Of a DNA stretch of 64,000 bases, positions 1 to 64,000 are shown piece by piece. Within the stretch, counting starts at the first letter, position 1; every line of letters begins with the position of its first letter. The notes below the pieces were generated by a model. That model did not search any database and was not told the DNA's origin. It was given only the letters and a program-made list of their open reading frames with translations. Both the position numbers and the translations under genes were made by a program. The DNA is from Ignavibacteriales bacterium (GTDB taxonomy: Bacteria; Bacteroidota; Ignavibacteria; UBA10030): NCBI GenBank assembly GCA_026390595.1, contig JAPLFQ010000020.1, positions 313,763 to 377,762 on the forward strand. Direction: 5' to 3'.

Positions 1-258
1 AAGATCGATCCTGTGAAGGAAGGGTTCGGCCCGATCGGAAGCAACGTGGACGAGATGGACCGGGACCACATCCGGTTTCTCCCCCGCAATCTCGCGGAAG
101 CGCTCGACGCGCTTGCTGCGGACAATGAGTTCCTGCGGAGAGATGGGATCTTTTCCGACGAGCTCATCGACCAGTGGGTAAGAATCAAGCAGGTGGAAAT
201 CAAATCCATCGGCACGATGCCGCACCCGTTCGAATATAAACTCTACTTCAACTTATAA
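1..258 (+). CDS. glnA: glutamine synthetase, C-terminal fragment (cut by window edge)
   Basis: The frame is open from base 1 to the TAA at 256-258 and encodes the last 85 residues of a glutamine synthetase, the enzyme that makes glutamine from glutamate, ammonia and ATP. The fragment has the typical C-terminal helical segment: a 'GPIGSNVDEM' stretch, 'LPRNLAEALDAL', then the 'HPFEYKLYF' ending seen in GlnA proteins. The start and the catalytic barrel lie outside the window. An ATG at 31-33 bp is internal and not a start. A 13-bp inverted repeat follows 10 bp downstream. Confidence 0.9.
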   Translation, partial: KIDPVKEGFGPIGSNVDEMDRDHIRFLPRNLAEALDALAADNEFLRRDGIFSDELIDQWVRIKQVEIKSIGTMPHPFEYKLYFNL

Positions 259-267
259 GAAGCGCAC

Positions 268-310
268 GTCCTTCCGAAGGACTGGAACGCACCCCCGCCT
301 TCGGAAGGAC
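268..310 (+). terminator. 13-bp stem-loop after glnA
   Basis: A perfect 13-bp inverted repeat (268-280 with 298-310, GTCCTTCCGAAGG and its complement) with a 17-nt loop begins 10 bp after the glnA stop. No U-tract follows, so it may be a transcript-end or stability hairpin rather than a classical intrinsic terminator. Confidence 0.55.
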
Positions 311-332
311 GCCCGTGTCCCCGGGATGAGAT

Positions 333-617
333 GTGTCCTCACAATTCCAGCTCTTCAGCCTCCCTCACCTCGTCATCATCGGGCTTATACCGATTCTTGC
401 AGCGCTGCTTGCCTGAGGGACCAGCCAGAGTGATGCAACCACCCGGAGAATCCGAATCGGACTCGTTCTCGTGATTCTCGTTGACAAGCTCGTGTGGTAC
501 GGGTACTATCTGAATCAGGGCTGGTTCACATTCCCCTACAGTATGCCGCTCCAGTTGTGAGTCATGGCATTCTTGCCGGCTGGCCGGAACACCGACGGTC
601 ACGATTCGTCAAACTGA
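333..617 (+). pseudogene. decayed integral membrane protein (YwaF/TIGR02206-like)
   Basis: One plus-strand frame reads from a possible GTG at 333 through two in-frame TGA codons (414-416 and 558-560) to a TGA at 615-617. Segment one is 'FQLFSLPHLVIIGLIPILAA', a membrane helix; segment two contains 'VDKLVWYGYYLNQGW' and 'YSMPLQL', which resemble the second helix and the following 'PLxLC' motif of the YwaF/TIGR02206 family of polytopic membrane proteins. The codons after the second TGA read 'VMAFL', as if the family's 'CD' residues were lost by a small deletion. An intact member is about 230 residues long, so this is a truncated, stop-interrupted remnant. Family assignment is by eye; the open reading on the opposite strand is a shadow. 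Confidence 0.55.
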
Positions 618-651
618 GAGTCTCTCCACTTTCACGTATTTCGGAGTATAG

Positions 652-2019
652 ATGAAAACCTCCCTGAGCCTCACGATTCTCATCACCCTTCTGTTCTCCT
701 GCGCCGTTGGCCAACCGCAGGCGGGCCTTCCCGAGACTCCTGTTGGCAAGCATGTGAAGGCATACCTGGGAGCATTCAACGCACCCGATCAGGGCCAGAT
801 GCGCTCATTCTTCGAGGAGCGGACTGCCCGAACCAGCCTGGCAGATGTGCCGGTCGAGCAGCGCCTTTCGCGCTTTTCCGAAATGAAGGAACGGCTGGGA
901 TCGCTCAATCTTAAAAGGGTCTTGAGCAGCACTTCTCATTCAGTCACGATCCTTGCAACGGCGAAAAGCGGGGCAACCGTGCAACTCGACTTTGAGTTCG
1001 AATCCCAATCGCCGTACGGGCTTCTCGGGATCAGAGTGCAGGATCTAGGGGAATCAGACGACGATGGATCCTCTGCAGGAAGGAAAGCAAACGACGCAGA
1101 GGTAGTAGAAGCGACACATTTGTTCCTGGACAGTCTGTCAAACGCTGACGCATTTTCCGGAGTTGTGCTGATCGCGAAACGCGCCAAAGAGCTCTTCAAG
1201 AAAGCGTACGGCTTCGCCGACCGAGACGGCAATGTGCCGAATCGGACCGACACAAAATTCAATGTTGGCTCTATGAACAAACGGTTTACGAAAACTGCCA
1301 TTCACCAGCTTGCTGCACAGGGGAAGCTGAGCTTGAGCGACCCGATCAAGAAGTTTCTTCCGGACTATCCAAACAAGGAAGCTGCCGAGAAAGTGACAAT
1401 CCAGCATCTCTTGAGCATGCAATCGGGCATCGGAGATTTCTTCGGAGACCGATATATGGCTGCACCGAAGGAGAACATACGATCCATCAACGATTATCTC
1501 CCCCTCTTCGCGGACAAACAGCTTGAGTTTGAGCCGGGAACCGCCAACAGGTACTCTAACGGAGGATACGTCGTCCTCGGTGCGATCATCGAGAAGGTCT
1601 CTGGCACCGACTACTACTCGTTCGTGAGAGAGAATATTTTCATACCGGCGGGAATGTCGAACACGGATTCATACGAGAAGGACAGGGAAGTTCCGAACAG
1701 AGCGAAAGGATATACGAGAGACGGAGAGAAACAGGGTTGGAGAACGAACTATAGTACTCTTCCAGCGAGGGGAAGCTCAGCCGGCGGCGGATACTCGACG
1801 GCCGACGACTTGTTGCTGTTCATCAACGCCCTCGAGAATGGAACCATCCCTGCTCTCGACGCTGAGCAGGGACTAGGCATCGCCGGCGGAGCACCCGGCA
1901 TGAATTCGGCACTCGAGTGGGAACCCCGGCCGGGATATGTCATCGCTGTGCTTTCGAATCTGGATCCTCCCGCCGCGGAGCGGGTCGCACGACAGATCAG
2001 GGCGTGGCTCCCCCGATAG
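652..2019 (+). CDS. serine hydrolase, class C beta-lactamase fold, lipoprotein
   Basis: A 455-residue protein with a lipoprotein signal (lipobox 'LFSC', Cys17). Residues about 25-130 form an N-terminal accessory domain of the kind found before beta-lactamase-related domains; residues about 150-450 are the beta-lactamase/penicillin-binding-like fold. The active-site SxxK motif is 'SMNK' (207-210) and the second motif is 'YSN' (301-303). The KTG-equivalent is replaced by a Gly-rich stretch near the end. Family members are esterases, D-aminopeptidases or PBP-like enzymes of the cell envelope; the substrate here cannot be told. Transcribed toward the converging dehydrogenase gene, with 59 bp between. 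Confidence 0.85.
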   Translation: MKTSLSLTILITLLFSCAVGQPQAGLPETPVGKHVKAYLGAFNAPDQGQMRSFFEERTARTSLADVPVEQRLSRFSEMKERLGSLNLKRVLSSTSHSVTILATAKSGATVQLDFEFESQSPYGLLGIRVQDLGESDDDGSSAGRKANDAEVVEATHLFLDSLSNADAFSGVVLIAKRAKELFKKAYGFADRDGNVPNRTDTKFNVGSMNKRFTKTAIHQLAAQGKLSLSDPIKKFLPDYPNKEAAEKVTIQHLLSMQSGIGDFFGDRYMAAPKENIRSINDYLPLFADKQLEFEPGTANRYSNGGYVVLGAIIEKVSGTDYYSFVRENIFIPAGMSNTDSYEKDREVPNRAKGYTRDGEKQGWRTNYSTLPARGSSAGGGYSTADDLLLFINALENGTIPALDAEQGLGIAGGAPGMNSALEWEPRPGYVIAVLSNLDPPAAERVARQIRAWLPR

Positions 2020-2078
2020 GACGATGATCCTTCCGGAGGCTCATGTGCGTCAGCAGGAGCTTTCGGGAAGTTTCGCTC

Positions 2079-3038
2079 TCAGATTTTCCAGAGAAAATCC
2101 TTGTTCTTCAGAAAAAACCTGACTTGTTGCACCGTCAAGGCAGATTTCCCACGCAATGCCTCCGCTGAATTGAATGCGTTGTGTGGAGTGAGGATGACGT
2201 TTGGAAAGGCGAGCAGCCGATTGACTTGTGAGGTCAGAGGTGAGGTGGTTTTCCCGGGATTGCGCAGAGCAGCACCGAGCAACCCTTCATCCTCGAACAC
2301 ATCCAGCCCAAGCCCGGCGATGCTCGCGTCAGCGAGGAGTCGCTCCACATCTCCCAGTGGGGACAATTCACCCCGGGCGATATTGATGAAGATGCTCCCT
2401 TTCGGAGCTCGGCTCAGCAGCTCGTAATTGAAATACCCCCTGTTTTCTTCCGTCAGATTCATTGCGCAGATGATGACGTCTCCCCAGCGGATTCCCTCTT
2501 CTCTTGAAACGTACTCTACATCGGACTTGTCCGGTACGATGTCGACCCCCTTGACGATGAACCCAAGCCCTTTCGCCACTCTCACAATTTCGCTGCCAAT
2601 GCGCCCAACTCCGACGACGAGGACGTTCTTGCCTGCGCACTCAGATCCCGTGAGACCCTCGCGATTAAATACCGGGAATTGGCGCATCTGTTGCGGGAGT
2701 TTTCTCAAGAGCGCCATGGCCAGCATCACCGCATGTTCTGCCACAGCACGCGTAGCATACTCTTCCAGGAAACCCAGCGGCAGCCGGTGTTGGATTTGCG
2801 ACGAGTACGTGATGAGATGGTCGTACCCCGTGCTCCGGCTGAGGACCCCGTCGAGGTGGTCGGTCCACTCCAACGGAACGGAAGACTGAGTCCGGATACT
2901 GATCAATCTGGCAGGGGGATTTCGATGACCGGCCTCGGCGATGGTTTCGGGAGCAAAACCGTACGTGAACTCGTCACCCAGCAGCGCCTTGAGCGTATCT
3001 GCTTCGTCTTCAAAAGCCTCGTAGAAAAAAATCTGCAT
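2079..3038 (-). CDS. D-isomer-specific 2-hydroxyacid dehydrogenase
   Basis: A 319-residue NAD-dependent dehydrogenase of the D-2-hydroxyacid family, which interconverts 2-oxo acids and D-2-hydroxy acids. It has the Rossmann motif 'GVGRIG' (143-148) and the catalytic Arg222 ('ARGE'), Glu249 ('FED') and His286 ('TPHN'). I start it at the ATG at 3038 because the longer frame to 3128 would overlap the upstream aldehyde dehydrogenase and adds no conserved residues. It lies 74 bp after that gene on the same strand, so the two are likely cotranscribed and may act on related carbonyl intermediates. The substrate is not determinable; phosphoglycerate, glyoxylate and D-lactate dehydrogenases share this architecture. 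Confidence 0.85.
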   Translation of the reverse strand: MQIFFYEAFEDEADTLKALLGDEFTYGFAPETIAEAGHRNPPARLISIRTQSSVPLEWTDHLDGVLSRSTGYDHLITYSSQIQHRLPLGFLEEYATRAVAEHAVMLAMALLRKLPQQMRQFPVFNREGLTGSECAGKNVLVVGVGRIGSEIVRVAKGLGFIVKGVDIVPDKSDVEYVSREEGIRWGDVIICAMNLTEENRGYFNYELLSRAPKGSIFINIARGELSPLGDVERLLADASIAGLGLDVFEDEGLLGAALRNPGKTTSPLTSQVNRLLAFPNVILTPHNAFNSAEALRGKSALTVQQVRFFLKNKDFLWKI

Positions 3039-3112
3039 GCTCTCAGCACTCTGCTTGTGAAAAGATAGTTGAAACAGACCATCTGAGCGATTACTGGAAC
3101 GCCCGGGCAAGT

Positions 3113-4552
3113 CTACAGGTTGAAGCACACGACCCGGGTCTCCGTCATCTCCTGGATCATGCTCCAGATCCCCTGTCGTCCTACACCGCTCAGTTTGGTT
3201 CCGCCGAACGGCATCACGTCAAGCCGGTAGTCGGTGGAGTCATTGACCATGACCGCTCCGCACTGGAGACCGTGGATGGCCTTGAACGCATTGTCGATGC
3301 GCTCGGTGAAAATCGCCGCGTGCAAACCATACTCGGATTGGTTCGCGAGACGAATGGCTTCATCGAGGGAGGAAAACCGATACAAGGATACGACAGGCCC
3401 GTACACTTCATCGCAGCTGAGTTTCGCTTCCGCAGAGACTCCTTCCAGAACCGTCGGCCACACGACAGCCCCATCCCGTTTCCCCCCGACGAGGACCTTG
3501 GCCCCTCGCAGCACAGCGTCCTGAATCCAGGCTTCAACACGCTCAGCCTCCCCGGTGGAAATCATCGCACAGACGTCAACAGTCTCATCCATCGAGGACC
3601 CTGCCTTCAGACCTTTCACCCGGGCGACCATCCCTTCCCTGAACTTGTCATACACATCGTCGTGTACATAAACACGCTGAACTCCTATACAGTTCTCCCC
3701 GGCCTGAGCAAACGCGCCGGCAGAGATCGCACGGACGGCCTTTTCGAGCCCGGCATCGGCCATGACAATGACCGGTGAGTTGGAACCGAGCTCCATCAGT
3801 ACTTTTTTTATTCCCAACCAGCGGCTCACCTGACGGCCGGTTTCGACCCCTCCGGTGAATGTTACGAGACGGACCCGCTGATCGCTCACCATCGATTCTC
3901 CGATCGCTGCACCGTGACCGGTGATGACACTCAATCGCCCCTTTGGCAGCCCGGCGTCGACGAGGTCCTTCGCCAGCATCAATACCGATAGAGGCGTGCG
4001 CGCGCTTGGCTTCAGAATGATGGCATTTCCCGCTGCGATCGCAGGTCCGATGTTGTGACCGGCCATAGCGAGAGGATCGTTGAAGGGCGTAATGGCCGCG
4101 ATGATACCGACCGGAAAACGGAAGTAGTATCCGGTCCGGTTCTCCGATCCAACACGACTCTCAAACGGGAGGGTTTCTCCGGTCAACCTTCGCCCCTCTT
4201 CCGCTGAAAGCCTCAGGAGGTTCGCTGTCCTCACCGGTTCGCGCCGCGCTTCACGGATTGTCTTGCTTCCTTCGAGCGCTATTGTCCGTGCATACGATTC
4301 CTGCTTCTCTTCGACGAGAGACGCCGCCTTCATGAGAACGTCGTACCGGTGATGGACATGAAATGGACTTTGAAGCGCGACGGCCGCGGCCTCAATGGCT
4401 GCCCGGACATCCTCGACAGTCCCCGCGGGAACCTCAGCGACAAGCCGGTCGTCGTATGGATTCCGGACGCTGATTGTTTCGGATCGGGATTTCCACTCCC
4501 CACCGATGAGCATCGGACATTGCTGAGCTTCGCTGAGCGTGCTTGCTGGCAT
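3113..4552 (-). CDS. NAD(P)-dependent aldehyde dehydrogenase
   Basis: A 479-residue aldehyde dehydrogenase that oxidises an aldehyde to the acid through a thioester on Cys. Visible catalytic residues are Asn158 ('TPFND'), Lys181 ('LKPSA'), Glu254 ('MELGSN') and the nucleophile Cys288 ('GENC'). The start at 4552 is chosen because AAGGAG sits 6 nt upstream; an ATG nine codons earlier lacks a ribosome site. The sequence looks closest to lactaldehyde/glyceraldehyde-3-phosphate type members, but this is an impression. It is first in a two-gene unit with the 2-hydroxyacid dehydrogenase. Confidence 0.9.
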   Translation of the reverse strand: MPASTLSEAQQCPMLIGGEWKSRSETISVRNPYDDRLVAEVPAGTVEDVRAAIEAAAVALQSPFHVHHRYDVLMKAASLVEEKQESYARTIALEGSKTIREARREPVRTANLLRLSAEEGRRLTGETLPFESRVGSENRTGYYFRFPVGIIAAITPFNDPLAMAGHNIGPAIAAGNAIILKPSARTPLSVLMLAKDLVDAGLPKGRLSVITGHGAAIGESMVSDQRVRLVTFTGGVETGRQVSRWLGIKKVLMELGSNSPVIVMADAGLEKAVRAISAGAFAQAGENCIGVQRVYVHDDVYDKFREGMVARVKGLKAGSSMDETVDVCAMISTGEAERVEAWIQDAVLRGAKVLVGGKRDGAVVWPTVLEGVSAEAKLSCDEVYGPVVSLYRFSSLDEAIRLANQSEYGLHAAIFTERIDNAFKAIHGLQCGAVMVNDSTDYRLDVMPFGGTKLSGVGRQGIWSMIQEMTETRVVCFNL

Positions 4553-4756
4553 TTCGTTCTCCTTGAGATGATACTCCAAAACGGTGTCAAAGTATCACAA
4601 TCATAGCCGATTGTCAACCTTCGGTCTACCGATGTCAAAGAACCTCAACCGTGGAGACACCACTGCACCCTTCGTGAGACTGACGATTGAAAATGTTCTC
4701 AGTAATTGGAAAACCTCGGAGTCTCATTGGTGTGACACAGCTTTCCAGAAAACACG

Positions 4757-4779
4757 AAAGGCGTCTCATCGACGCCTTT
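4757..4779 (-). terminator. hairpin terminator of the small lipoprotein gene
   Basis: A perfect 9-bp stem (AAAGGCGTC at 4757-4765 with GACGCCTTT at 4771-4779), loop TCATC, ends with U-rich sequence when read on the minus strand. It lies 28 bp beyond the stop of the lipoprotein gene at 4808. Confidence 0.7.
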
Positions 4780-4807
4780 TGTGAAACTCAATGAAACGAA
4801 CGGTGCA

Positions 4808-5386
4808 CTATTTCTTTGCAATGGACGCGATAAGGGCGTCAAATTCAGTCCCTGCTCCTTCCACGGTCTTCGCTGGTCCCGTAAACTTGAAGAACACCTT
4901 TCCCTCAGGAGCCTCGATGATCGCTCCAAACAGCCGGAAGTTCTCCTTCTTTCCCTGCGACTCCATCATCGGCCCCGACGGTGCGAGATAGTTGCCCGAG
5001 ATGACGACTTTCGCGATCTTCATCCCGTTCACTTCCTCGTCCTTCTTCATCGGCGCGGGCGCGTTCTCAAATTGACCACTCCACCGCTGAATGTTGCTCT
5101 CAATGTCTCCTCCGGCTCCAGATGGGAAAAACGAAACCGCACATTCGCCGGCTTCCGCATCACCCTGAGCGGCCGGGATTGTGTACGTGACCACGCGCAT
5201 CGCACGCGGACCGGCCTTCGTCCATTTGCTCGGATAGGACCAGACGATGCCACCGGCGGTGCTCTCCGGCGACTCTTTTGTGAGCGCAACATCACCAGAC
5301 TGGGACGATGATTTCTTGGAACATCCAGGCACGAACAAAAGAACTCCCACTACAAGGGACACAAGAGCCACAAGCCATCTCTTCAT
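4808..5386 (-). CDS. hypothetical lipoprotein
   Basis: A 192-residue secreted lipoprotein: a basic N-terminus, a hydrophobic helix and the lipobox 'VPGC' place the mature protein on a membrane. The start at 5386 has an AAAGGA ribosome site about 9 nt upstream; the longer frame to 5449 would run through the promoter. The mature part, about 170 residues, contains 'WSYPSKWTKAGPRAMRVVTY' and resembles small envelope proteins from the same phylum without assigned function. It is monocistronic, with its own promoter (5436-5463) and terminator (4757-4779). Confidence 0.75.
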   Translation of the reverse strand: MKRWLVALVSLVVGVLLFVPGCSKKSSSQSGDVALTKESPESTAGGIVWSYPSKWTKAGPRAMRVVTYTIPAAQGDAEAGECAVSFFPSGAGGDIESNIQRWSGQFENAPAPMKKDEEVNGMKIAKVVISGNYLAPSGPMMESQGKKENFRLFGAIIEAPEGKVFFKFTGPAKTVEGAGTEFDALIASIAKK

Positions 5387-5435
5387 CGGAATCAATCCTT
5401 TCTGTTTGCTGATCTGTAATAATAGAAACCATACA

Positions 5436-5463
5436 AATATAACAGACATTGCCTAAATATCAA
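5436..5463 (-). promoter_or_regulatory. sigma-70-type promoter of the lipoprotein gene
   Basis: On the minus strand TTGATA (5463-5458), 16 bp, TATATT (5441-5436). The predicted transcript starts near 5430, about 45 nt before the ATG at 5386. Confidence 0.5.
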
Positions 5464-5619
5464 TCGCGTGAATTGAGCCATCTACTCGCCCCCTTGGAAT
5501 GCCCTACTGCCCTTCTGGGACACCGGCCGGCAGTTTTCTGCTTGCCTCTCATCATAAGTCGAGCTAGATTCGCACACACGCTGCGTACCATTCCTCAACC
5601 CATACGGAGATCACATACT

Positions 5620-7653
5620 ATGAAGCGCGTCGCTACTGTCACGCTGTTATTCATCATGCCATTCATGGTCCTGGTGGCTCAGCAGGGAACCGAGAAGGTT
5701 CCTGCTTTCGACCCGACGACTATGGACCTCTCTGTTCAACCGTGTTCAGATTTCTATCGCTACGCGAGCGGGGCATGGCTTGCGCGCAATCCGATACCCC
5801 CCGAGTTCAGCCGGTGGGGGAGCTTTCAAATCCTCGCGGAGAGAAACACGCTCGTATTGAGAGCCATACTCGAAGAAGCCGCACGCAATGCGGCAGCACC
5901 ACAAGGGACCAATGGTCAGAAGATCGGCGATTTCTATTTCACAGGGATGGATACATCGACGATCGAGTCGTTGGGCTGGAAACCGATCGAGGCGGATCTC
6001 AAACGAATTGCATCAATCAAAAACATGGCCGGCGTGCAGGAAGAGCTGTCCTGGTTCCACCTCAACGGGGTCGGGGGAGTCTTCGGGCTCTTCGCAAACC
6101 AGGACCAGAAGAACAGCACGCGGGTGGTCGCGCAGGTTGCCCAGGGGGGACTTGGAATGCCGGACCGTGACTACTACGTTTCTGACGATCCGAAACTGAA
6201 GCAGAACAGAGAAGACTACGCGGCTCATATCCGCGCGATGTTCAGATTGCTCGGCGATGAAGAAAGTGACGCAGCGGCGGGAGCGAAAGCGGTTCTTGCC
6301 TTTGAGACCCGAATCGCGAAAGCATCGTTTACGAGGGTCGAACGCCGTGACCCGGAGAAGAACTACAACAAGATGTCACCGGGGCAGTTAGATACCATGG
6401 CACCGGGATTTCATTGGAATCAGTTCTTCACTGCAGTTGGTCTGCCAACTCCCGGGGACGTCATTGTCGGACAGCCCCCCTTCTTCAAAGAAGTCAACGC
6501 CATGCTCACGGACGTGCCATTGAACGATTGGAAAACATACCTGCGATGGCGGCTCGTCAGTGCCGCGGCAAACGCCCTCAGTTCGCCGTTCGTCAAAGAG
6601 AGTTTCCGCTTCAACGGAATGATTCTCACAGGCACGAAGGAACTTCAGCCACGCTGGAAGCGCATCAGCCAGGTGGTCAATGGCACTATGGGTGAAGCGC
6701 TCGGCGAGCTCTATGTCGCACGCACATTTGGTCCCCAGGCCAAAGTTCGCGCAATGGAGATGGTGAATAACCTGCTTGCGTCGATGAGAGAGCATCTCCA
6801 GGCACTCGATTGGATGGATGAGATCACCAGGGCCGCTGCACTGAAGAAGCTCTCCACCTTTAACGTCAAGATCGGCTATCCGGACAAGTGGCGGGACTAC
6901 TCTGGGCTTTCCGTCGATCGTGCCTCGTATCTCGGCAACCTGCGCCGCGCGGCGCAATTCAATTTCCGGTTCAACATGGCAAAGATCGGCAAGCCGGTCG
7001 ATCCGACTGAATGGGGCATGACGCCTCCCACCGTCAATGCGTACTACAATGCAACGAGGAACGAAATCGTTTTTCCCGCGGGCATTCTGCAACCTCCGTT
7101 CTTCAACCCGGATGCTGATGACGCTGTAAACTATGGCGGCATGGGTGCCGTGATCGGACATGAGATATCTCATGGTTTTGACGATCAGGGGAGCAAGTAC
7201 GATGCGGACGGCAACCTCAAAATGTGGTGGACACGCGAGACGCGAACAAAGTTCGAGGAGCGGACAGCACTCGTCGTGAAACAATTCGACGACTACGTCG
7301 CGATCGATTCGCTCCATGTCAACGGGAAACTGACGCTGGGAGAGAACATCGGCGACTTCGCGGGGCTCTCGATCGCCTACACCGCGTTGCAGAAGACTCT
7401 CGCCGGCAAGCCGAAACAACTGATTGACGGGTTTACGCCGCAGCAGCGCTTCTTCCTGGCATGGGCGCAGATCTGGCGTACGAACAGCACTCCCGAAGCT
7501 CTCCGGCTCCAGGTGCGTACTGATCCTCACTCCCCGGCGCGGTTCAGAACAATTGGACCTCTCTCGAATATCCCCGCATTCTACGAGGCATTCGGATGTG
7601 CCGTTGGGAGCTCGATGGTCCGGCCTGAGATTGTCCGACCGAAAATCTGGTAG
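5620..7653 (+). CDS. M13 family zinc endopeptidase (neprilysin/PepO type)
   Basis: A 677-residue metallopeptidase of family M13. The zinc motif HEISH has His514, Glu515 and His518; the third ligand and its partner are in 'ENIGD' (Glu575, Asp579), and the substrate-binding 'NAYY' is present. An N-terminal hydrophobic segment suggests export to the periplasm or outer surface. The start is ATG 5620, which has GGAG 8-9 nt upstream and opens directly into the signal peptide; the frame extends upstream without coding character. The usual C-terminal 'RCxVW' is 'RPKIW', so the otherwise conserved Cys is absent. A strong terminator follows. Confidence 0.92.
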   Translation: MKRVATVTLLFIMPFMVLVAQQGTEKVPAFDPTTMDLSVQPCSDFYRYASGAWLARNPIPPEFSRWGSFQILAERNTLVLRAILEEAARNAAAPQGTNGQKIGDFYFTGMDTSTIESLGWKPIEADLKRIASIKNMAGVQEELSWFHLNGVGGVFGLFANQDQKNSTRVVAQVAQGGLGMPDRDYYVSDDPKLKQNREDYAAHIRAMFRLLGDEESDAAAGAKAVLAFETRIAKASFTRVERRDPEKNYNKMSPGQLDTMAPGFHWNQFFTAVGLPTPGDVIVGQPPFFKEVNAMLTDVPLNDWKTYLRWRLVSAAANALSSPFVKESFRFNGMILTGTKELQPRWKRISQVVNGTMGEALGELYVARTFGPQAKVRAMEMVNNLLASMREHLQALDWMDEITRAAALKKLSTFNVKIGYPDKWRDYSGLSVDRASYLGNLRRAAQFNFRFNMAKIGKPVDPTEWGMTPPTVNAYYNATRNEIVFPAGILQPPFFNPDADDAVNYGGMGAVIGHEISHGFDDQGSKYDADGNLKMWWTRETRTKFEERTALVVKQFDDYVAIDSLHVNGKLTLGENIGDFAGLSIAYTALQKTLAGKPKQLIDGFTPQQRFFLAWAQIWRTNSTPEALRLQVRTDPHSPARFRTIGPLSNIPAFYEAFGCAVGSSMVRPEIVRPKIW

Positions 7654-7680
7654 TCTCGTCTTTCGACCTTCATTGCACGA

Positions 7681-7708
7681 AGACCGGATCGGATGATCCG
7701 GTCTTTTT
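7681..7708 (+). terminator. intrinsic terminator after the M13 peptidase
   Basis: A perfect 10-bp stem (AGACCGGATC, 7681-7690, with GATCCGGTCT, 7695-7704), loop GGAT, then TTTTTGTTTTC. Confidence 0.85.
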
Positions 7709-7757
7709 GTTTTCTCATATACGCATCAAACGGGCCGTCGTGCACAGAATATCGACC

Positions 7758-7786
7758 TTGACCTAGTCAAGACTCTGAAGTACCTT
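7758..7786 (+). promoter_or_regulatory. putative promoter of the GspE/PilB-like gene
   Basis: TTGACC (7758-7763), 17 bp, TACCTT (7781-7786), about 40 bp before the ATG at 7827. Confidence 0.4.
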
Positions 7787-7826
7787 TGGAAGCAGAGCAA
7801 CTTCCTCCCAATTCCAAGGAACGCAT

Positions 7827-9110
7827 ATGCCCCTTCCACCGCCAGCGAATCCGCAACAAGGGCCACCCGTTCATCCTCGCGTGGCACTTGAGCAAATCGA
7901 CGTGGGCACTCTATCAAGAGACAAGATCCGCGATCTGTTTCGCGCAGGCAAACTCCCTACTTCTGAATTTATTGTCGAGGAGGTCTTCCAGAGGGCGACA
8001 AAAATCGGAGCGACGGATATCCACTTCGAGCCGATCGAGGGGGAAATGCGCATCAGGCTTGGCCATGAAGGTATTCTCAAGAGACTGGTTTCACTCCCGC
8101 CCGACATGACGGAGAGCATCCTCAGCATTCTCAAGACACGTGCGACACTCAACCAGTTTGAAAAGAAGAAACCGCAGGAAGGACGATTCTCTTCCACGTA
8201 TCAGGGCGAGCCTTACGATTTCCGCGTCAGCCTCATCCCGGTGCTGAGCGGAGAGCGGGCCGAAGTTCGCTTGCTGAGAAAAACTCAGCGCATCTCGCGC
8301 CTGGAAGAACTCGGATACAGCAAACACGCCCTGGAACAAATCCACCAGATCCTCCTCTCGCCCAAAGGCCTCATCCTCTTTACCGGACCAAGCGGGAGCG
8401 GGAAAACAACGTCGGTGTACGCCGGAGCGAACGCGGTAGAGACGCCAGAGAAATGTGTCATCACGGTCGAAGATCCTGTGGAGTACCGCCTCCCGTTCGC
8501 CAGCCAGGTTCAGCTCCCCGCAGACCGTTCGTTCGGGTTCGCGGATGCCCTTCGCGCGATTCTCCGTCAGAATCCCAATGTGATCCTGATCGGGGAAATC
8601 CGGGACGCTGAAACCGGAATTGTTGCAGCCGAGGCAGCGCTGACAGGTAACCTCGTGCTGAGTACTATGCTCTCGACCGATGCGCTGGGTGTGATCCCTC
8701 GTTTGCTCCACCTCGGCATACAGCCCTTCTGGCTTTCTTCGACGATTTCGGGAATCGTCTACCAGCAACTCATACGAAAGATCTGCCCGGACTGCAAGCA
8801 AGAGGCAAAACCCAAAGAGGAGGAGTTGGCCCAGGTGAGACCTTTCCTGGCACAAGGTTCCGAACACTTCTTCTGCGAAGGAAAGGGATGCGAGAACTGC
8901 GGCGGAACGGGCTTCCAGGGAAGAACGGTGATCAGCGAGGTTATTTCGATTAGCTTGCAATTTCGCGATCTTATCCTGCAGCAGGCTTCGATCGTGAAAA
9001 TGAGGCAGGAAGCGTCAGACTCCGGGTTCATTAATATCCGATCAGATGCGGCGGAGAAGGTGTCGGTGGGGCTTACCTCGGTCGCCGAGTTCGTTCGCGT
9101 TCTCGGATAG
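7827..9110 (+). CDS. GspE/PilB-like secretion ATPase, short form
   Basis: A 427-residue hexameric secretion ATPase that would drive type II secretion or type IV pilus assembly from the cytoplasmic side. It shows Walker A 'GPSGSGKT' (187-194), the Asp box 'VEDPVEY' (about 214-220), Walker B 'LIGEIRD' (254-260) and a tetracysteine-type zinc element (Cys320, Cys323, Cys355, Cys358). It lacks the long N-terminal domain that docks GspE/PilB to its membrane partner (family length 500-570), and the His box normally read as STLHTNDA is 'STMLSTDA', with Leu in place of His. No pilin or secretin genes adjoin it. RBS AAGGAA supports the start. Confidence 0.82.
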   Translation: MPLPPPANPQQGPPVHPRVALEQIDVGTLSRDKIRDLFRAGKLPTSEFIVEEVFQRATKIGATDIHFEPIEGEMRIRLGHEGILKRLVSLPPDMTESILSILKTRATLNQFEKKKPQEGRFSSTYQGEPYDFRVSLIPVLSGERAEVRLLRKTQRISRLEELGYSKHALEQIHQILLSPKGLILFTGPSGSGKTTSVYAGANAVETPEKCVITVEDPVEYRLPFASQVQLPADRSFGFADALRAILRQNPNVILIGEIRDAETGIVAAEAALTGNLVLSTMLSTDALGVIPRLLHLGIQPFWLSSTISGIVYQQLIRKICPDCKQEAKPKEEELAQVRPFLAQGSEHFFCEGKGCENCGGTGFQGRTVISEVISISLQFRDLILQQASIVKMRQEASDSGFINIRSDAAEKVSVGLTSVAEFVRVLG

Positions 9111-9504
9111 CGGGAGGAAGGTCCTTCTGTTCAGGCTCGCGGCGGTCCTCCGGGAGAAGTTTTTCCCGTAGCGACTTCTTCATTCCCCTCACGATTTGCT
9201 CGTAGGAGTGATCGATCATCGTCCTCAGTTCCTTCAGCGGGATGGATCCATCGAGGACAATGGTATTCCAATGCGTTTTGTTCATGTGGTAGCCTGGGCG
9301 GACCGCTTCATACCTTTCCCGCAGATCCAGAGCCAGCCCGGGTTCACACTTCAGGTTCATCGTCACCGGGTGCTCGTCCAGGTTCATCAGCAGGAATATC
9401 TTTCCTTCAACCTTGAATACGAGCACTCCTTCCCCGAACGGAAATCCCTCCGTGATCTTTCCTTTTTTGTTCAAGCTGTATTCGCGTATGGCGTCGGGGT
9501 TCAT
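9073..9504 (-). CDS. MmcQ/YjbR family protein
   Basis: A 143-residue MmcQ/YjbR-like protein, a small fold related to double-wing DNA-binding proteins. It has the family patterns 'EGFPFGEGVLVFKV' near the N-terminus, 'GKIFLLMNL', and 'HMNKTHWNTIVLDG' in the middle, with a charged Arg/Glu-rich tail. The biochemical role is unknown for the family. It converges on the secretion ATPase gene and the two overlap by 38 bp at their 3' ends, in opposite strands. Confidence 0.8.
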   Translation of the reverse strand: MNPDAIREYSLNKKGKITEGFPFGEGVLVFKVEGKIFLLMNLDEHPVTMNLKCEPGLALDLRERYEAVRPGYHMNKTHWNTIVLDGSIPLKELRTMIDHSYEQIVRGMKKSLREKLLPEDRREPEQKDLPPAIRERERTRRPR

Positions 9505-9583
9505 GGTTTCTTACGCTTCTTAGTGCTGTCTGTGAGTTCACCTACCGGCAAATCTCCACAACGGCAATCTTGGACGTGAATCC

Positions 9584-9608
9584 TCTCCGAACGCTGAACC
9601 TTCGGAGA
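9584..9608 (-). terminator. stem-loop downstream of the aldolase gene
   Basis: A perfect 8-bp stem (TCTCCGAA 9584-9591 with TTCGGAGA 9601-9608), 9-nt loop, 16 bp beyond the aldolase stop on the minus strand. A second stem (GGGGAG 9615-9620 with CTCCCC 9631-9636) overlaps that stop codon. Neither has a U-tract. Confidence 0.4.
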
Positions 9609-9623
9609 ACACCTGGGGAGCGG

Positions 9624-10421
9624 CTATCCTCTCCCCATCGCCGAGCCGAGTGTTGCGACAGCACCCCCCAAAGCGTTTGTCAACATGCCAACCTCGGAAT
9701 TGAAACTCACGAGTCGCATACCCTTCGTTGCCCAATGAGAAGCGAGCGTGAGATCATTCATGTGGATTGCGGGATAGACGTTATGACGCTTGCACGAGTC
9801 TATCACCGCGCTGATTGCTGAGACGAGCACGGGGTCAGTCATCTTTCCCGCGATCCCCAAAGCAACGGAGAGATCTGTCGGACCGACAAGGGCGACGTCC
9901 ACTCCCGGAATACTCAGGATCTCGTCCATGCGATCCAGAGCCTGCTTGGTCTCTATCTGCACGACGAGCATCGATTCCTCGTTCGCATCCTTCATGGTGT
10001 CGACAATCGATCCCGATTTCAAATCGGTATGACCTCGCGCAACGACGCTTCCCCGCCGGCCGAGCGGAGGATACTTCATCATCTGCAGGATCTCCCTGAC
10101 CTGACCTGGTTCGGTTACGCGGGGCGCCATGATCGCCTGCGCTCCTGCATCAAGCGGCTGCACGATATGCGCATAGGACCACTCGGGAACACGGACAACC
10201 GGAGTCACCCCAACCTGTCTCGCTGCCCGGCTGAGATCGCAGACGGTTTCTATGTTGAATGTGCCGTGCTCATTGTCGATGATGACAAAATCGAGACCTG
10301 CATTCGCCAGCATCTGCATGACCGAAGGCTGTCTGATCTCGACAATCATAGTGCCGATCGCAGATTTCCCCTCACGAAGGGCTTTCTTAAGTCTGTTCGA
10401 CGGGATGATGGAAGCTGCCAT
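9624..10421 (-). CDS. HpcH/HpaI-type class II pyruvate aldolase
   Basis: A 265-residue protein of the HpcH/HpaI aldolase family (divalent-metal aldolases that cleave or form 4-hydroxy-2-oxo acids, with pyruvate as donor). Family signatures visible are 'FVIIDNEHG', 'PVVRVPE', 'DAGAQAIMAPRV' and 'DVALVGPTDLSVALG'. The start at 10421 follows AGAGAGGA by 8 nt; the frame open to 10466 has no ribosome site and would abut the upstream gene. It sits directly downstream of the 799-residue glycosidase-like gene on the same strand, suggesting a carbohydrate or sugar-acid breakdown unit. Substrate unknown. Confidence 0.85.
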   Translation of the reverse strand: MAASIIPSNRLKKALREGKSAIGTMIVEIRQPSVMQMLANAGLDFVIIDNEHGTFNIETVCDLSRAARQVGVTPVVRVPEWSYAHIVQPLDAGAQAIMAPRVTEPGQVREILQMMKYPPLGRRGSVVARGHTDLKSGSIVDTMKDANEESMLVVQIETKQALDRMDEILSIPGVDVALVGPTDLSVALGIAGKMTDPVLVSAISAVIDSCKRHNVYPAIHMNDLTLASHWATKGMRLVSFNSEVGMLTNALGGAVATLGSAMGRG

Positions 10422-10467
10422 GCTCGATGTCCTCTCTGATTGGGCTACCGATGGTACCACACGCACT

Positions 10468-12867
10468 TCACTTTTTTCCGTATCGCTTGAACGCCGACGC
10501 CAGGATGCCGAACTGATCGGTCAGCAATCCTTCATACCCGCACGGCCATCCGTCCCAGTACCGGGCGTCGAGTCCGGACTTACACGCCCCGTATACCAAT
10601 CCGTCCGCGAGGCTGCTGCACAAGTGCTCCAAAAGGTAATCCGCCTCTTTTGCCATTCCAACAACGTAGAGGGCATCGACAAAATGGCGGGACTGAGAGT
10701 GTGTGCAGGCACCGTTGCCATAGAAACCGTGAGGGTAGCCCTGCATGATGTCAGCGAGATCTTCATCCGGGATCGGCCAGAGACTGATGGGCAGGCCGAA
10801 ACGGGGATTCGGCATTCTCACCCGCCTTGTTTCATGCCAGAGATTCTCGATGACGCTCTGAGCATCGATTTCATCAAGAAGTCCACCACACACAGCGGCT
10901 CCGTTCACCGCGAGGAAACCATAGTCGTGCAGTTTGTCTTCCGCGCATCTCCAACCCGCGAGCCAGCCCGTCTTCTGGTTGAAAAACGTCAACCGGTAGT
11001 TCTTGCGGAGAAGCGAAGCCCACGCTGACAAGCCTTCCGCGAGATCGGGGTGACGGAGTGCCGGCAGGACGGTTGCGAGCTTCGTAAGAGCAGGATACAA
11101 GAGAGCGTTTGTCCAGGAGTCCTTCCAGCCGAATGAAATAACATCCATCCAGGTTGTGCTCCACTGTCCGGTGCCGCTGACTCCCGTCCGGTACTTGCTT
11201 TCGATAAGGCCGTCTTTGTCGAGATCCCGGGCTCTCATCTGTTTGAGTTTCTTTTGGATCTGCGACCGATACCGGCTCACCCACTCCACAGTGCCGCTAT
11301 GCTGCAAGTAATCTGCGAGACCGAGCAGTCCTGCCGTTCCCGTCATCAGATATTCGTCTTCAGCTTCATGGACTTTCCCGTCCTGGAGCAAAGGTCCGCT
11401 GGCGTACCCGGGGCCTCCGTCGAGCCATCGTTCCAGTGAATCTCGGAGCAAATCGACAGGCCGGAGATTCGGAAGTATGGGATCCATCTTCGTCGTGATC
11501 GCAGACCAATTGTCCATGCAAATAGGACAGTGGATGGAATTACCATTGTTGCTCAGGGTGCCGGTGTCAGCGCGATATGTCAGCGCCGTGAGCGAGCAGC
11601 GCTTCACTGCCTGGTCGACACTTTGAGGAGTTCCTTCGGACAGCGGAGTGAAGACGGGGCCGACCGTCATCTCAATATCTGCAACGAAGTGACCGGCAGG
11701 CAGGAGATAGTCTCCCTCAGGCTGGAGAACTTCGCCGAGTTTCAACTCGCTGGTGGTCATGTTCAACGGGCGCTCAGAATCAGAACGCCACAGTGTGTCG
11801 CTGCCTGAGGCCGTCACGTTCAGCGTGCCGAAGCGCGGCAGGTGAAGCAGCGCCGGAAGCTCCATGACCCCAGTCTCCCCCTTCCGAATCGATTTCCCCA
11901 GAACGTGCGCAGCTGAAGCGAGACTATTGATGCCGATCATCCACGCGCAGCTCCGCCACGCACGGATTGTACGATCACTGATCCGTTCGGCATGGAGACG
12001 CAGTCGATCCTCTTCGACCGTCCATCTCAGCACATAGCGCTGACCTGCGGTTTTGAAATTCAAATCGTATGAGACACGGTTACCTTCAACACGTGTGCTT
12101 CCTTCGACGTCGTGGCGCAGGACAGTGGCAGCGACAGGGACGGCGCCAACTTCTGACAACTGCGCTCCTTGATAGAATGAACCAGGCTGTAGCTTGAGGA
12201 CGTTCGCGCCAGTTCTTCCTTGTCCCTCTTCGTCGACCGAGAGATGAGAGAATCCCGCCCGATTAAGACGGAATCCGACATCAAGAAACCGCGAGCGGTA
12301 CCGTACCTCTCCGGCATCGCTTGATGCAGCAACCGTTGGGGGGACTCCCGCAATGTCAAGATGTTCAAGCGCGAGGAGTTTCTCTTTCCTCGGCGCTGTT
12401 GTGCCTGGGTATTCACCTTCGAGGATGAAAGCGCCCGACGCCAGATTCCATGACGTCCACCAATTGTCGATGCCGCATCTCCTGACCTCGATGATGATCG
12501 CACTGGTCTCAACGTTGCCGAGATTGAACCAGAGTATTTTGTCGGTCGGAGAAGGGATCGTGCTCTCCGAGAGAAGAACAGACCATTCTGTCCCCGTCCA
12601 CGCCAGGACGCGCAGCGCAGTGACCCAGTCAAGATCCTGCCGGCTTCCGCATTTGTGATAGCCGGCGGATTTGCGGACGCCGAGACGTCCTACACGAGCG
12701 GGAGCATGAAGCTGGAGTACGCGGGCATGGATAATTCTCTGGAGAGGAGCGTCTTCTTCTCCTTCGAGAGGTGAAGTCCAGATGGCTCTGCAGCTCGAGA
12801 CGTTCTGGCGGGTGGCGGTATCCCCCATGGGGGGTTCAAAGTCTTTGAGAGTGAGAAGATCCAGCAT
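10468..12867 (-). CDS. large six-hairpin glycosidase-like protein
   Basis: A 799-residue protein with no signal peptide. Residues about 1-170 look like a beta-sandwich carbohydrate-binding region and about 170-420 like a beta-rich linker domain. The C-terminal ~350 residues resemble alpha/alpha six-hairpin glycosidases: 'DKDGLIESKY' is of the calcium-type DxDGxxE pattern, followed by Trp-rich 'WMDVISFGWKDSWTN' and 'GWLAGWRCAEDKLHDYG', then 'HGFYGNGACTHSQSRHFVDAL'. I cannot name the glycoside hydrolase family or the catalytic acids. Absence of an export signal suggests a cytosolic oligosaccharide substrate. It precedes the HpcH aldolase with a 46-bp gap. The start has no strong ribosome site, so the first codons are uncertain. 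Confidence 0.7.
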   Translation of the reverse strand: MLDLLTLKDFEPPMGDTATRQNVSSCRAIWTSPLEGEEDAPLQRIIHARVLQLHAPARVGRLGVRKSAGYHKCGSRQDLDWVTALRVLAWTGTEWSVLLSESTIPSPTDKILWFNLGNVETSAIIIEVRRCGIDNWWTSWNLASGAFILEGEYPGTTAPRKEKLLALEHLDIAGVPPTVAASSDAGEVRYRSRFLDVGFRLNRAGFSHLSVDEEGQGRTGANVLKLQPGSFYQGAQLSEVGAVPVAATVLRHDVEGSTRVEGNRVSYDLNFKTAGQRYVLRWTVEEDRLRLHAERISDRTIRAWRSCAWMIGINSLASAAHVLGKSIRKGETGVMELPALLHLPRFGTLNVTASGSDTLWRSDSERPLNMTTSELKLGEVLQPEGDYLLPAGHFVADIEMTVGPVFTPLSEGTPQSVDQAVKRCSLTALTYRADTGTLSNNGNSIHCPICMDNWSAITTKMDPILPNLRPVDLLRDSLERWLDGGPGYASGPLLQDGKVHEAEDEYLMTGTAGLLGLADYLQHSGTVEWVSRYRSQIQKKLKQMRARDLDKDGLIESKYRTGVSGTGQWSTTWMDVISFGWKDSWTNALLYPALTKLATVLPALRHPDLAEGLSAWASLLRKNYRLTFFNQKTGWLAGWRCAEDKLHDYGFLAVNGAAVCGGLLDEIDAQSVIENLWHETRRVRMPNPRFGLPISLWPIPDEDLADIMQGYPHGFYGNGACTHSQSRHFVDALYVVGMAKEADYLLEHLCSSLADGLVYGACKSGLDARYWDGWPCGYEGLLTDQFGILASAFKRYGKK

Positions 12868-12909
12868 GGCTCGGGTCAGAAGTTAGATACAGGGGTCGGC
12901 ATGATTCAT

Positions 12910-12934
12910 AAAAAAGCCGGATGATTGATCCGGC
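12910..12934 (-). terminator. intrinsic terminator after ispG
   Basis: Stem GCCGGAT (12916-12922) with ATCCGGC (12928-12934), loop of 5, followed on the minus strand by six U residues (A-run 12910-12915 on the plus strand). It ends the gene that stops at 12988. Confidence 0.85.
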
Positions 12935-12987
12935 CCTTCGATTCTCTTCACATCTAAATTCTTTTTTGCATCGCGAGCGCTCAATGG

Positions 12988-14115
12988 CTAGACCTCAGGC
13001 TGAAAGCGCTCAACTTCCTCCATCACGGCGCTCACGATCTCCTCCTCCTTCACGCGTCTCACCACTTCGCCTTTGCGATACAGTATTGCGACACCTTTGC
13101 CGGCTGCAACTCCAATATCGGCCTCACTCGCTTCGCCCGGGCCGTTGACAACGCAACCGAGGACGGCGATCTTGACCGGTTTCTTCACGCCTGCAAGCTT
13201 TTCTTCGAGCTGAGCCATTATACCAAAGAGATCAACCTCGAGCCGCCCGCATGTCGGGCAGGCGATCAACTCAAGGCTGCGGCTGGCGAGACTCAACGAA
13301 CGCAGAATCTCCTTCCCCACTTCAACTTCCTTGACGGGATCATCGGTCAAGGAAACACGAATCGTGTCGCCAATCCCCTCAGAGAGGAGCGCCCCTATAC
13401 CAACTGCGGACTTGATCGTTCCCACGCGGGTCGTTCCGGCTTCCGTCACGCCAAGGTGGAGTGGGATGTCGGTCCGCTGAGCGACGAGACGATATGCCTC
13501 GATCATCAGCTTGACGTCTGTCGACTTCACCGAAATCACGACGTCCTTGAAATCAAACTCGTCACAGATTCCGACGTGCCGCATCGCGCTTTCGTACAGA
13601 GCTTCCGGCGTCGGGTACCCATGCTTTTGCAAAATATCTTCCTCGAGCGAACCGGAGTTGACGCCGATGCGGATCGGAATGCCCTTGTCTTTGCATGCCG
13701 TGAGCACCTGGCGGATCCTGTCCTTGGAACCGATGTTGCCGGGATTCAGGCGGACCTTCGCAACGCCCGCCTCCACCGCCTTGAGGGCGAAGACATGATT
13801 GAAATGAATATCAGCCACGATCGGCACAGGCGACTGCCGCACAATTTCCTTCATCGCATCGGCGGCCTCTTTGTCGTTCACCGTCACACGCACAATGTCC
13901 ACGCCGGCTTCGGCCGCAGTGCAGATTTGCGCCACGGTGCCAGGGATGTCATCCGTCTTTGTCTTTGTCATCGTCTGCACGGAGATCGGGGCATCACCGC
14001 CGATTTTCACGCCGCCGACAAGAACCGAACGCGTTTTCCTGCGCACTCCCACTTTGTAGGTTTCATGGTGCGCCGACTGTTGGCTGACGCCAAGTTCCGG
14101 GGTCTCGATTGTCAT
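12988..14115 (-). CDS. ispG: 4-hydroxy-3-methylbut-2-enyl diphosphate synthase
   Basis: A 375-residue IspG (GcpE), the iron-sulfur enzyme that converts methylerythritol cyclodiphosphate to HMBDP in the MEP isoprenoid pathway. The three cluster cysteines are visible as Cys286 and Cys289 ('CPTC') and Cys321, followed by the 'NGPGE' motif (324-328). The start is taken at 14115, 17 bp after the rhomboid stop; the frame open to 14157 would overlap that gene and lacks conserved residues. It is the short bacterial form without the extra central domain found in some Chlorobi and plant enzymes. Confidence 0.95.
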   Translation of the reverse strand: MTIETPELGVSQQSAHHETYKVGVRRKTRSVLVGGVKIGGDAPISVQTMTKTKTDDIPGTVAQICTAAEAGVDIVRVTVNDKEAADAMKEIVRQSPVPIVADIHFNHVFALKAVEAGVAKVRLNPGNIGSKDRIRQVLTACKDKGIPIRIGVNSGSLEEDILQKHGYPTPEALYESAMRHVGICDEFDFKDVVISVKSTDVKLMIEAYRLVAQRTDIPLHLGVTEAGTTRVGTIKSAVGIGALLSEGIGDTIRVSLTDDPVKEVEVGKEILRSLSLASRSLELIACPTCGRLEVDLFGIMAQLEEKLAGVKKPVKIAVLGCVVNGPGEASEADIGVAAGKGVAILYRKGEVVRRVKEEEIVSAVMEEVERFQPEV

Positions 14116-14131
14116 AGTGTCCCGATGCTCT

Positions 14132-15058
14132 TCAATTGAGTTTCTTGCTCGCTTCAAACAAGATCTTCTTCTCTTCTTCCGTCAGGCTCTGATACCCGCC
14201 ACGGCTTATCTTGTCCAGGATCTCGTCGATTTTCATTTGATTGAGTTCCTGTTCCGTCCTGGGACGTTCATTGATATCGAACACTTTTGCCTCGACGGTT
14301 TCCTGATACGTTTCTTCTTTATGCTTGGACCGCCGCGAGTTCAGCCACCAGCCAAGCCGCTCGACGGTGTCCTGGAACGGGAATCGTCGCGAAAGATAAA
14401 TGACGTACACGAAACCCGCAGCAGCACCTCCCAGGTGTGCGAGGTTCGCTACAGCACTCTGACTGCCGATGGAGAAGACGCCCAGGGCGATGAGGCCGAA
14501 GATGAAATACTTCGCCTTGACCGGCAGGAGAAAATACAGGTAGATATAACGGTCGGGGAACATCATTCCAAAAGCCACCAGGACCGCATAGACCGCTCCT
14601 GACGCACCGACGGTCGGGATACCAACTCCGGTTATGCTGACGACAGAAGACGGCTCGAGCAACGGAGCGAGGATGAGCTGCGAGATTCCGGCGGCGACTC
14701 CGCAGAGGAGGTAGAATCCGAGGAACTTGCGTGACCCCCATACATGCTCTACTTCCATGCCGAACATCCACAAACCGAACATGTTGTAGAGCAGGTGCGT
14801 GAAGTTCGCGTGCATGAACTGGTAGGTCAGAAGCTGCCAGGGATAGAACCCGTGGCCAAGCGGCATCAGACCGAGGTAGTAATTGAAGACGATCTCAAGG
14901 GGCATCATATCGAGCGTGAACATCCTGCCCCCCATGCCGATCAGAACATAGACCGCCGCATTGGTAATCAACAACCATTTGATAACCGGCGGAAAGAACT
15001 GAAATCCGCCGAACATCGCTGGTCTATAGTAGTTCCCTTGTCCGGGATAGGATGCCAT
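14132..15058 (-). CDS. rhomboid family intramembrane serine protease
   Basis: A 308-residue rhomboid protease. Six or seven membrane helices span residues about 25-225. The catalytic dyad is Ser153 ('GASG') and His208 ('AHLGG'), and the family Asn/His region 'HANFTHLLYNMFGLWMFG' lies at 83-100. A cytosolic tail (about 225-308) is charged and ends in a helix 'YQSLTEEEKKILFEASKKLN', a short C-terminal domain common in FCB rhomboids. It cleaves membrane proteins within the bilayer; the substrate is unknown. ispG follows 16 bp later, so the two are likely cotranscribed. Confidence 0.92.
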   Translation of the reverse strand: MASYPGQGNYYRPAMFGGFQFFPPVIKWLLITNAAVYVLIGMGGRMFTLDMMPLEIVFNYYLGLMPLGHGFYPWQLLTYQFMHANFTHLLYNMFGLWMFGMEVEHVWGSRKFLGFYLLCGVAAGISQLILAPLLEPSSVVSITGVGIPTVGASGAVYAVLVAFGMMFPDRYIYLYFLLPVKAKYFIFGLIALGVFSIGSQSAVANLAHLGGAAAGFVYVIYLSRRFPFQDTVERLGWWLNSRRSKHKEETYQETVEAKVFDINERPRTEQELNQMKIDEILDKISRGGYQSLTEEEKKILFEASKKLN

Positions 15059-15094
15059 ACATACTCACATTTGAATGAGATGACTGATGATTTC

Positions 15095-15113
15095 TCTGAC
15101 CGATTCGGTCAGA
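15095..15113. repeat. 19-bp near-perfect palindrome upstream of the rhomboid gene
   Basis: TCTGACCG (15095-15102), spacer ATT, CGGTCAGA (15106-15113). It lies 36 bp upstream of the rhomboid start and has no U-tract. It could be a repressor operator or a small mRNA hairpin. Confidence 0.5.
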
Positions 15114-15125
15114 CCTGAAACGGGC

Positions 15126-15163
15126 GAGTGTGAGAAAGAGGGACGGACCCTCTCCCCACACTC
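15126..15163 (-). terminator. stem-loop between pgk and the rhomboid gene
   Basis: GAGTGTG (15126-15132) pairs with CACACTC (15157-15163) and, inside it, GAGGG (15138-15142) with CCCTC (15148-15152). It lies 29 bp after the pgk stop on the minus strand. No U-tract is present. Confidence 0.45.
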
Positions 15164-15192
15164 ACGTTACAAGGACCTCAGTGTTGCAGGAT

Positions 15193-16461
15193 TCACGACT
15201 TGGCATTCAACGCCGCCACGCCAGGCAGCACTTTCCCCTCGAGAAATTCGAGAGAAGCTCCCCCTCCGGTCGAAACGTGAGAAACCTGCTTTTCCAATCC
15301 TGCTTTCGCTATCGCCGATGCAGAGTCGCCGCCACCCACGATCGTGACAGCTCCCCCTTTCGTCGCGTCCGCCATCGCGTGGGCAATGGCGTTCGTGCCA
15401 GCGGCAAAGTTCGACATTTCGAACACACCCATCGGGCCGTTCCAGACAACTGTCTTTGCCTTGCGGATCTCTTCAGAAAATATCCTGATAGTCTCTGGTC
15501 CTATGTCGACTCCCGCCCAGCCAGCCGGAATTGCATTCACCGGCACGACTTTCGTCGCCGCATCGTTCTCAAATTTGTCGGCAATGACCGTGTCCACGGG
15601 CAAGAGCAGCTTCACGTTTTTCGCTTTGGCATCAGAGAGGATCTTCTTTGCAAGCTCGATCTTGTCCTCTTCTAACAATGATTTCCCGATTTCCATTCCC
15701 TGTGCTTTGTAAAAAGTGAACATCATTCCGCCCCCGATCAGGAGCGCATCACATTTACCCATGAGGTTCTGGAGTACATCGATTTTGCCGGAGATCTTGG
15801 CACCGCCCAGCACGGCAACATACGGTTTCGCCGGATTCTCGATGGCCTTCCCGAGGTAGTCCAGCTCTTTTTCCATCAGGAACCCCGCAACGGCAGGCAG
15901 GTAATGCGCGACCGTCTCCGTTGACGCATGGGGACGATGAGCCGTGCCGAACGCATCGTTCACATAGACATCACCGTACGACGCCAGCTCTTTCGCCATC
16001 CCTTCACGATCTGCTGCCTCCTTTGACGTTTCCGCCTTGTGGAAGCGCGTATTCTCCAGCATCACGACTTCTCCCTCTTTCAATCCATCCACCACCGCCT
16101 TCGCATCCGGGCCGATTGCCGCTGGCGCCAGCTTGACGGGGCAATGAAGAAGCTCGGCCAAATGCTCTGCTACCGGTTTCATCTTGTGCTTCCCCTCGAT
16201 GTACTTTGCTTCGTCGAAGGGCTTGCCGTCTTTTTCTGCTTTTTCTTTCGCCTTCTGCGCATCCTTCTTGGGATCCCCCAGATGCGACATGAGTACGAGA
16301 TACTTTGGTTTCTGTTCGAGAACATAGTTGATCGTTGGCAACGCGGCTCGCATACGGATGTCGTCTTGAATCACGCCGTTTTTCAGCGGCACATTGAAAT
16401 CAACCCGCATCAGTACGCGCTTGCCCCGAAGGTCAACGTCGCGGACCGTCTTCTTGTTCAT
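15193..16461 (-). CDS. pgk: phosphoglycerate kinase
   Basis: A 422-residue phosphoglycerate kinase, the ATP-forming step of lower glycolysis. It contains 'VDFNVPL' (20-26), '[10 protein letters not shown]', 'NDAFGTAHR' and the C-terminal nucleotide loop '[11 protein letters not shown]'. GGAAGG about 7 nt upstream of the ATG at 16461 decides the start. Two oddities: the conserved SHLGRP loop reads 'SHLGDP' (59-64), replacing a phosphate-binding Arg by Asp, and a Lys/Glu-rich insertion of roughly 25 residues follows (66-93), making the protein longer than the usual ~395. It is downstream of gapA with a hairpin between. Confidence 0.95.
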
Positions 16462-16507
16462 AATCAACCTTCCTGTAAGACACAAAAAGTGACATGCTCC
16501 TCAACGC

Positions 16508-16532
16508 TGATCGGGAGCTGAGCTCCCGATCA
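16508..16532 (-). terminator. tight 11-bp hairpin between gapA and pgk
   Basis: TGATCGGGAGC (16508-16518) pairs perfectly with GCTCCCGATCA (16522-16532) around a 3-nt loop, 20 bp after the gapA stop and 47 bp before pgk. No U-tract follows, so a processing or mRNA-stability element is as likely as a terminator. Confidence 0.6.
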
Positions 16533-16552
16533 ACCGGTGTGCAGGAGGAGAA

Positions 16553-17608
16553 TTAGAGTTTGGACGCCATCATGTTGGCGAGATCGGCGGTGCGAACCGA
16601 GTATCCCCACTCATTGTCATACCACGTCACGATCTTCACGAAATCGTTCTTCTCTTTCCCCAGAACTGTCGTGAACGGCAGATCCACAGATGAGCTGTGC
16701 GGATCCCCCTTGAAGTCGATGCTGACAAGCGGTTCATCCACAGCAGCCAGTATCCCCTTCATCGGACCTGCTGCCGCATCGCGGAATGCCTGACGCAGTT
16801 CTTCGGTCGAGATTGACGTTGACAACTGAGCCGTAAGATCTACTACCGACACGGTTGAGGTCGGCACCCGGAGCGCGTATCCGTCAATCTTTCCCTTCAA
16901 ATCTGGGATGACCAGCGAGACGGCCTTTGCGGCGCCAGTCGTCGTCGGAATGATGCTCATTGCCGCAGCGCGCGCACGGCGGAGGTCGCTGTGCGGCAGG
17001 TCGAGGATCTTCTGATCGTTCGTGTAGGCGTGGACCGTGGTCATGAATCCCCGGAGGATCTTCCACTTGTCGTGCACCACCTTTGCTGCAGGTGCAAGAC
17101 AGTTGGTTGTGCAGGAAGCGTTGGAAACCACGTGGTGGTTGGCGGGATCGTAGTTCGAATCGTTGACACCGATAACGATCGTGATGTCTTCGCCTTCTGC
17201 CGGAGCGGTAATGATGACCTTCTTTGCTCCCCCCTTGGTGATGTGATTTTCAGCACCCTTGACGGTCTTGCCTTTCTTGTTCACGCCATCTTTCTTGATG
17301 GTGAACAAACCGGTGCCTTCGATGACAATGTCGACACCGAGCTCTCGCCAGGGAAGATTGGCAGGATCTGTCTCTTTGAAGACCTTCACGGTCTTCCCAT
17401 CAATAATGAGAGTACCTTCACCGACTTCGACCTTGCCATTGAAACGGCCGTAGTTTGAATCGTATTTCAACAGATGAGCCATCGTCTTGAGATCGCCAAT
17501 GTCGTTGATCGCCACGACCTCAAGCGTATTCGGGTATTTGTCCCGGATTGCCTTGAGCACTTGACGTCCAATTCGCCCAAAGCCGTTAATACCAACTTTG
17601 ACTGCCAT
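16553..17608 (-). CDS. gapA: glyceraldehyde-3-phosphate dehydrogenase, type I
   Basis: A 351-residue GAPDH, oxidising and phosphorylating glyceraldehyde-3-phosphate with NAD. The N-terminal '[12 protein letters not shown]' Rossmann motif and the catalytic Cys166 in 'SNASCTTNC' are clear. Asp36 after 'AIN' fits NAD use. A Lys-rich stretch at 105-125 ('[18 protein letters not shown]') is longer than the usual loop there. The start at 17608 is set by GGAGG 5 nt upstream; the open frame extends four codons to a TTG that overlaps this site. A promoter is visible at 17676-17704, and pgk follows. Confidence 0.96.
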
Positions 17609-17675
17609 AGATACCTCCAAAAGAAGTTAGAAACTTATCGTTCGCGTGGTGGAAAATGCCTCAAAGAGGCTTGAA

Positions 17676-17704
17676 AAATTACCGAAAAATGGGGTGATAG
17701 TCAA
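17676..17704 (-). promoter_or_regulatory. promoter of gapA
   Basis: On the minus strand TTGACT (17704-17699), 17 bp, TAATTT (17681-17676). The predicted transcript begins near 17669, where a GCCTC-AAA-GAGGC hairpin (17658-17670) would form at the extreme 5' end. Confidence 0.55.
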
Positions 17705-17752
17705 GAAATGGGGTCTCCGGGGGATCCAAGACCGTTGACGAGAGACAAAGGC

Positions 17753-18295
17753 CTAGTTTGAGCTTGAACGGCGCGGATTCGCAATGATGTACTGACGGGT
17801 TCTGTAGAGAGAATTCTCGTCCCGGACAATGTGGTCGTGGTAGCCGCGTTGCCAGACCGGGATGCCCGGTGTGCCGCGCAGAATGTTGATCTGTTTTGCT
17901 GTGTTTTGTTTGAATCGCCCGATGATCATTGGCAAGAGCATTCTTCGACGACACGCTGGATCGTTTCGCTCCAGTCGGGGCGATTCTTGAATCGCCCCGC
18001 CGTGAACAAACCCTCTGATCGATTTCGTTCGATCGGCAATTACAATGATCCCATGCAAATGATCCGGCATCACTATGAACTCATCTAACCTTGCATTCCC
18101 AAAATGTTCTGGGATCTGCCTCCAGCACTCTGAAGCAATTCTTCCCGCTTCAGTCAATCGCATAAATCCATTCTCTATCGTGCCAAACAAGGATTCCCGA
18201 TCCTTCGTACACATCGTTACGAAATAGGAACCGCATTGTGAATAATCGAATCCGATCAGGCGAAGGCTGTTCTTTCTCTGTCGAATATTTTTCAT
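17753..18295 (-). CDS. REP-associated tyrosine transposase (RAYT, Y1_Tnp)
   Basis: A 180-residue IS200/IS605-like single-strand transposase. It has the HUH-type motif 'MPDHLHGIIVI' (His79, His81) and the candidate nucleophile Tyr152 in 'WQRGYHDHIVRDE'. N-terminal 'GFDYSQCGSYFVTMCT' is typical of RAYT proteins that act on REP palindromes. AAGGAC before the ATG at 18295 sets the start; a longer frame to 18352 runs through repeat sequence. There is no accompanying tnpB and no IS ends, as expected for a domesticated RAYT. A REP-like palindrome lies inside the coding region (17976-17999) and encodes part of the variable loop 'HGGAIQESPR' (98-107). Confidence 0.88.
   Translation of the reverse strand: MKNIRQRKNSLRLIGFDYSQCGSYFVTMCTKDRESLFGTIENGFMRLTEAGRIASECWRQIPEHFGNARLDEFIVMPDHLHGIIVIADRTKSIRGFVHGGAIQESPRLERNDPACRRRMLLPMIIGRFKQNTAKQINILRGTPGIPVWQRGYHDHIVRDENSLYRTRQYIIANPRRSSSN
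17976..17999. repeat. REP-like palindrome inside the RAYT gene
   Basis: CGGGGCGATT (17976-17985), loop CTTG, AATCGCCCCG (17990-17999): a perfect 10-bp inverted repeat. Its position within the transposase coding sequence suggests that a REP unit was captured or that the mRNA/ssDNA folds here. Confidence 0.7.
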
Positions 18296-18324
18296 TGTCC
18301 TTCGGGGCGTCGGTACGCAGGGAA

Positions 18325-18359
18325 GCGCGAAGCGGCAAGCACCAGGCGGCATGCGGTGA
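18325..18359 (+). repeat. degenerate 7-bp tandem array, consensus near GCGGCAA
   Basis: Five 7-bp units in register: GCGCGAA, GCGGCAA, GCACCAG, GCGGCAT, GCGGTGA. It lies just upstream of the RAYT start (18295, minus strand). An 8-bp inverted repeat (CGCCGCGA 18380-18387 with TCGCGGCG 18403-18410) is close by. Confidence 0.6.
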
Positions 18360-18443
18360 TGACATCGAAGCCATGCGGACGCCGCGAACTCTTCTCAGGA
18401 CCTCGCGGCGAAAACGGGGGTGAAAATCACAACGGGGTGCAGA

Positions 18444-20240
18444 TCAACGAATCAAAATCATCTTTCGAATACCGTGTCGATCGCCTCGTGTTAATTTGTA
18501 GAAGTACACACCGCTCGGCGCGGCTTCGCCAGAGGCATTGCGACCATCCCACGCAACGGTATGCAATCCGGAAGGGAGAAAACCTTGATAGAGAACCTTG
18601 GCTTCCCGTCCGAGGAGATCAAAGACTGAGAGTTTCACTTGTCCCTCGTGCGGGATTGTGAATCTGATTTGCGTGGTAGGATTGAAGGGGTTGGGATAGT
18701 TTTGCTCGAGGGCAAATTCCTGTGGGACATTCGAATTCCCAGAAATCCCTGTCACGAATCCGGTAACATACCCTTCCAGGTTGGGATAGATAGCTCGCAG
18801 GTATTTCGCCCTGTTTCTCAACCAGGTAACGTTTTCGACGCCTGTTGGCGCGGCACTGGCGATCATTGCGATGACCACCTCCTGCACATCGCCCAATGCC
18901 ATCGTGAAGGGGCCGGAACTCAGCATGAAACGCCTGTAGCTTTCTGTCGCTGAAAGCGCATTGCCATACATCATGCCCAACCCGTCGATCCAACCGGTTT
19001 TCGAAATGGGATCGCCCGAACACATGAATTTTGTTGTTTGATGGTTCGGATCTGTCCAGGGGGTCACGCTGGGATAGCTATCCGGCCACGGATTGAACCC
19101 TCTCGCAACGTTCCAGTACCAGAACGTACGCTTAGTGTACTGAGGCTCGCCGATCGGATCGCCTACAGCGTTCAGCAGGAATGAAGTCATCGCGAGATTC
19201 TTCTTGCCCTGCCGGATCTCAAAATCGAATAAGCCATAGTCGCTCGGCTTGCCTGCGATGAGCGGACCCTGGAGAAGCGTGTAACCAATGGCAGGATTGG
19301 CACCGCCGAGACTTCGGTACACCGGGTCGGGTTCGACAGTATTATTGAAGACGTAGCCCAAATTCAATGTCGAATCACATCCGCCCAGATCGTTCGGATC
19401 GGTGCCGATTTCCGCGTCGGCCCATTGCGTGATATACATGCTATCAATCGACGAACCCGGAGCGGCTGTGGATGTCCCTTTGTATGCCAGGCGGTATCGT
19501 TTGAATATCACATCGTCGAGATTGGGAGTCCCTTTGTACGCCCAAAGAGTGACCTGCACTTCAACACCAATTGAAGGATCACCGGCGAAAGATTTGCATC
19601 GTGCTTCGTCAAGATCGTTATACGAAAACCAGGCGATCTGACCCGCACCCTGGAGGCCTGGTTTTTCTCCTCCGTCCAGTACGCCATTCCGATTCTGGTC
19701 TATGAACGGCGCCCCCTTTTGCCAGGGCCATTCGGTCACGTCCTTTTCGTAGCTCTTCCGAAGAGCGGCAATCATCTCAGGGGTCACTTTAGAAACATCG
19801 ATTCCGTTCGACGCCGCGACATCGTATGTTAGGTCGGCGGACTGATAATCGGGCCGATAGCGATAGACGCGGGCTCCCTCGGAGTTGTAATCTTCCGCCA
19901 TACCTTTGCCGAGGATGCTCCCCGGACGCACTCCCGTCTGCCAGATTCCACCCCCGGTACGCAGCTCTGGCAATTTGCCGTCCCTGACTTTCCCAACCCA
20001 GATCAAATCGTCACTGTAGAGGAGGTTTCCGTTCTGGTACGGATAGCTCAAGCCAGTCCCTTTGGCTGAATCGTAACCGATGATTCCATCATTCCGGATC
20101 TTGAGCCAGAGATTGTTGATGTTGATGCTTCCGGTCGGAACCTTCGCGGCAGGGGGCGTCGATTCCGATTGCGAAAGAAGGGTAGTCGGCAGGAATACGA
20201 TCAAGAATCCAAGTGAGAATGAACGTGCGTGCTTCTTCAT
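18444..20240 (-). CDS. secreted protein with type IX secretion sorting domain
   Basis: A 598-residue exported protein. Residues 1-24 are a Sec signal peptide ending 'LLSQS'. Residues about 25-500 are a large beta-rich domain with many Asp/Gly-rich turns ('DQNRNGVLDGGEKPG', 'DSMYITQWADAEIGTDPND') seen in uncharacterised FCB surface proteins. The C-terminal ~85 residues are the T9SS type A / FlgD-like sorting domain ('FALEQNYPNPFNPTTQIRF' to 'GVYFYKLTRG'), which directs passage through the outer membrane and cell-surface attachment or release. AGGGGG 6 nt upstream and a promoter at 20274-20301 support the start. The function of the passenger is unknown. Confidence 0.88.
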   Translation of the reverse strand: MKKHARSFSLGFLIVFLPTTLLSQSESTPPAAKVPTGSININNLWLKIRNDGIIGYDSAKGTGLSYPYQNGNLLYSDDLIWVGKVRDGKLPELRTGGGIWQTGVRPGSILGKGMAEDYNSEGARVYRYRPDYQSADLTYDVAASNGIDVSKVTPEMIAALRKSYEKDVTEWPWQKGAPFIDQNRNGVLDGGEKPGLQGAGQIAWFSYNDLDEARCKSFAGDPSIGVEVQVTLWAYKGTPNLDDVIFKRYRLAYKGTSTAAPGSSIDSMYITQWADAEIGTDPNDLGGCDSTLNLGYVFNNTVEPDPVYRSLGGANPAIGYTLLQGPLIAGKPSDYGLFDFEIRQGKKNLAMTSFLLNAVGDPIGEPQYTKRTFWYWNVARGFNPWPDSYPSVTPWTDPNHQTTKFMCSGDPISKTGWIDGLGMMYGNALSATESYRRFMLSSGPFTMALGDVQEVVIAMIASAAPTGVENVTWLRNRAKYLRAIYPNLEGYVTGFVTGISGNSNVPQEFALEQNYPNPFNPTTQIRFTIPHEGQVKLSVFDLLGREAKVLYQGFLPSGLHTVAWDGRNASGEAAPSGVYFYKLTRGDRHGIRKMILIR

Positions 20241-20273
20241 GAGAGACCCCCTGAAGGAAAGTAGCTCAATACT

Positions 20274-20301
20274 AATTTACTCATTCACAGTCCATTGTCA
20301 A
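20274..20301 (-). promoter_or_regulatory. promoter of the T9SS-cargo gene
   Basis: On the minus strand TTGACA (20301-20296), 16 bp, TAAATT (20279-20274), about 30 bp before the ATG at 20240. Confidence 0.55.
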
Positions 20302-20336
20302 GAGACTCACTTCCACGCCCGGGAATCCTGCCAATT

Positions 20337-21041
20337 CTACTGTGCGAGAGCCGCGGATGCGGCGATGACACGCATCGCGCCGGATGCCTTCAGGGCCTTC
20401 GCAACAGACTCAATGGTGGCCCCTGTCGTAATGACATCGTCGATCACGATCACGAGCTTTCCCTTCAGGTCTGCCCTTCCGCACTGGAATGCATTCTCCA
20501 CGTTCTCTTTTCGCTCTTCTTTCGAGAGTGTGGTTTGAGTCTCGGTCCACCTCTTCCGCAACACCAGATCTGACCGGACAGGGATCCCCAACACTTCAGA
20601 GACACCGCGACCAATGAGCAAAGCCTGATTGAACCCTCTCTCGCGAGTTTTCCGCTTGTGCAAAGGTACAGGGACGAGTATGTCCGCACAGATTTCCTCA
20701 TCCCGGATACGAACTCCGAGCAGCCCGCCAAGCTCAAGTCCCAATTCCTGGACACCTGAATACTTGAGGGCATGAGCGATCTTCTGAAACGGTCCCTCCT
20801 TTTCGAAAATGAAAAGGGATACGAGATCATCAACTTCTCCAGACGAGATGAGCTTGTTCCTGGTTTCCCGGAAGAGGGACAACTCACGCGTGGCAGGTTT
20901 GATCGCCGACCAGCAGTCGGGACAAACATGCTCCCGGCCCGATTCCAGCAACCGTCCGCACGAAATGCAGAGCGGTGGATAGACGAAATCGAGAATGGAA
21001 TCGAGGAAACTTTGAACGGTCTCTTTGATCGCGAATGCCAT
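20337..21041 (-). CDS. comF: ComF family phosphoribosyltransferase-like protein
   Basis: A 234-residue ComF protein. An N-terminal zinc ribbon (Cys25, Cys28, Cys40, Cys43) is followed by a type I phosphoribosyltransferase fold with the PRPP loop 'VIVIDDVITTGAT' (197-209). ComF proteins are linked to DNA uptake and processing in competent bacteria, though the enzymatic substrate is unsettled. It is the last gene of a minus-strand run beginning at 24490, separated from the preceding small ORF by a 7-bp repeat array. Confidence 0.9.
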   Translation of the reverse strand: MAFAIKETVQSFLDSILDFVYPPLCISCGRLLESGREHVCPDCWSAIKPATRELSLFRETRNKLISSGEVDDLVSLFIFEKEGPFQKIAHALKYSGVQELGLELGGLLGVRIRDEEICADILVPVPLHKRKTRERGFNQALLIGRGVSEVLGIPVRSDLVLRKRWTETQTTLSKEERKENVENAFQCGRADLKGKLVIVIDDVITTGATIESVAKALKASGAMRVIAASAALAQ

Positions 21042-21106
21042 GGCAATCGGCGGGATACGCGGTATAACGTGGCTATTAAGGAGAAATTGCTGGGAAGAAC
21101 CTAGGG

Positions 21107-21169
21107 TTTTGAGTTTCGCGTTCTGGGTTTGTGGTTCCAGGTTTCAAGTTGTTCGGTTCACGGTTCAAG
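21107..21169 (+). repeat. degenerate 7-bp tandem array, consensus near TTTCAAG
   Basis: Nine consecutive 7-bp units in perfect register: TTTTGAG, TTTCGCG, TTCTGGG, TTTGTGG, TTCCAGG, TTTCAAG, TTGTTCG, GTTCACG, GTTCAAG. Every unit ends in G, and the second base is always T. It fills the gap between the small ORF and comF. A different 7-bp family (TATTCAC type) begins just after it at about 21170. Confidence 0.75.
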
Positions 21170-21174
21170 ACTTA

Positions 21175-21465
21175 CTATTCACTTTTCGACTTTGTTGTCC
21201 CCTTCTCATCACCCGACGTCTCAAGTAATTGGAGCAAGCTTGAAACATCGAGGTCACCATACTTCGCGAGGGTCGTGCACACATCGGCGAATATCTGCTT
21301 CCGGAGATCCGCTACATGTGCCTCCGTCTGTTCGGGCGAAAGGCCGAAGGTCTTCATATACATCTCCTGCACAAGCGCCTGATTGACAGCTGAATTGGTG
21401 AGTGTGAAAATGAGGGCAAGATCCCGCCCTTTTTGACTCATGGTTGTCGTGTCGTCGGCTGACAT
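21175..21465 (-). CDS. small conserved-looking hypothetical protein
   Basis: A 96-residue soluble, mostly helical, acidic protein. AGGAG upstream of the ATG at 21465 supports this start over one 14 codons earlier. No family is recognised; the segment 'MYMKTFGLSPEQTEAHVADL' suggests a helix-turn-helix-like helical bundle but no DNA-binding motif is clear. It follows uvrB by 45 bp on the same strand. Its stop codon lies inside the sequence ACTATTCACTT, which recurs at the uvrB stop (21506-21516). Confidence 0.6.
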   Translation of the reverse strand: MSADDTTTMSQKGRDLALIFTLTNSAVNQALVQEMYMKTFGLSPEQTEAHVADLRKQIFADVCTTLAKYGDLDVSSLLQLLETSGDEKGTTKSKSE

Positions 21466-21493
21466 GGTGAGCACTCCTGATTTAAATGTCCTC

Positions 21494-21516
21494 TTGTCAC
21501 ACTTCACTATTCACTT
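21494..21516 (+). repeat. short 7-bp array, consensus near TATTCAC
   Basis: Units TTGTCAC, ACTTCAC, TATTCAC (21494-21514) in register; the same element recurs as ACTTACT, ATTCACT around 21170-21183. Both copies overlap stop codons (uvrB and the 96-residue ORF). Confidence 0.5.
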
Positions 21517-23520
21517 CTTTTCCAATCTCGCAATCTCATCGCGCAGTTCCGCAGCGCGTTCAAATTCGAGATCTTTGGCAGCTCTCCGCATTTCCTCTTT
21601 CAGCTCAACGAGCAGATCCTGCCGTTGCCCTTCATTGAGGTACTTCACGACGCTGTCTGATACCGTCGTCGGCTTCGCTCCTTCGCGGCGGGCGGTACGT
21701 TGGGCGGCAACATCCGCAATCGCCGTTGCAGCCAGCACTTCCTCGATTGATTTGTAGATAGTTACCGGCGTGATATTGTTGACCTTATTGTACTCAAGTT
21801 GCTTTTCACGGCGACGGGATGTTTCTTCCATCATCCGCTGCATCGACCCAGTCTGCCTGTCTGCATAGAGGATGACTTTCCCGTTCACGTTGCGCGCCGT
21901 TCTGCCGGCAGTCTGTATCAAGGATCGATCTGAGCGCAGGAAACCTTCCTTGTCTGCATCAATAATGGCGACGAGCGAGACTTCCGGCAAATCGAGCCCC
22001 TCGCGCAAAAGGTTGACGCCGACGAGAACATCGAAATCGCCAAGGCGGAGATCGCGCAGAATCTCGACTCGTTCCAGCGCGTCGACTTCGGAATGGATGT
22101 ACCGGACCTTGATGCTGATGTTCAGCAGATATTCCGTCAAATCTTCTGCCATTCGCTTCGTCAGCGTCGTCACCAAGATACGTTCCTTTTTCGCGGAACG
22201 TGCGCGTATTTCGGCAATCAGGTCGTCAATCTGATGTTTGCTCGGCCGGATCTCGACCTCAGGATCGATCAGGCCGGTCGGACGGATGACCTGTTCTACG
22301 AACACCCCCTTGCTCTGCTCAAGTTCGTAGTCTCCCGGAGTCGCGCTGACGAAGACGACCTGTTTCACAATCGCATTCCATTCATCGAACGTCAGCGGCC
22401 GGTTGTCGAGCGCCGAAGGAAGCCGGAACCCGTACTCCACCAGCGTTCCCTTTCGCGAGCGGTCGCCAGCATACATTGCGCCGATTTGCGGAACGGTCGC
22501 GTGCGATTCATCGATGATCGTAAGAAAATCTTCGGGGAAATAGTCGAGGAGACAGGACGGACGAGACCCCGGCGGCCGATCGGCGAGATGGCGCGAGTAG
22601 TTTTCGATGCCGGAGCAATGGCCGATCTCTTTCATCATTTCCATATCGAACCGCGTCCGCTGCTCGAGCCGTTGCGCCTCCAGGAGTTTCCCCATGTCGC
22701 GCAGCTCTGCCAGCCGTTCTCGAAGCTCGACATCGATCGTCTTCAGCGCCCGTTCGATGCTCGGACGCGTCGTGACGAACTGTTTTGCCGGGTAAACAAC
22801 TTCGTATTCGGTCTCCGCGAGGATCTTTCCATCGGTCTTCTGTATGTACGACAGCCGCTCGATCTCATCACCGAAAAACTCGATACGGATCGCTTCCTCG
22901 TTCTCAAATCCGGGGATTACCTCGACAACGTCTCCGCGCACGCGGAACGATCCACGCGTGAATTCGTAATCGTTGCGCGAATATAGCATGTCGAGCAGTT
23001 TCTTCAGGACATCGTTGCGCGCGATCTTCTGCCCCTTGCGCAGCTGCAGCGTTTGAGCGAGCCACTCCTCAGGCGCGCCGATACCATAGATGCAGCTCAC
23101 GGATGCCACGACGATCACGTTCGGATCGCCGCTCAGGAGCGAACTTGTCGCCCGGAGCCTGAGCCGGTCAATCTCATCGTTGACGGAGGAATCTTTCGCG
23201 ATATAGGTGTCGGTTGACGGGACGTAGGCTTCGGGCTGGTAGTAGTCGTAGTAGCTGATGAAAAACTCCACCCGGTTCTTGGGGAAGAACCCTTTGAACT
23301 CTGCGAAGAGCTGTGCTGCAAGCGTTTTGTTGTGCGACAACACGAGCACGGGTTTGTTGATGTGCTGGATGACGTTGGACATCGTAAACGTCTTGCCGCT
23401 CCCCGTCACGCCGAGGAGCGTCTGGTACCGGTCTCCGCGCACGACGCCTTCAATCAGCTGCCTGATGGCCTCGGGTTGGTCGCCGCTGGGCTTGTATTCA
23501 GAAGTGAGTTGGTAGGGCAT
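21511..23520 (-). CDS. uvrB: excinuclease ABC subunit B
   Basis: A 669-residue UvrB, the damage-verifying helicase-like subunit of nucleotide excision repair. Walker A 'GVTGSGKT' (37-44), the damage-binding beta-hairpin '[12 protein letters not shown]', helicase motifs such as '[10 protein letters not shown]' and 'QTAGRTARN', and a C-terminal UVR domain that binds UvrC are all present. The start is the ATG at 23520 ('[16 protein letters not shown]'); the frame extends upstream through the repeat array at 23527-23575 and that extension is not coding. Confidence 0.97.
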
Positions 23521-23526
23521 CAGAGA

Positions 23527-23575
23527 GATTGTCGATGGTGGATTGTCGATCTTCGATTGATGATTGTCGATTAGG
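23527..23575 (+). repeat. degenerate 7-bp tandem array, consensus GATTGTC
   Basis: Seven units in exact register: GATTGTC, GATGGTG, GATTGTC, GATCTTC, GATTGAT, GATTGTC, GATTAGG. It lies between the four-helix-bundle gene and uvrB. The array at 24000-24034 carries the same motif in inverted orientation on the other side of the four-helix-bundle gene. Confidence 0.8.
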
Positions 23576-23625
23576 AAGTGCTGCAAATACAACGCGTGAC
23601 CCAACCTCCACAGACACCTACGTGA

Positions 23626-23988
23626 CTACTTCGAGGAGGCATGCGCCCTGGCCGTCATTCTTGAAGCGGCGAAGATTCTTAGCAGTTGTTCTGATTCATC
23701 CATTATCGATTTCAGATCTTCGGACTTGGCTTTGCTGCATTCAATCAACATCTCGAGCCAGAAAAGGGTTTCATCGGCTTCTTCTTCAATGATCCCCATT
23801 TTGTTCGCGAAGTCCGCTTTCGATCGCGCTCGACAGGCCGCACGGTAGTTCGCCCCCACAGATGTTGCAGAGCGTATGAGCTGCTTACCGATGACATCCG
23901 AAGCAGGGCTTCTGCTCAACCCTTCGACGAAGCGAATTGTGCTAACCGCCAGAGCCTTCGTCCTGGATTTCAGCTCGACCGAATCCAT
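23626..23988 (-). CDS. four-helix bundle protein (23S rRNA-IVS / S23 family)
   Basis: A 120-residue four-helix-bundle protein of the family first seen inside 23S rRNA intervening sequences and related to the Avd accessory protein of diversity-generating retroelements. Signatures are 'LKSRTKALAVSTIRFVE', 'IGKQLIRSATSVGANYRAA' and 'ADETLFWLEML'. It would form a basic pentameric barrel able to bind nucleic acid. AGAGGA before the ATG at 23988 sets the start. No reverse transcriptase or rRNA is nearby, so this is a solitary copy. The gene is bracketed by inverted copies of a 7-bp repeat array (23527-23575 and 24000-24034). Confidence 0.85.
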   Translation of the reverse strand: MDSVELKSRTKALAVSTIRFVEGLSRSPASDVIGKQLIRSATSVGANYRAACRARSKADFANKMGIIEEEADETLFWLEMLIECSKAKSEDLKSIMDESEQLLRIFAASRMTARAHASSK

Positions 23989-23999
23989 GCTTCCTCTCT

Positions 24000-24034
24000 T
24001 CCAATCGACAATCGAAAATTGAAAATCGAAAATT
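24000..24034 (-). repeat. degenerate 7-bp tandem array, inverted partner of 23527-23575
   Basis: Plus-strand units TCCAATC, GACAATC, GAAAATT, GAAAATC, GAAAATT. ATCGACAATC at 24004-24013 is the exact complement of the GATTGTCGAT found three times in the array at 23527-23575. In an RNA spanning the gene the two arrays could pair over at least 10 bp. Confidence 0.75.
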
Positions 24035-24490
24035 CTATGGTGCTTGTTCTTTACCTCCCGTGCGCGCGATGTACAAGAACGCATCCCTGACGAAGTCTGC
24101 TGCGTTCGCTTCGAATGAAGCCGGGATTCCTTTTTTCAGGGCTTCGTACGCCACAGGAGTGCCGCCGGCAGAAACCGTCAGATTCGGATTGATGAGAATC
24201 ATACGCGATGCCCCGGCGCATTTCATGGCCACGCTCGCTTTGATGTTCGGGAAGTTCGCTTCGATGACCGGGTCAACGTGCACCGCCACTTTCATGATCG
24301 TCATCGTTTCAGGCGACTCTGCTTCGACGTCTATGTTCTGCGCCTTGAGAAACGCGACGCTTTCGAACACACAACGGCGTGCAAGATCGGCAACTTCGTG
24401 GGCCATCGTGCTGAATTTGTCGCGCTCAGCCGCAAACTTTGCCCACTCTTTCACCGTGTTGATAAGGATCGTCTTCGATGCTTCAGTCAT
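24035..24490 (-). CDS. hypothetical protein
   Basis: A 151-residue cytosolic protein without signal peptide or membrane helix and no family I recognise. It has an N-terminal helical region ('KEWAKFAAERDKF', 'VADLARRCVFESVAFL') and a mixed C-terminal half ('ASRMILINPNLTVSAGGTP'). AGGGGG 4-5 nt upstream supports the ATG at 24490. It is first in the minus-strand run ahead of the four-helix-bundle gene and uvrB. Confidence 0.7.
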   Translation of the reverse strand: MTEASKTILINTVKEWAKFAAERDKFSTMAHEVADLARRCVFESVAFLKAQNIDVEAESPETMTIMKVAVHVDPVIEANFPNIKASVAMKCAGASRMILINPNLTVSAGGTPVAYEALKKGIPASFEANAADFVRDAFLYIARTGGKEQAP

Positions 24491-24612
24491 AGTTCCCCCT
24501 GCTGGTTGTTGATTCCATGATCAGATGCGTGTCGGACCCGGGATACCGTGAACCGTGATAGATTCTCCACCAATATACGCGATGCCCCATCTGATTGCAA
24601 GAACGCAGCATC

Positions 24613-24641
24613 TTGCATCCGTCCATTCGATTTGCTACTTT
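24613..24641 (+). promoter_or_regulatory. putative promoter of the small lipoprotein gene
   Basis: TTGCAT (24613-24618), 17 bp, TACTTT (24636-24641). A transcript from about 24648 would exclude the ATG at 24644 and favour the one at 24659. Confidence 0.4.
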
Positions 24642-24658
24642 AAGTGCCAATGCATGCC

Positions 24659-24991
24659 ATGAACACTCGCCCGTTTTTGTTGTTCGCGCTCATCGCCCTG
24701 CAGTTCGGCTGCTCCCGGCAGCAGAAAGACCTGACCCCAGCAGACGAGAAACTCGTCCCCGTGTACGCTGAACTGCTGATGCTGAACGAGGAGCTCAAAT
24801 CTCCACGGCCGACAATTGACTCTACTGCCTATCAATCTCAGGTTCATGCCGTTCTTTCGACAAACGGATTGACGAGAGAGGAATTCTCAAGCCGCATGAT
24901 AGCCCTCGCTCAATCTCAGGAAGTCTTCAGTCAGTTCCAGACCAAAGTACACGCCGAACTCGAACGCCGTAAATCCAAACAATCGAAGTAA
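24659..24991 (+). CDS. small lipoprotein, DUF4296-like
   Basis: A 110-residue lipoprotein with lipobox 'LQFGC', followed by a helical region. 'VPVYAELLMLNEELK' and 'GLTREEFSSRMIALAQSQEVF' resemble DUF4296-type proteins of Bacteroidota, whose role is unknown. Two ATG codons compete (24644 and 24659); the promoter position favours the second. It precedes the first M16 peptidase by 27 bp and may be cotranscribed with the pair. Confidence 0.65.
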   Translation: MNTRPFLLFALIALQFGCSRQQKDLTPADEKLVPVYAELLMLNEELKSPRPTIDSTAYQSQVHAVLSTNGLTREEFSSRMIALAQSQEVFSQFQTKVHAELERRKSKQSK

Positions 24992-25018
24992 TCATCATTT
25001 CCATGAGGAGTACTCTCC

Positions 25019-26512
25019 ATGCGTAGACGATACGCTTTGCTTCTACTCGCCTGGGCCCTTGTGCCGTCGCTGCTCTTCACACAAGACGGATTCAAGGCTG
25101 TGCAGAACCAGGTTGTCGAACACACGCTGAAAAACGGACTCAGGTTCCTCATACTGCCCCGCCACGACGCTCCGGTCGTGTCATTCCATACCTACGTCAA
25201 TGTCGGTGCGGTCAATGAGAACCGCGGCATCACAGGCCTCGCCCACATTTTCGAGCATCTCGCGTTCAAGGGAACCTCCGACATCGGCACCAAAGACTAC
25301 AAGAAAGAGAAACCGGCTCTCGATGTTCTGGACAAAGCCTGGTCAGCGTGGAGAGAGGAAAGTAAGAAAGGGGTCGGTGCAGATTCCTCGAAGCTCAAAG
25401 AACTGCGCGCCGCGTTCGAGAAGACTCAGGAAACAGCATCCGGGCTCGTGGAAAATGGTGAGTTCGACAAGATCATCGAGCAGCAAGGAGGCGTCGGGCT
25501 CAACGCGGGCACAGGCGCCGACGCGACGCAGTACTATTTCAGCCTTCCTTCCAACAAGCTTGAACTCTGGTTTACGCTCGAATCATCAAGATTCTTTGAT
25601 CCCGTCATACGCGATTTCTACAAAGAAAAAGATGTCGTCATGGAAGAGCGCCGGATGCGCACAGAGAGCAGTCCCATTGGAAAGCTCGTCGAGGAGTTTC
25701 TCGCCGTCGCCTACAAATCACACCCGTACAAAGAGCCGGTCATCGGACACATGTCGGACCTCCAGGGCATTACACGCGATGAAGCGCTCGCATTTTTCAA
25801 GAAGTACTATGTCCCCTCCAACATCATCATCGCGATCGTGGGCGATGTTGATCCACAGCAGACCATCCGTCTTGCCGAGGTGTACTTCGGCAGGATTCCC
25901 GCAGGGACGCCGCCGCCCGAGGTCCGCACTGTGGAACCCGAACAACAAAGCGAGCGATCGGTGACGCTGCGCGAGGAATCACAGCGTATCCTTCTGCTCG
26001 GTTACAAGAAGGGATCGGCGCGGGATCCGGATGCGGCAGTCTATGATGCCATCGAGGATGTCATGAGTTCGGGACGCACATCGAGACTCTACAAGTCGCT
26101 GGTTCGCGACAAGAAAATCGCAATCCAGGCCGCTGGATTCTCCGGCTTCCCCGGACAGAAGTATCCCAACCTCTTCGCGTTCTTTGCAGTCCCTGCCCAG
26201 GGAAAGACGAATGAAGAATGCCTCGCGGCAATCAACGAGGAGATCGAAAAGATCAAGAAAGATCCGGTAACAGCGGAAGAACTCCAGGCCGTGAAAACCC
26301 GTGCCCGGGCGAACCTCATCCGGTCGTTGGCGGACAACGGCGGAATGGCCGGTCAGCTGACGTTCTACCAGGTCATCACTGGAGACTGGCGAAATCTGTT
26401 CAAGCAGCTGGATGAGATCAACGCTGTGACAGTAGCCGACATCAAGCGGGTAGCGAACAAAGCGTTCGCCAATTCTAACCGCACGATCGGCGCTATCGAG
26501 CCGGTGAAATAA
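25019..26512 (+). CDS. M16 family zinc peptidase, catalytic subunit
   Basis: A 497-residue secreted M16 (pitrilysin/processing-peptidase-like) protein with a signal peptide (1-~21). The inverted zinc motif 'HIFEH' (76-80) and the downstream Glu in 'VMEERR' are present, so it should be active. An insertion of about 60 charged residues follows the zinc motif ('DKAWSAWREESKKG'). GAGGAG before the ATG supports the start. Six bases after its stop the second M16 gene begins; such pairs form heterodimers in which one partner carries zinc and the other closes the substrate chamber. Confidence 0.92.
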   Translation: MRRRYALLLLAWALVPSLLFTQDGFKAVQNQVVEHTLKNGLRFLILPRHDAPVVSFHTYVNVGAVNENRGITGLAHIFEHLAFKGTSDIGTKDYKKEKPALDVLDKAWSAWREESKKGVGADSSKLKELRAAFEKTQETASGLVENGEFDKIIEQQGGVGLNAGTGADATQYYFSLPSNKLELWFTLESSRFFDPVIRDFYKEKDVVMEERRMRTESSPIGKLVEEFLAVAYKSHPYKEPVIGHMSDLQGITRDEALAFFKKYYVPSNIIIAIVGDVDPQQTIRLAEVYFGRIPAGTPPPEVRTVEPEQQSERSVTLREESQRILLLGYKKGSARDPDAAVYDAIEDVMSSGRTSRLYKSLVRDKKIAIQAAGFSGFPGQKYPNLFAFFAVPAQGKTNEECLAAINEEIEKIKKDPVTAEELQAVKTRARANLIRSLADNGGMAGQLTFYQVITGDWRNLFKQLDEINAVTVADIKRVANKAFANSNRTIGAIEPVK

Positions 26513-26524
26513 GGAGCGATGACC

Positions 26525-28657
26525 ATGAAAACCTCAAAAACGTTCTCACTTCTCTTGCTCGTCATCGGGCTTGTGCTCAACGGTTCTGCCCAGACAGTAA
26601 CGAAACCGCAACACTACAAGAATCTCAAGTACCCTCCGTTGCGACAGGTGCAAATACCTGAACCTCTCCGGTATCAACTCGGCAACGGGATGACTGTCTT
26701 TCTCATCGAAGATCACACGCTCCCGCTCGTTGAAGCTGCTGTGCTCGTGCGCACCGGGTCCCGGTACGAACCGGGAGACAAGGTCGGCCTTGCGTCAATG
26801 ACGGGGCAGGTCATGCGCACCGGGGGCACGGCAACGAAGACCGGTGAGGAATTCGACGAGATGCTTGAAAAAGTCGGAGCCTCGGTTGAGACGTACATCG
26901 GAACCACGTCCGGCGGTGCACGGATGTCTGTACTCAAGGAAGACGTCGGCATGGGATTGGGAGTTCTTGCGGATCTTCTCAAGAGCCCGGCCTTCCGGGA
27001 TGACAAGATCGACCTCGCAAAAGTAACCGCCCGTTCATCAATTTCGCGGCGCAACGATCAGGTAGGCGCGATTGCCGCCCGTGAGTTCAACAAACTGATC
27101 TACGGCGCCAGCCATCCGTATGCCCGAACCATGGAATATGCCACCGTCGAGAACATCTCGAAGGAGGACATGGCCGGGTTTCACAAGAAGTACTTCGTCC
27201 CCAACAACATGATGATCGCCGTGTGGGGCGACTTTGCGACTCCGGAGATGAAATCGAAGATCGAAAGTCTCTTCGGGTCGTGGGAGCGCAAGGAAGTCAG
27301 CTTCCCTCCTGTCCCGCAGCCGCGCCTGGCGGGCACGAAAACGGTCAACTTCATCAAGAAGGATGACGTCAACCAGTCGAATATTTTCCTCGGCCATCTC
27401 GGGGGTGTGCTGAATGATCCCGAAAGCGGACCGCTCAATGTCGCCGATCAGGCATTCGGCGGAGCGGCGTCTTCACGCCTCTTCAGGAAAGTGCGATCGG
27501 AACAGGGGCTGGCCTATTCCGTGGGCAGTTCGTGGGGAGAGAGCTACGACTATCCGGGCGCGTTTAGCATGAGCGGCTCGACGAAATCCGGCTCAACGGT
27601 CAAAATGGTCCGGTCGATCGGGACTGAACTGGGACAATTCATCAAGGACGGAATCACTGACGAAGAGCTGAAGTATGCGAAGGATTCGTATCTGAACTCG
27701 TTCGTGTTCCGCTACGACACAAAAGGAAAGATCATCAACCAGCTGATGGCACTGGAGTACTATGGTTATCCGAAAGACTTCATTCAGAAGCAGCAAAAGG
27801 ACATCCAGGAAACCACGAAAGAGAGCGTAACCAAGGCAGTGCAGAAACGATGGAAACCCGAATCGCTCACCCTGCTCGTCGTCGGCAAGGACTCCGACTT
27901 CGATGAACCGCTGAGCGCTCTCGGCGCCGATGTCCGCACGATCGATATCACGATTCCTTCGCCGCCGGAAAAGATCCCGGATCCGACCCCTGAAACCATC
28001 GCGAAGGGCAGAGAAATCCTCCGGAAGACCATGGCGACGATGGGAGGACCAGCGCTCCTTGGCATCAAGGATCTCGTCATCAAAGGAAAGCAGACTCAGG
28101 TAACACCGATGGGCGAGTTTGCCATGGACGCCGAGATACAAGTCGTCCGCCCGAACAAGATGGCGGCGCAGCTCAAGACGCCCATGGGCGAGATGTCCAT
28201 GGTGTTCGACGGCTCGAACGCATGGATGAAGTCACCAAACGGGACACAGGACCTTCCGGGCTCACAACGAGAGAGTTTCCAGCAGGAAGCGATCAGCGAC
28301 GTCCACTACGTTCTGCAGAACTTCGAGAAACCGGAGTACGCAGTGCAGTATCTCAAGGACGAAGCCGTGGACGGAAAGCCAGCAGACGTGATACTCATTC
28401 GCTACACACCGACGAACTATCCGATGCGGTTCACCATTGATTCGAAAACCGGAATGGTTCTGAAAAAAACGGTGCGTGGATCGGGGCCATCCGGACCGGC
28501 CACCGTTGAAGAGTCGTTTTCCGACTACCGAGCGATCAGCGGGATACAGTTCCCTTTCAAGACGCTCGGAACCAGCGAAGGAAAGAAGATTTCGGAAATG
28601 GCTGTGGAAAGCATTAAGGTGAACGCGGGAGTCAAAGAGGAGATCTTCAAGAAGTAG
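26525..28657 (+). CDS. M16 peptidase-like subunit lacking zinc site, with C-terminal LolA-like domain
   Basis: A 710-residue exported protein. Residues about 40-470 are two M16 domains, but the zinc site is gone: where HxxEH is expected the sequence reads 'LASMTGQVMRTGGT'. The Arg/Tyr pair of the non-catalytic half is kept ('LFRKVRSEQGLAYSVGS'). Residues about 480-710 form a beta-rich domain like outer-membrane-lipoprotein-sorting (LolA-type) domains ('DAEIQVVRPNKMAAQL'). The start at 26525 is 8 nt after AAGGAG; the ATG at 26519 is only 2 nt from it. It is translationally close to the active M16 gene and likely its partner. Confidence 0.88.
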   Translation: MKTSKTFSLLLLVIGLVLNGSAQTVTKPQHYKNLKYPPLRQVQIPEPLRYQLGNGMTVFLIEDHTLPLVEAAVLVRTGSRYEPGDKVGLASMTGQVMRTGGTATKTGEEFDEMLEKVGASVETYIGTTSGGARMSVLKEDVGMGLGVLADLLKSPAFRDDKIDLAKVTARSSISRRNDQVGAIAAREFNKLIYGASHPYARTMEYATVENISKEDMAGFHKKYFVPNNMMIAVWGDFATPEMKSKIESLFGSWERKEVSFPPVPQPRLAGTKTVNFIKKDDVNQSNIFLGHLGGVLNDPESGPLNVADQAFGGAASSRLFRKVRSEQGLAYSVGSSWGESYDYPGAFSMSGSTKSGSTVKMVRSIGTELGQFIKDGITDEELKYAKDSYLNSFVFRYDTKGKIINQLMALEYYGYPKDFIQKQQKDIQETTKESVTKAVQKRWKPESLTLLVVGKDSDFDEPLSALGADVRTIDITIPSPPEKIPDPTPETIAKGREILRKTMATMGGPALLGIKDLVIKGKQTQVTPMGEFAMDAEIQVVRPNKMAAQLKTPMGEMSMVFDGSNAWMKSPNGTQDLPGSQRESFQQEAISDVHYVLQNFEKPEYAVQYLKDEAVDGKPADVILIRYTPTNYPMRFTIDSKTGMVLKKTVRGSGPSGPATVEESFSDYRAISGIQFPFKTLGTSEGKKISEMAVESIKVNAGVKEEIFKK

Positions 28658-28682
28658 GAGAAGTCCTGCTCAAGGGTACAAA

Positions 28683-28717
28683 CAAAACCTCCGGAAGATC
28701 GCATTCCGGAGGTTTTG
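28683..28717. terminator. bidirectional terminator
   Basis: A 13-bp perfect stem (CAAAACCTCCGGA 28683-28695 with its complement 28705-28717) and a 9-nt loop, U-rich on both strands. It serves the M16 pair (plus) and the histidine kinase (minus, stop at 28755). Confidence 0.88.
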
Positions 28718-28754
28718 TGTTTTGCCACCAGGCCATTGACGAATGACGATAAGC

Positions 28755-30578
28755 TCAGGTACCTCGTTTCAGCGTGAACCGGAAACTGCTCCCCTTCCCC
28801 ACTTCACTCTCCACCCAGATCTTTCCCCCGTGCGCTTTGATGATCTCACGGCATATCCAGAGCCCGAGACCGGTCCCCTTGATCTTCCCCGCTTCTCCCG
28901 ATTCGACCCGTGCGTACTTCTGGAAAAGCCGTCCCAGATGTTCCTGAGGGATACCAAGACCCTGGTCGCTGACGGAGAAGAGAATCTCGTCGGCCTGCTC
29001 CTCGCTCGAAACAACGCGGACGTTCAGTTCCCCTCCGCCCGGAGAGTACTTCACAGCGTTCGAGATGAGGTTCTGTAACACCTGACGCAACTTGTTCTGG
29101 TCGCCGCGGACATACGCGCAATTCATGTCGATCGAGAATCCAAAGGTGTGACGGGCTGAGATTTTCACCATGGAAACCGCTTCCTGGATGATCGTCTCGA
29201 CGTTCACAATCTTGAACTGGTAATTCAATTGACCGGACTCAATTTTCGCGATCGAGAGCGTGTCTTCCGCGAGCATGCTCAGCCGCCCGGCCTGCTCGAC
29301 GATAATGTTCAGGTACTCGCGGAGCCGGTCAGCGCTTACCTCCTTGCGAAGCAGCGACTTCGCAGCGAGCATGATCGTTGAAAGCGGGGTGCGGAAGTCA
29401 TGCGATACGATCCCGACAAAATCCGTCTTCAGCCTGTCCAGCTCCATCAATCGCTCGTTTGTCCGCGTGATCTCCTCGAACAAGCGGGCGTTTCTGATTG
29501 CACTGCCGATCTGGTCGCAGAGAGTTTCGAGGACCAGCACGTCGGTCTCGTCGAACGCGTAGAGCTTTGTGTCCTCGACATTCAGTACTCCGACCACTTC
29601 ATCGTCTGAGATGATGGGAAGCGCAAGCTCCGAATTCGTATTGTGGTACTGATGGGCGAGAAACCGCGATTCAAGGCTTACGTCGTTGGCCAGCACGGAT
29701 TGCCCATGTTCGGCTACCCAGCCCACGATCCCCAGACCAATTTTCTGCCTGTATCCGTGAGGGAGGAAATCGATGAAATTGCCGGAATGCGCCGCGAGCA
29801 CAAGCTCGTTCTCCTCCTTGTTGGTCAGGAAGATGGTCACGTCGAAGTACTGGAAGTCCTTCTGAATTGACTCCGAAGCCGACGTCAGCAGCTCATCGAT
29901 GTTGAGCGTGGACGTGAGCTTGCGGCCGACCTGGTTCACCAGGCTGATTTGTGTTACACGTTTCTGTGCGCGCTCGAGCAGCGAGGTGTGCCGCAACGCG
30001 ATAGCCATCTGCAGGCTCAGGAGCCGGGCGAGCCACAGGTCGGGGTCGACATAGGCATTCGGCTTCGACGAACCGAACACGAGCGCTCCCACCATCTCTT
30101 CGTGTGTATGGACCGGCACGATGATCAGCGACCGGATCCCGAGATCTTTGAGCGAGCCCTCGAGCGTGGGATGGAGCGCAGGGGCGGAATCGATGTCGAC
30201 CATGATGCCGGCTTTGTTCCGAATTGACCAGCCGGGCATGCCGACGTCGATTGAGAAATGCTTGTGATCGAGCTCGATCGCGTCCATCAGCGGCGAGAGC
30301 GTGCTGATGACGTAGTGAGTCTTGTTGTGGCTGAGCAATCCGATGAAAGCACACTCTCCTTCGATCAAACGCCGGAGATTCTCCTTCAGGATCCGCAGGA
30401 TTTCCTCCCGCGAGTGCGCAGCATCCACTTTGAGGGAGACCTCGGTCAGCGTATTGACGCGTGTGCTGAATTCCTGAGCCTCTATCAGCCGCGCCCGCAT
30501 TTCCTCGGGTGTCAGAAAATCGAGATTATCAGGAGCGTGCCATTCAGGTGACATAGGGGAAAAGACGAATGACTTCAC
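28755..30578 (-). CDS. GAF-domain sensor histidine kinase
   Basis: A 607-residue cytosolic histidine kinase with no transmembrane segment. Two GAF domains (about 45-185 and 205-360) sense a small ligand. HisKA has the phosphoacceptor in 'GIVSHDFRTPLS', and HATPase_c has 'NLISNAVKYSPGG', 'SDQGLGIP' and 'GTGLGLWICREI'. The start is GTG at 30578-30576, whose last two bases are shared with the TGA of the GNAT gene (GTGA), implying translational coupling; a later ATG at 30554 has no ribosome site. No response regulator is adjacent, so the partner must be elsewhere. Confidence 0.9.
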   Translation of the reverse strand: MKSFVFSPMSPEWHAPDNLDFLTPEEMRARLIEAQEFSTRVNTLTEVSLKVDAAHSREEILRILKENLRRLIEGECAFIGLLSHNKTHYVISTLSPLMDAIELDHKHFSIDVGMPGWSIRNKAGIMVDIDSAPALHPTLEGSLKDLGIRSLIIVPVHTHEEMVGALVFGSSKPNAYVDPDLWLARLLSLQMAIALRHTSLLERAQKRVTQISLVNQVGRKLTSTLNIDELLTSASESIQKDFQYFDVTIFLTNKEENELVLAAHSGNFIDFLPHGYRQKIGLGIVGWVAEHGQSVLANDVSLESRFLAHQYHNTNSELALPIISDDEVVGVLNVEDTKLYAFDETDVLVLETLCDQIGSAIRNARLFEEITRTNERLMELDRLKTDFVGIVSHDFRTPLSTIMLAAKSLLRKEVSADRLREYLNIIVEQAGRLSMLAEDTLSIAKIESGQLNYQFKIVNVETIIQEAVSMVKISARHTFGFSIDMNCAYVRGDQNKLRQVLQNLISNAVKYSPGGGELNVRVVSSEEQADEILFSVSDQGLGIPQEHLGRLFQKYARVESGEAGKIKGTGLGLWICREIIKAHGGKIWVESEVGKGSSFRFTLKRGT

Positions 30579-31192
30579 GACGATGAATGAGTAGTTTCAA
30601 TAGTTGATTGTTTTGGTGTCGCCGATGCCGGGAATCCCTGCGTGCGGCGTACCACTGGCCAGTCTCTGGCGAGCATCCCATAGACAATGTGGTCCACATA
30701 ATGGTCATAGAGCCACTCCGCTTCGCGCAGCAGCCCCTCCGATTTGAATCCCAGACGCTCGGGGATCGCACGGCTCTTCATGTTTCCAACGGCACATCGA
30801 ATCTCCACCCGGTTCAGCTGCCAATCCTCAAATGCATGCTCCACAAGAGCACGCGAGGCTTTCGTCATGATTCCGCGGCGCTGAAACGGTTCTGACAGCC
30901 AGTAGCCGATGCACGTGGACCGATTGGCCCATTCCAGATGGTGATATCCGATAATGCCGACGAGCTGGTCCTGATGCATGATGCCCGCCTGAAAGCCGAG
31001 GCCAGCCGCCTGCTGGCGGATGGCCGCGTCGACGAATGCAATCATCTCGTCTATGGTGGTCGTCATATCAAGCCACGGCAGCCACTCGCGCAGATACGCC
31101 CTGTTGCTCTCAATGAGGGGGAGCAAGTCTTCAGAATCTCTCAACTCGAGGCTCTTCAGATACAGCCCCTCTTCGACCTGGATCTTGATCAT
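30575..31192 (-). CDS. GNAT acetyltransferase, RimJ/RimL type
   Basis: A 205-residue N-acetyltransferase with the RimJ/RimL-like patterns 'LYLKSLELRDSEDLLPLI', 'IGYWLSEPFQRRGIMTKA' (acetyl-CoA loop) and 'NRVEIRCAVGNMKSRAIPERLGF'. These enzymes acetylate the N-terminus of ribosomal proteins or other amines; the substrate is unknown here. Its stop overlaps the histidine kinase start, and it begins 8 bp after the DUF2721 gene. The ATG at 31192 has a GAGGGCAGG site immediately upstream. Confidence 0.88.
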   Translation of the reverse strand: MIKIQVEEGLYLKSLELRDSEDLLPLIESNRAYLREWLPWLDMTTTIDEMIAFVDAAIRQQAAGLGFQAGIMHQDQLVGIIGYHHLEWANRSTCIGYWLSEPFQRRGIMTKASRALVEHAFEDWQLNRVEIRCAVGNMKSRAIPERLGFKSEGLLREAEWLYDHYVDHIVYGMLARDWPVVRRTQGFPASATPKQSTIETTHSSS

Positions 31193-31200
31193 CCCTGCCC

Positions 31201-31674
31201 TCAATTATCAACAAGTACGTCAAACTGCACGATCTCATATCCATGTTTTGCATCAAGAAAAGAGAATATCACGCCGGCAAAAATTGTCGCCATTCCAATC
31301 AGAAACGCAATCATGATCGCCGAGTCCGACTGGAACCCTCTGATGAGGAAACTGAATCCAATCAGCAACGAGGTCATGATAAAGAGAGCGATCGCGCCGG
31401 TATAGCACATCACCGCATTCCGCACCAACTTCGCCCTCAGCATGAGATGCTCTATCTGGCGAGCGAGACTCTCGAGGCGCTGCGTCTCCTCGAAGTTCTT
31501 GTCTCCCGCTTTTCTGAACATTTTCCTCTTTTCATCATTCAAAAGACGAATTCTGTTCAACACGCTGGAGTATTTGTTGCTCGTTGCCAACAGCAGCAGA
31601 CCGCACGCGTTGATCATGACCGCAGGGGCCAGAATCAGCTGGATGATCTGAATGACAGAGAAACCCGTATCCAT
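31201..31674 (-). CDS. DUF2721 membrane protein
   Basis: A 157-residue inner-membrane protein of the DUF2721 family: one N-terminal helix ('IIQLILAPAVMINACGLLLL'), a charged middle segment ('NRIRLLNDEKRKMF'), and two C-terminal helices. Its function is unknown. AAAGGA before the ATG supports the start. It lies between purM and the GNAT gene. Confidence 0.85.
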   Translation of the reverse strand: MDTGFSVIQIIQLILAPAVMINACGLLLLATSNKYSSVLNRIRLLNDEKRKMFRKAGDKNFEETQRLESLARQIEHLMLRAKLVRNAVMCYTGAIALFIMTSLLIGFSFLIRGFQSDSAIMIAFLIGMATIFAGVIFSFLDAKHGYEIVQFDVLVDN

Positions 31675-31713
31675 ACTATTTCCTTTGGACCAATTCTGTA
31701 CAGAAGGTCCAGA

Positions 31714-32712
31714 CTATGCCCGTACGACCTCGCCAATGATGAATGAGCGCTCCCGCTTTCGCCGAAGCGCCGCTTGAATGCCGTCAACTTCTCCGGGAGA
31801 GATGATCATGACAAGCCCCACTCCGAGATTGAACGTCCGCCGCATATCCTTTTCAGGCACGATGCCCGTTTTCTGAATCAGGCCAAAGAGCCACGGGCGC
31901 TCCCACGCTTCCCAGTCAATGCGAAGCGTCAACCCCTTAGGGACCACTCTCATCGTGTTCCCTTCCAGGCCTCCCCCCGTAATATGCGACATCCCTTTGA
32001 TGTCGAATTTCGACAGAAGCGGATAGACAGCTTTGTAGTAGGATCGGTGGACCGTCAGAAGACTCTCGCCAAGGATTCCACGCAGTTCCTCGAAATACTG
32101 ATCGAGTTGGAATCGTTCGAGCAGGACGGATCGAGCAAGAGAATACCCATTCGTGTGGAGTCCGGTTGAAGGGAGAGCCAGCAGGACATCCCCCTTTTTG
32201 ACACGGTTCCCGCGGATCGCCCGCTTTTGGTCTACGACACCGACGATGGTGCCTGCGAGATCGTATTCTCCCTCGGAGTAGAAGCCCGGCATTTCTGCAG
32301 TTTCGCCGCCGATGAGCGAACACCCGTTTTGGCGGCAAGCGACAACAAATCCTTCGATGACCTGTGCGGCGATCGCCGGGGAGAGCTTTCCTGTTGCGAA
32401 ATAATCGAGAAAGTAGAGGGGTTTTGCGCCGCAGACGAGGATATCGTTGACGCAGTGGTTGACGAGGTCCTGTCCGACTGTGTCGTGTCGGTTCATCGCG
32501 AAGGCGATCTTAAGCTTTGTTCCGACGCCGTCAACGCTCGTCACGAGAACTGGCTTCCGGATGCCTTTGAAGTCGGCTCTATAGAACGCGCCGAATGCTC
32601 CGATGTCTGTCAGTACATTTGGCGTAAAGGTGGATCGAACCCGGCGTTTGATGCGTCGCACAAGTTCTTCACCCGCCTCGATGTCGACACCCGCATCTTT
32701 GTATGTTTTCAT
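31714..32712 (-). CDS. purM: phosphoribosylformylglycinamidine cyclo-ligase
   Basis: A 332-residue PurM (AIR synthetase), fifth step of purine synthesis, using ATP to close the imidazole ring. Signatures: '[13 protein letters not shown]', '[12 protein letters not shown]', '[13 protein letters not shown]', '[11 protein letters not shown]' and 'HITGGG'. Length is normal for the family (about 345). It appears to lead the purM-DUF2721-GNAT-kinase run and is divergent from the FAH hydrolase gene. Confidence 0.96.
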
Positions 32713-32893
32713 GCATCAGCCTGAGATTTGCAGGTAAGATACCAGTTTTTCGTTCGGTGAACAACAATATTCTTGGCGGTTTCACGAAGGGGACAAGAGT
32801 AATTCTCTGGGCGGGGACCATACGCGGGCTCAAATCCTCCGAGATGCGCGGCGGACAAATTCCAAAATCGAATCCACCCGACAAAAGCTATTC

Positions 32894-32922
32894 TTGCGAA
32901 AAAGAACCGCCTTGAGTATATT
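32894..32922 (+). promoter_or_regulatory. promoter of the FAH-family gene
   Basis: TTGCGA (32894-32899), 17 bp, TATATT (32917-32922), 35 bp before the ATG at 32958. The rest of the 245-bp divergent gap with purM shows no clear element. Confidence 0.5.
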
Positions 32923-32957
32923 GTAGATTATCAGAATAGGGAGTTGATTTACCAGCG

Positions 32958-33629
32958 ATGGCAAGTGCCTACATTATGGGATCGGCGGAGCCTGTCGAGG
33001 TGCGAAAGATCTTCTGCATCGGAAGAAACTATGCCGACCACGCAAAAGAGATGCACGCAGCCATCCCCGAAGCTCCCGTGTTCTTTCTGAAACCCACCAC
33101 GGCAATCATCGGAGAAGGCGGGGTTATCCGGATTCCATCAATATCAAAAGACCTTCATCACGAAATCGAGATGACCGTTCTCATCGGCCGCGGCGGCAAA
33201 GACATCCTCAAGGGGAACGCTCTGAACCACGTAGCCGGATACGGGATCGGCCTCGATATGACCTTGCGCGACGTCCAGAGCGACGCAAAGAAGAAAGGCC
33301 TTCCATGGACGCTGGCAAAGGGATTTGATACGTCGGCCCCCATATCCCCGTTCGTTCCGGCCGCAGATATCCCGGACCCGCACGAGCTCGGAGTCAAGCT
33401 GGACGTGAACGGGACAACCCGGCAGCAATCCAGCACAAGCAACTTCATCTTCAAACTCGATGAGCTGATAGCATACATCTCCCAGTTCTTCACGTTCGAA
33501 CGCGGGGACATCATCTTCACGGGGACTCCGGAAGGAGTTGCCGCAGCGGCCTCCGGAGACCGACTTGAAGCTCAGCTTCTCTCCCCTACCCGCGCAATTC
33601 TCACATCGTTGCGAGTCAGCGTTCAGTAG
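32958..33629 (+). CDS. fumarylacetoacetate hydrolase family protein
   Basis: A 223-residue FAH-family hydrolase/decarboxylase. It shows 'RKIFCIGRNYADHAKEM', the metal-binding 'HHEIEMTVLIG', 'GYGIGLDMTLRDVQ' and 'FERGDIIFTGTPEGV'. The short length matches acylpyruvase (FAHD1/YcgM) types, which hydrolyse acylpyruvates or decarboxylate oxaloacetate. The ribosome site (GGGAG) is somewhat far from the ATG at 32958; an ATG at 32976 is an alternative. Confidence 0.9.
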   Translation: MASAYIMGSAEPVEVRKIFCIGRNYADHAKEMHAAIPEAPVFFLKPTTAIIGEGGVIRIPSISKDLHHEIEMTVLIGRGGKDILKGNALNHVAGYGIGLDMTLRDVQSDAKKKGLPWTLAKGFDTSAPISPFVPAADIPDPHELGVKLDVNGTTRQQSSTSNFIFKLDELIAYISQFFTFERGDIIFTGTPEGVAAAASGDRLEAQLLSPTRAILTSLRVSVQ

Positions 33630-33643
33630 GCACGCGCGAGCTC

Positions 33644-34021
33644 ATGACCAGGATCAGGCAATTCCTCAGCAACTACCGGGTCGCTCTCCTTGCGTGGATG
33701 CTTATCATCATCGTGATCTGTGCCGGGCTCTATTATAGTGTCGACAGAAGCGTCGTTGCACTTGCCGTCCTCGTTCTCGGTGTCCTGGGTCACGCGTTTG
33801 GCGCACTCATCGCCTGGATTGGACTTCTTCCACTGGTCGGACCAATGATTGCCCATGTACTGTCACTTCCCTTCATCTGGCTGATCAACGGTGTCGGATA
33901 TGTGGCCTCGATCACTGCAATAAGGCGGGGATATTCCAAAGATGTATTGAACTATCGAATCATCACCATTGCGCTGCTTTCAGGTATCACGTTCGGGTAC
34001 ATTCTCGGGAAACTGGTTTGA
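33644..34021 (+). CDS. hypothetical membrane protein
   Basis: A 125-residue protein with about four hydrophobic helices ('ALLAWMLIIIVICAGLYY', 'VVALAVLVLGVLGHAFGALI', 'GPMIAHVLSLPFIWLING', 'IITIALLSGITFGYIL'). No family recognised. It begins 14 bp after the FAH gene and precedes an M23 peptidase, so the three may be cotranscribed. Confidence 0.72.
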   Translation: MTRIRQFLSNYRVALLAWMLIIIVICAGLYYSVDRSVVALAVLVLGVLGHAFGALIAWIGLLPLVGPMIAHVLSLPFIWLINGVGYVASITAIRRGYSKDVLNYRIITIALLSGITFGYILGKLV

Positions 34022-34046
34022 TCACAAATGATTCGCGGGGCATACG

Positions 34047-35222
34047 TTGACATTGCGACAACCATTGATGGTGTGGGCTACCGCCCTGATAGGCTTCGTA
34101 GCGAGTTTCTCGGGCGTTAACCATTTCCCGGGCACGAACCTCGATTCCAGCGTAAACGGGCCGCATGTTTCCCGGGTCGATGAGATCTACGCCCCCTTCG
34201 ATACGCTCCGAACCGATTTGCAGGATTATATCTGGCCGACCAACGCCAGCACGAACATCACATCGTCGTTTGCCGACTACCGTCGCACTCATCTGCACGA
34301 AGGAATCGACATATCGACAAACAATCAGAAGGGCTACCCCGTTTATGCGGCCCGTGACGGCTACGTGAGCCGCATTTTCATCTCGCGTCGCGGATACGGC
34401 AAGATGCTCTACGTCCGGCATCATGACGGCTACGTCACCATGTATGCGCACCTCCAGCGGTTTTTCGACCCCATCGAGAAGTACGCTAAACAGCTCCAGA
34501 AACAGAACCGGAGGTATTCCCTGGAGGTCGATATCGACACATCACTGTTTCGTGTCTCAAAAGGAGACCTGATCGCTTACACCGGCGACACAGGAATCGG
34601 TTCGGCTCATCTCCATTTCGAGGTACGGGATTCGTCGTCCAATCCAATCAATCCGTTCCTCCTGCCGCAGATTTCTGCTGCCATCAGGGATGTCGTTCCA
34701 CCGGTGTATCATATGGTCGCTTTCACCCCGCTTTCCGGGTCTGCCAAGATCCAACGAAGGCACAAGACGTGGGTGAGTGACGCTCAGATGGAGTCATCAG
34801 GCAATTTTGTACTCCCTCATCCGATACAGCTCTCCGGGTCGATAGGCGTCAGCGTCAGCGTCACAGATCAGGCCGATGTACTTCGCTACCGGACCGGAGC
34901 CTACAGGTTCGAGATGTACATCGATGGTCAGCCGGTCTTCAGTTCAGTGAAAAAGTACATCCTCGAAAGAGAAGCGCATCAGGTCATGGCGTATTATGAC
35001 AGGAACCTGCTCCGGGCGAGAAAGGGTCGATTCGAAAAGCTGTATATCGAATCCGGCAATCGTCTCTCGTTCTACAATCGCCTTCCTGAAGGGGCCGGTT
35101 CGATCGAGGCGTCTGACCTCGAACCCGGAGACCACGAGCTCAAGATCATCACGTGGGATCTCGCAGGCAACGAATCAACGCTGACCGCGATTCTTACAGT
35201 CAGCAAGCCGCAAACCCGCTAG
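34047..35222 (+). CDS. M23 family zinc peptidase (LytM domain)
   Basis: A 391-residue exported M23 peptidase-like protein for peptidoglycan cross-links. An N-terminal hydrophobic segment is followed by the LytM domain with zinc ligands His84 and Asp88 ('HLHEGID'), His188 and His190 ('SAHLHFEV') and the accessory His135 ('YAHL'). Residues about 200-391 form a beta-rich C-terminal domain. Start is uncertain: a TTG at 34047 has a GGGG-containing site upstream, while the ATG at 34068 opens into the signal peptide but has no ribosome site. All ligands are present, so it should be active. Confidence 0.88.
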   Translation: MTLRQPLMVWATALIGFVASFSGVNHFPGTNLDSSVNGPHVSRVDEIYAPFDTLRTDLQDYIWPTNASTNITSSFADYRRTHLHEGIDISTNNQKGYPVYAARDGYVSRIFISRRGYGKMLYVRHHDGYVTMYAHLQRFFDPIEKYAKQLQKQNRRYSLEVDIDTSLFRVSKGDLIAYTGDTGIGSAHLHFEVRDSSSNPINPFLLPQISAAIRDVVPPVYHMVAFTPLSGSAKIQRRHKTWVSDAQMESSGNFVLPHPIQLSGSIGVSVSVTDQADVLRYRTGAYRFEMYIDGQPVFSSVKKYILEREAHQVMAYYDRNLLRARKGRFEKLYIESGNRLSFYNRLPEGAGSIEASDLEPGDHELKIITWDLAGNESTLTAILTVSKPQTR

Positions 35223-35377
35223 CAGCTTCTCGACCGCCAGTCTGCTCTCACCGAGCACGATCCTCCACGGCCCCCTCGTTGATTTATACGCGGATTTTTT
35301 GTTTATTTCCAGCAGCGAGGTATTTGTTCGTCCATCCGCTGGACCGAGGATATCCGCAATCCGTTTGCAGGGACCCG

Positions 35378-35833
35378 ATGAACGTGAGCCGAAATCCATG
35401 GTTGCTCGCAATTTCCTTCTTTCTTACGCTCAGTGCGTGTGTTGACAGGGGGAATCAGCCGGTCGACAGTTGGCAACCCGGGGGTGCACCCGCGACATAC
35501 GCCTACAGGGCGTTCAACTCAGCAAGGAATGTCGCGGTCAACGGCACGATGACGGTAACACAGCTCGACACGATATCTGTCACCGGAACCTGGTCTTTCG
35601 TCGCAGTCCTGCCGGCGGAGACGATCGGTCCACAGGTTGGAACGGGCACATTGACGGGGACGACGCAGAAATCGTCGATCTCCATCAACCTGAACCCCGG
35701 CTGGGCCGACAACAACGTGTTCCTTCAAGGGACCGTCTCCTCGGACCGCATCACCGGCCGATGGATGTGGTCCACGTTCATCGGGCCGACGGCGGAGGGT
35801 GCGTTCGAAGCAGTCAGGGATTTTTCGAAATAG
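35378..35833 (+). CDS. small hypothetical lipoprotein
   Basis: A 151-residue lipoprotein with lipobox 'LSAC' (signal 'LLAISFFLTLSAC') and a mature beta-rich domain of alternating hydrophobic and polar residues ('NGTMTVTQLDTISVTGTWSF', 'RITGRWMWSTFIGP') like small lipocalin-like or META-type folds. The frame is open far upstream, but the signal peptide fixes the start at 35378. Function unknown. Confidence 0.72.
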   Translation: MNVSRNPWLLAISFFLTLSACVDRGNQPVDSWQPGGAPATYAYRAFNSARNVAVNGTMTVTQLDTISVTGTWSFVAVLPAETIGPQVGTGTLTGTTQKSSISINLNPGWADNNVFLQGTVSSDRITGRWMWSTFIGPTAEGAFEAVRDFSK

Positions 35834-35931
35834 ACATCAAGCTACTGATCCGAAGAAACATACGTTCGCCAATCGCCGGGTAGCTTCTCAGCTCCCCTTT
35901 TTTTTCATCATCACTCAACGTAAGAACAGGA

Positions 35932-38643
35932 ATGCAGGAACTCTCGAAAGCATACAACCCGAAGGATGTTGAGGACAAGTGGTACGAGTATTGGGAATCG
36001 CACGGGCTTTTTCACGCAACCGTCAAGAAGGACCGCACGCCATACACGGTGGTCATTCCCCCTCCGAATATTACCGGTATTCTGACTATGGGACACGTTC
36101 TGAACAACACGATTCAGGACATCCTTGTCAGATGGAAACGCATGCTGGGCTTCGAAGCATGTTGGGTTCCGGGCACGGACCATGCCGGAATCGCAACACA
36201 GAATGCCGTCGAGAAAGCACTCGCAAAGGACGGCCTCAGGCGTCATGACCTGGGCCGCGAGAAATTCGTGAACCGCGTCTGGGAATGGAAGGAACAGTAC
36301 GGCGGCACCATCATCAAGCAGCTGAGAAAACTCGGAACTTCGTGCGACTGGGAACGCGAACGGTTCACGATGGACGAAGGGTTATCCGACGCCGTGAAAG
36401 AAGTCTTCGTCAGGATGTTCGACAAGGGGTTGATCTACCGCGGAAAATACATCGTCAACTGGTGCACGTTTCATCAGACCGCGCTTAGCGACGACGAGGT
36501 CGATCACTCAGAGTCGAACGGAAACCTCTGGCACATCCGCTACCCGATCGAGGGGACACAGGAATTCGCCGTCGTCGCGACGACGCGCCCCGAGACGATG
36601 CTCGGTGATACTGCCATCGCGGTGAACCCGCGCGACACGCGTTACGAATCGATCGTCGGCAAGTACGCCATCCTTCCCCTTGTTGGCCGCAGGATCCCGA
36701 TCATCGCAGACGACTACGTTGACGAATCATTTGGAACGGGCATGGTGAAAGTGACCCCCGCCCACGATCCCAACGACTTTCTGATCGGCCAGCGGCACAA
36801 CCTCGAACAGATCAACATCCTTGACGAGAAAGGATTCCTGAACGAGGCTGTTCCGCAACAGTACTCTGGCATCGATCGCTTCCAGGGACGGAAAAAGGTT
36901 GTGCAGGACCTCGAAGAACAGGGCTTCCTTGTGAAGGTCGAGCCGTACACACACAACGTGGGAAAATGCTATCGATGCCACACGGTCATCGAACCGTATC
37001 TCTCCGACCAGTGGTTCGTGAAGATGAAACCGCTTGCCGAACCGGCGCTGCGCGTCGTGCAACAGGGGAACGTGCGCTTCCATCCGCAGCGGTGGGAAAA
37101 AGTGTACGACCACTGGATGACAAACATCCGCGACTGGTGCATCTCACGGCAAATCTGGTGGGGACATCGTATACCTGTGTTCTACGCGCCGGACAGAACC
37201 TTCACTGCTGCACGCAACGAGGACGAGGCGCGAACAAGACTCGGCCTCGATTCCAGCGTCCCGGTGACACAGGACGAGGATGTGCTCGACACGTGGTTCT
37301 CCTCGTGGCTCTGGCCGTTCTCGATCCTCGGATGGCCGAACGACAATGAGGACCTGCGGTACTTCAACCCGACGAGCACGCTCGTCACCGGTCCCGACAT
37401 TATTTTCTTCTGGGTCGCACGCATGATCATGGCCAACATGGAATTCATGCGCGGTGAACCGGGGCCGAACGGGAAACCCCGGGCGACGGACGAAGAGCTA
37501 GTCCCCTTCAGGGATGTGTACTTCACGAGCATTATCCGTGACGCCGAGGGACGCAAAATGAGCAAGTCACTCGGCAATTCGCCCGACCCGCTTGATGTGA
37601 TCGATCAATACGGGGCAGACGCGCTCCGCTTCACGATAGCGTTCCTCTCGCCCCTCGGCCAGGATGTTCTGTTCTCCAACGAGAAGTGCGAAATCGGCAG
37701 AAACTTCGCCAACAAAATCTGGAACGCGGGACGCTTCCTTCTCATGAACAAGGCTGAGCTGTTCGGCACCGACGAGGCCAACCTGGAGTCACTGCCCGAA
37801 ACCCAGCTCGATCTTGCAGACCGGTGGATTCTTTCGCGGCTCCATCATTCGATCGAACATTTCAATTCCACGTTGAATGAGTTTCATCTCAACGAATCGA
37901 GCAAAGTGCTGTACGACTTCATCTGGCATGATTTCTGTGATTGGTATGTGGAGCTTGTCAAAACGCGGTTCTACGGCGACGAACCCGCGGAAACGAAGAA
38001 GATCGTCCTTGCACGATCCCTCTGGGTTTTCGACCAGGCCATGCGGTTGCTCCACCCGGTCATGCCGTTTATCACCGAGGAATTGTGGCAACATCTCACG
38101 GCACGCAACGGGCAATCCCTGATGCGGGCTTCCTTCCCTGCCGTCGATGAGCGCTGGATAGATCAGAAGACGGAAGATGAGATGACATTTGTTCAGAATG
38201 TCATCAACGCGGTGCGCAATATACGCGGAGAGAACAATATCGCACCGTCGAAGGAGATCAGACTTCAGGTCCGTCTTGCTGAGGGCGCGAATGTGCAGAT
38301 ATTTCAGACATATGAAAAGTACATGAGCAAACTCGCCCGCGTCTCCGGCATCGAGATCCTCGCTTCAGGAGCCAAACCCACACTCGCGTCAAGCGCAGTC
38401 GTCGACGGGTCGGAGATATTCGTGCCGCTCGAAGGGCTCATCGACCTCGATGCAGAGCGGGGCAGGCTCGAAAAGGAAATCGCCCGGCTGCAACAGGCTG
38501 TCGAGGCGACGGAGCGAAAGCTCGCCAATTCCTCGTTCGTCGATCGCGCACCGAAAGAGGTCGTCGATCGGGAACACGAAAAGCTCTCCTCCTTCAAGGC
38601 AACGATCGAGAAGCTGAGAACAAATGTAGAACATCTCTCCTAG
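35932..38643 (+). CDS. valS: valyl-tRNA synthetase
   Basis: A 903-residue class I aminoacyl-tRNA synthetase that charges tRNA-Val. The N-terminal 'PPPNITGILTMGHVLN' carries the HIGH motif in the form TMGH; 'GRKMSKSLGNSPDPLD' is the KMSKS loop. An editing domain (about 200-340), the anticodon-binding helical domain and a C-terminal coiled coil ('RLEKEIARLQQAVEATERKL') are present. An eight-T run (35898-35905) lies just upstream. A 9-bp stem-loop (38657-38687) follows the stop. Confidence 0.97.
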   Translation: MQELSKAYNPKDVEDKWYEYWESHGLFHATVKKDRTPYTVVIPPPNITGILTMGHVLNNTIQDILVRWKRMLGFEACWVPGTDHAGIATQNAVEKALAKDGLRRHDLGREKFVNRVWEWKEQYGGTIIKQLRKLGTSCDWERERFTMDEGLSDAVKEVFVRMFDKGLIYRGKYIVNWCTFHQTALSDDEVDHSESNGNLWHIRYPIEGTQEFAVVATTRPETMLGDTAIAVNPRDTRYESIVGKYAILPLVGRRIPIIADDYVDESFGTGMVKVTPAHDPNDFLIGQRHNLEQINILDEKGFLNEAVPQQYSGIDRFQGRKKVVQDLEEQGFLVKVEPYTHNVGKCYRCHTVIEPYLSDQWFVKMKPLAEPALRVVQQGNVRFHPQRWEKVYDHWMTNIRDWCISRQIWWGHRIPVFYAPDRTFTAARNEDEARTRLGLDSSVPVTQDEDVLDTWFSSWLWPFSILGWPNDNEDLRYFNPTSTLVTGPDIIFFWVARMIMANMEFMRGEPGPNGKPRATDEELVPFRDVYFTSIIRDAEGRKMSKSLGNSPDPLDVIDQYGADALRFTIAFLSPLGQDVLFSNEKCEIGRNFANKIWNAGRFLLMNKAELFGTDEANLESLPETQLDLADRWILSRLHHSIEHFNSTLNEFHLNESSKVLYDFIWHDFCDWYVELVKTRFYGDEPAETKKIVLARSLWVFDQAMRLLHPVMPFITEELWQHLTARNGQSLMRASFPAVDERWIDQKTEDEMTFVQNVINAVRNIRGENNIAPSKEIRLQVRLAEGANVQIFQTYEKYMSKLARVSGIEILASGAKPTLASSAVVDGSEIFVPLEGLIDLDAERGRLEKEIARLQQAVEATERKLANSSFVDRAPKEVVDREHEKLSSFKATIEKLRTNVEHLS

Positions 38644-38656
38644 TCCTGTGAAAGAC

Positions 38657-38687
38657 CGGAACGGGGTATTCTCGGCATCCCGTTCCG
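38657..38687 (+). terminator. stem-loop after valS
   Basis: CGGAACGGG (38657-38665) pairs with CCCGTTCCG (38679-38687), 13-nt loop, 13 bp after the valS stop; only weak U content follows. Confidence 0.5.
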
Positions 38688-38706
38688 CTTCATCGAAGGA
38701 ACTTCC

Positions 38707-39117
38707 ATGGTTTCCCAAACATTCATTTACCTCGGCGAACTCCGCTGCAAGGCCACGCATGGCCCGAGCAGCGTCGAACTTGTGACCGATGCGCCAACCG
38801 ATAATCAGGGGCGCGGTGAGAGCTTCTCCCCCACGGATCTCGTCGTCACCGCCCTCTCGACATGCACAGTCACCACCATGGGGATCGTGGCGCAGCGCGA
38901 CAGTGTCAACCTCGATGGAACGAGAGTGTATGCCGAAAAACACATGAGCACCGATGCCCCCCGGCGCATCGCCCGCGTCGTCATGAAGATCGATTTCCCG
39001 AAGGGTATCGCGCGCGACTACCGCCAGAAGCTGGAATACAGCGGACGCACGTGTCCCGTCGCAAAGAGCCTCCACCCGGACGTAACACTCGATCTGTTGT
39101 TTTCGTATCCTGATTGA
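38707..39117 (+). CDS. OsmC family protein
   Basis: A 136-residue OsmC/YhfA-type protein, a family of peroxide- and osmotic-stress thiol peroxidases. It has the conserved 'FSPTDLVVTALSTCT' segment with the first redox Cys and 'RTCPVAKSLHPDV' with the second Cys near the C-terminus. GAAGGAAC lies just before the ATG. Confidence 0.9.
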   Translation: MVSQTFIYLGELRCKATHGPSSVELVTDAPTDNQGRGESFSPTDLVVTALSTCTVTTMGIVAQRDSVNLDGTRVYAEKHMSTDAPRRIARVVMKIDFPKGIARDYRQKLEYSGRTCPVAKSLHPDVTLDLLFSYPD

Positions 39118-39180
39118 CACCTCATACTCCCAAACCGGGAGACCTCATGTATTCACCACAGGTGAGAACAGGAGCCCTCG

Positions 39181-40245
39181 ATGAAGCAAGTTTTTGCTCT
39201 TCTATCTTTCATATCTCTCACGCTCGTCTTCTCTTCCTGCTCATCGTACGTCCTGAAAGAAGCCTACCCGACGTTGAACGACGGCCAGTATGACTCGGAG
39301 TTCCCGTACCGGGGATGCTCGCAGCAGCTCGAGGAAATTGCGCAAACGGTGAAACGCGTCACGATCATGGTGCATTACAAGACCTATTCGTTCCGGCGGG
39401 AAGATTCTGTTCGCGTTCAGGACATCACCGGGGATTTCCTTGACAGGCAGGAAACTCTTGCGGCCTACCAGCACCACTCGACCGCAGGCACGGGAACGGT
39501 CATCTATGTCGAGAACGGAAAAGTCGCTCTCATAACCTGCTCTCACGTTGTAGACTTCTCCGACACGGTCACTACCCGTTACGTGGGAGCGGACTTCAAG
39601 CTTACGCCGTTTATCCGCACAATCTCTGTGAAAACCAATCAGCTCATCTTCCTCAATGAGGTGGGAGGCGGGATCGCGCTTGACATTCTCGCTCTTGACC
39701 GCACTGCCGACCTCGCCATTCTTGGCCAAACGGTCGAGCCTCATCAAACCGCGAACCTCCGCGTCTTCTCCTATCCCCTGGGAAAATCAAAGGAGCTCGA
39801 GTGGGGATCGTTTGTGTATGTTTTTGGATATCCGGCTGGGTACAGAATGGTCACGAAGGGAATCGTCAGTCTTTCAGCCAAACCACAGGGCTCGTTCGTC
39901 GTCGATGCAGTCGTCTCGCCGGGGGCCAGCGGCTCAATCGCTCTTGCTATCCGAGACGGAGTACCCCATTTTGAACTTGTCGGCATGATCAAGATGATCC
40001 CAGCACAGACTTCGTACATCCTCACCCCCTCGAAGGACGGAGACGTCGAGTACGACCCCGTGGAACCGTACCATGGAGATATGTTTGTTCAAAGAAAAGC
40101 GGAGATCCAGCAGGGGATTGCCGTGGCAATACCGACTGAGGCAATTGTTGCGTTCGTTGAGAAGAACCAATCGCGCCTCGCGCAAAGAGGATACAACCTG
40201 ATTTCGTGGATCAGACCCGCGAAGATAGAATCCAAAGCGAAGTAG
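39181..40245 (+). CDS. trypsin-like serine protease lipoprotein
   Basis: A 354-residue lipoprotein (lipobox 'FSSC', Cys20) with a trypsin-like domain. The full catalytic triad is visible: His122 ('CSHVVD'), Asp177 ('TADLAIL') and Ser250 ('GASGS'). It differs from DegP/HtrA by lacking a PDZ domain. The extended loops and C-terminal ~100 residues have no recognised domain. It should sit on a membrane facing the periplasm or surface. Function is likely envelope protein quality control or processing, by inference. Confidence 0.83.
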   Translation: MKQVFALLSFISLTLVFSSCSSYVLKEAYPTLNDGQYDSEFPYRGCSQQLEEIAQTVKRVTIMVHYKTYSFRREDSVRVQDITGDFLDRQETLAAYQHHSTAGTGTVIYVENGKVALITCSHVVDFSDTVTTRYVGADFKLTPFIRTISVKTNQLIFLNEVGGGIALDILALDRTADLAILGQTVEPHQTANLRVFSYPLGKSKELEWGSFVYVFGYPAGYRMVTKGIVSLSAKPQGSFVVDAVVSPGASGSIALAIRDGVPHFELVGMIKMIPAQTSYILTPSKDGDVEYDPVEPYHGDMFVQRKAEIQQGIAVAIPTEAIVAFVEKNQSRLAQRGYNLISWIRPAKIESKAK

Positions 40246-40276
40246 ATCACAGAGAACACTCCAATCCAGCATACGC

Positions 40277-40789
40277 ATGACAACGCACCCAGAAGAAAAT
40301 CTCAGAATTGTACCGGCGACCAGAAATGACATACCGCTCATTCTTGCTCTGATCAGGGAGCTTGCCGAATACGAACGCCTGTCGCACGAAGTCGAGGCAA
40401 CGGAAGACCTGCTCACCGAGACTCTCTTCGGCGAACGCCCCTATGCGGAAGTCATCCTGGCATACTACGACGACCAGCCGGTGGGATATGCCTTGTTCTT
40501 TCATTCGTACTCGACCTTTCTCGGGAGACCCGGACTGTACCTCGAAGACCTCTTTGTCCGGCCGGCGCTTCGCGGCAAGGGAATTGGCAAAGCACTTCTC
40601 GCAACGCTCGCGGGAATTGCCGTCAAACGAACGTGCGGCCGTCTCGAGTGGGCAGTGCTGAACTGGAACGAGCCCGCAATCGGTTTCTACAAATCGCTCG
40701 GCGCCAAACCGATGGATACCTGGACGGTCTATCGTCTCACGGGGGATCCGCTGGAGCAGCTCGCGGGTTCCGCCGGTCGCCCTCTGTAG
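40277..40789 (+). CDS. GNAT acetyltransferase, SSAT-like
   Basis: A 170-residue GNAT enzyme resembling diamine/thialysine acetyltransferases of the SAT1 type: 'IRELAEYERLSHEVEATEDLL' at the N-terminus, 'GLYLEDLFVRPALRGKGIG' acetyl-CoA loop and 'EWAVLNWNEPAIGFYKSLGA'. Expected to acetylate a small amine. It lies between the protease lipoprotein and DNA polymerase IV. Confidence 0.88.
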   Translation: MTTHPEENLRIVPATRNDIPLILALIRELAEYERLSHEVEATEDLLTETLFGERPYAEVILAYYDDQPVGYALFFHSYSTFLGRPGLYLEDLFVRPALRGKGIGKALLATLAGIAVKRTCGRLEWAVLNWNEPAIGFYKSLGAKPMDTWTVYRLTGDPLEQLAGSAGRPL

Positions 40790-40808
40790 TCATCTCGGAC
40801 AGTTCTTA

Positions 40809-41966
40809 ATGTCTCTTGTGATTCGCTCTATCGCCCACCTCGACCTGGATTGCTTCTACGTCTCGGTGGAGAGGATCAAAGATCCGTCGCTCGTGGGGAG
40901 GCCTGTCGTTGTCGGCGGCACTCCGACGGGCCGCGGCGTCGTAGCCTCTGCATCGTATGAGGCACGCGCCTTCGGTGTCCGCTCTGCAATGCCGACTGCT
41001 GCCGCTCTGCGTCTCTGCCCTCATCTCACCATCGTCCGCGGACGTTTCGGCGACTACACGCACTACTCCAACAAACTGTACGAGCGAATCCTCGAGCTTG
41101 CCCCGGTCGTCGAACGTGCATCAATCGACGAAATGTACTTCGACCTGACCGGCTGCGAGTCCCTCTACCACAACGACCTCCCGGGGTTCATCAAGAGTCT
41201 GCAGCACATCGTCTGGAAAGAATTTCAACTCCCGTGCACGATTTCCCTCGCGTCCAACAAGGTTGTCGCAAAGATCTCTGCACAAACTGTGAAACCTGCA
41301 GGCGTGATCTACGTGCCGCACGGCACCGAGCGGGAGTTCCTCGCCCCGCTTCCTATCGATGCCATCCCGGGTGTCGGGAAGAAAACCGGCGAGATACTCC
41401 GGAAGAAGGGGTTCGCGACAGTCGCAGACATTCAGAAGACTTCGCAAGACAAGCTCCAACGCATCCTTGGCAACCATGGCCTCTGGATTCACGATGTCGC
41501 GAACGGACTCGGACCCGACGAGCTTTCGACGGAGCACGAGCGAAAGAGCATCGGCAATGAAGAAACGTTTGCCCGTGACATCTCCGACCGGAACGAATTG
41601 AAGAAGATCATATTCTCCCTGACCGAGGAAGTGTGTTCCTCGCTTCGCTATCGTCATCTGAAAGCGCGCACGTTTACACTCAAGCTCCGATATGCAGACT
41701 TCGACACCATCACTCGTGCGACAACCATCGAACCGGCGGACGACGACACCATCGTGTTCAAGACAATCTGCGAACTGTTTGAGGTATCCTATGCGCGGCG
41801 CATCGGCATCCGACTCCTCGGTGTCCGCGCCTCCCATCTGGTTGATGAAAAACAGCTCGAACTCTCCTTGTTCCCCGAAACCGGCAAGCGCGCACAGATG
41901 CTGGATGCCGTCGACAAACTCCGTAAGAAATTCGGAGATGACGTCATTCATGTCGGCGGGCATTGA
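40809..41966 (+). CDS. dinB: DNA polymerase IV
   Basis: A 385-residue Y-family translesion polymerase. The catalytic carboxylates lie in 'HLDLDCFYVSVE' (10-21) and 'SIDEMYFDLTG'; the helix-hairpin-helix 'PGVGKKTGEILRKKG' and the little-finger domain follow. The C-terminus ('QLELSLFPETGKR') resembles a beta-clamp-binding motif (QLxLF-like). It begins 19 bp after the GNAT gene. No LexA-type SOS box is obvious upstream. Confidence 0.95.
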   Translation: MSLVIRSIAHLDLDCFYVSVERIKDPSLVGRPVVVGGTPTGRGVVASASYEARAFGVRSAMPTAAALRLCPHLTIVRGRFGDYTHYSNKLYERILELAPVVERASIDEMYFDLTGCESLYHNDLPGFIKSLQHIVWKEFQLPCTISLASNKVVAKISAQTVKPAGVIYVPHGTEREFLAPLPIDAIPGVGKKTGEILRKKGFATVADIQKTSQDKLQRILGNHGLWIHDVANGLGPDELSTEHERKSIGNEETFARDISDRNELKKIIFSLTEEVCSSLRYRHLKARTFTLKLRYADFDTITRATTIEPADDDTIVFKTICELFEVSYARRIGIRLLGVRASHLVDEKQLELSLFPETGKRAQMLDAVDKLRKKFGDDVIHVGGH

Positions 41967-42070
41967 CGCCCGGGCTCCACGTTGCGGCCGGGAACGGATT
42001 CGCACGTCTCTCCGTTCTACGGGTATCCAGGCCAACCCACTACACTACACACCGTATCAAGGAGATACTC

Positions 42071-42667
42071 ATGTCGAACGCATCACACCGCTTTACCTCA
42101 CTTCGCGCGCTGCTTGCTGGAATGGCGCTCTTTCTTTCAATTCAGGCCGGGACAGCGAATGCGACAGATGGTCCGAAGTCCGCGTTTATTCAGGACATGC
42201 TCGGTCAGTTGGAGCGCGTCAAGGGGCAGATCGTGTCTCTCGAAAGCGCAATCCCGCAGGATAAGGCCAACTGGCGCCCCGCCGATGGAGTTCGCTCAAT
42301 CAGCGAGGTGTATCTGCACATTGCCGGAAGCAATTACTTCCTGATGAGCTTCACAGGGTCAAAGCTGCCTGCTAGTTCGAAAATTGACGAAAAAGGTACG
42401 ACCGACAAGGCGAAGATTGCTGACGCACTGAAAGCTTCGTTCGACTGGACAAAAGAAGAGGTCTCAAAGCTGACCGATGCGGACCTTGACAAGCAGGTTG
42501 CGTTTTTCGGCGGGAAATCATCCGTCAGGAATGTCCTGTTCGTGCTCCTGAGTCACTTGCATGAACATCTGGGTCAATCAATCGCGTATGCCCGCTCTAA
42601 TGGCGTTGTTCCCCCGTGGTCAGAGGAACAACAGGCAGCACTGAAGGACGCAATGAAGAAGAAGTAA
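42071..42667 (+). CDS. exported DinB-fold protein
   Basis: A 198-residue protein of the DinB/YfiT four-helix metal-binding fold, unrelated to the polymerase before it. 'EVYLHIAGSNYFL' and 'LLSHLHEHLGQSIAYAR' carry the His ligands typical of the family. A signal peptide ('LLAGMALFLSIQAGTANA') indicates export, common for FCB members. AAGGAG before the ATG at 42071 sets the start; the open frame upstream is not coding. Function unknown, possibly thiol transfer or metal-dependent hydrolysis. Confidence 0.85.
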   Translation: MSNASHRFTSLRALLAGMALFLSIQAGTANATDGPKSAFIQDMLGQLERVKGQIVSLESAIPQDKANWRPADGVRSISEVYLHIAGSNYFLMSFTGSKLPASSKIDEKGTTDKAKIADALKASFDWTKEEVSKLTDADLDKQVAFFGGKSSVRNVLFVLLSHLHEHLGQSIAYARSNGVVPPWSEEQQAALKDAMKKK

Positions 42668-42689
42668 TGCTCGTACGCTGGAACGGAGT

Positions 42690-42727
42690 CTGCGGATCCT
42701 CTGTCCTTTGAAAAAGAGGGACCGCAG
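42690..42727. terminator. stem-loop between convergent genes
   Basis: CTGCGG (42690-42695) pairs with CCGCAG (42722-42727), and CCTCT (42698-42702) with AGAGG (42715-42719). It sits between the DinB-fold gene (plus) and the 63-residue membrane protein gene (minus). Confidence 0.5.
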
Positions 42728-42794
42728 GCTTTCCTTCCATCCCCTCTGAACTCCCGCCCCTCCGTTTTCCTGTATCTCTCTGATGAAGGGTCAA

Positions 42795-42986
42795 TCAAAG
42801 CCGCCGCAGAATGCTGGCAGGCAGCAGAATGATTGCTTCAATCAAACCAAGAGCCCCTTTGACAGCCACTCCGGCCAGTCGGAATGGAAGCAAGAAGAGC
42901 CATGCAAGCGGATACAATATCAGGGCGGCCAGCGCAATCGGCCAGCAGAGAATCAGAAGTATCAGCCAAAGAAGAAATTTCGTCAT
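42795..42986 (-). CDS. small two-helix membrane protein
   Basis: A 63-residue protein that is almost wholly hydrophobic: helix one 'LLWLILLILCWPIALAAL', helix two 'LAWLFLLPFRLAGVAVKGAL', then an amphipathic tail. AAGGAGG 5-6 nt before the ATG at 42986 is the best ribosome site in the neighbourhood and supports it as a real gene. Function unknown. Confidence 0.7.
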   Translation of the reverse strand: MTKFLLWLILLILCWPIALAALILYPLAWLFLLPFRLAGVAVKGALGLIEAIILLPASILRRL

Positions 42987-43124
42987 AGAAGCCTCCTTCT
43001 TTGAGTTACGGCGCATCCCGCCGGGTGTTGCACTCGCCTCCAGTCAATCACTCGTTGACCGTTTTCGGTTTTTTACCTACTATGAGGGGAACATTCTCTT
43101 CCTTTCACATCGCGAAGTGCTCCG

Positions 43125-43550
43125 ATGGCGCGCGTCAAACTGGATCTCCCTGAAAGCCCCGTCTTTGCCGCAACGGTCCCCGTCCGTATCACCGATCTCA
43201 ACTACGGGGGGCATGTCGGCAACGATTCCATGCTTTCGATCTTGCATGAAGCCCGAGTACAATTCCTGACCCACTTCGGGTTTACCGAGCGCAACATCGG
43301 GGGGAGAGGCATCATCATGTCAGATGCGGTCATCATCTACAAGTCCGAGGTCTTCTACGGCACAACGCTGACGATCGAATTGGGCGTGACGGACCTTTAT
43401 GCGCATGGAACGGATCTCACGTACAGAGTGCTGGATGGGGAAAAAGAAATTGCCCGGGCAAAGACAGGGATCGTATTTTTCGATTACGAGAAGCGAAAGA
43501 TCGCTCAGATGCCTGAAGAATTCAAATCCTTGTTCGTTCCACACACGTGA
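43125..43550 (+). CDS. acyl-CoA thioesterase, hotdog fold
   Basis: A 141-residue hotdog-fold thioesterase of the 4-hydroxybenzoyl-CoA thioesterase (4HBT/YbgC) type. The active-site segment 'VRITDLNYGGHVGNDSML' has the expected Asp and the 'GHVxN' pattern. It would hydrolyse acyl-CoA or acyl-ACP; substrate unknown. The following DUF885 gene begins 21 bp later. Confidence 0.88.
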   Translation: MARVKLDLPESPVFAATVPVRITDLNYGGHVGNDSMLSILHEARVQFLTHFGFTERNIGGRGIIMSDAVIIYKSEVFYGTTLTIELGVTDLYAHGTDLTYRVLDGEKEIARAKTGIVFFDYEKRKIAQMPEEFKSLFVPHT

Positions 43551-43571
43551 CGCGAGAGAAGTGATACACCG

Positions 43572-44816
43572 ATGAAGGATGAACTATCAGCGCATCCGCT
43601 GAACGCTATTGCGGAATCATACGTGAAACTCGTCCTCGCAGTCGGCGGGCACTATCCCGATTACGTCGACGCCTACTTCGGACCAGCCGCGTGGCGGGAA
43701 GAGATAACAGCACACGTCCCTCCACTCAACGACATCCGCTCTTCCGCTCACAGTGTCCTCCAGGATATCGAACGCACCCCGGTCGCACAGGAGGAAATTG
43801 TGCTGCTCCGTCGCCAGTACTTGACACGGCAGCTCCACGCACTTCTCGCCCGGGTCGAGATGCTTCAGGGACGCGTGTTCACCTTCGACGAAGAAGCCCT
43901 GGCACTCTACGACGCTGAGCCACCACACTATCCAGAAGAGCACTTCCGAACTGTTCTGTCGAGTCTCGATGGAGTGATTCCGGGGAAGGGTTCAATCGCG
44001 GAACGCTATGAACACTACCGCGGTGATTTCATCATCCCGCTGAAATTGTTGCACCGGGTTTTTCAGACGGCGATCAGCGAATGCCGGGATCGGACACGCC
44101 GCATGATCGACTTGCCGGCAGACGAGCGATTCACTCTCGAGTACGTGAACAACAAACCGTGGAGCGGGTACAACTGGTTCAAAGGGGGGAGCGGCAGCCT
44201 CATACAGATCAATACCGATCTGCCGATCTACATCGATCGCGCTGTCGATCTCGCCGCGCACGAAGGTTATCCCGGTCACCACGTCTACAACAGCATGCTG
44301 GAATCTCTCCTCGCTCGCGCCCGGGGCTGGGTCGAGTTTATGGTCTACGCGCTCTTCAGCCCTCAATCGTTGATCGCAGAGGGTACCGCCAATTTCGGCA
44401 TCGAGGTCGCATTTCCCGGCACGCAACGGATCGAATTCGAACGCGATGTGCTCTTCCCCATTGCCGGACTGGATGGAAGCCGGGCAGACGAGTACTATTC
44501 CATTCACCGGCTGACCGGCGTTCTCAGCTATGCACACAATGAAGCGGCGCGGTCCTACCTCGACGGCACGATGAATCGAGAGCAGGCTGAAGAATGGCTC
44601 GTGATGTACGCGCTGATGGCCCCCGAGCGGGCGAAACAGCGTGTCCGGTTCATTGATGCATACCGGAGTTATGTGATCAACTACAACCTCGGTCAGGATC
44701 TCGTGCGGAAGTACATCGAATCGCGGGGCGGCACAGCTGAAGATCCCACCCGACGATGGGACGAATTCAGGCAATTGATTTCTTCACCGCGCCTCCCTTC
44801 CGGACTCCAAACGTAA
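43572..44816 (+). CDS. DUF885 family putative metalloprotease
   Basis: A 414-residue protein with the DUF885 signature 'HEGYPGHH' in the middle, which forms a gluzincin-like zinc site, plus 'IAEGTANFG' downstream with the third ligand. No signal peptide, so it is likely cytosolic. DUF885 proteins are thought to be carboxypeptidase-like; substrate unknown. It is shorter than exported DUF885 proteins (about 550-600 residues). Confidence 0.85.
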   Translation: MKDELSAHPLNAIAESYVKLVLAVGGHYPDYVDAYFGPAAWREEITAHVPPLNDIRSSAHSVLQDIERTPVAQEEIVLLRRQYLTRQLHALLARVEMLQGRVFTFDEEALALYDAEPPHYPEEHFRTVLSSLDGVIPGKGSIAERYEHYRGDFIIPLKLLHRVFQTAISECRDRTRRMIDLPADERFTLEYVNNKPWSGYNWFKGGSGSLIQINTDLPIYIDRAVDLAAHEGYPGHHVYNSMLESLLARARGWVEFMVYALFSPQSLIAEGTANFGIEVAFPGTQRIEFERDVLFPIAGLDGSRADEYYSIHRLTGVLSYAHNEAARSYLDGTMNREQAEEWLVMYALMAPERAKQRVRFIDAYRSYVINYNLGQDLVRKYIESRGGTAEDPTRRWDEFRQLISSPRLPSGLQT

Positions 44817-44834
44817 CTCAATACGGACAACACT

Positions 44835-45971
44835 ATGGCACGCTTCAAGCTCACGATCGAATACGAAGGCACCCGCTACAGCGGGTGGCAGATTCAGAAA
44901 AACGCCCGCACCGTGCAGGGTGAACTCACGTCTGCCTGCGGGACTGTGCTGAACACGACGAGCTTCGAATTGTACGGCGCCGGACGGACAGATGCCGGCG
45001 TGCATGCGCTGCGGCAGGTCGCCCATCTCGAGGCAACGACCATGCTCGCTCCTGAGATCCTTCGCCGCAAGATCAACGACGAACTGCCGGCCGATATCAA
45101 CATCCTCGAGGTCGACAAAGCGTCCCCACAGTTCCATGCCCGGCACGATGCGGTGTCGCGAAGTTACCTCTACCAGATCAGCCGACGCAGAACAGCGTTT
45201 GGCAAGAAGTACGTATGGTGGATCAAAGATCAACTGGACGTCAACCGGATGCGATCGGCGCTGAAACTGTTCACAGGCATGAGGGATTTTCGCTCCTTCA
45301 CGGCCGACGATCCGGACGAAAAATCCACCAAGGTGCACATCGAGCAGATTGATATCCGCGAGCATGGGGATTTGATTCTCATTCGCTTCATCGGGTCGCA
45401 TTTCCTCTGGAAAATGGTCCGGCAGGTGGTGGGCGACGGTCGATTCAAGAGCAATCTCGTGAACAGGACAAGGCGCATCCTGATCACCCTCATCGTCGTC
45501 CTCGGTTGCATGGGTTGCGACCAGGCAACGAAGACAATCGCGAGCCGCACGCTCGCCCCCAACACACCGGTCACACTCGTCAATCATATCTTCCATCTCG
45601 AGTATACTGAGAACAGCGGCGCGATGATGGGGGTTGGCACCGACCTCTCTGCCCAAACACGGTTCTGGCTCTTCATAGTTTTCACGGCGTGTGCTCTCTC
45701 GGCCATACTTGCATTCACACTGCTCGACAAGACATTGACCGCCACCGCCATGGTGTCTCTTTCTCTGATTCTCGGCGGCGGGTTGGGCAATCTTTTGGAC
45801 CGGGTGTTCAAGGGAGGTATCGTTGTCGATTTCATGATCATCACACTTGGGCCGCTGAAAACGGCCATTTTCAACTTCGCCGACCTCTCAATCCTGACCG
45901 GTGTCGCGGTCCTGGCATGGTCACAGATGCTCGCCTTTTCACGTTCCGCTCGTGCCGGAAGCGGAAGTTGA
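44835..45971 (+). CDS. TruA-LspA chimera: truncated tRNA pseudouridine synthase fused to lipoprotein signal peptidase
   Basis: One 378-residue frame holds two unrelated enzymes. Residues 1-200 are TruA with its catalytic Asp53 ('GRTDAGVHAL') up to 'FLWKMVRQVVG', where the family's last ~45-60 residues should follow. Instead, from about 205, the frame is a complete LspA: Asp229 in 'CDQATK', catalytic Asp332 ('VVDF') and Asp350 ('FNFADLSI'), with four membrane helices. LspA cleaves prolipoprotein signals, of which this window has many. A GTG at 45459 (codon 209) could start LspA by itself (170 residues). A deletion that fused neighbouring truA and lspA, or a misassembly, would produce this. TruA activity is doubtful; LspA should be intact. 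Confidence 0.85.
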   Translation: MARFKLTIEYEGTRYSGWQIQKNARTVQGELTSACGTVLNTTSFELYGAGRTDAGVHALRQVAHLEATTMLAPEILRRKINDELPADINILEVDKASPQFHARHDAVSRSYLYQISRRRTAFGKKYVWWIKDQLDVNRMRSALKLFTGMRDFRSFTADDPDEKSTKVHIEQIDIREHGDLILIRFIGSHFLWKMVRQVVGDGRFKSNLVNRTRRILITLIVVLGCMGCDQATKTIASRTLAPNTPVTLVNHIFHLEYTENSGAMMGVGTDLSAQTRFWLFIVFTACALSAILAFTLLDKTLTATAMVSLSLILGGGLGNLLDRVFKGGIVVDFMIITLGPLKTAIFNFADLSILTGVAVLAWSQMLAFSRSARAGSGS

Positions 45972-46144
45972 AAATCCGGGAGATTTTCTATAGTTTCGAG
46001 TCGTTCCGCACCTTCTGATATGATTGTTGCAGGCGATCACCGGGAGCAAACGCAGCGTGCTTGACGTCATCGTTTCAGTGCTCTCGGTGGCTTATTTTGG
46101 GGGCGTCCTCGAACAGCGTTCACTGACAAGCTACGGATGTCTGG

Positions 46145-46372
46145 ATGGTCGAACTCGCTTACGGAATTATCATCTTCGGTTTTCTCTTTCTGGGCGTGAA
46201 GTTGTGGATGAAGCTCAGAGAAATCGCATCCTGGAAATCAGAAGAACCGCCCGAGCGCATGAGACCATCGGACTCCATCCCGCGCGAACTTCTGGACCTC
46301 ACGATAGAGGATTCCAAAAACGAGCTTGGATCGCTCGATGGAATTGATGAAAAGAAGTCGGACCAGAAGTGA
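46145..46372 (+). CDS. small membrane-anchored hypothetical protein
   Basis: A 75-residue protein with one N-terminal membrane helix ('LAYGIIIFGFLFLGVKLWM') and a charged cytosolic tail rich in Glu, Asp and Lys. No family recognised. There is no strong ribosome site. It sits alone between the TruA-LspA chimera and fucI. Confidence 0.5.
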   Translation: MVELAYGIIIFGFLFLGVKLWMKLREIASWKSEEPPERMRPSDSIPRELLDLTIEDSKNELGSLDGIDEKKSDQK

Positions 46373-46460
46373 ACGATAGATGTCGATCTAAGAATTACAC
46401 GGTACAATTCCACTCGTTGATAATCAGGATACATGAGTTTCTCTCCCCGGAGGCTTTCCA

Positions 46461-48272
<1,812 letters not shown>

Positions 48273-48319
48273 GCTCTCGCAGCTTCTGTCGCGGCTTGGA
48301 GAGAGCCTGCAGTTCGCAC

Positions 48320-48347
48320 TTGTAACTCGTCGATTTTGTGGTATATT
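48320..48347 (+). promoter_or_regulatory. putative promoter of the SPOR lipoprotein pair
   Basis: TTGTAA (48320-48325), 16 bp, TATATT (48342-48347), about 110 bp before the first SPOR gene. Confidence 0.45.
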
Positions 48348-48466
48348 GGTGATTATTCGTTGCGCGCGAAAGGAAGAGCGCTCATTGAGTCAGAATCAGA
48401 GGGACATCAACGAGCGTCCGTGTCGAATGACCTCAGAACGTGGCGGCCAATTTCAACGGGGATCAT

Positions 48467-49021
48467 ATGATCCATTCTGATCGTCCATTTATCGCTCGAT
48501 GGGTGTGCCTCGGTGCATTTGTCTGCGCTTCTCTTCTTCTTGGCGCTTGTGTCTCCTCCGAAGGGACCGGGACAGGCAAAAGAGCAGGAGCACCTGTAGC
48601 GAGCCAGACAGTCTCAGATTCTGTCCGTGCCAAAGTGGATTCAATGATGCGATCTGATTCTCTCCGCGCCAAACGGGCAGGCTTCACGTCGCAGCACGAT
48701 ACCTTGATGGCTTCTGTCGTCAAAACCTCAAAACAAGGCATGCGTGTGGTGAAACCGATTGAGAGACCGGCCAATACAGCCTACACAGTCCAGGTTGGGG
48801 CATTCGCCAGGACAGATCATGCACTTCGGGCACAGAAACTCGCCCGCGAGCGCTTCGCCGAAATCCCCATCTTCAACACGTTTGAGCCATACGACAAGCT
48901 GTACCGGGTGCGCGTCGGAAAGCTCGATACAAGGCAGCAGGCCGATTCACTTCGAAAGTCGATGATCAAGCAATTTCCGGATGACTATTCCGATTCCTGG
49001 ATCAACTATATCTCCAAATGA
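48467..49021 (+). CDS. SPOR-domain lipoprotein 1
   Basis: A 184-residue lipoprotein with signal and lipobox 'LLGAC', a low-complexity Ser/Asp/Arg-rich linker (about 45-110), and a C-terminal SPOR domain ('AYTVQVGAFARTDHALRAQK' to 'RVRVGKLDTRQQADSL') that binds denuded glycan strands of septal peptidoglycan. The start at 48467 is 4 nt after a GGGG-containing site; an ATG at 48440 is possible. Its stop overlaps the next start by 4 bp (ATGA). Confidence 0.88.
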   Translation: MIHSDRPFIARWVCLGAFVCASLLLGACVSSEGTGTGKRAGAPVASQTVSDSVRAKVDSMMRSDSLRAKRAGFTSQHDTLMASVVKTSKQGMRVVKPIERPANTAYTVQVGAFARTDHALRAQKLARERFAEIPIFNTFEPYDKLYRVRVGKLDTRQQADSLRKSMIKQFPDDYSDSWINYISK

Positions 49022-49566
49022 AGTACTGGCTACATTCGCCGCTTTTCGCCGCAGTCCTGCTCATGCTTTCCGGTTGCGGCTCTTCCGGTAGTCTGCAGAA
49101 AGATACTGCTGCCGCTTCCGAGGAACGGGAGCAAAAGGTCCCCCTTTCCCGCTACGAAAAAGCCTTCAACCCTTCCGACTACGATGTCGAAATATTAGAA
49201 ATCCAGCGCCAGCACGTGATAGAACTGGAACGAGCAGCAGCAGAACATCGGCAGGACAGCGTCATCGTAGAATCGACATTCACGCAAGGCTATCGTATAC
49301 AGATTTTCGCCACGGGCAGCATCGACGAAGCAAATGCCATGCGTATGACCGCCGCACAAAGGGTCACCGAAGATTCCCTCTACGTCGTCTATGACTCACC
49401 GACGTACAAAGTCAGGGTCGGCGACTTCCCCACACGCTCCGAAGCGAATCAGAAGCTTGCGGCGATCGTGGCGCAGGGGTTTTCCGATGCCTGGGTCGTG
49501 GGCGACAGAATCGTGCAGCGAAAACTTGTTCGCGTCCCTTCACAACCCTCCCCGAAGAACAACTAG
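49018..49566 (+). CDS. SPOR-domain lipoprotein 2
   Basis: A 182-residue lipoprotein with lipobox 'LSGC', a helical linker and a SPOR domain ('FTQGYRIQIFATGSIDEANA' to 'YKVRVGDFPTRSEANQKL'). It overlaps the first SPOR gene by 4 bp, so the pair is translationally coupled and probably acts together at the division septum or on the outer membrane. Confidence 0.88.
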   Translation: MKYWLHSPLFAAVLLMLSGCGSSGSLQKDTAAASEEREQKVPLSRYEKAFNPSDYDVEILEIQRQHVIELERAAAEHRQDSVIVESTFTQGYRIQIFATGSIDEANAMRMTAAQRVTEDSLYVVYDSPTYKVRVGDFPTRSEANQKLAAIVAQGFSDAWVVGDRIVQRKLVRVPSQPSPKNN

Positions 49567-49590
49567 GCCGCCCAACCCCCAATAATCAAC

Positions 49591-49616
49591 AGAGGGCACG
49601 CATAACCGTACCCTCT
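49591..49616 (+). terminator. stem-loop after the SPOR pair
   Basis: AGAGGGCACG (49591-49600) with CGTACCCTCT (49607-49616), one mismatch, loop of 6; a GCCG-TC-CGGC mini-stem and TTTTT follow by 49635. Confidence 0.5.
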
Positions 49617-49765
49617 CCTTGCCGTCCGGCCTTTTTCGAATCGTTATGCAGACACACGCACCCACTCGCGTATTCCCCTGATCTCGCGAAGTGATCCTTC
49701 CTAACCACGATCCGTTCCGCTTTTCCCGACCTTAGTGATTTCCCAATCACCCGCCGGAAACTGTT

Positions 49766-49897
49766 TCAGGGGAAGTGTAAAACTTCAAACTCATTTGGAG
49801 GTGCGCAGATCTTCCCGCAGCGTTCCCAGGTGTCCTTCATCTCTTCAGGATCCGCGACCATCACAAGATCACTCGGGGACAGTGTCCAATAATTCAT
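49766..49897 (-). CDS. possible 43-residue small protein or gene remnant
   Basis: A minus-strand ORF of 43 codons (ATG at 49897, TGA at 49766-49768) with balanced composition, unlike the surrounding frames: it begins 'MNYWTLSPSDLVMVADPEEM' and continues 'WERCGKICAPPNEFEVLHFP'. No clear Shine-Dalgarno sequence precedes it. It may be a real small protein or the N-terminus of a gene whose remainder decayed. Family not recognised. Confidence 0.35.
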   Translation of the reverse strand: MNYWTLSPSDLVMVADPEEMKDTWERCGKICAPPNEFEVLHFP

Positions 49898-51580
49898 ATT
49901 GTATTTTTCATCGCAGAGAGCTGCCCGCTTCCGAGGATTCTATGAGCAGGCGGGCGCTGAGTTCGCCACGGCCCGCCATGCGGTCTGGCGGAGAGAATCG
50001 CAGCGTGATGGGCGCTCTCCTCTGCGGAGCTCACCGTTCTCTGCTTACCCCGACGTCCTGAGCGAGGGCAGTGAGTCGAAGGATTGTCGGGGCGTCTCTG
50101 CGTTGGGAACCAGAAACGTCAATCCACAAGATTTCTTGTTAGACATGGCGCTAGCAACCGCACGATCCTGGAGTCCTTCTCCAAGGTTTCTCCGTCTTCG
50201 GCAATCTCGGTTTTCACGTCGGGCATCAGCTACCGACTTTCCCGAATTCGTGATCTTCGCCCCTGTTCGCATGAGCAGCGAGCGATGTCTCCGTCAGTCC
50301 ATTCCGGTGGAAGATCGCGATCTCCGAAGCTCGCGTGCAAGAGCAGATCCCGCCGGGACAAGAGATCCGGATCCGTCCTCCCTTTCGCTGCTTCAGTTTG
50401 GAAAACCCGAACACTTCGCGCAGTGTCTGCAGATGACACAAAACGTGAGAGATAATTTCCCGCTTCTCCTCCTTTACAAATCCCTTTCGCGCACTTACAG
50501 CCCACCGTAGCATACGCAGGCAGGCTGCTGTCGATTTGCTTCATCACCCTTGCGCAGACCCGGTCAAACAGTCGCGAAGCCGAGGCATCGCTGTTGGCCA
50601 TGCTGCAGACAAGTTGTCGCTGACCGTTTCAGTTCTCTCCACCTCTGCAACGGTAGTGCCGCATGCCGTCACAGGTTCATGCCCCGCTATGCGTTCGAAG
50701 GAATTGCAGATCGGAGAAAACGAACGCACTGTATCCTGCTCGCTCGGCGGAACTGGATCGCGCGCACACTTGATGTTGGACCAGGGATTCTGAAGTGTCT
50801 GCATCACCCTCGTGATGTTCCCATTGTTTAGAAATGACCTGTGCAGTTTCTCAAACGCCTCGCCGATGATCAGTGCCTTGAAGAGCGTTTGCGTCCATCC
50901 CTGTCGCTGATCCAAAATCTCATTTATGACAACGAAGGCCGAAGTGCTCTCACTTCCTATTTTGTTTTCGGAATTTGCACAGGCCAGAGGGGTTCGAAAC
51001 AACAACGATCTTGGCTTCTCCACCGCTTGGAATGCAGGCGATGAAAGAAGAGGTGAGCAACCGATACGTGGGAACTTCGAACGCGCCAATCGCGTTGAAT
51101 CCGCCATCGGCGACGAAATGCCTCATGCTTGTTTTCCGAAATGATTTCGACCTTACTCGTTGCTCCTCACACCAACAGAAGCCGAGTGCAGACACTTCAA
51201 CATGTGTTCGGCACTTCGCGAATGGTGGCTCCGCAAACTGCGACCGACGTCGGTCGTTTATCAGCCGCACAAATGTTCATCTTCGTGTCGGACATCTGAG
51301 AGATCAGAGAAAACCGATGACAACGAATTTGCGCACTCATCATGTTCATCATCAATCGTCTCAATGAATTGCATGAACCAAAGTGCAATGTTGAAAGAGG
51401 CGCGCGGAGAAACCAATATGACTTGCGCGATGTTCTTCATTTGCATGCAAAGGCTGCGAGTCTGCAATCTACGCCGATCGAGCGGATTGGGCTTCGGCGC
51501 ATTGGACGGCAAGCGACCACGAGGTTGTTAGACTCACGACCAGCAGTCCAGAAGCGACAAAAACGTCGTGTGACGAAATC

Positions 51581-51602
51581 CACCTCCTCGGGAGGTGTTT
51601 TC
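51581..51602 (+). terminator. intrinsic terminator upstream of nrdJ
   Basis: CACCTCC (51581-51587), loop TCG, GGAGGTG (51591-51597), then TTTTC. It would end a plus-strand transcript coming from the gene-poor tract. Confidence 0.65.
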
Positions 51603-51620
51603 ACTCTCAAACGGAGGTTA

Positions 51621-51672
51621 TGTCAAGTTAAATTATAACTGATATTGTCGCGGCCTAAATATTAACTTGACA
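51621..51672. promoter_or_regulatory. 11-bp inverted repeat overlapping the nrdJ promoter
   Basis: TGTCAAGTTAA (51621-51631) and its exact complement TTAACTTGACA (51662-51672), 30 bp apart. The right arm contains the -35 box of the nrdJ promoter. This fits a repressor operator pair. It does not match the NrdR box consensus. Confidence 0.5.
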
Positions 51673-51695
51673 AAGGTACCGCAACCGCTTATATT
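51667..51695 (+). promoter_or_regulatory. promoter of nrdJ
   Basis: Consensus TTGACA (51667-51672), 17 bp, TATATT (51690-51695). The predicted start near 51702 gives a leader of about 230 nt. Confidence 0.7.
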
Positions 51696-51745
51696 CACAC
51701 TCAGTTGCGTCAGTTGAAAACCTGATTTCTTGTTCTTTACCCCCA

Positions 51746-51876
51746 GGACGTTCCTTCTTCCACCAGGGGCAGTCACAGTGGAAGAGTACGTCCCACGCCG
51801 CTTAGAGGCGTCTACCTATTCACAGACTATGACCTATCCAGGGACAGGCCCCCGCCTTGTCCACGGGTAGCTTTTT
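51746..51876 (+). promoter_or_regulatory. structured nrdJ leader with possible attenuator
   Basis: Three stems in the leader: GGACGT/ACGTCC (51746-51751, 51788-51793) enclosing TCTTCCAC/GTGGAAGA (51756-51763, 51778-51785); ACGCC/GGCGT (51795-51799, 51807-51811); and CTACC/GGTAG (51812-51816, 51866-51870) enclosing GGACAGGC paired with GCCTTGTCC (one bulge, 51842-51862), followed by CTTTTTC. The last stem plus U-run looks like an attenuator. No B12 box is present, so it is not a classical cobalamin riboswitch. Confidence 0.5.
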
Positions 51877-51930
51877 CTCAAAAGTTTAGAAACCCTACTT
51901 CAAGAACCGTGTTATCAAGAGGAGAGCGTT

Positions 51931-54681
51931 ATGCTTGAGAAGGCGACGATTTCGACGCCCGTAGAAGCTGAGCGCGCTGAACAATCCAACGATATTCGTG
52001 GATTGAAATTTCAGCGCTATTTTTCGAAGCCAGGAGTTCACCCGTTTGATGAAGTTGAATGGGAGTTGCGCACTGCTGTGATTTCGAACGAAAAGGGAGA
52101 GAAGATTTTTGAACAGAAGGACGTCGAGATACCGAAGTCTTGGTCTATGACCGCTACGAACGTCGTTGTCTCGAAGTACTTCCATGGCAAACTTGGCTCC
52201 TCACAGCGTGAACGGAGTGTCAAACAACTCATCGAACGCGTTGCACGGACGATCACCAACTGGGGTCTCAAGGATGAGTATTTCGCCAGTCAGGAAGATG
52301 GCGATATCTTCTACAACGAACTGACGGCCCTCCTGGTCAACCAGCAAATGTCGTTCAACAGCCCCGTCTGGTTCAACGTGGGGAACGAGGAACATCCGCA
52401 GTGTTCTGCGTGCTTCATCAATTCGGTGCAGGATTCGATGGATTCGATCCTGACGCTGGCCAAGACAGAGGGCATGCTTTTCAAATGGGGATCCGGCACA
52501 GGCTCGAACCTCTCTACTCTGCGATCCTCGAAGGAATCTCTCGGCGGCGGCGGCACGGCCTCAGGCCCGGTCTCTTTTATGAGAGGATATGATGCATTCG
52601 CCGGCGTCATTAAGTCGGGCGGCAAGACCCGGCGCGCGGCAAAGATGGTCATTCTGAACGTTGAGCACCCTGACATCACAGAGTTTATCAACTGCAAGGC
52701 CGACGAAGAGAAGAAGGCATGGGCGCTCATCGAAGCCGGCTACGATGGCGGTTTCAACGTCCCCGGCGGCGCCTACGATTCCGTGTTTTACCAGAACGCA
52801 AACCACTCGATCCGCGTCAGCGACGAGTTTATGAAGGCCTTCCTGGAAGACAGGGAATGGGTCACAAGAGCAGTCACTTCCGGAAAACCGGTCGACAAGT
52901 ACCGCGCACGTGACATGATGCGACAAATCTCCGATGCGTCGTGGATCTGCGGCGACCCCGGCATGCAGTATCACACGACGATCAACAGCTGGCACACCTG
53001 CCCGAACACTGCTCCGATCAATGCCTCCAATCCGTGCAGCGAGTATATGTTCCTCGACGACACGGCCTGCAACCTTGCATCGCTCAATCTTATGAAGTTC
53101 CGCCGCCCCGACGGAGAATTTGACGTTGAAGCGTTCCGGAAAGCTGTCCAGATCACGATCACCGCGATGGAGATCGAGGTCGGTAACGCCAGCTACCCGA
53201 CGCCCGCAATCGGGCAGAACAGCTTTGACTACAGACCGCTCGGCCTTGGTTACGCAAACCTCGGCGCCCTGCTGATGGCACGCGGCCTTGCTTATGACAG
53301 CGACGAAGGACGCGCCTTCGCGGGTGCAATCACATCCCTGATGTGCGGTGAAGCGTACAAGCAGTCAGCGTTCGTTGCAAAGGAGATGGGACCGTTCAAA
53401 GGATATGCGGCCAACCGGGAACCGATGCTCAACGTGATGCAGAAGCATGGCATCCATGCCGAGCGAATCGACAAGGAACTCCTCCCGGCAGATCTATGGG
53501 ACGCTTCGAATGATGTCTGGAAAGATGTCGTGAGGTACGGAAAGCAGCATGGGTTCAGAAACTCCCAGTCCACCGTGCTTGCGCCCACCGGAACCATTGG
53601 CTTCATGATGGACTGCGACACTACCGGCGTGGAACCCGATATCGCCCTGGTGAAGTACAAGAAACTGGTCGGCGGCGGACTGATGAAGATCGTCAACCAG
53701 ACCGTCCCCGAAGCGCTTCGCAAACTCGGGTACGATGGCGAACAGATCGAACATATCGTCGCCTACATCGACAATAATGACACGATCGAACGCTCACCGC
53801 ATCTGCGGGAAGAGCATCTCCCGGTCTTCGACTGCGCGTTCAAGCCAGCCAACGGCGAGCGGTCGATCCAGTATATGGGACATATCAAGATGATGGCGGC
53901 CGTGCAACCGTTCCTCTCCGGAGCCATCTCCAAGACTGTGAACATGCCGTCCGACGTCACTGCCGATAATATCCAGCAGGCGTACGTGGAAGCGTGGAGA
54001 TTGGGTTTGAAATCCATTGCGGTCTATCGCGACGGCTGCAAACGCACACAGCCCCTCAGCACGTCACTCGACGCGAAGAAAGAGGCTCCGAAGGCGCATC
54101 CGCTGCGCCGCCGCCTCCCGGACGAACGTCAGTCGATCACGCACAAGTTCAGCATCGCAGGACACGAGGGCTACATCACCGTCGGCATGTTCGAAGACGG
54201 GATGCCCGGCGAGGTCTTCATTACGATGTCCAAAGAGGGCTCCACGATATCGGGCATGATGGACTCCTTTGCAACTTCGATCTCCATTGCCCTGCAATAT
54301 GGGGTTCCATTGAAGGTGTTGGTGGACAAGTTCAGCCACGCGCGGTTCGAGCCATCCGGGTTCACGAACAATCCCGAGATCCCGATCGCCAAATCGATCA
54401 GCGATTACATTTTCCGTTGGCTCGGCCTGAAGTTTCTCGCGAAGGGCGACGCCCCAACAACCGGCAGCATCACACCGACGGTTCCTGAAGTTGCTACTCA
54501 GCCCGTGATCCGTCAGCAGGATTCAACACAACGGGGTACCTCAGCTCTGGAACGCAACGAGAAAGTCGTCTTCCAAACACAGGCCGATGCTCCCCCCTGC
54601 CATGAATGCGGAAGCATCATGATCCGCAGCGGAAGCTGCTACAAATGCCTGCAGTGCGGATCAACGAGCGGATGTTCCTGA
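51931..54681 (+). CDS. nrdJ: adenosylcobalamin-dependent ribonucleotide reductase (class II)
   Basis: A 916-residue class II ribonucleotide reductase, which makes deoxyribonucleotides using a coenzyme B12 radical and needs no oxygen. Visible signatures: 'GGGGTASGPVSFMRGYDAFA', the active-site segment 'NPCSEYMFLDDTACNLASLN', 'GTIGFMMDCDTTGVEPD', and a C-terminal zinc element with CxxC pairs ('CHECG', 'CYKCLQCG') and terminal Cys for re-reduction. GAGGAG 6 nt upstream supports the ATG at 51931. It is expressed from a strong consensus promoter with a structured leader and ends in a stem-loop. Confidence 0.96.
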   Translation: MLEKATISTPVEAERAEQSNDIRGLKFQRYFSKPGVHPFDEVEWELRTAVISNEKGEKIFEQKDVEIPKSWSMTATNVVVSKYFHGKLGSSQRERSVKQLIERVARTITNWGLKDEYFASQEDGDIFYNELTALLVNQQMSFNSPVWFNVGNEEHPQCSACFINSVQDSMDSILTLAKTEGMLFKWGSGTGSNLSTLRSSKESLGGGGTASGPVSFMRGYDAFAGVIKSGGKTRRAAKMVILNVEHPDITEFINCKADEEKKAWALIEAGYDGGFNVPGGAYDSVFYQNANHSIRVSDEFMKAFLEDREWVTRAVTSGKPVDKYRARDMMRQISDASWICGDPGMQYHTTINSWHTCPNTAPINASNPCSEYMFLDDTACNLASLNLMKFRRPDGEFDVEAFRKAVQITITAMEIEVGNASYPTPAIGQNSFDYRPLGLGYANLGALLMARGLAYDSDEGRAFAGAITSLMCGEAYKQSAFVAKEMGPFKGYAANREPMLNVMQKHGIHAERIDKELLPADLWDASNDVWKDVVRYGKQHGFRNSQSTVLAPTGTIGFMMDCDTTGVEPDIALVKYKKLVGGGLMKIVNQTVPEALRKLGYDGEQIEHIVAYIDNNDTIERSPHLREEHLPVFDCAFKPANGERSIQYMGHIKMMAAVQPFLSGAISKTVNMPSDVTADNIQQAYVEAWRLGLKSIAVYRDGCKRTQPLSTSLDAKKEAPKAHPLRRRLPDERQSITHKFSIAGHEGYITVGMFEDGMPGEVFITMSKEGSTISGMMDSFATSISIALQYGVPLKVLVDKFSHARFEPSGFTNNPEIPIAKSISDYIFRWLGLKFLAKGDAPTTGSITPTVPEVATQPVIRQQDSTQRGTSALERNEKVVFQTQADAPPCHECGSIMIRSGSCYKCLQCGSTSGCS

Positions 54682-54711
54682 TCAGGCTGTCCTGTCGTCA
54701 AAAGTAACAGC

Positions 54712-54741
54712 ATCGGCACGCTCGAACCAGGGCGTGCCGAT
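54712..54741 (+). terminator. stem-loop after nrdJ
   Basis: ATCGGCACGC (54712-54721) with GCGTGCCGAT (54732-54741), 10-nt loop, then TTGCTTTTC. The rest of the ~300-bp gap to the dipeptidase gene shows nothing further. Confidence 0.7.
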
Positions 54742-54979
54742 TTGCTTTTCCCCCTCGCGGCGTATGATTCCGAACGCGAACATTGAAGCATCAATGGCAT
54801 CAGGCCATAGGATGATCTCATCGATTGGCGGCTGTGAGGGCAGTTCAATCGAGCACAACGAGCCTCGCGGAAACGAAAACGCCGAGCCAGCTGATATGCA
54901 CGCGATCGGCGCGCCGATAGCAAGAGCAATCAGGATTCAGGTCCAATCAAACAACTCCCCAATACTCTGAGGTGAAAAC

Positions 54980-56203
54980 ATGAGGACATTCCTCGTCAGG
55001 CTCACGATTCTTCTTTCATTCGCAACGTTGTCACTCACCGCCCGGCAAGCTCCACAGGACAAGGCGATGCTGGCAAGGGCACAGAAGCTCGCCCAACAGT
55101 TTGTCATCATCGATACGCACGTCGACGTCCCTTTTCGCCTGAAGATGAAGTTCGAAGATATTTCGAAGCTGACTCCGGAGGGGAATTTCGACTACGTTCG
55201 GGCAAAGCAAGGCGGCCTGAATGCACCGTTCATGTCGATCTACATCCCTGCCGATTATGAGAAGACAGGCGGGGGGAAACAACTCGCCGACAGCCTGATC
55301 GACATGGTCGTGAAGTTCTCCAAGGACTGGCCAAAACAGTTTGCGGTCGCCACATCGACAAAGGATGTCACCAGCCAGTTCAAGCGCGGAGTGATTTCGC
55401 TCTGCATGGGGATGGAAAACGGGACGCCAATCGAACACGACCTGAAGAATGTCCAGTACTTCTACGACCGCGGCATCCGCTACATTACGCTCGCGCATGC
55501 CCTGAGTAATCACATTTCCGACTCATCCTATGACACGACCCGTGTGTGGAGAGGCCTTAGCTTCTTTGGACGCCGGCTCATCGCCGAGATGAACCGCGTC
55601 GGCATTATGGTAGACATTTCCCATGTCACGGATGAGGCATTTTACGAAGTCATGAACATCACGCGAACACCCGTCATCGCCTCCCACTCTTCGTGCAGGG
55701 CCTTCACGCCCGGATTTGAACGAAACATGTCGGATGACATGATCACGAGGTTGGCAAAGAACGGGGGCGTCATACAGATCAATTTCGGGTCATCATTCCT
55801 CCGTGAGGATTACCAGAAGACCGAATCGGTTCAGGAGAAGGAAGTCAGAGCCTACTTCAAGGAACACCACCTCAAGTTCGGCGACCCGGAGGCGGAAACG
55901 TACCTGAAACAATACCGTAACGATCATCCCGTCACGTTCGCCGATGTGACGGACGTCGCCAATCACATTGACCACGTGGTCAAGCTGGTGGGCGTGGAGT
56001 ATGTCGGCCTCGGATCGGACTTTGACGGCGTTGGCGACTCGCTGCCGACAGGGCTCAAAGACGTTTCAATGTATCCCAACCTGATCTACGAGCTGTTGAA
56101 ACGGGGCTATTCGGAAAAGGATATTCAGAAGATTTGCGGCGGGAATCTCCTCAGAGTGTGGTCGCAAGTGGAGCAGAGAGCGAAGGAGCTTCAAGCGGAG
56201 TAA
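54980..56203 (+). CDS. M19 family membrane dipeptidase
   Basis: A 407-residue exported renal-dipeptidase-like enzyme with a signal peptide (1-~23). Binuclear zinc ligands are visible in 'DTHVDVP', 'GMENGTPI', 'ISHVTDEAF' and 'ASHSSCRAFT', and the substrate Asp in 'GLGSDFDGVGD'. It hydrolyses dipeptides, including those with D-amino acids. GAGG about 7 nt upstream supports the start. With the following P1 peptidase it forms a plus-strand peptidase pair. Confidence 0.93.
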   Translation: MRTFLVRLTILLSFATLSLTARQAPQDKAMLARAQKLAQQFVIIDTHVDVPFRLKMKFEDISKLTPEGNFDYVRAKQGGLNAPFMSIYIPADYEKTGGGKQLADSLIDMVVKFSKDWPKQFAVATSTKDVTSQFKRGVISLCMGMENGTPIEHDLKNVQYFYDRGIRYITLAHALSNHISDSSYDTTRVWRGLSFFGRRLIAEMNRVGIMVDISHVTDEAFYEVMNITRTPVIASHSSCRAFTPGFERNMSDDMITRLAKNGGVIQINFGSSFLREDYQKTESVQEKEVRAYFKEHHLKFGDPEAETYLKQYRNDHPVTFADVTDVANHIDHVVKLVGVEYVGLGSDFDGVGDSLPTGLKDVSMYPNLIYELLKRGYSEKDIQKICGGNLLRVWSQVEQRAKELQAE

Positions 56204-56274
56204 CGTCCATTGTGCCTGTCTGCCTGGACGCACAAGGAGGCAGATGGATCGAGTCATGAAAGAGAGCAGCTCAG

Positions 56275-57414
56275 ATGAAACGAATATTCTGCCTCACCCT
56301 CTCATTCTTTCTCGTATCGGTTGCGGCCTTCTCCCAACCAAACGCACGCCCTCGCCTCAGAGACCTTGGCGTCGAGGTCGGGATTTTTCGTACTGGCTCG
56401 CTCAATGCGATAACTGATGTCGCAGGCGTGCGCGTCGGACACCTGACACTCGTGCAGGGAGACAGCGTGCGCACCGGCGTCACCGCGATACTCCCGCACG
56501 AGGGAAATCTGTTTCAGGAAAAAGTCCCCGCCGCTGCTTTTGTTGGCAACGGCTTCGGCAAGTTTGTCGGTATCACGCAACTCGATGAACTCGGCCAAAT
56601 CGAGACTCCGATTTTGCTCACAAATACGCTGGGCGTTTGGGATGTCACCAACGGCGTTGTAGACTATATGCTTGCGCTCCCCGGCAATGAGAAGGTGCGG
56701 TCCATCAACCCGATCGTCGGAGAAACCAACGATGGCGGCCTCAACGACATCAGGGGAAGGCATATCACGAGATCGCATGCTCTGGAGGCGATCAGACAGG
56801 CGAAACCAGGTGAAGTTGCTGAAGGCTGTGTCGGCGCCGGTACTGGAACGGTCTGCTTCGGCTGGAAAGGAGGAATCGGGACGAGTTCGCGGATACTCCC
56901 GAAGTCTCTGGGTGGATTTACAGTCGGTGCAATCGTCCAGACGAATTACGGCGGCGTGCTGGATATCGCAGGCGTCCCCGTCGGGAAGGAATTGCAGCGT
57001 TACAGCTTTCGAAACGAAGTGAAGAATCCGGGCGACGGTTCATGCATGATCGTCATCGCGACCGACGCGCCCCTCAACAGCGCACAATTGAAACGTCTCG
57101 CAAAACGAGCGACGCTCGCTCTCGGCAGGACCGGCTCAGCCATGAGTCACGGAAGCGGTGACTACGTGATCGCTTTTTCCACGGCGCGCGAAATCCGGCT
57201 TCGCCCCGACGATCCGATCATTCAATCTATCCCCCGGCTTCGCGAAGACGACCTCTCCCCGCTCTTTCAGGCCGTTGTCGAATCGACCGAAGAAGCTGTG
57301 TACAACTCATTGCTTCAGGCAACAACGACAAAAGGATATCGCGGCACGGAGGTGCAGGCTCTGCCTTTGGACAAGGTGCGGGAGATTCTGAGGAAATACG
57401 GGCGGATCAAATAG
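56275..57414 (+). CDS. P1 family peptidase (DmpA/BapA type, S58)
   Basis: A 379-residue N-terminal-nucleophile aminopeptidase of family S58. The autocatalytic cleavage/nucleophile site is 'GDGSCMIVIATD', with Ser after 'GDG'. The N-terminal 'NAITDVAGVRVGH' and 'NEVKNPG' regions are typical. It has a signal peptide ('LTLSFFLVSVAAFSQ'), so it acts in the periplasm. Family members release D-Ala, L-amino acids or beta-amino acids from small peptides. It converges on carA with 26 bp between. Confidence 0.92.
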   Translation: MKRIFCLTLSFFLVSVAAFSQPNARPRLRDLGVEVGIFRTGSLNAITDVAGVRVGHLTLVQGDSVRTGVTAILPHEGNLFQEKVPAAAFVGNGFGKFVGITQLDELGQIETPILLTNTLGVWDVTNGVVDYMLALPGNEKVRSINPIVGETNDGGLNDIRGRHITRSHALEAIRQAKPGEVAEGCVGAGTGTVCFGWKGGIGTSSRILPKSLGGFTVGAIVQTNYGGVLDIAGVPVGKELQRYSFRNEVKNPGDGSCMIVIATDAPLNSAQLKRLAKRATLALGRTGSAMSHGSGDYVIAFSTAREIRLRPDDPIIQSIPRLREDDLSPLFQAVVESTEEAVYNSLLQATTTKGYRGTEVQALPLDKVREILRKYGRIK

Positions 57415-57440
57415 ACTTTCGTCGTCGAAAACCGGGCCGC

Positions 57441-58586
57441 TCATCGCTGGCCAGGTACACGCTCCCGTTCCATCATCGCGACAAATTGCTCGAAGAGGTA
57501 ATCGCTGTCGTGCGGACCCGGCGATGCTTCCGGATGGTATTGAACACTGAAAATCGGGAGCTCCTTGTGCCGCAGCCCTTCGTTCGTTCCGTCATTCAGG
57601 TTCGTGTGTGTGATCTCGATGGTCTTTGTATCAAGCGATGAGGGGTCCACCGCGAAACCGTGATTCTGAGAAGTGATTTCGATCCCCTCGGTCCGGAGAT
57701 TCTTGACCGGATGGTTCGCTCCCCGATGGCCAAATTTCAGCTTGAATGTCTTCCCGCCCAGCGCAAGCGCCAAGAGTTGATGTCCGAGACATATACCGAA
57801 AATGGGTTTCTTGCCGACAATCTTCTTGATGTTCTGAATGCCGTACTTCACTGCGGACGGATCTCCCGGGCCATTCGAAAGGAAGATTCCATCGGGTTCC
57901 AATTCCAGCACCTTCTCCGCTGCGAATGAAGCAGGGACCACGGTCAGTTCGCATCCATATGAGGTCAGGCGCCGGAGGATGTTCTGCTTCACACCGTAGT
58001 CGTACACAACCACGTTCCATCGCCGGCCATCGCCATTCCTGTTGCCGATTGTCTTGAGGGCAAAAGGAGTCCGATCGACCTCACTCCAGTTGTAGAGATC
58101 CCTGGTCGTCACAACCTTCGCCAAATCAAGACCATCCATCATCAGCGAACCCTTCGCCTTTGCGATCAGGCTCGTGTCGTCAAGGTCAACAGTCGAAATA
58201 ACGCCGCGAAGAGCGCCCACCGTCCGGATCATCTTTGTCAACATCCGGGTATCGATCCCCTGGATGGCAACGATGTTATGAGAGATCAGCCATGCACCCA
58301 GACTTCCGGTAGCGCGGAAATTGCTGTAGAAATCAAAGTACTCTTTCACGATGAATGCGGACACCTGCGGTTTCGCCGATTCGAGGTCTTCGCTGTTAAT
58401 CCCAACGTTGCCGATGAGCGGGTACGTCATGGTCACAATTTGCCCCGCATACGAAGGATCGGTAAGGATCTCCTCGTACCCGGTCATGCTCGTATTGAAC
58501 ACAACCTCGCCAGTGGCCTCACCCGCAGCCCCGAAGCTCTCGCCGGTAAAGACAGTCCCGTTCTCTAACGCCAGCTTTGCGACCAA
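57441..58586 (-). CDS. carA: carbamoyl-phosphate synthase small chain
   Basis: A 381-residue CarA, the glutamine amidotransferase subunit for carbamoyl phosphate (arginine and pyrimidine synthesis). The nucleophile Cys is in 'GICLGHQLL', the His/Glu in '[11 protein letters not shown]', and the N-terminal domain is complete ('[20 protein letters not shown]'). I start at a TTG (58586): AAAGGA lies 5 nt upstream, the resulting length matches E. coli CarA (382), and the promoter (58630-58658) would put the ATG at 58619 within a few bases of the transcript start. carB is not in the window. Confidence 0.93.
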
Positions 58587-58629
58587 TGATGTCCTTTCAT
58601 TCCCACAGTTCGAATTCACTTTTCATTCA

Positions 58630-58658
58630 AAGATAGCAAGAAATGCGCGGCGGTGCAA
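58630..58658 (-). promoter_or_regulatory. promoter of carA
   Basis: On the minus strand TTGCAC (58658-58653), 17 bp, TATCTT (58635-58630). Transcription from about 58623 gives a 37-nt leader to the TTG start. Confidence 0.5.
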
Positions 58659-58889
58659 ATAACGAGTCACGGGCAATGCTCCGCAGCTCACTTGTCGGTT
58701 CCGAATTCTCCGGTTCTCCCTTCGACTCTCTTCCATGGAAAGACACTCCCCCGTCTATCTCCCGCCGCAAATGATTCGTTCGCTCCCTGAAAACCGCATT
58801 CACGACGAAGCGCCAATTCTTTTCTTATGCAGAACTCTGATTCGCCATATAATGTTACATTGCTCATAGGAGACTTTCCAGACTCATCC
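58659..58889. other. middle of the carA-hrcA divergent gap
   Basis: The 357-bp gap between the carA and hrcA starts holds both promoters at its ends. Between them I see no ORF, hairpin or repeat. Confidence 0.5.
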
Positions 58890-58918
58890 TTGACATCCTA
58901 TGCAAAAAGTGTTAATTT
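58890..58918 (+). promoter_or_regulatory. hrcA operon promoter with degenerate CIRCE-like dyad
   Basis: TTGACA (58890-58895), 17 bp, TAATTT (58913-58918). The same stretch reads TTGACATCC, 8 bp, AAGTGTTAA, which partly matches the HrcA operator CIRCE (TTAGCACTC-N9-GAGTGCTAA; right arm 7 of 9). This would allow autoregulation but is far from consensus. Confidence 0.45.
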
Positions 58919-58943
58919 TAGGCAGAAAAATAGGCATTTTTTG

Positions 58944-59990
58944 ATGATTACACCTGGAAAACCGGAGCCGTTGAACGAGCGGGAAAGGGATATCCTTCAC
59001 CACGTCGTCTTCAATTTCATCCAGTCCGCCGTCCCGGTTGGCTCTCGGTACATCTCCAAGCATTTCGATTCCCAGTTGAGCCCGGCCACGATTCGTAACG
59101 TCATGGCCGACCTCGAGGAACTTGGATTCTTGTCGCATCCGCATACGTCCGCCGGAAGGGTTCCTACCGACCTCGGCTATCGTTATTATGTTGATTATCT
59201 GATGGAGGCTCAGTCGCTTTCGGAGAACGAGATTCTTCAGATCGAGCAGCATCTCACCAGTGCCGCTGACGCCGACTCCCTCTTGAAGGAAACTTCCAGG
59301 CTGTTGAGCAAGATTTCGAGGCAGCTCAGTGTCGTTTCCTCGCCTCATATCAGTAGCGGGATATTTGAAAAGCTCGAACTGATCTCGATCTCGGGCTCGA
59401 GAATTCTGGTCGTCATCTCCATCCGGACCGGCTTGGTCAAGACCCTGATGATGGAAGTGGGAATCGAAATGAAGCCGGAATACCTTGAGCAGGTTGCCCG
59501 CCTCCTGAATGAACGGCTGTCCGGTTTGACGCTCAGGGACATTCGCGATACATTTGTTGAACGGACTCGTGATATGCAGGACGAGCGGACAGGTCTTATC
59601 CGTCTGTTCATTGATTCTGTCGACAATCTGTTCGATGATATGAAGGATAGGGACAAGGTGCATATTTCCGGCACACAGAACATCATCGAGCAACCGGAGT
59701 TCATTGATCCGAAGAACTTCCGGAGCGTCATCGAGCTCATCGAGAACGACGATATCATCGTCCATTTGCTCGAGAAACACGAATACATCGACAAGAGCTT
59801 CGCGATTACGATTGGATCGGAAAATCAGGACAGTAAGGCGAAGGAATACAGCATCATTTCAGCAACCTATGATCTGGATGGAGTCACAGGGAGAGTCGGG
59901 ATCATCGGGCCAAAGCGCATGGAATATGCCAAAATGATCCCCTTGGTCGATCATGTCGCCAAGCTTGTGGCAAAGATGATGAGGGCGTAG
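58944..59990 (+). CDS. hrcA: heat-inducible transcription repressor HrcA
   Basis: A 348-residue HrcA. The N-terminal winged helix ('LNERERDILHHVVFNFIQSA', 'SPATIRNVMADLEELGFLSH', 'GRVPTDLGYRYYVD') binds CIRCE; the middle GAF-like domain and the C-terminal 'GVTGRVGIIGPKRMEYAKMI' are typical. The start at 58944 is chosen because the longer frame would cross the promoter. It heads the hrcA-grpE-dnaJ operon and normally represses it until heat stress titrates GroEL. Confidence 0.95.
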   Translation: MITPGKPEPLNERERDILHHVVFNFIQSAVPVGSRYISKHFDSQLSPATIRNVMADLEELGFLSHPHTSAGRVPTDLGYRYYVDYLMEAQSLSENEILQIEQHLTSAADADSLLKETSRLLSKISRQLSVVSSPHISSGIFEKLELISISGSRILVVISIRTGLVKTLMMEVGIEMKPEYLEQVARLLNERLSGLTLRDIRDTFVERTRDMQDERTGLIRLFIDSVDNLFDDMKDRDKVHISGTQNIIEQPEFIDPKNFRSVIELIENDDIIVHLLEKHEYIDKSFAITIGSENQDSKAKEYSIISATYDLDGVTGRVGIIGPKRMEYAKMIPLVDHVAKLVAKMMRA

Positions 59991-60001
59991 GAAATATCAC
60001 G

Positions 60002-60640
60002 ATGGATGACAATCAGGAGAGAATGGAAGAGATAAAGAACCCCGACGCGGAGCAGACTGAAGCGGAGACCAAACCGCCGGAACCATCGAAAGCTGATGAA
60101 ACGGCTCAGAGGCTTGCGGAAGCTGAGAAACAGGTGGAGTATTATAAAGACCTTCTTCTGAGAAAGGTCGCGGACTTCGACAATTTCAAAAAGCGGATGG
60201 AGAACGACTCGGCCGCCACGCTGAAATACGCGAAGGTCGACATTATTCAGAGCCTCCTTCCCGTTATCGACGATTTCGAGCGGTCGCTGAAGCTCAGCAA
60301 GGACCGCCGGGAATCTGAAGCGTTCGCGAAAGGGGTTGATTTGATCTACCAGAAGCTCGTAAGGTTTCTCGACACGCAGGGAGTGAAGGAAATCGATTCC
60401 CTCGGGAAAGAATTCGATGTCCACTACCACGACGCCCTCCTTCAGGTGCCCCGCATCGACGTCCCCCCCCACGTTGTCATCGAAGTGGTCGAAAAAGGGT
60501 ACTCACTGGACGATCGCGTCCTTCGCCATGCAAAAGTCGTAGTCTCCACCACTCCGGATGATCATGGAGCTCACGATGTCAAGGGTTCACCCAACGCCTC
60601 CAATCCGGGCACGGGCACTACCACGAAGCGGGAGAACTGA
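60002..60640 (+). CDS. grpE: nucleotide exchange factor GrpE
   Basis: A 212-residue GrpE, the dimeric nucleotide-exchange factor of DnaK. An acidic disordered N-terminus (1-45) precedes a long coiled coil ('[20 protein letters not shown]') and the C-terminal beta domain with '[14 protein letters not shown]'. It begins 11 bp after hrcA. The C-terminal ~25 residues are Ser/Thr/Gly-rich and not conserved. dnaK itself is not in the window. Confidence 0.94.
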
Positions 60641-60648
60641 GTCGACGC

Positions 60649-61830
60649 ATGGCCAAACGAGATTATTACGAGATACTCGGCGTCTCCCGGACCGCCTCGC
60701 AGGATGAGATCAAGAAAGCGTATCGGCAGATGGCAATGAAATATCACCCCGATCGCAATCCCGGCAATAAGGAGACAGAAGAGCAATTCAAGGAAGCGGC
60801 GGAGGCATACGAAGTTCTGTCCGACAAGGAAAAACGCCAGCGGTATGACCAGTTCGGCCACGAAGGCATGCGCGGGATGAACACGCATGACTTCCACAAT
60901 GTCAACGATATTTTCTCGGCCTTTGGCGACATCTTCGGAGGCGGAGCCGGAGGATTTGGCGGCGGGATCTTTGACGAGGTGTTCGGTGCTTCAGGCCGCG
61001 GCCGACGTGCGACGCGCACGCAGCATGGGACGCCCGGAGCGGACCTGAAGGCGAAGCTTCCTATGACGCTCGAAGAAATTGCTTCCGGAGTGGAGAAGAA
61101 GCTCAAGGTAAAAAAGCAGAAGAAGTGCGATGTTTGTAATGGTACCGGAGCGAAATCCGGGACCGGAACATCGAGCTGCCCGCAATGCAGCGGCACAGGC
61201 GAGTTGCGCCAGGTATCCCGGTCGATGTTTGGTCAATTCGTAAATATCACCACCTGCCCAACCTGCGGGGGCGAAGGGCGTATCGTCCGCGAACCATGCA
61301 CGGGCTGCCACGGCGAAGGACGCGTCCCCGGCGAGACGACGATCAAGGTCAATGTTCCCGCCGGCGTTTCCGAGGGAAATTACATCACGCTCCAGGGACA
61401 GGGAAACGCCGGACAACGCGGCGGCTCGCCGGGAGACCTGATCGTCCTGATCGAAGAACAACCGCACCAGTATTTCATTCGCAGCGGGGACGACATTATC
61501 TACGACCTCAATGTGAGCTTTCCGATGGCTGCGCTCGGGGGCGATATCGAAATCCCCACACTGACGGGCAAAGCGAAGCTGGTGATCGATCCGGGCACCC
61601 CCTCCGGCCGCATGCTGCGCATGCGTGACAAGGGAATTCCCCACCTGAATGGCTATAGCCGGGGTGACCAGCTCGTCCGGATCAACGTCTGGGTCCCGTC
61701 AAAGCTCACATCAAAAGAAAAAGAACTTCTGAAACAGCTGGCCGGGAACGAGCACATTTCTCCGAACGAGGAAGAGCGCCACGGCCATTCGAAGACATTC
61801 TTCGACAAAATGAAGGACGCATTTTCGTAA
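60649..61830 (+). CDS. dnaJ: chaperone protein DnaJ
   Basis: A 393-residue type I DnaJ. The J domain has HPD at 33-35 and is followed by a Gly/Phe-rich region ('[10 protein letters not shown]'). Four CxxCxGxG zinc repeats follow ('CDVCNGTG', 'CPQCSGTG', 'CPTCGGEG', 'CTGCHGEG'), then the C-terminal substrate domains. It stimulates DnaK ATPase. It follows grpE by 8 bp. Confidence 0.97.
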
Positions 61831-61836
61831 CTTTCA

Positions 61837-62253
61837 ATGGTGCAGCGGTTCGTCAACTGGCTTGCGTTGACCCGCTCGGAACAACGAGTCTTGCTGTTCC
61901 TCTCGGCAACGCTCATTGTCGGCTCAGGTATTCGGTTGTATCAGGAGACCTATCCGTCAGAGCGCCGGTTCGACTACCGCTCCATTGACAGTTCGTTCGC
62001 AGTTTTTAGGGAGCATCTTGCGGCGGATTCCACCAGGAAAAAGCAGTTGAGTCCCGGTGAAGCGGTCAACATCAACGCCGCGTCCAAAGAGGAACTTGTC
62101 GCGCTCCCGGGTATAGGCACGACACTGGCGGAGAGAATCGTTTCATTCAGGGAGCAAGAGGGGGAGTTTGGGTCCGTTGAGGATTTGCAGAAGGTCAAAG
62201 GGATCAGCAAAAAGAAACTGGAAAAGCTCAAACCACACGTCACCGTTCGATAA
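61837..62253 (+). CDS. ComEA-like helix-hairpin-helix protein
   Basis: A 138-residue protein with an N-terminal membrane helix ('VLLFLSATLIVGSGIRLY') and C-terminal tandem helix-hairpin-helix motifs ('VNINAASKEELVALPGIG', 'FGSVEDLQKVKGISKKKLEK') as in ComEA, which binds incoming DNA at the membrane during transformation. It begins 6 bp after dnaJ. With comF and PilM/GspE-like genes in the window, this suggests a natural-competence capacity. Confidence 0.87.
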   Translation: MVQRFVNWLALTRSEQRVLLFLSATLIVGSGIRLYQETYPSERRFDYRSIDSSFAVFREHLAADSTRKKQLSPGEAVNINAASKEELVALPGIGTTLAERIVSFREQEGEFGSVEDLQKVKGISKKKLEKLKPHVTVR

Positions 62254-62307
62254 TCTTGCAGGGGTTCATGTCCTGCACATGACGAACGGGAAAGGTACCG
62301 TGAACCT

Positions 62308-63222
62308 ATGAGATCCTCTTACTATGTCGGCGTATCCCTCTACAAGGGACAGATCCAACTTGCCGAACTCGACCACGGAAAGAACAAGACCGTCACCGCT
62401 CTGTCCGAGCGAAGCACGGCGATCGATTTCAGCCAGGACAACAATTTCTCTGCCGACCATCCCCAGGTCAACACATTCGTGTATGAGCTTGAAGAGCTTC
62501 TCAAGGAGAACAAGATCCACTCCAAGACCATCTCGTTCGCGCTTCCCACGGAACCGATCCTTCTCACGGTCATTCCCGTGGATGCAGCGCTTCAGGGAAA
62601 CGAGTTGAACGCGCATGTGCAGTGGGAATTCGAGCAATATTATCCCAATGTTGCCGTCAAGGATTACATGGTCAGCGCCTACCCCATTCCGGGACCCAAG
62701 GATAGCGCGAAAGAAGTGTTTCTCGTCGGAGTCCGGAGAGGACTCATCGCGTTCCTGAAACGGGCTGCGAGTGAGCTCCGGATGCAGGTGCACGTTATCG
62801 ACATCGATCATTTCAGCGCCGAGAAGACGCTGCGGTTCTGCCATCCCGAAGTCCTAAAGGAGAACGTATTGCTGTTCGGCCTCCGCGGCAGCTCCGCCGA
62901 TGCAAGCATGGTTGCACAAGGGCAATATACCGACTATCGCGGATTCACCGTGGACGGCCTGGACGATCTGAAGAAATGTGTACTCACGTACAAGCAGCAC
63001 CTTGAGCAGAAGGGGGGCGTTGCGTCTCCGACAAAGATCATCCTCTACGGATTCGACGTAACTTCCCAGATCATCAATCAGATTCAGAAAGAAACGGGGA
63101 TCGCCACGCTGGCTCTCGATTGCGTGCGCAATCTGGTTCCATCCAAAAAGCTCTACGAGGCGTACGTAAAAGACAGTTCTCGTTTTGCTGCAGCCATCGG
63201 ACTGGCTCTGCGAACTCAATGA
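62308..63222 (+). CDS. PilM-like actin-fold protein
   Basis: A 304-residue protein with the ASKHA/PilM-like pattern: 'YYVGVSLYKGQIQLAEL' at the N-terminus, 'VQWEFEQYYPNVAVKDYMVS' and 'VFLVGVRRGLIAFLKRAAS' in the middle. PilM is the cytosolic actin-like ring protein of type IV pili. The phosphate loops are weak, so ATP binding is uncertain. No pilN/pilO follow; instead rsmD overlaps its stop (ATGA). It may be a divergent PilM or a related competence protein. Confidence 0.7.
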   Translation: MRSSYYVGVSLYKGQIQLAELDHGKNKTVTALSERSTAIDFSQDNNFSADHPQVNTFVYELEELLKENKIHSKTISFALPTEPILLTVIPVDAALQGNELNAHVQWEFEQYYPNVAVKDYMVSAYPIPGPKDSAKEVFLVGVRRGLIAFLKRAASELRMQVHVIDIDHFSAEKTLRFCHPEVLKENVLLFGLRGSSADASMVAQGQYTDYRGFTVDGLDDLKKCVLTYKQHLEQKGGVASPTKIILYGFDVTSQIINQIQKETGIATLALDCVRNLVPSKKLYEAYVKDSSRFAAAIGLALRTQ

Positions 63223-63782
63223 GAATCATTGCCGGACAGTACCGCGGCCGAACTCTCTCCACCGTCCGTGATCTTTCTGTACGACCAACCACAGATCGGG
63301 CAAAACAGACGATCTTTGATATTCTGTCGAATCGACTGGATTTCGACGGTATCGAGGTTCTCGACCTTTTTGCCGGGAGCGGAAGCCTGGGATTGGAGGC
63401 TGTCAGTCGTGGCGCCGCCCACGTTACATTCGTCGACAAAGCACAACAGACACTCCGGGTGCTCGAGTCCAACGTCACTACGCTCGGCTGTTCGGATCAG
63501 TGCACAGCATACACTGCGGATGTCTTCTGGTATCTGAAGAACACGCGCAAAGCGTTCGATCTCGTCTTCGTCGATCCTCCCTATCGCTTGGAGCGCATTG
63601 AAGAACTTCCGAATGCCATCTATGAATCCCCCATCGTGAAGGAGGGGACATATGTGGTCATGGAGCACAGCAAGGAAAGTCAGGTAATCGTCTCAGACTT
63701 GATGTATGACGTCACGCGCAAACCGTTCGGCCAAACGACAGTGCTGATCATGCAGGTTAGAGCGAAAACCCTGCAATTGTGA
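63219..63782 (+). CDS. rsmD: 16S rRNA (guanine-966-N2)-methyltransferase RsmD
   Basis: A 187-residue RsmD. It shows 'MRIIAGQYRGRTL', 'VRPTTDRAKQTIFDIL', SAM motif 'VLDLFAGSGSLGLEAVSRGA' and the catalytic 'FVDPPY'. Its ATG overlaps the TGA of the PilM-like gene. The longer frame to 63120 is not coding. coaD follows after a repeat array, a common rsmD-coaD order. Confidence 0.94.
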   Translation: MRIIAGQYRGRTLSTVRDLSVRPTTDRAKQTIFDILSNRLDFDGIEVLDLFAGSGSLGLEAVSRGAAHVTFVDKAQQTLRVLESNVTTLGCSDQCTAYTADVFWYLKNTRKAFDLVFVDPPYRLERIEELPNAIYESPIVKEGTYVVMEHSKESQVIVSDLMYDVTRKPFGQTTVLIMQVRAKTLQL

Positions 63783-63785
63783 ATG

Positions 63786-64000
<215 letters not shown>

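Follow-up and report, generated by a model that had tools for sequence, protein, structure and literature searches.

A truncated truA gene joined in frame to a complete lspA gene in an Ignavibacteriales bacterium, probably by deletion within an accessory gene pair

The stretch of DNA analysed here (64,000 nucleotides, referred to as the window) lies on a 470-kb contig of an Ignavibacteria-like member of the Bacteroidota, the assembly of which comprises 4.77 Mb in 36 contigs. Within it, most of a truA gene, for tRNA pseudouridine 38–40 synthase, runs without interruption into an lspA gene, for prolipoprotein signal peptidase II. The fused frame, its parts and its two neighbours are as follows.

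43572–44816, + strand: upstream neighbour, a 414-aa frame, syntenic in genus members
44835–45971, + strand: fused open reading frame, 378 codons with an ATG start and zero internal stops
44835–45434, + strand: TruA part, residues 1–200; ca. 64 further residues at the C-terminus of the ancestor are absent or in another frame
45435–45458, + strand: junction, 8 codons (DGRFKSNL), delimited from the sequence and from comparison with sister TruA tails
45459–45971, + strand: LspA part, complete at 170 aa, residues 209–378, beginning with V209 (GTG 45459)
46461–48272, + strand: downstream neighbour, 603 aa, syntenic and intact

We take the upstream neighbour, provisionally, to be DUF885-like, and the downstream neighbour is presumably a dihydroxy-acid dehydratase-like protein.

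Residues 3–200 of the fused frame match the TruA profile TIGR00071 (E 1.8e-51, profile positions 2–190 of 228), and residues 216–370 match the LspA profile TIGR00077 above its cut-off (E 1e-24, positions 10–160 of 164). The Pfam models agree: the match to PF01416 (TruA) extends to position 63 of 108, while that to PF01252 (LspA) covers positions 2–139 of 142, so the LspA domain is complete. An earlier note made from the sequence alone had described the frame in the same terms, as a TruA lacking its C-terminus fused to a whole LspA. It had placed the end of TruA after the motif MVRQVVG, and the homology does break off at G200 of that motif (45434). The catalytic aspartates of both enzymes, which it listed as retained, are all present – D53 of TruA in GRTDAGVH (44991–44993), and D322 and D350 of LspA (fused-frame numbering) in GNLLDR and FNFAD, which correspond to the NxxDR and FNxAD motifs. 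Y111 and R196 (in MVR) of TruA are also present, residues that are invariant or 99% conserved across homologues.

The first 200 residues align throughout with bacterial TruA (E. coli 1dj0 and 2nqp, T. thermophilus 1vs3), with which they share GRTDAGVH, Y111 and the arginine of MVR. Unlike these solved proteins and the intact sisters, the fusion has no TAPxxGLxL segment, its TruA part stopping short of the last helices and strand. The second half matches known LspA (6ryo, 5dir, 9emz) over the whole domain, including both catalytic aspartates, but unlike them carries an N-terminal extension of 208 residues, mostly derived from TruA.

Separate copies of the two genes were found in sister genomes, where the earlier note had advised looking. 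At the syntenic position in three of these (G002, G003 and G004) there is a full truA of 264 codons followed by lspA, and the truA stop overlaps the lspA start by 4 nt (ATGA, within ...CAATGA... or ...CGATGA...); in G004, lspA starts at nucleotide 792 of truA. The two halves of the fusion are 83–86% and 54–65% identical to these adjacent genes, so on this comparison the fused frame is more than a chance coincidence. The GTG at 45459, which is in frame, aligns with the ATG start of a separate 170-codon lspA in G001–G004, and the LspA lengths are equal. Within the GTGA at this point the TGA that once ended truA is still present, though no longer in frame. When the junction is read in the old truA frame, it gives T-V-D-S-R-A-I-S-stop, which is similar to the short tail, variable in sequence, of TruA in the sisters; it is probably a remnant of the 3' end of truA that is now out of frame.

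In alignment with G002–G004, the window is short of 167–170 bp, from TruA codon ~201 to ~257. Because the ends of both truA and lspA are recognisable, the loss would have been internal, judging from the sequence and the sister tails. A loss of 170 bp leaves a remainder of 2 when divided by 3, and truA and lspA are read in different frames, so the truA frame enters that of lspA and the truA stop is bypassed. About one in three random deletions at this junction would join the frames. There may have been a 4-nt microhomology (GGCG) at the deletion.

The same truA is also disrupted in another genus member, G005 (L130, G005:C71 1093–1760; L013). There it is internally deleted after codon 176, with GGGAA at the junction and a resulting shift of frame, and the accessory lspA has gone completely. 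This genome is, however, a MAG in fragments (the contig has 4,887 bases), and its deletions could be artefacts. From these sequences the locus appears to be broken in two of the six species of the genus, with G001 not judgeable on account of a gap of Ns. A candidate truA frameshift in G001 (L131, G001:C177, ~2953–3006) was rejected, as the run of Ns with duplicated flanks is an assembly gap. No second TruA-LspA fusion was found in the 97 other genomes of the order (98 in total) or among 122 examined loci, and no paper describing one was found. A shared TruA/LspA pathway as the reason for the fusion was set aside for want of a second case.

The host genome encodes a second copy of each gene. 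The second truA, the existence of which the earlier note had raised, is intact on contig C33 (243 aa, complete to KGLFLEEITY) and is followed by genes that we take, from their translations, to be trpD-like and trpC-like. The second lspA is intact on contig C15 (222 aa), presumably within an ileS-dksA-lspA-rluD-like order, also read from translations. With these two intact genes elsewhere, the truA-lspA pair of the window is accessory. The window type of truA is patchily distributed, with strong matches (E <= 1e-40) in 57 of the order's 98 genomes; the C33 type is present in nearly all family members. The accessory LspA is ca. 29% identical to the other LspA of the genome over the matched part.

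Two further features of the lspA copies were observed. The accessory LspA paralogues have C-x-G-C-D-Q where the first hydrophobic segment ends (window 45459–45530 and sisters), a lipobox-like stretch that is absent from the other LspA of the genome (LLDQ). The lspA on C15 (G000:C15, L126, 2327–4004) lies directly before the gene for an rluD-like pseudouridine synthase; lspA therefore adjoins a pseudouridine synthase gene twice in the host genome, with synthases of different families.

The part of TruA that was lost includes the TAPPSGLFL motif (TAPxxGLfL) and the last strand of the fold. In this segment A231, P232, G235, L236 and L238 are each 97% conserved among 116 homologues, which were picked by similarity to the window type of truA and come from Ignavibacteria, Bacteroidales, Acidobacteria and others; P232, G235, L236 and L238 are invariant within a 20-sequence set. 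A model of an intact sister TruA (mean pLDDT 92.7) agrees with the E. coli and Thermus structures along nearly its whole length, and in it the lost part corresponds to the end of the helix at 192–207, two further helices and the strand at 236–242. Having lost residues that hardly vary, along with some of its fold, the TruA half of the fusion is most likely inactive, its pseudouridylation lost, as judged from conservation and the model. A structure prediction of the fusion itself was not used, as its LspA part was of low confidence (mean pLDDT 68.9, with only four LspA rows), and a mixed TruA/LspA alignment was discarded because TruA tails were misaligned onto LspA.

Pairwise dN/dS over TruA codons 1–200 is about 0.04–0.05 (~0.05 against G004), rough values with dS saturated. 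The TruA part has 8 private residue changes in the window and 7 in G004; LspA has 14 and 8, one of them the start codon, which is no clear difference. An attempt to date the deletion by relative-rate and dN/dS tests was abandoned, as the truA part showed no difference and dS was saturated. Since the substitution rate of the truA part is not raised, either the deletion happened recently, or it is an artefact, or this part remains under constraint.

The explanation that best accounts for these observations, with a probability of about 0.78, is a lineage-specific deletion in a dispensable accessory truA-lspA pair – early decay of the locus rather than formation of a bifunctional enzyme. The earlier note had proposed a deletion joining the neighbouring genes and knew of no enzymatic link between the two activities; the comparison with syntenic sisters supports the deletion, and no such link is needed. 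In the ancestor, the stop of the accessory truA would have overlapped the start of the accessory lspA by 4 nt, and the loss of ~167–170 bp would have allowed the truA frame to run past its own stop into lspA. Short overlaps of this kind couple unidirectional gene pairs by termination-reinitiation, with 4 nt the most usual length (PMC10666635), and the sister truA/lspA overlap is likewise 4 nt. Unlike such coupled pairs, the pair in the window became one continuous frame by deletion, and ribosomes starting at 44835 would read through, a single polypeptide replacing the coupling. Translation of the mRNA would then yield a single chain, in which a four-helix membrane peptidase bears, on its cytosolic N-terminus, a TruA remnant that is itself cytosolic. 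The LspA half may be active or redundant; at most a working LspA would be left. Intact truA and lspA genes elsewhere would explain why the cell tolerates the fusion. If this reading is right, the locus is a clean example of a deletion within a gene converting a 4-nt overlapping pair to a single frame, and a caution that domain fusions need not signal functional links. It also indicates that this Ignavibacteria-like group has a second, patchily retained type of truA and a second lspA.

Some LspA may be initiated at the internal GTG 45459. A variant of the deletion reading makes this the main source of LspA, with the truA remnant little more than a leader and the fused product minor. The GTG is exactly at the ancestral start, where all the sisters begin lspA, and AAGAG lies ~9 nt upstream. 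However, as a ribosome site this is weaker than the Shine-Dalgarno-like GGAG of the sisters, and the truA frame runs through, so reinitiation after a truA stop – the process by which short overlaps couple such pairs (PMC10666635) – is impossible. The variant is doubtful.

An assembly or binning error is improbable. Under this alternative ~170 bp were dropped from the consensus at 45432–45460 and the real locus has a normal truA-lspA overlap, which fits the occurrence of the fusion in one genome only and the low divergence of the truA part, as expected for an intact gene. Against it are the length of the contig and the small number of contigs in the assembly. A comparison of the open frames of G002 and G003 with the whole window gave ca. 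50 syntenic genes, of which none but truA is truncated comparably, save one decayed ligase-like gene, and no other large gap was seen. In a search of the rest of the assembly the missing TruA tail was absent, with only the diverged copy on C33 matching, weakly. Clean synteny elsewhere and the absence of the tail argue against a generally poor assembly, and no collapsible repeat is evident beyond the putative GGCG.

TruA is cytosolic, and the N-terminus of LspA is expected to be so as well. This compatible topology, the intact frame across the junction, the retained catalytic Asp, Tyr and Arg, and the strong purifying signal over residues 1–200 would suit a functional fusion, in which the TruA remnant serves LspA as an RNA-binding or regulatory domain tethered to the membrane, or in which TruA remains active despite its truncation. 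This is very unlikely: the TAPPSGLFL segment, which hardly varies, has gone together with some of the fold, bacterial TruA acts as a dimer (PMC3983220), the fusion is absent from the other genomes of the order, and a literature search turned up no description of one. Also very unlikely is an expressed protein in which a truncated TruA tethers tRNA or another RNA to the membrane signal peptidase, with its TruA part still under selection.

The decayed ligase-like gene is a second degenerate gene close to the fusion. At 50084–50830 (- strand) the window contains scrambled, stop-bearing remnants of an AMP-binding/acyl-CoA-ligase-like gene, the syntenic counterpart of which in G003 is an open frame of 394 codons.
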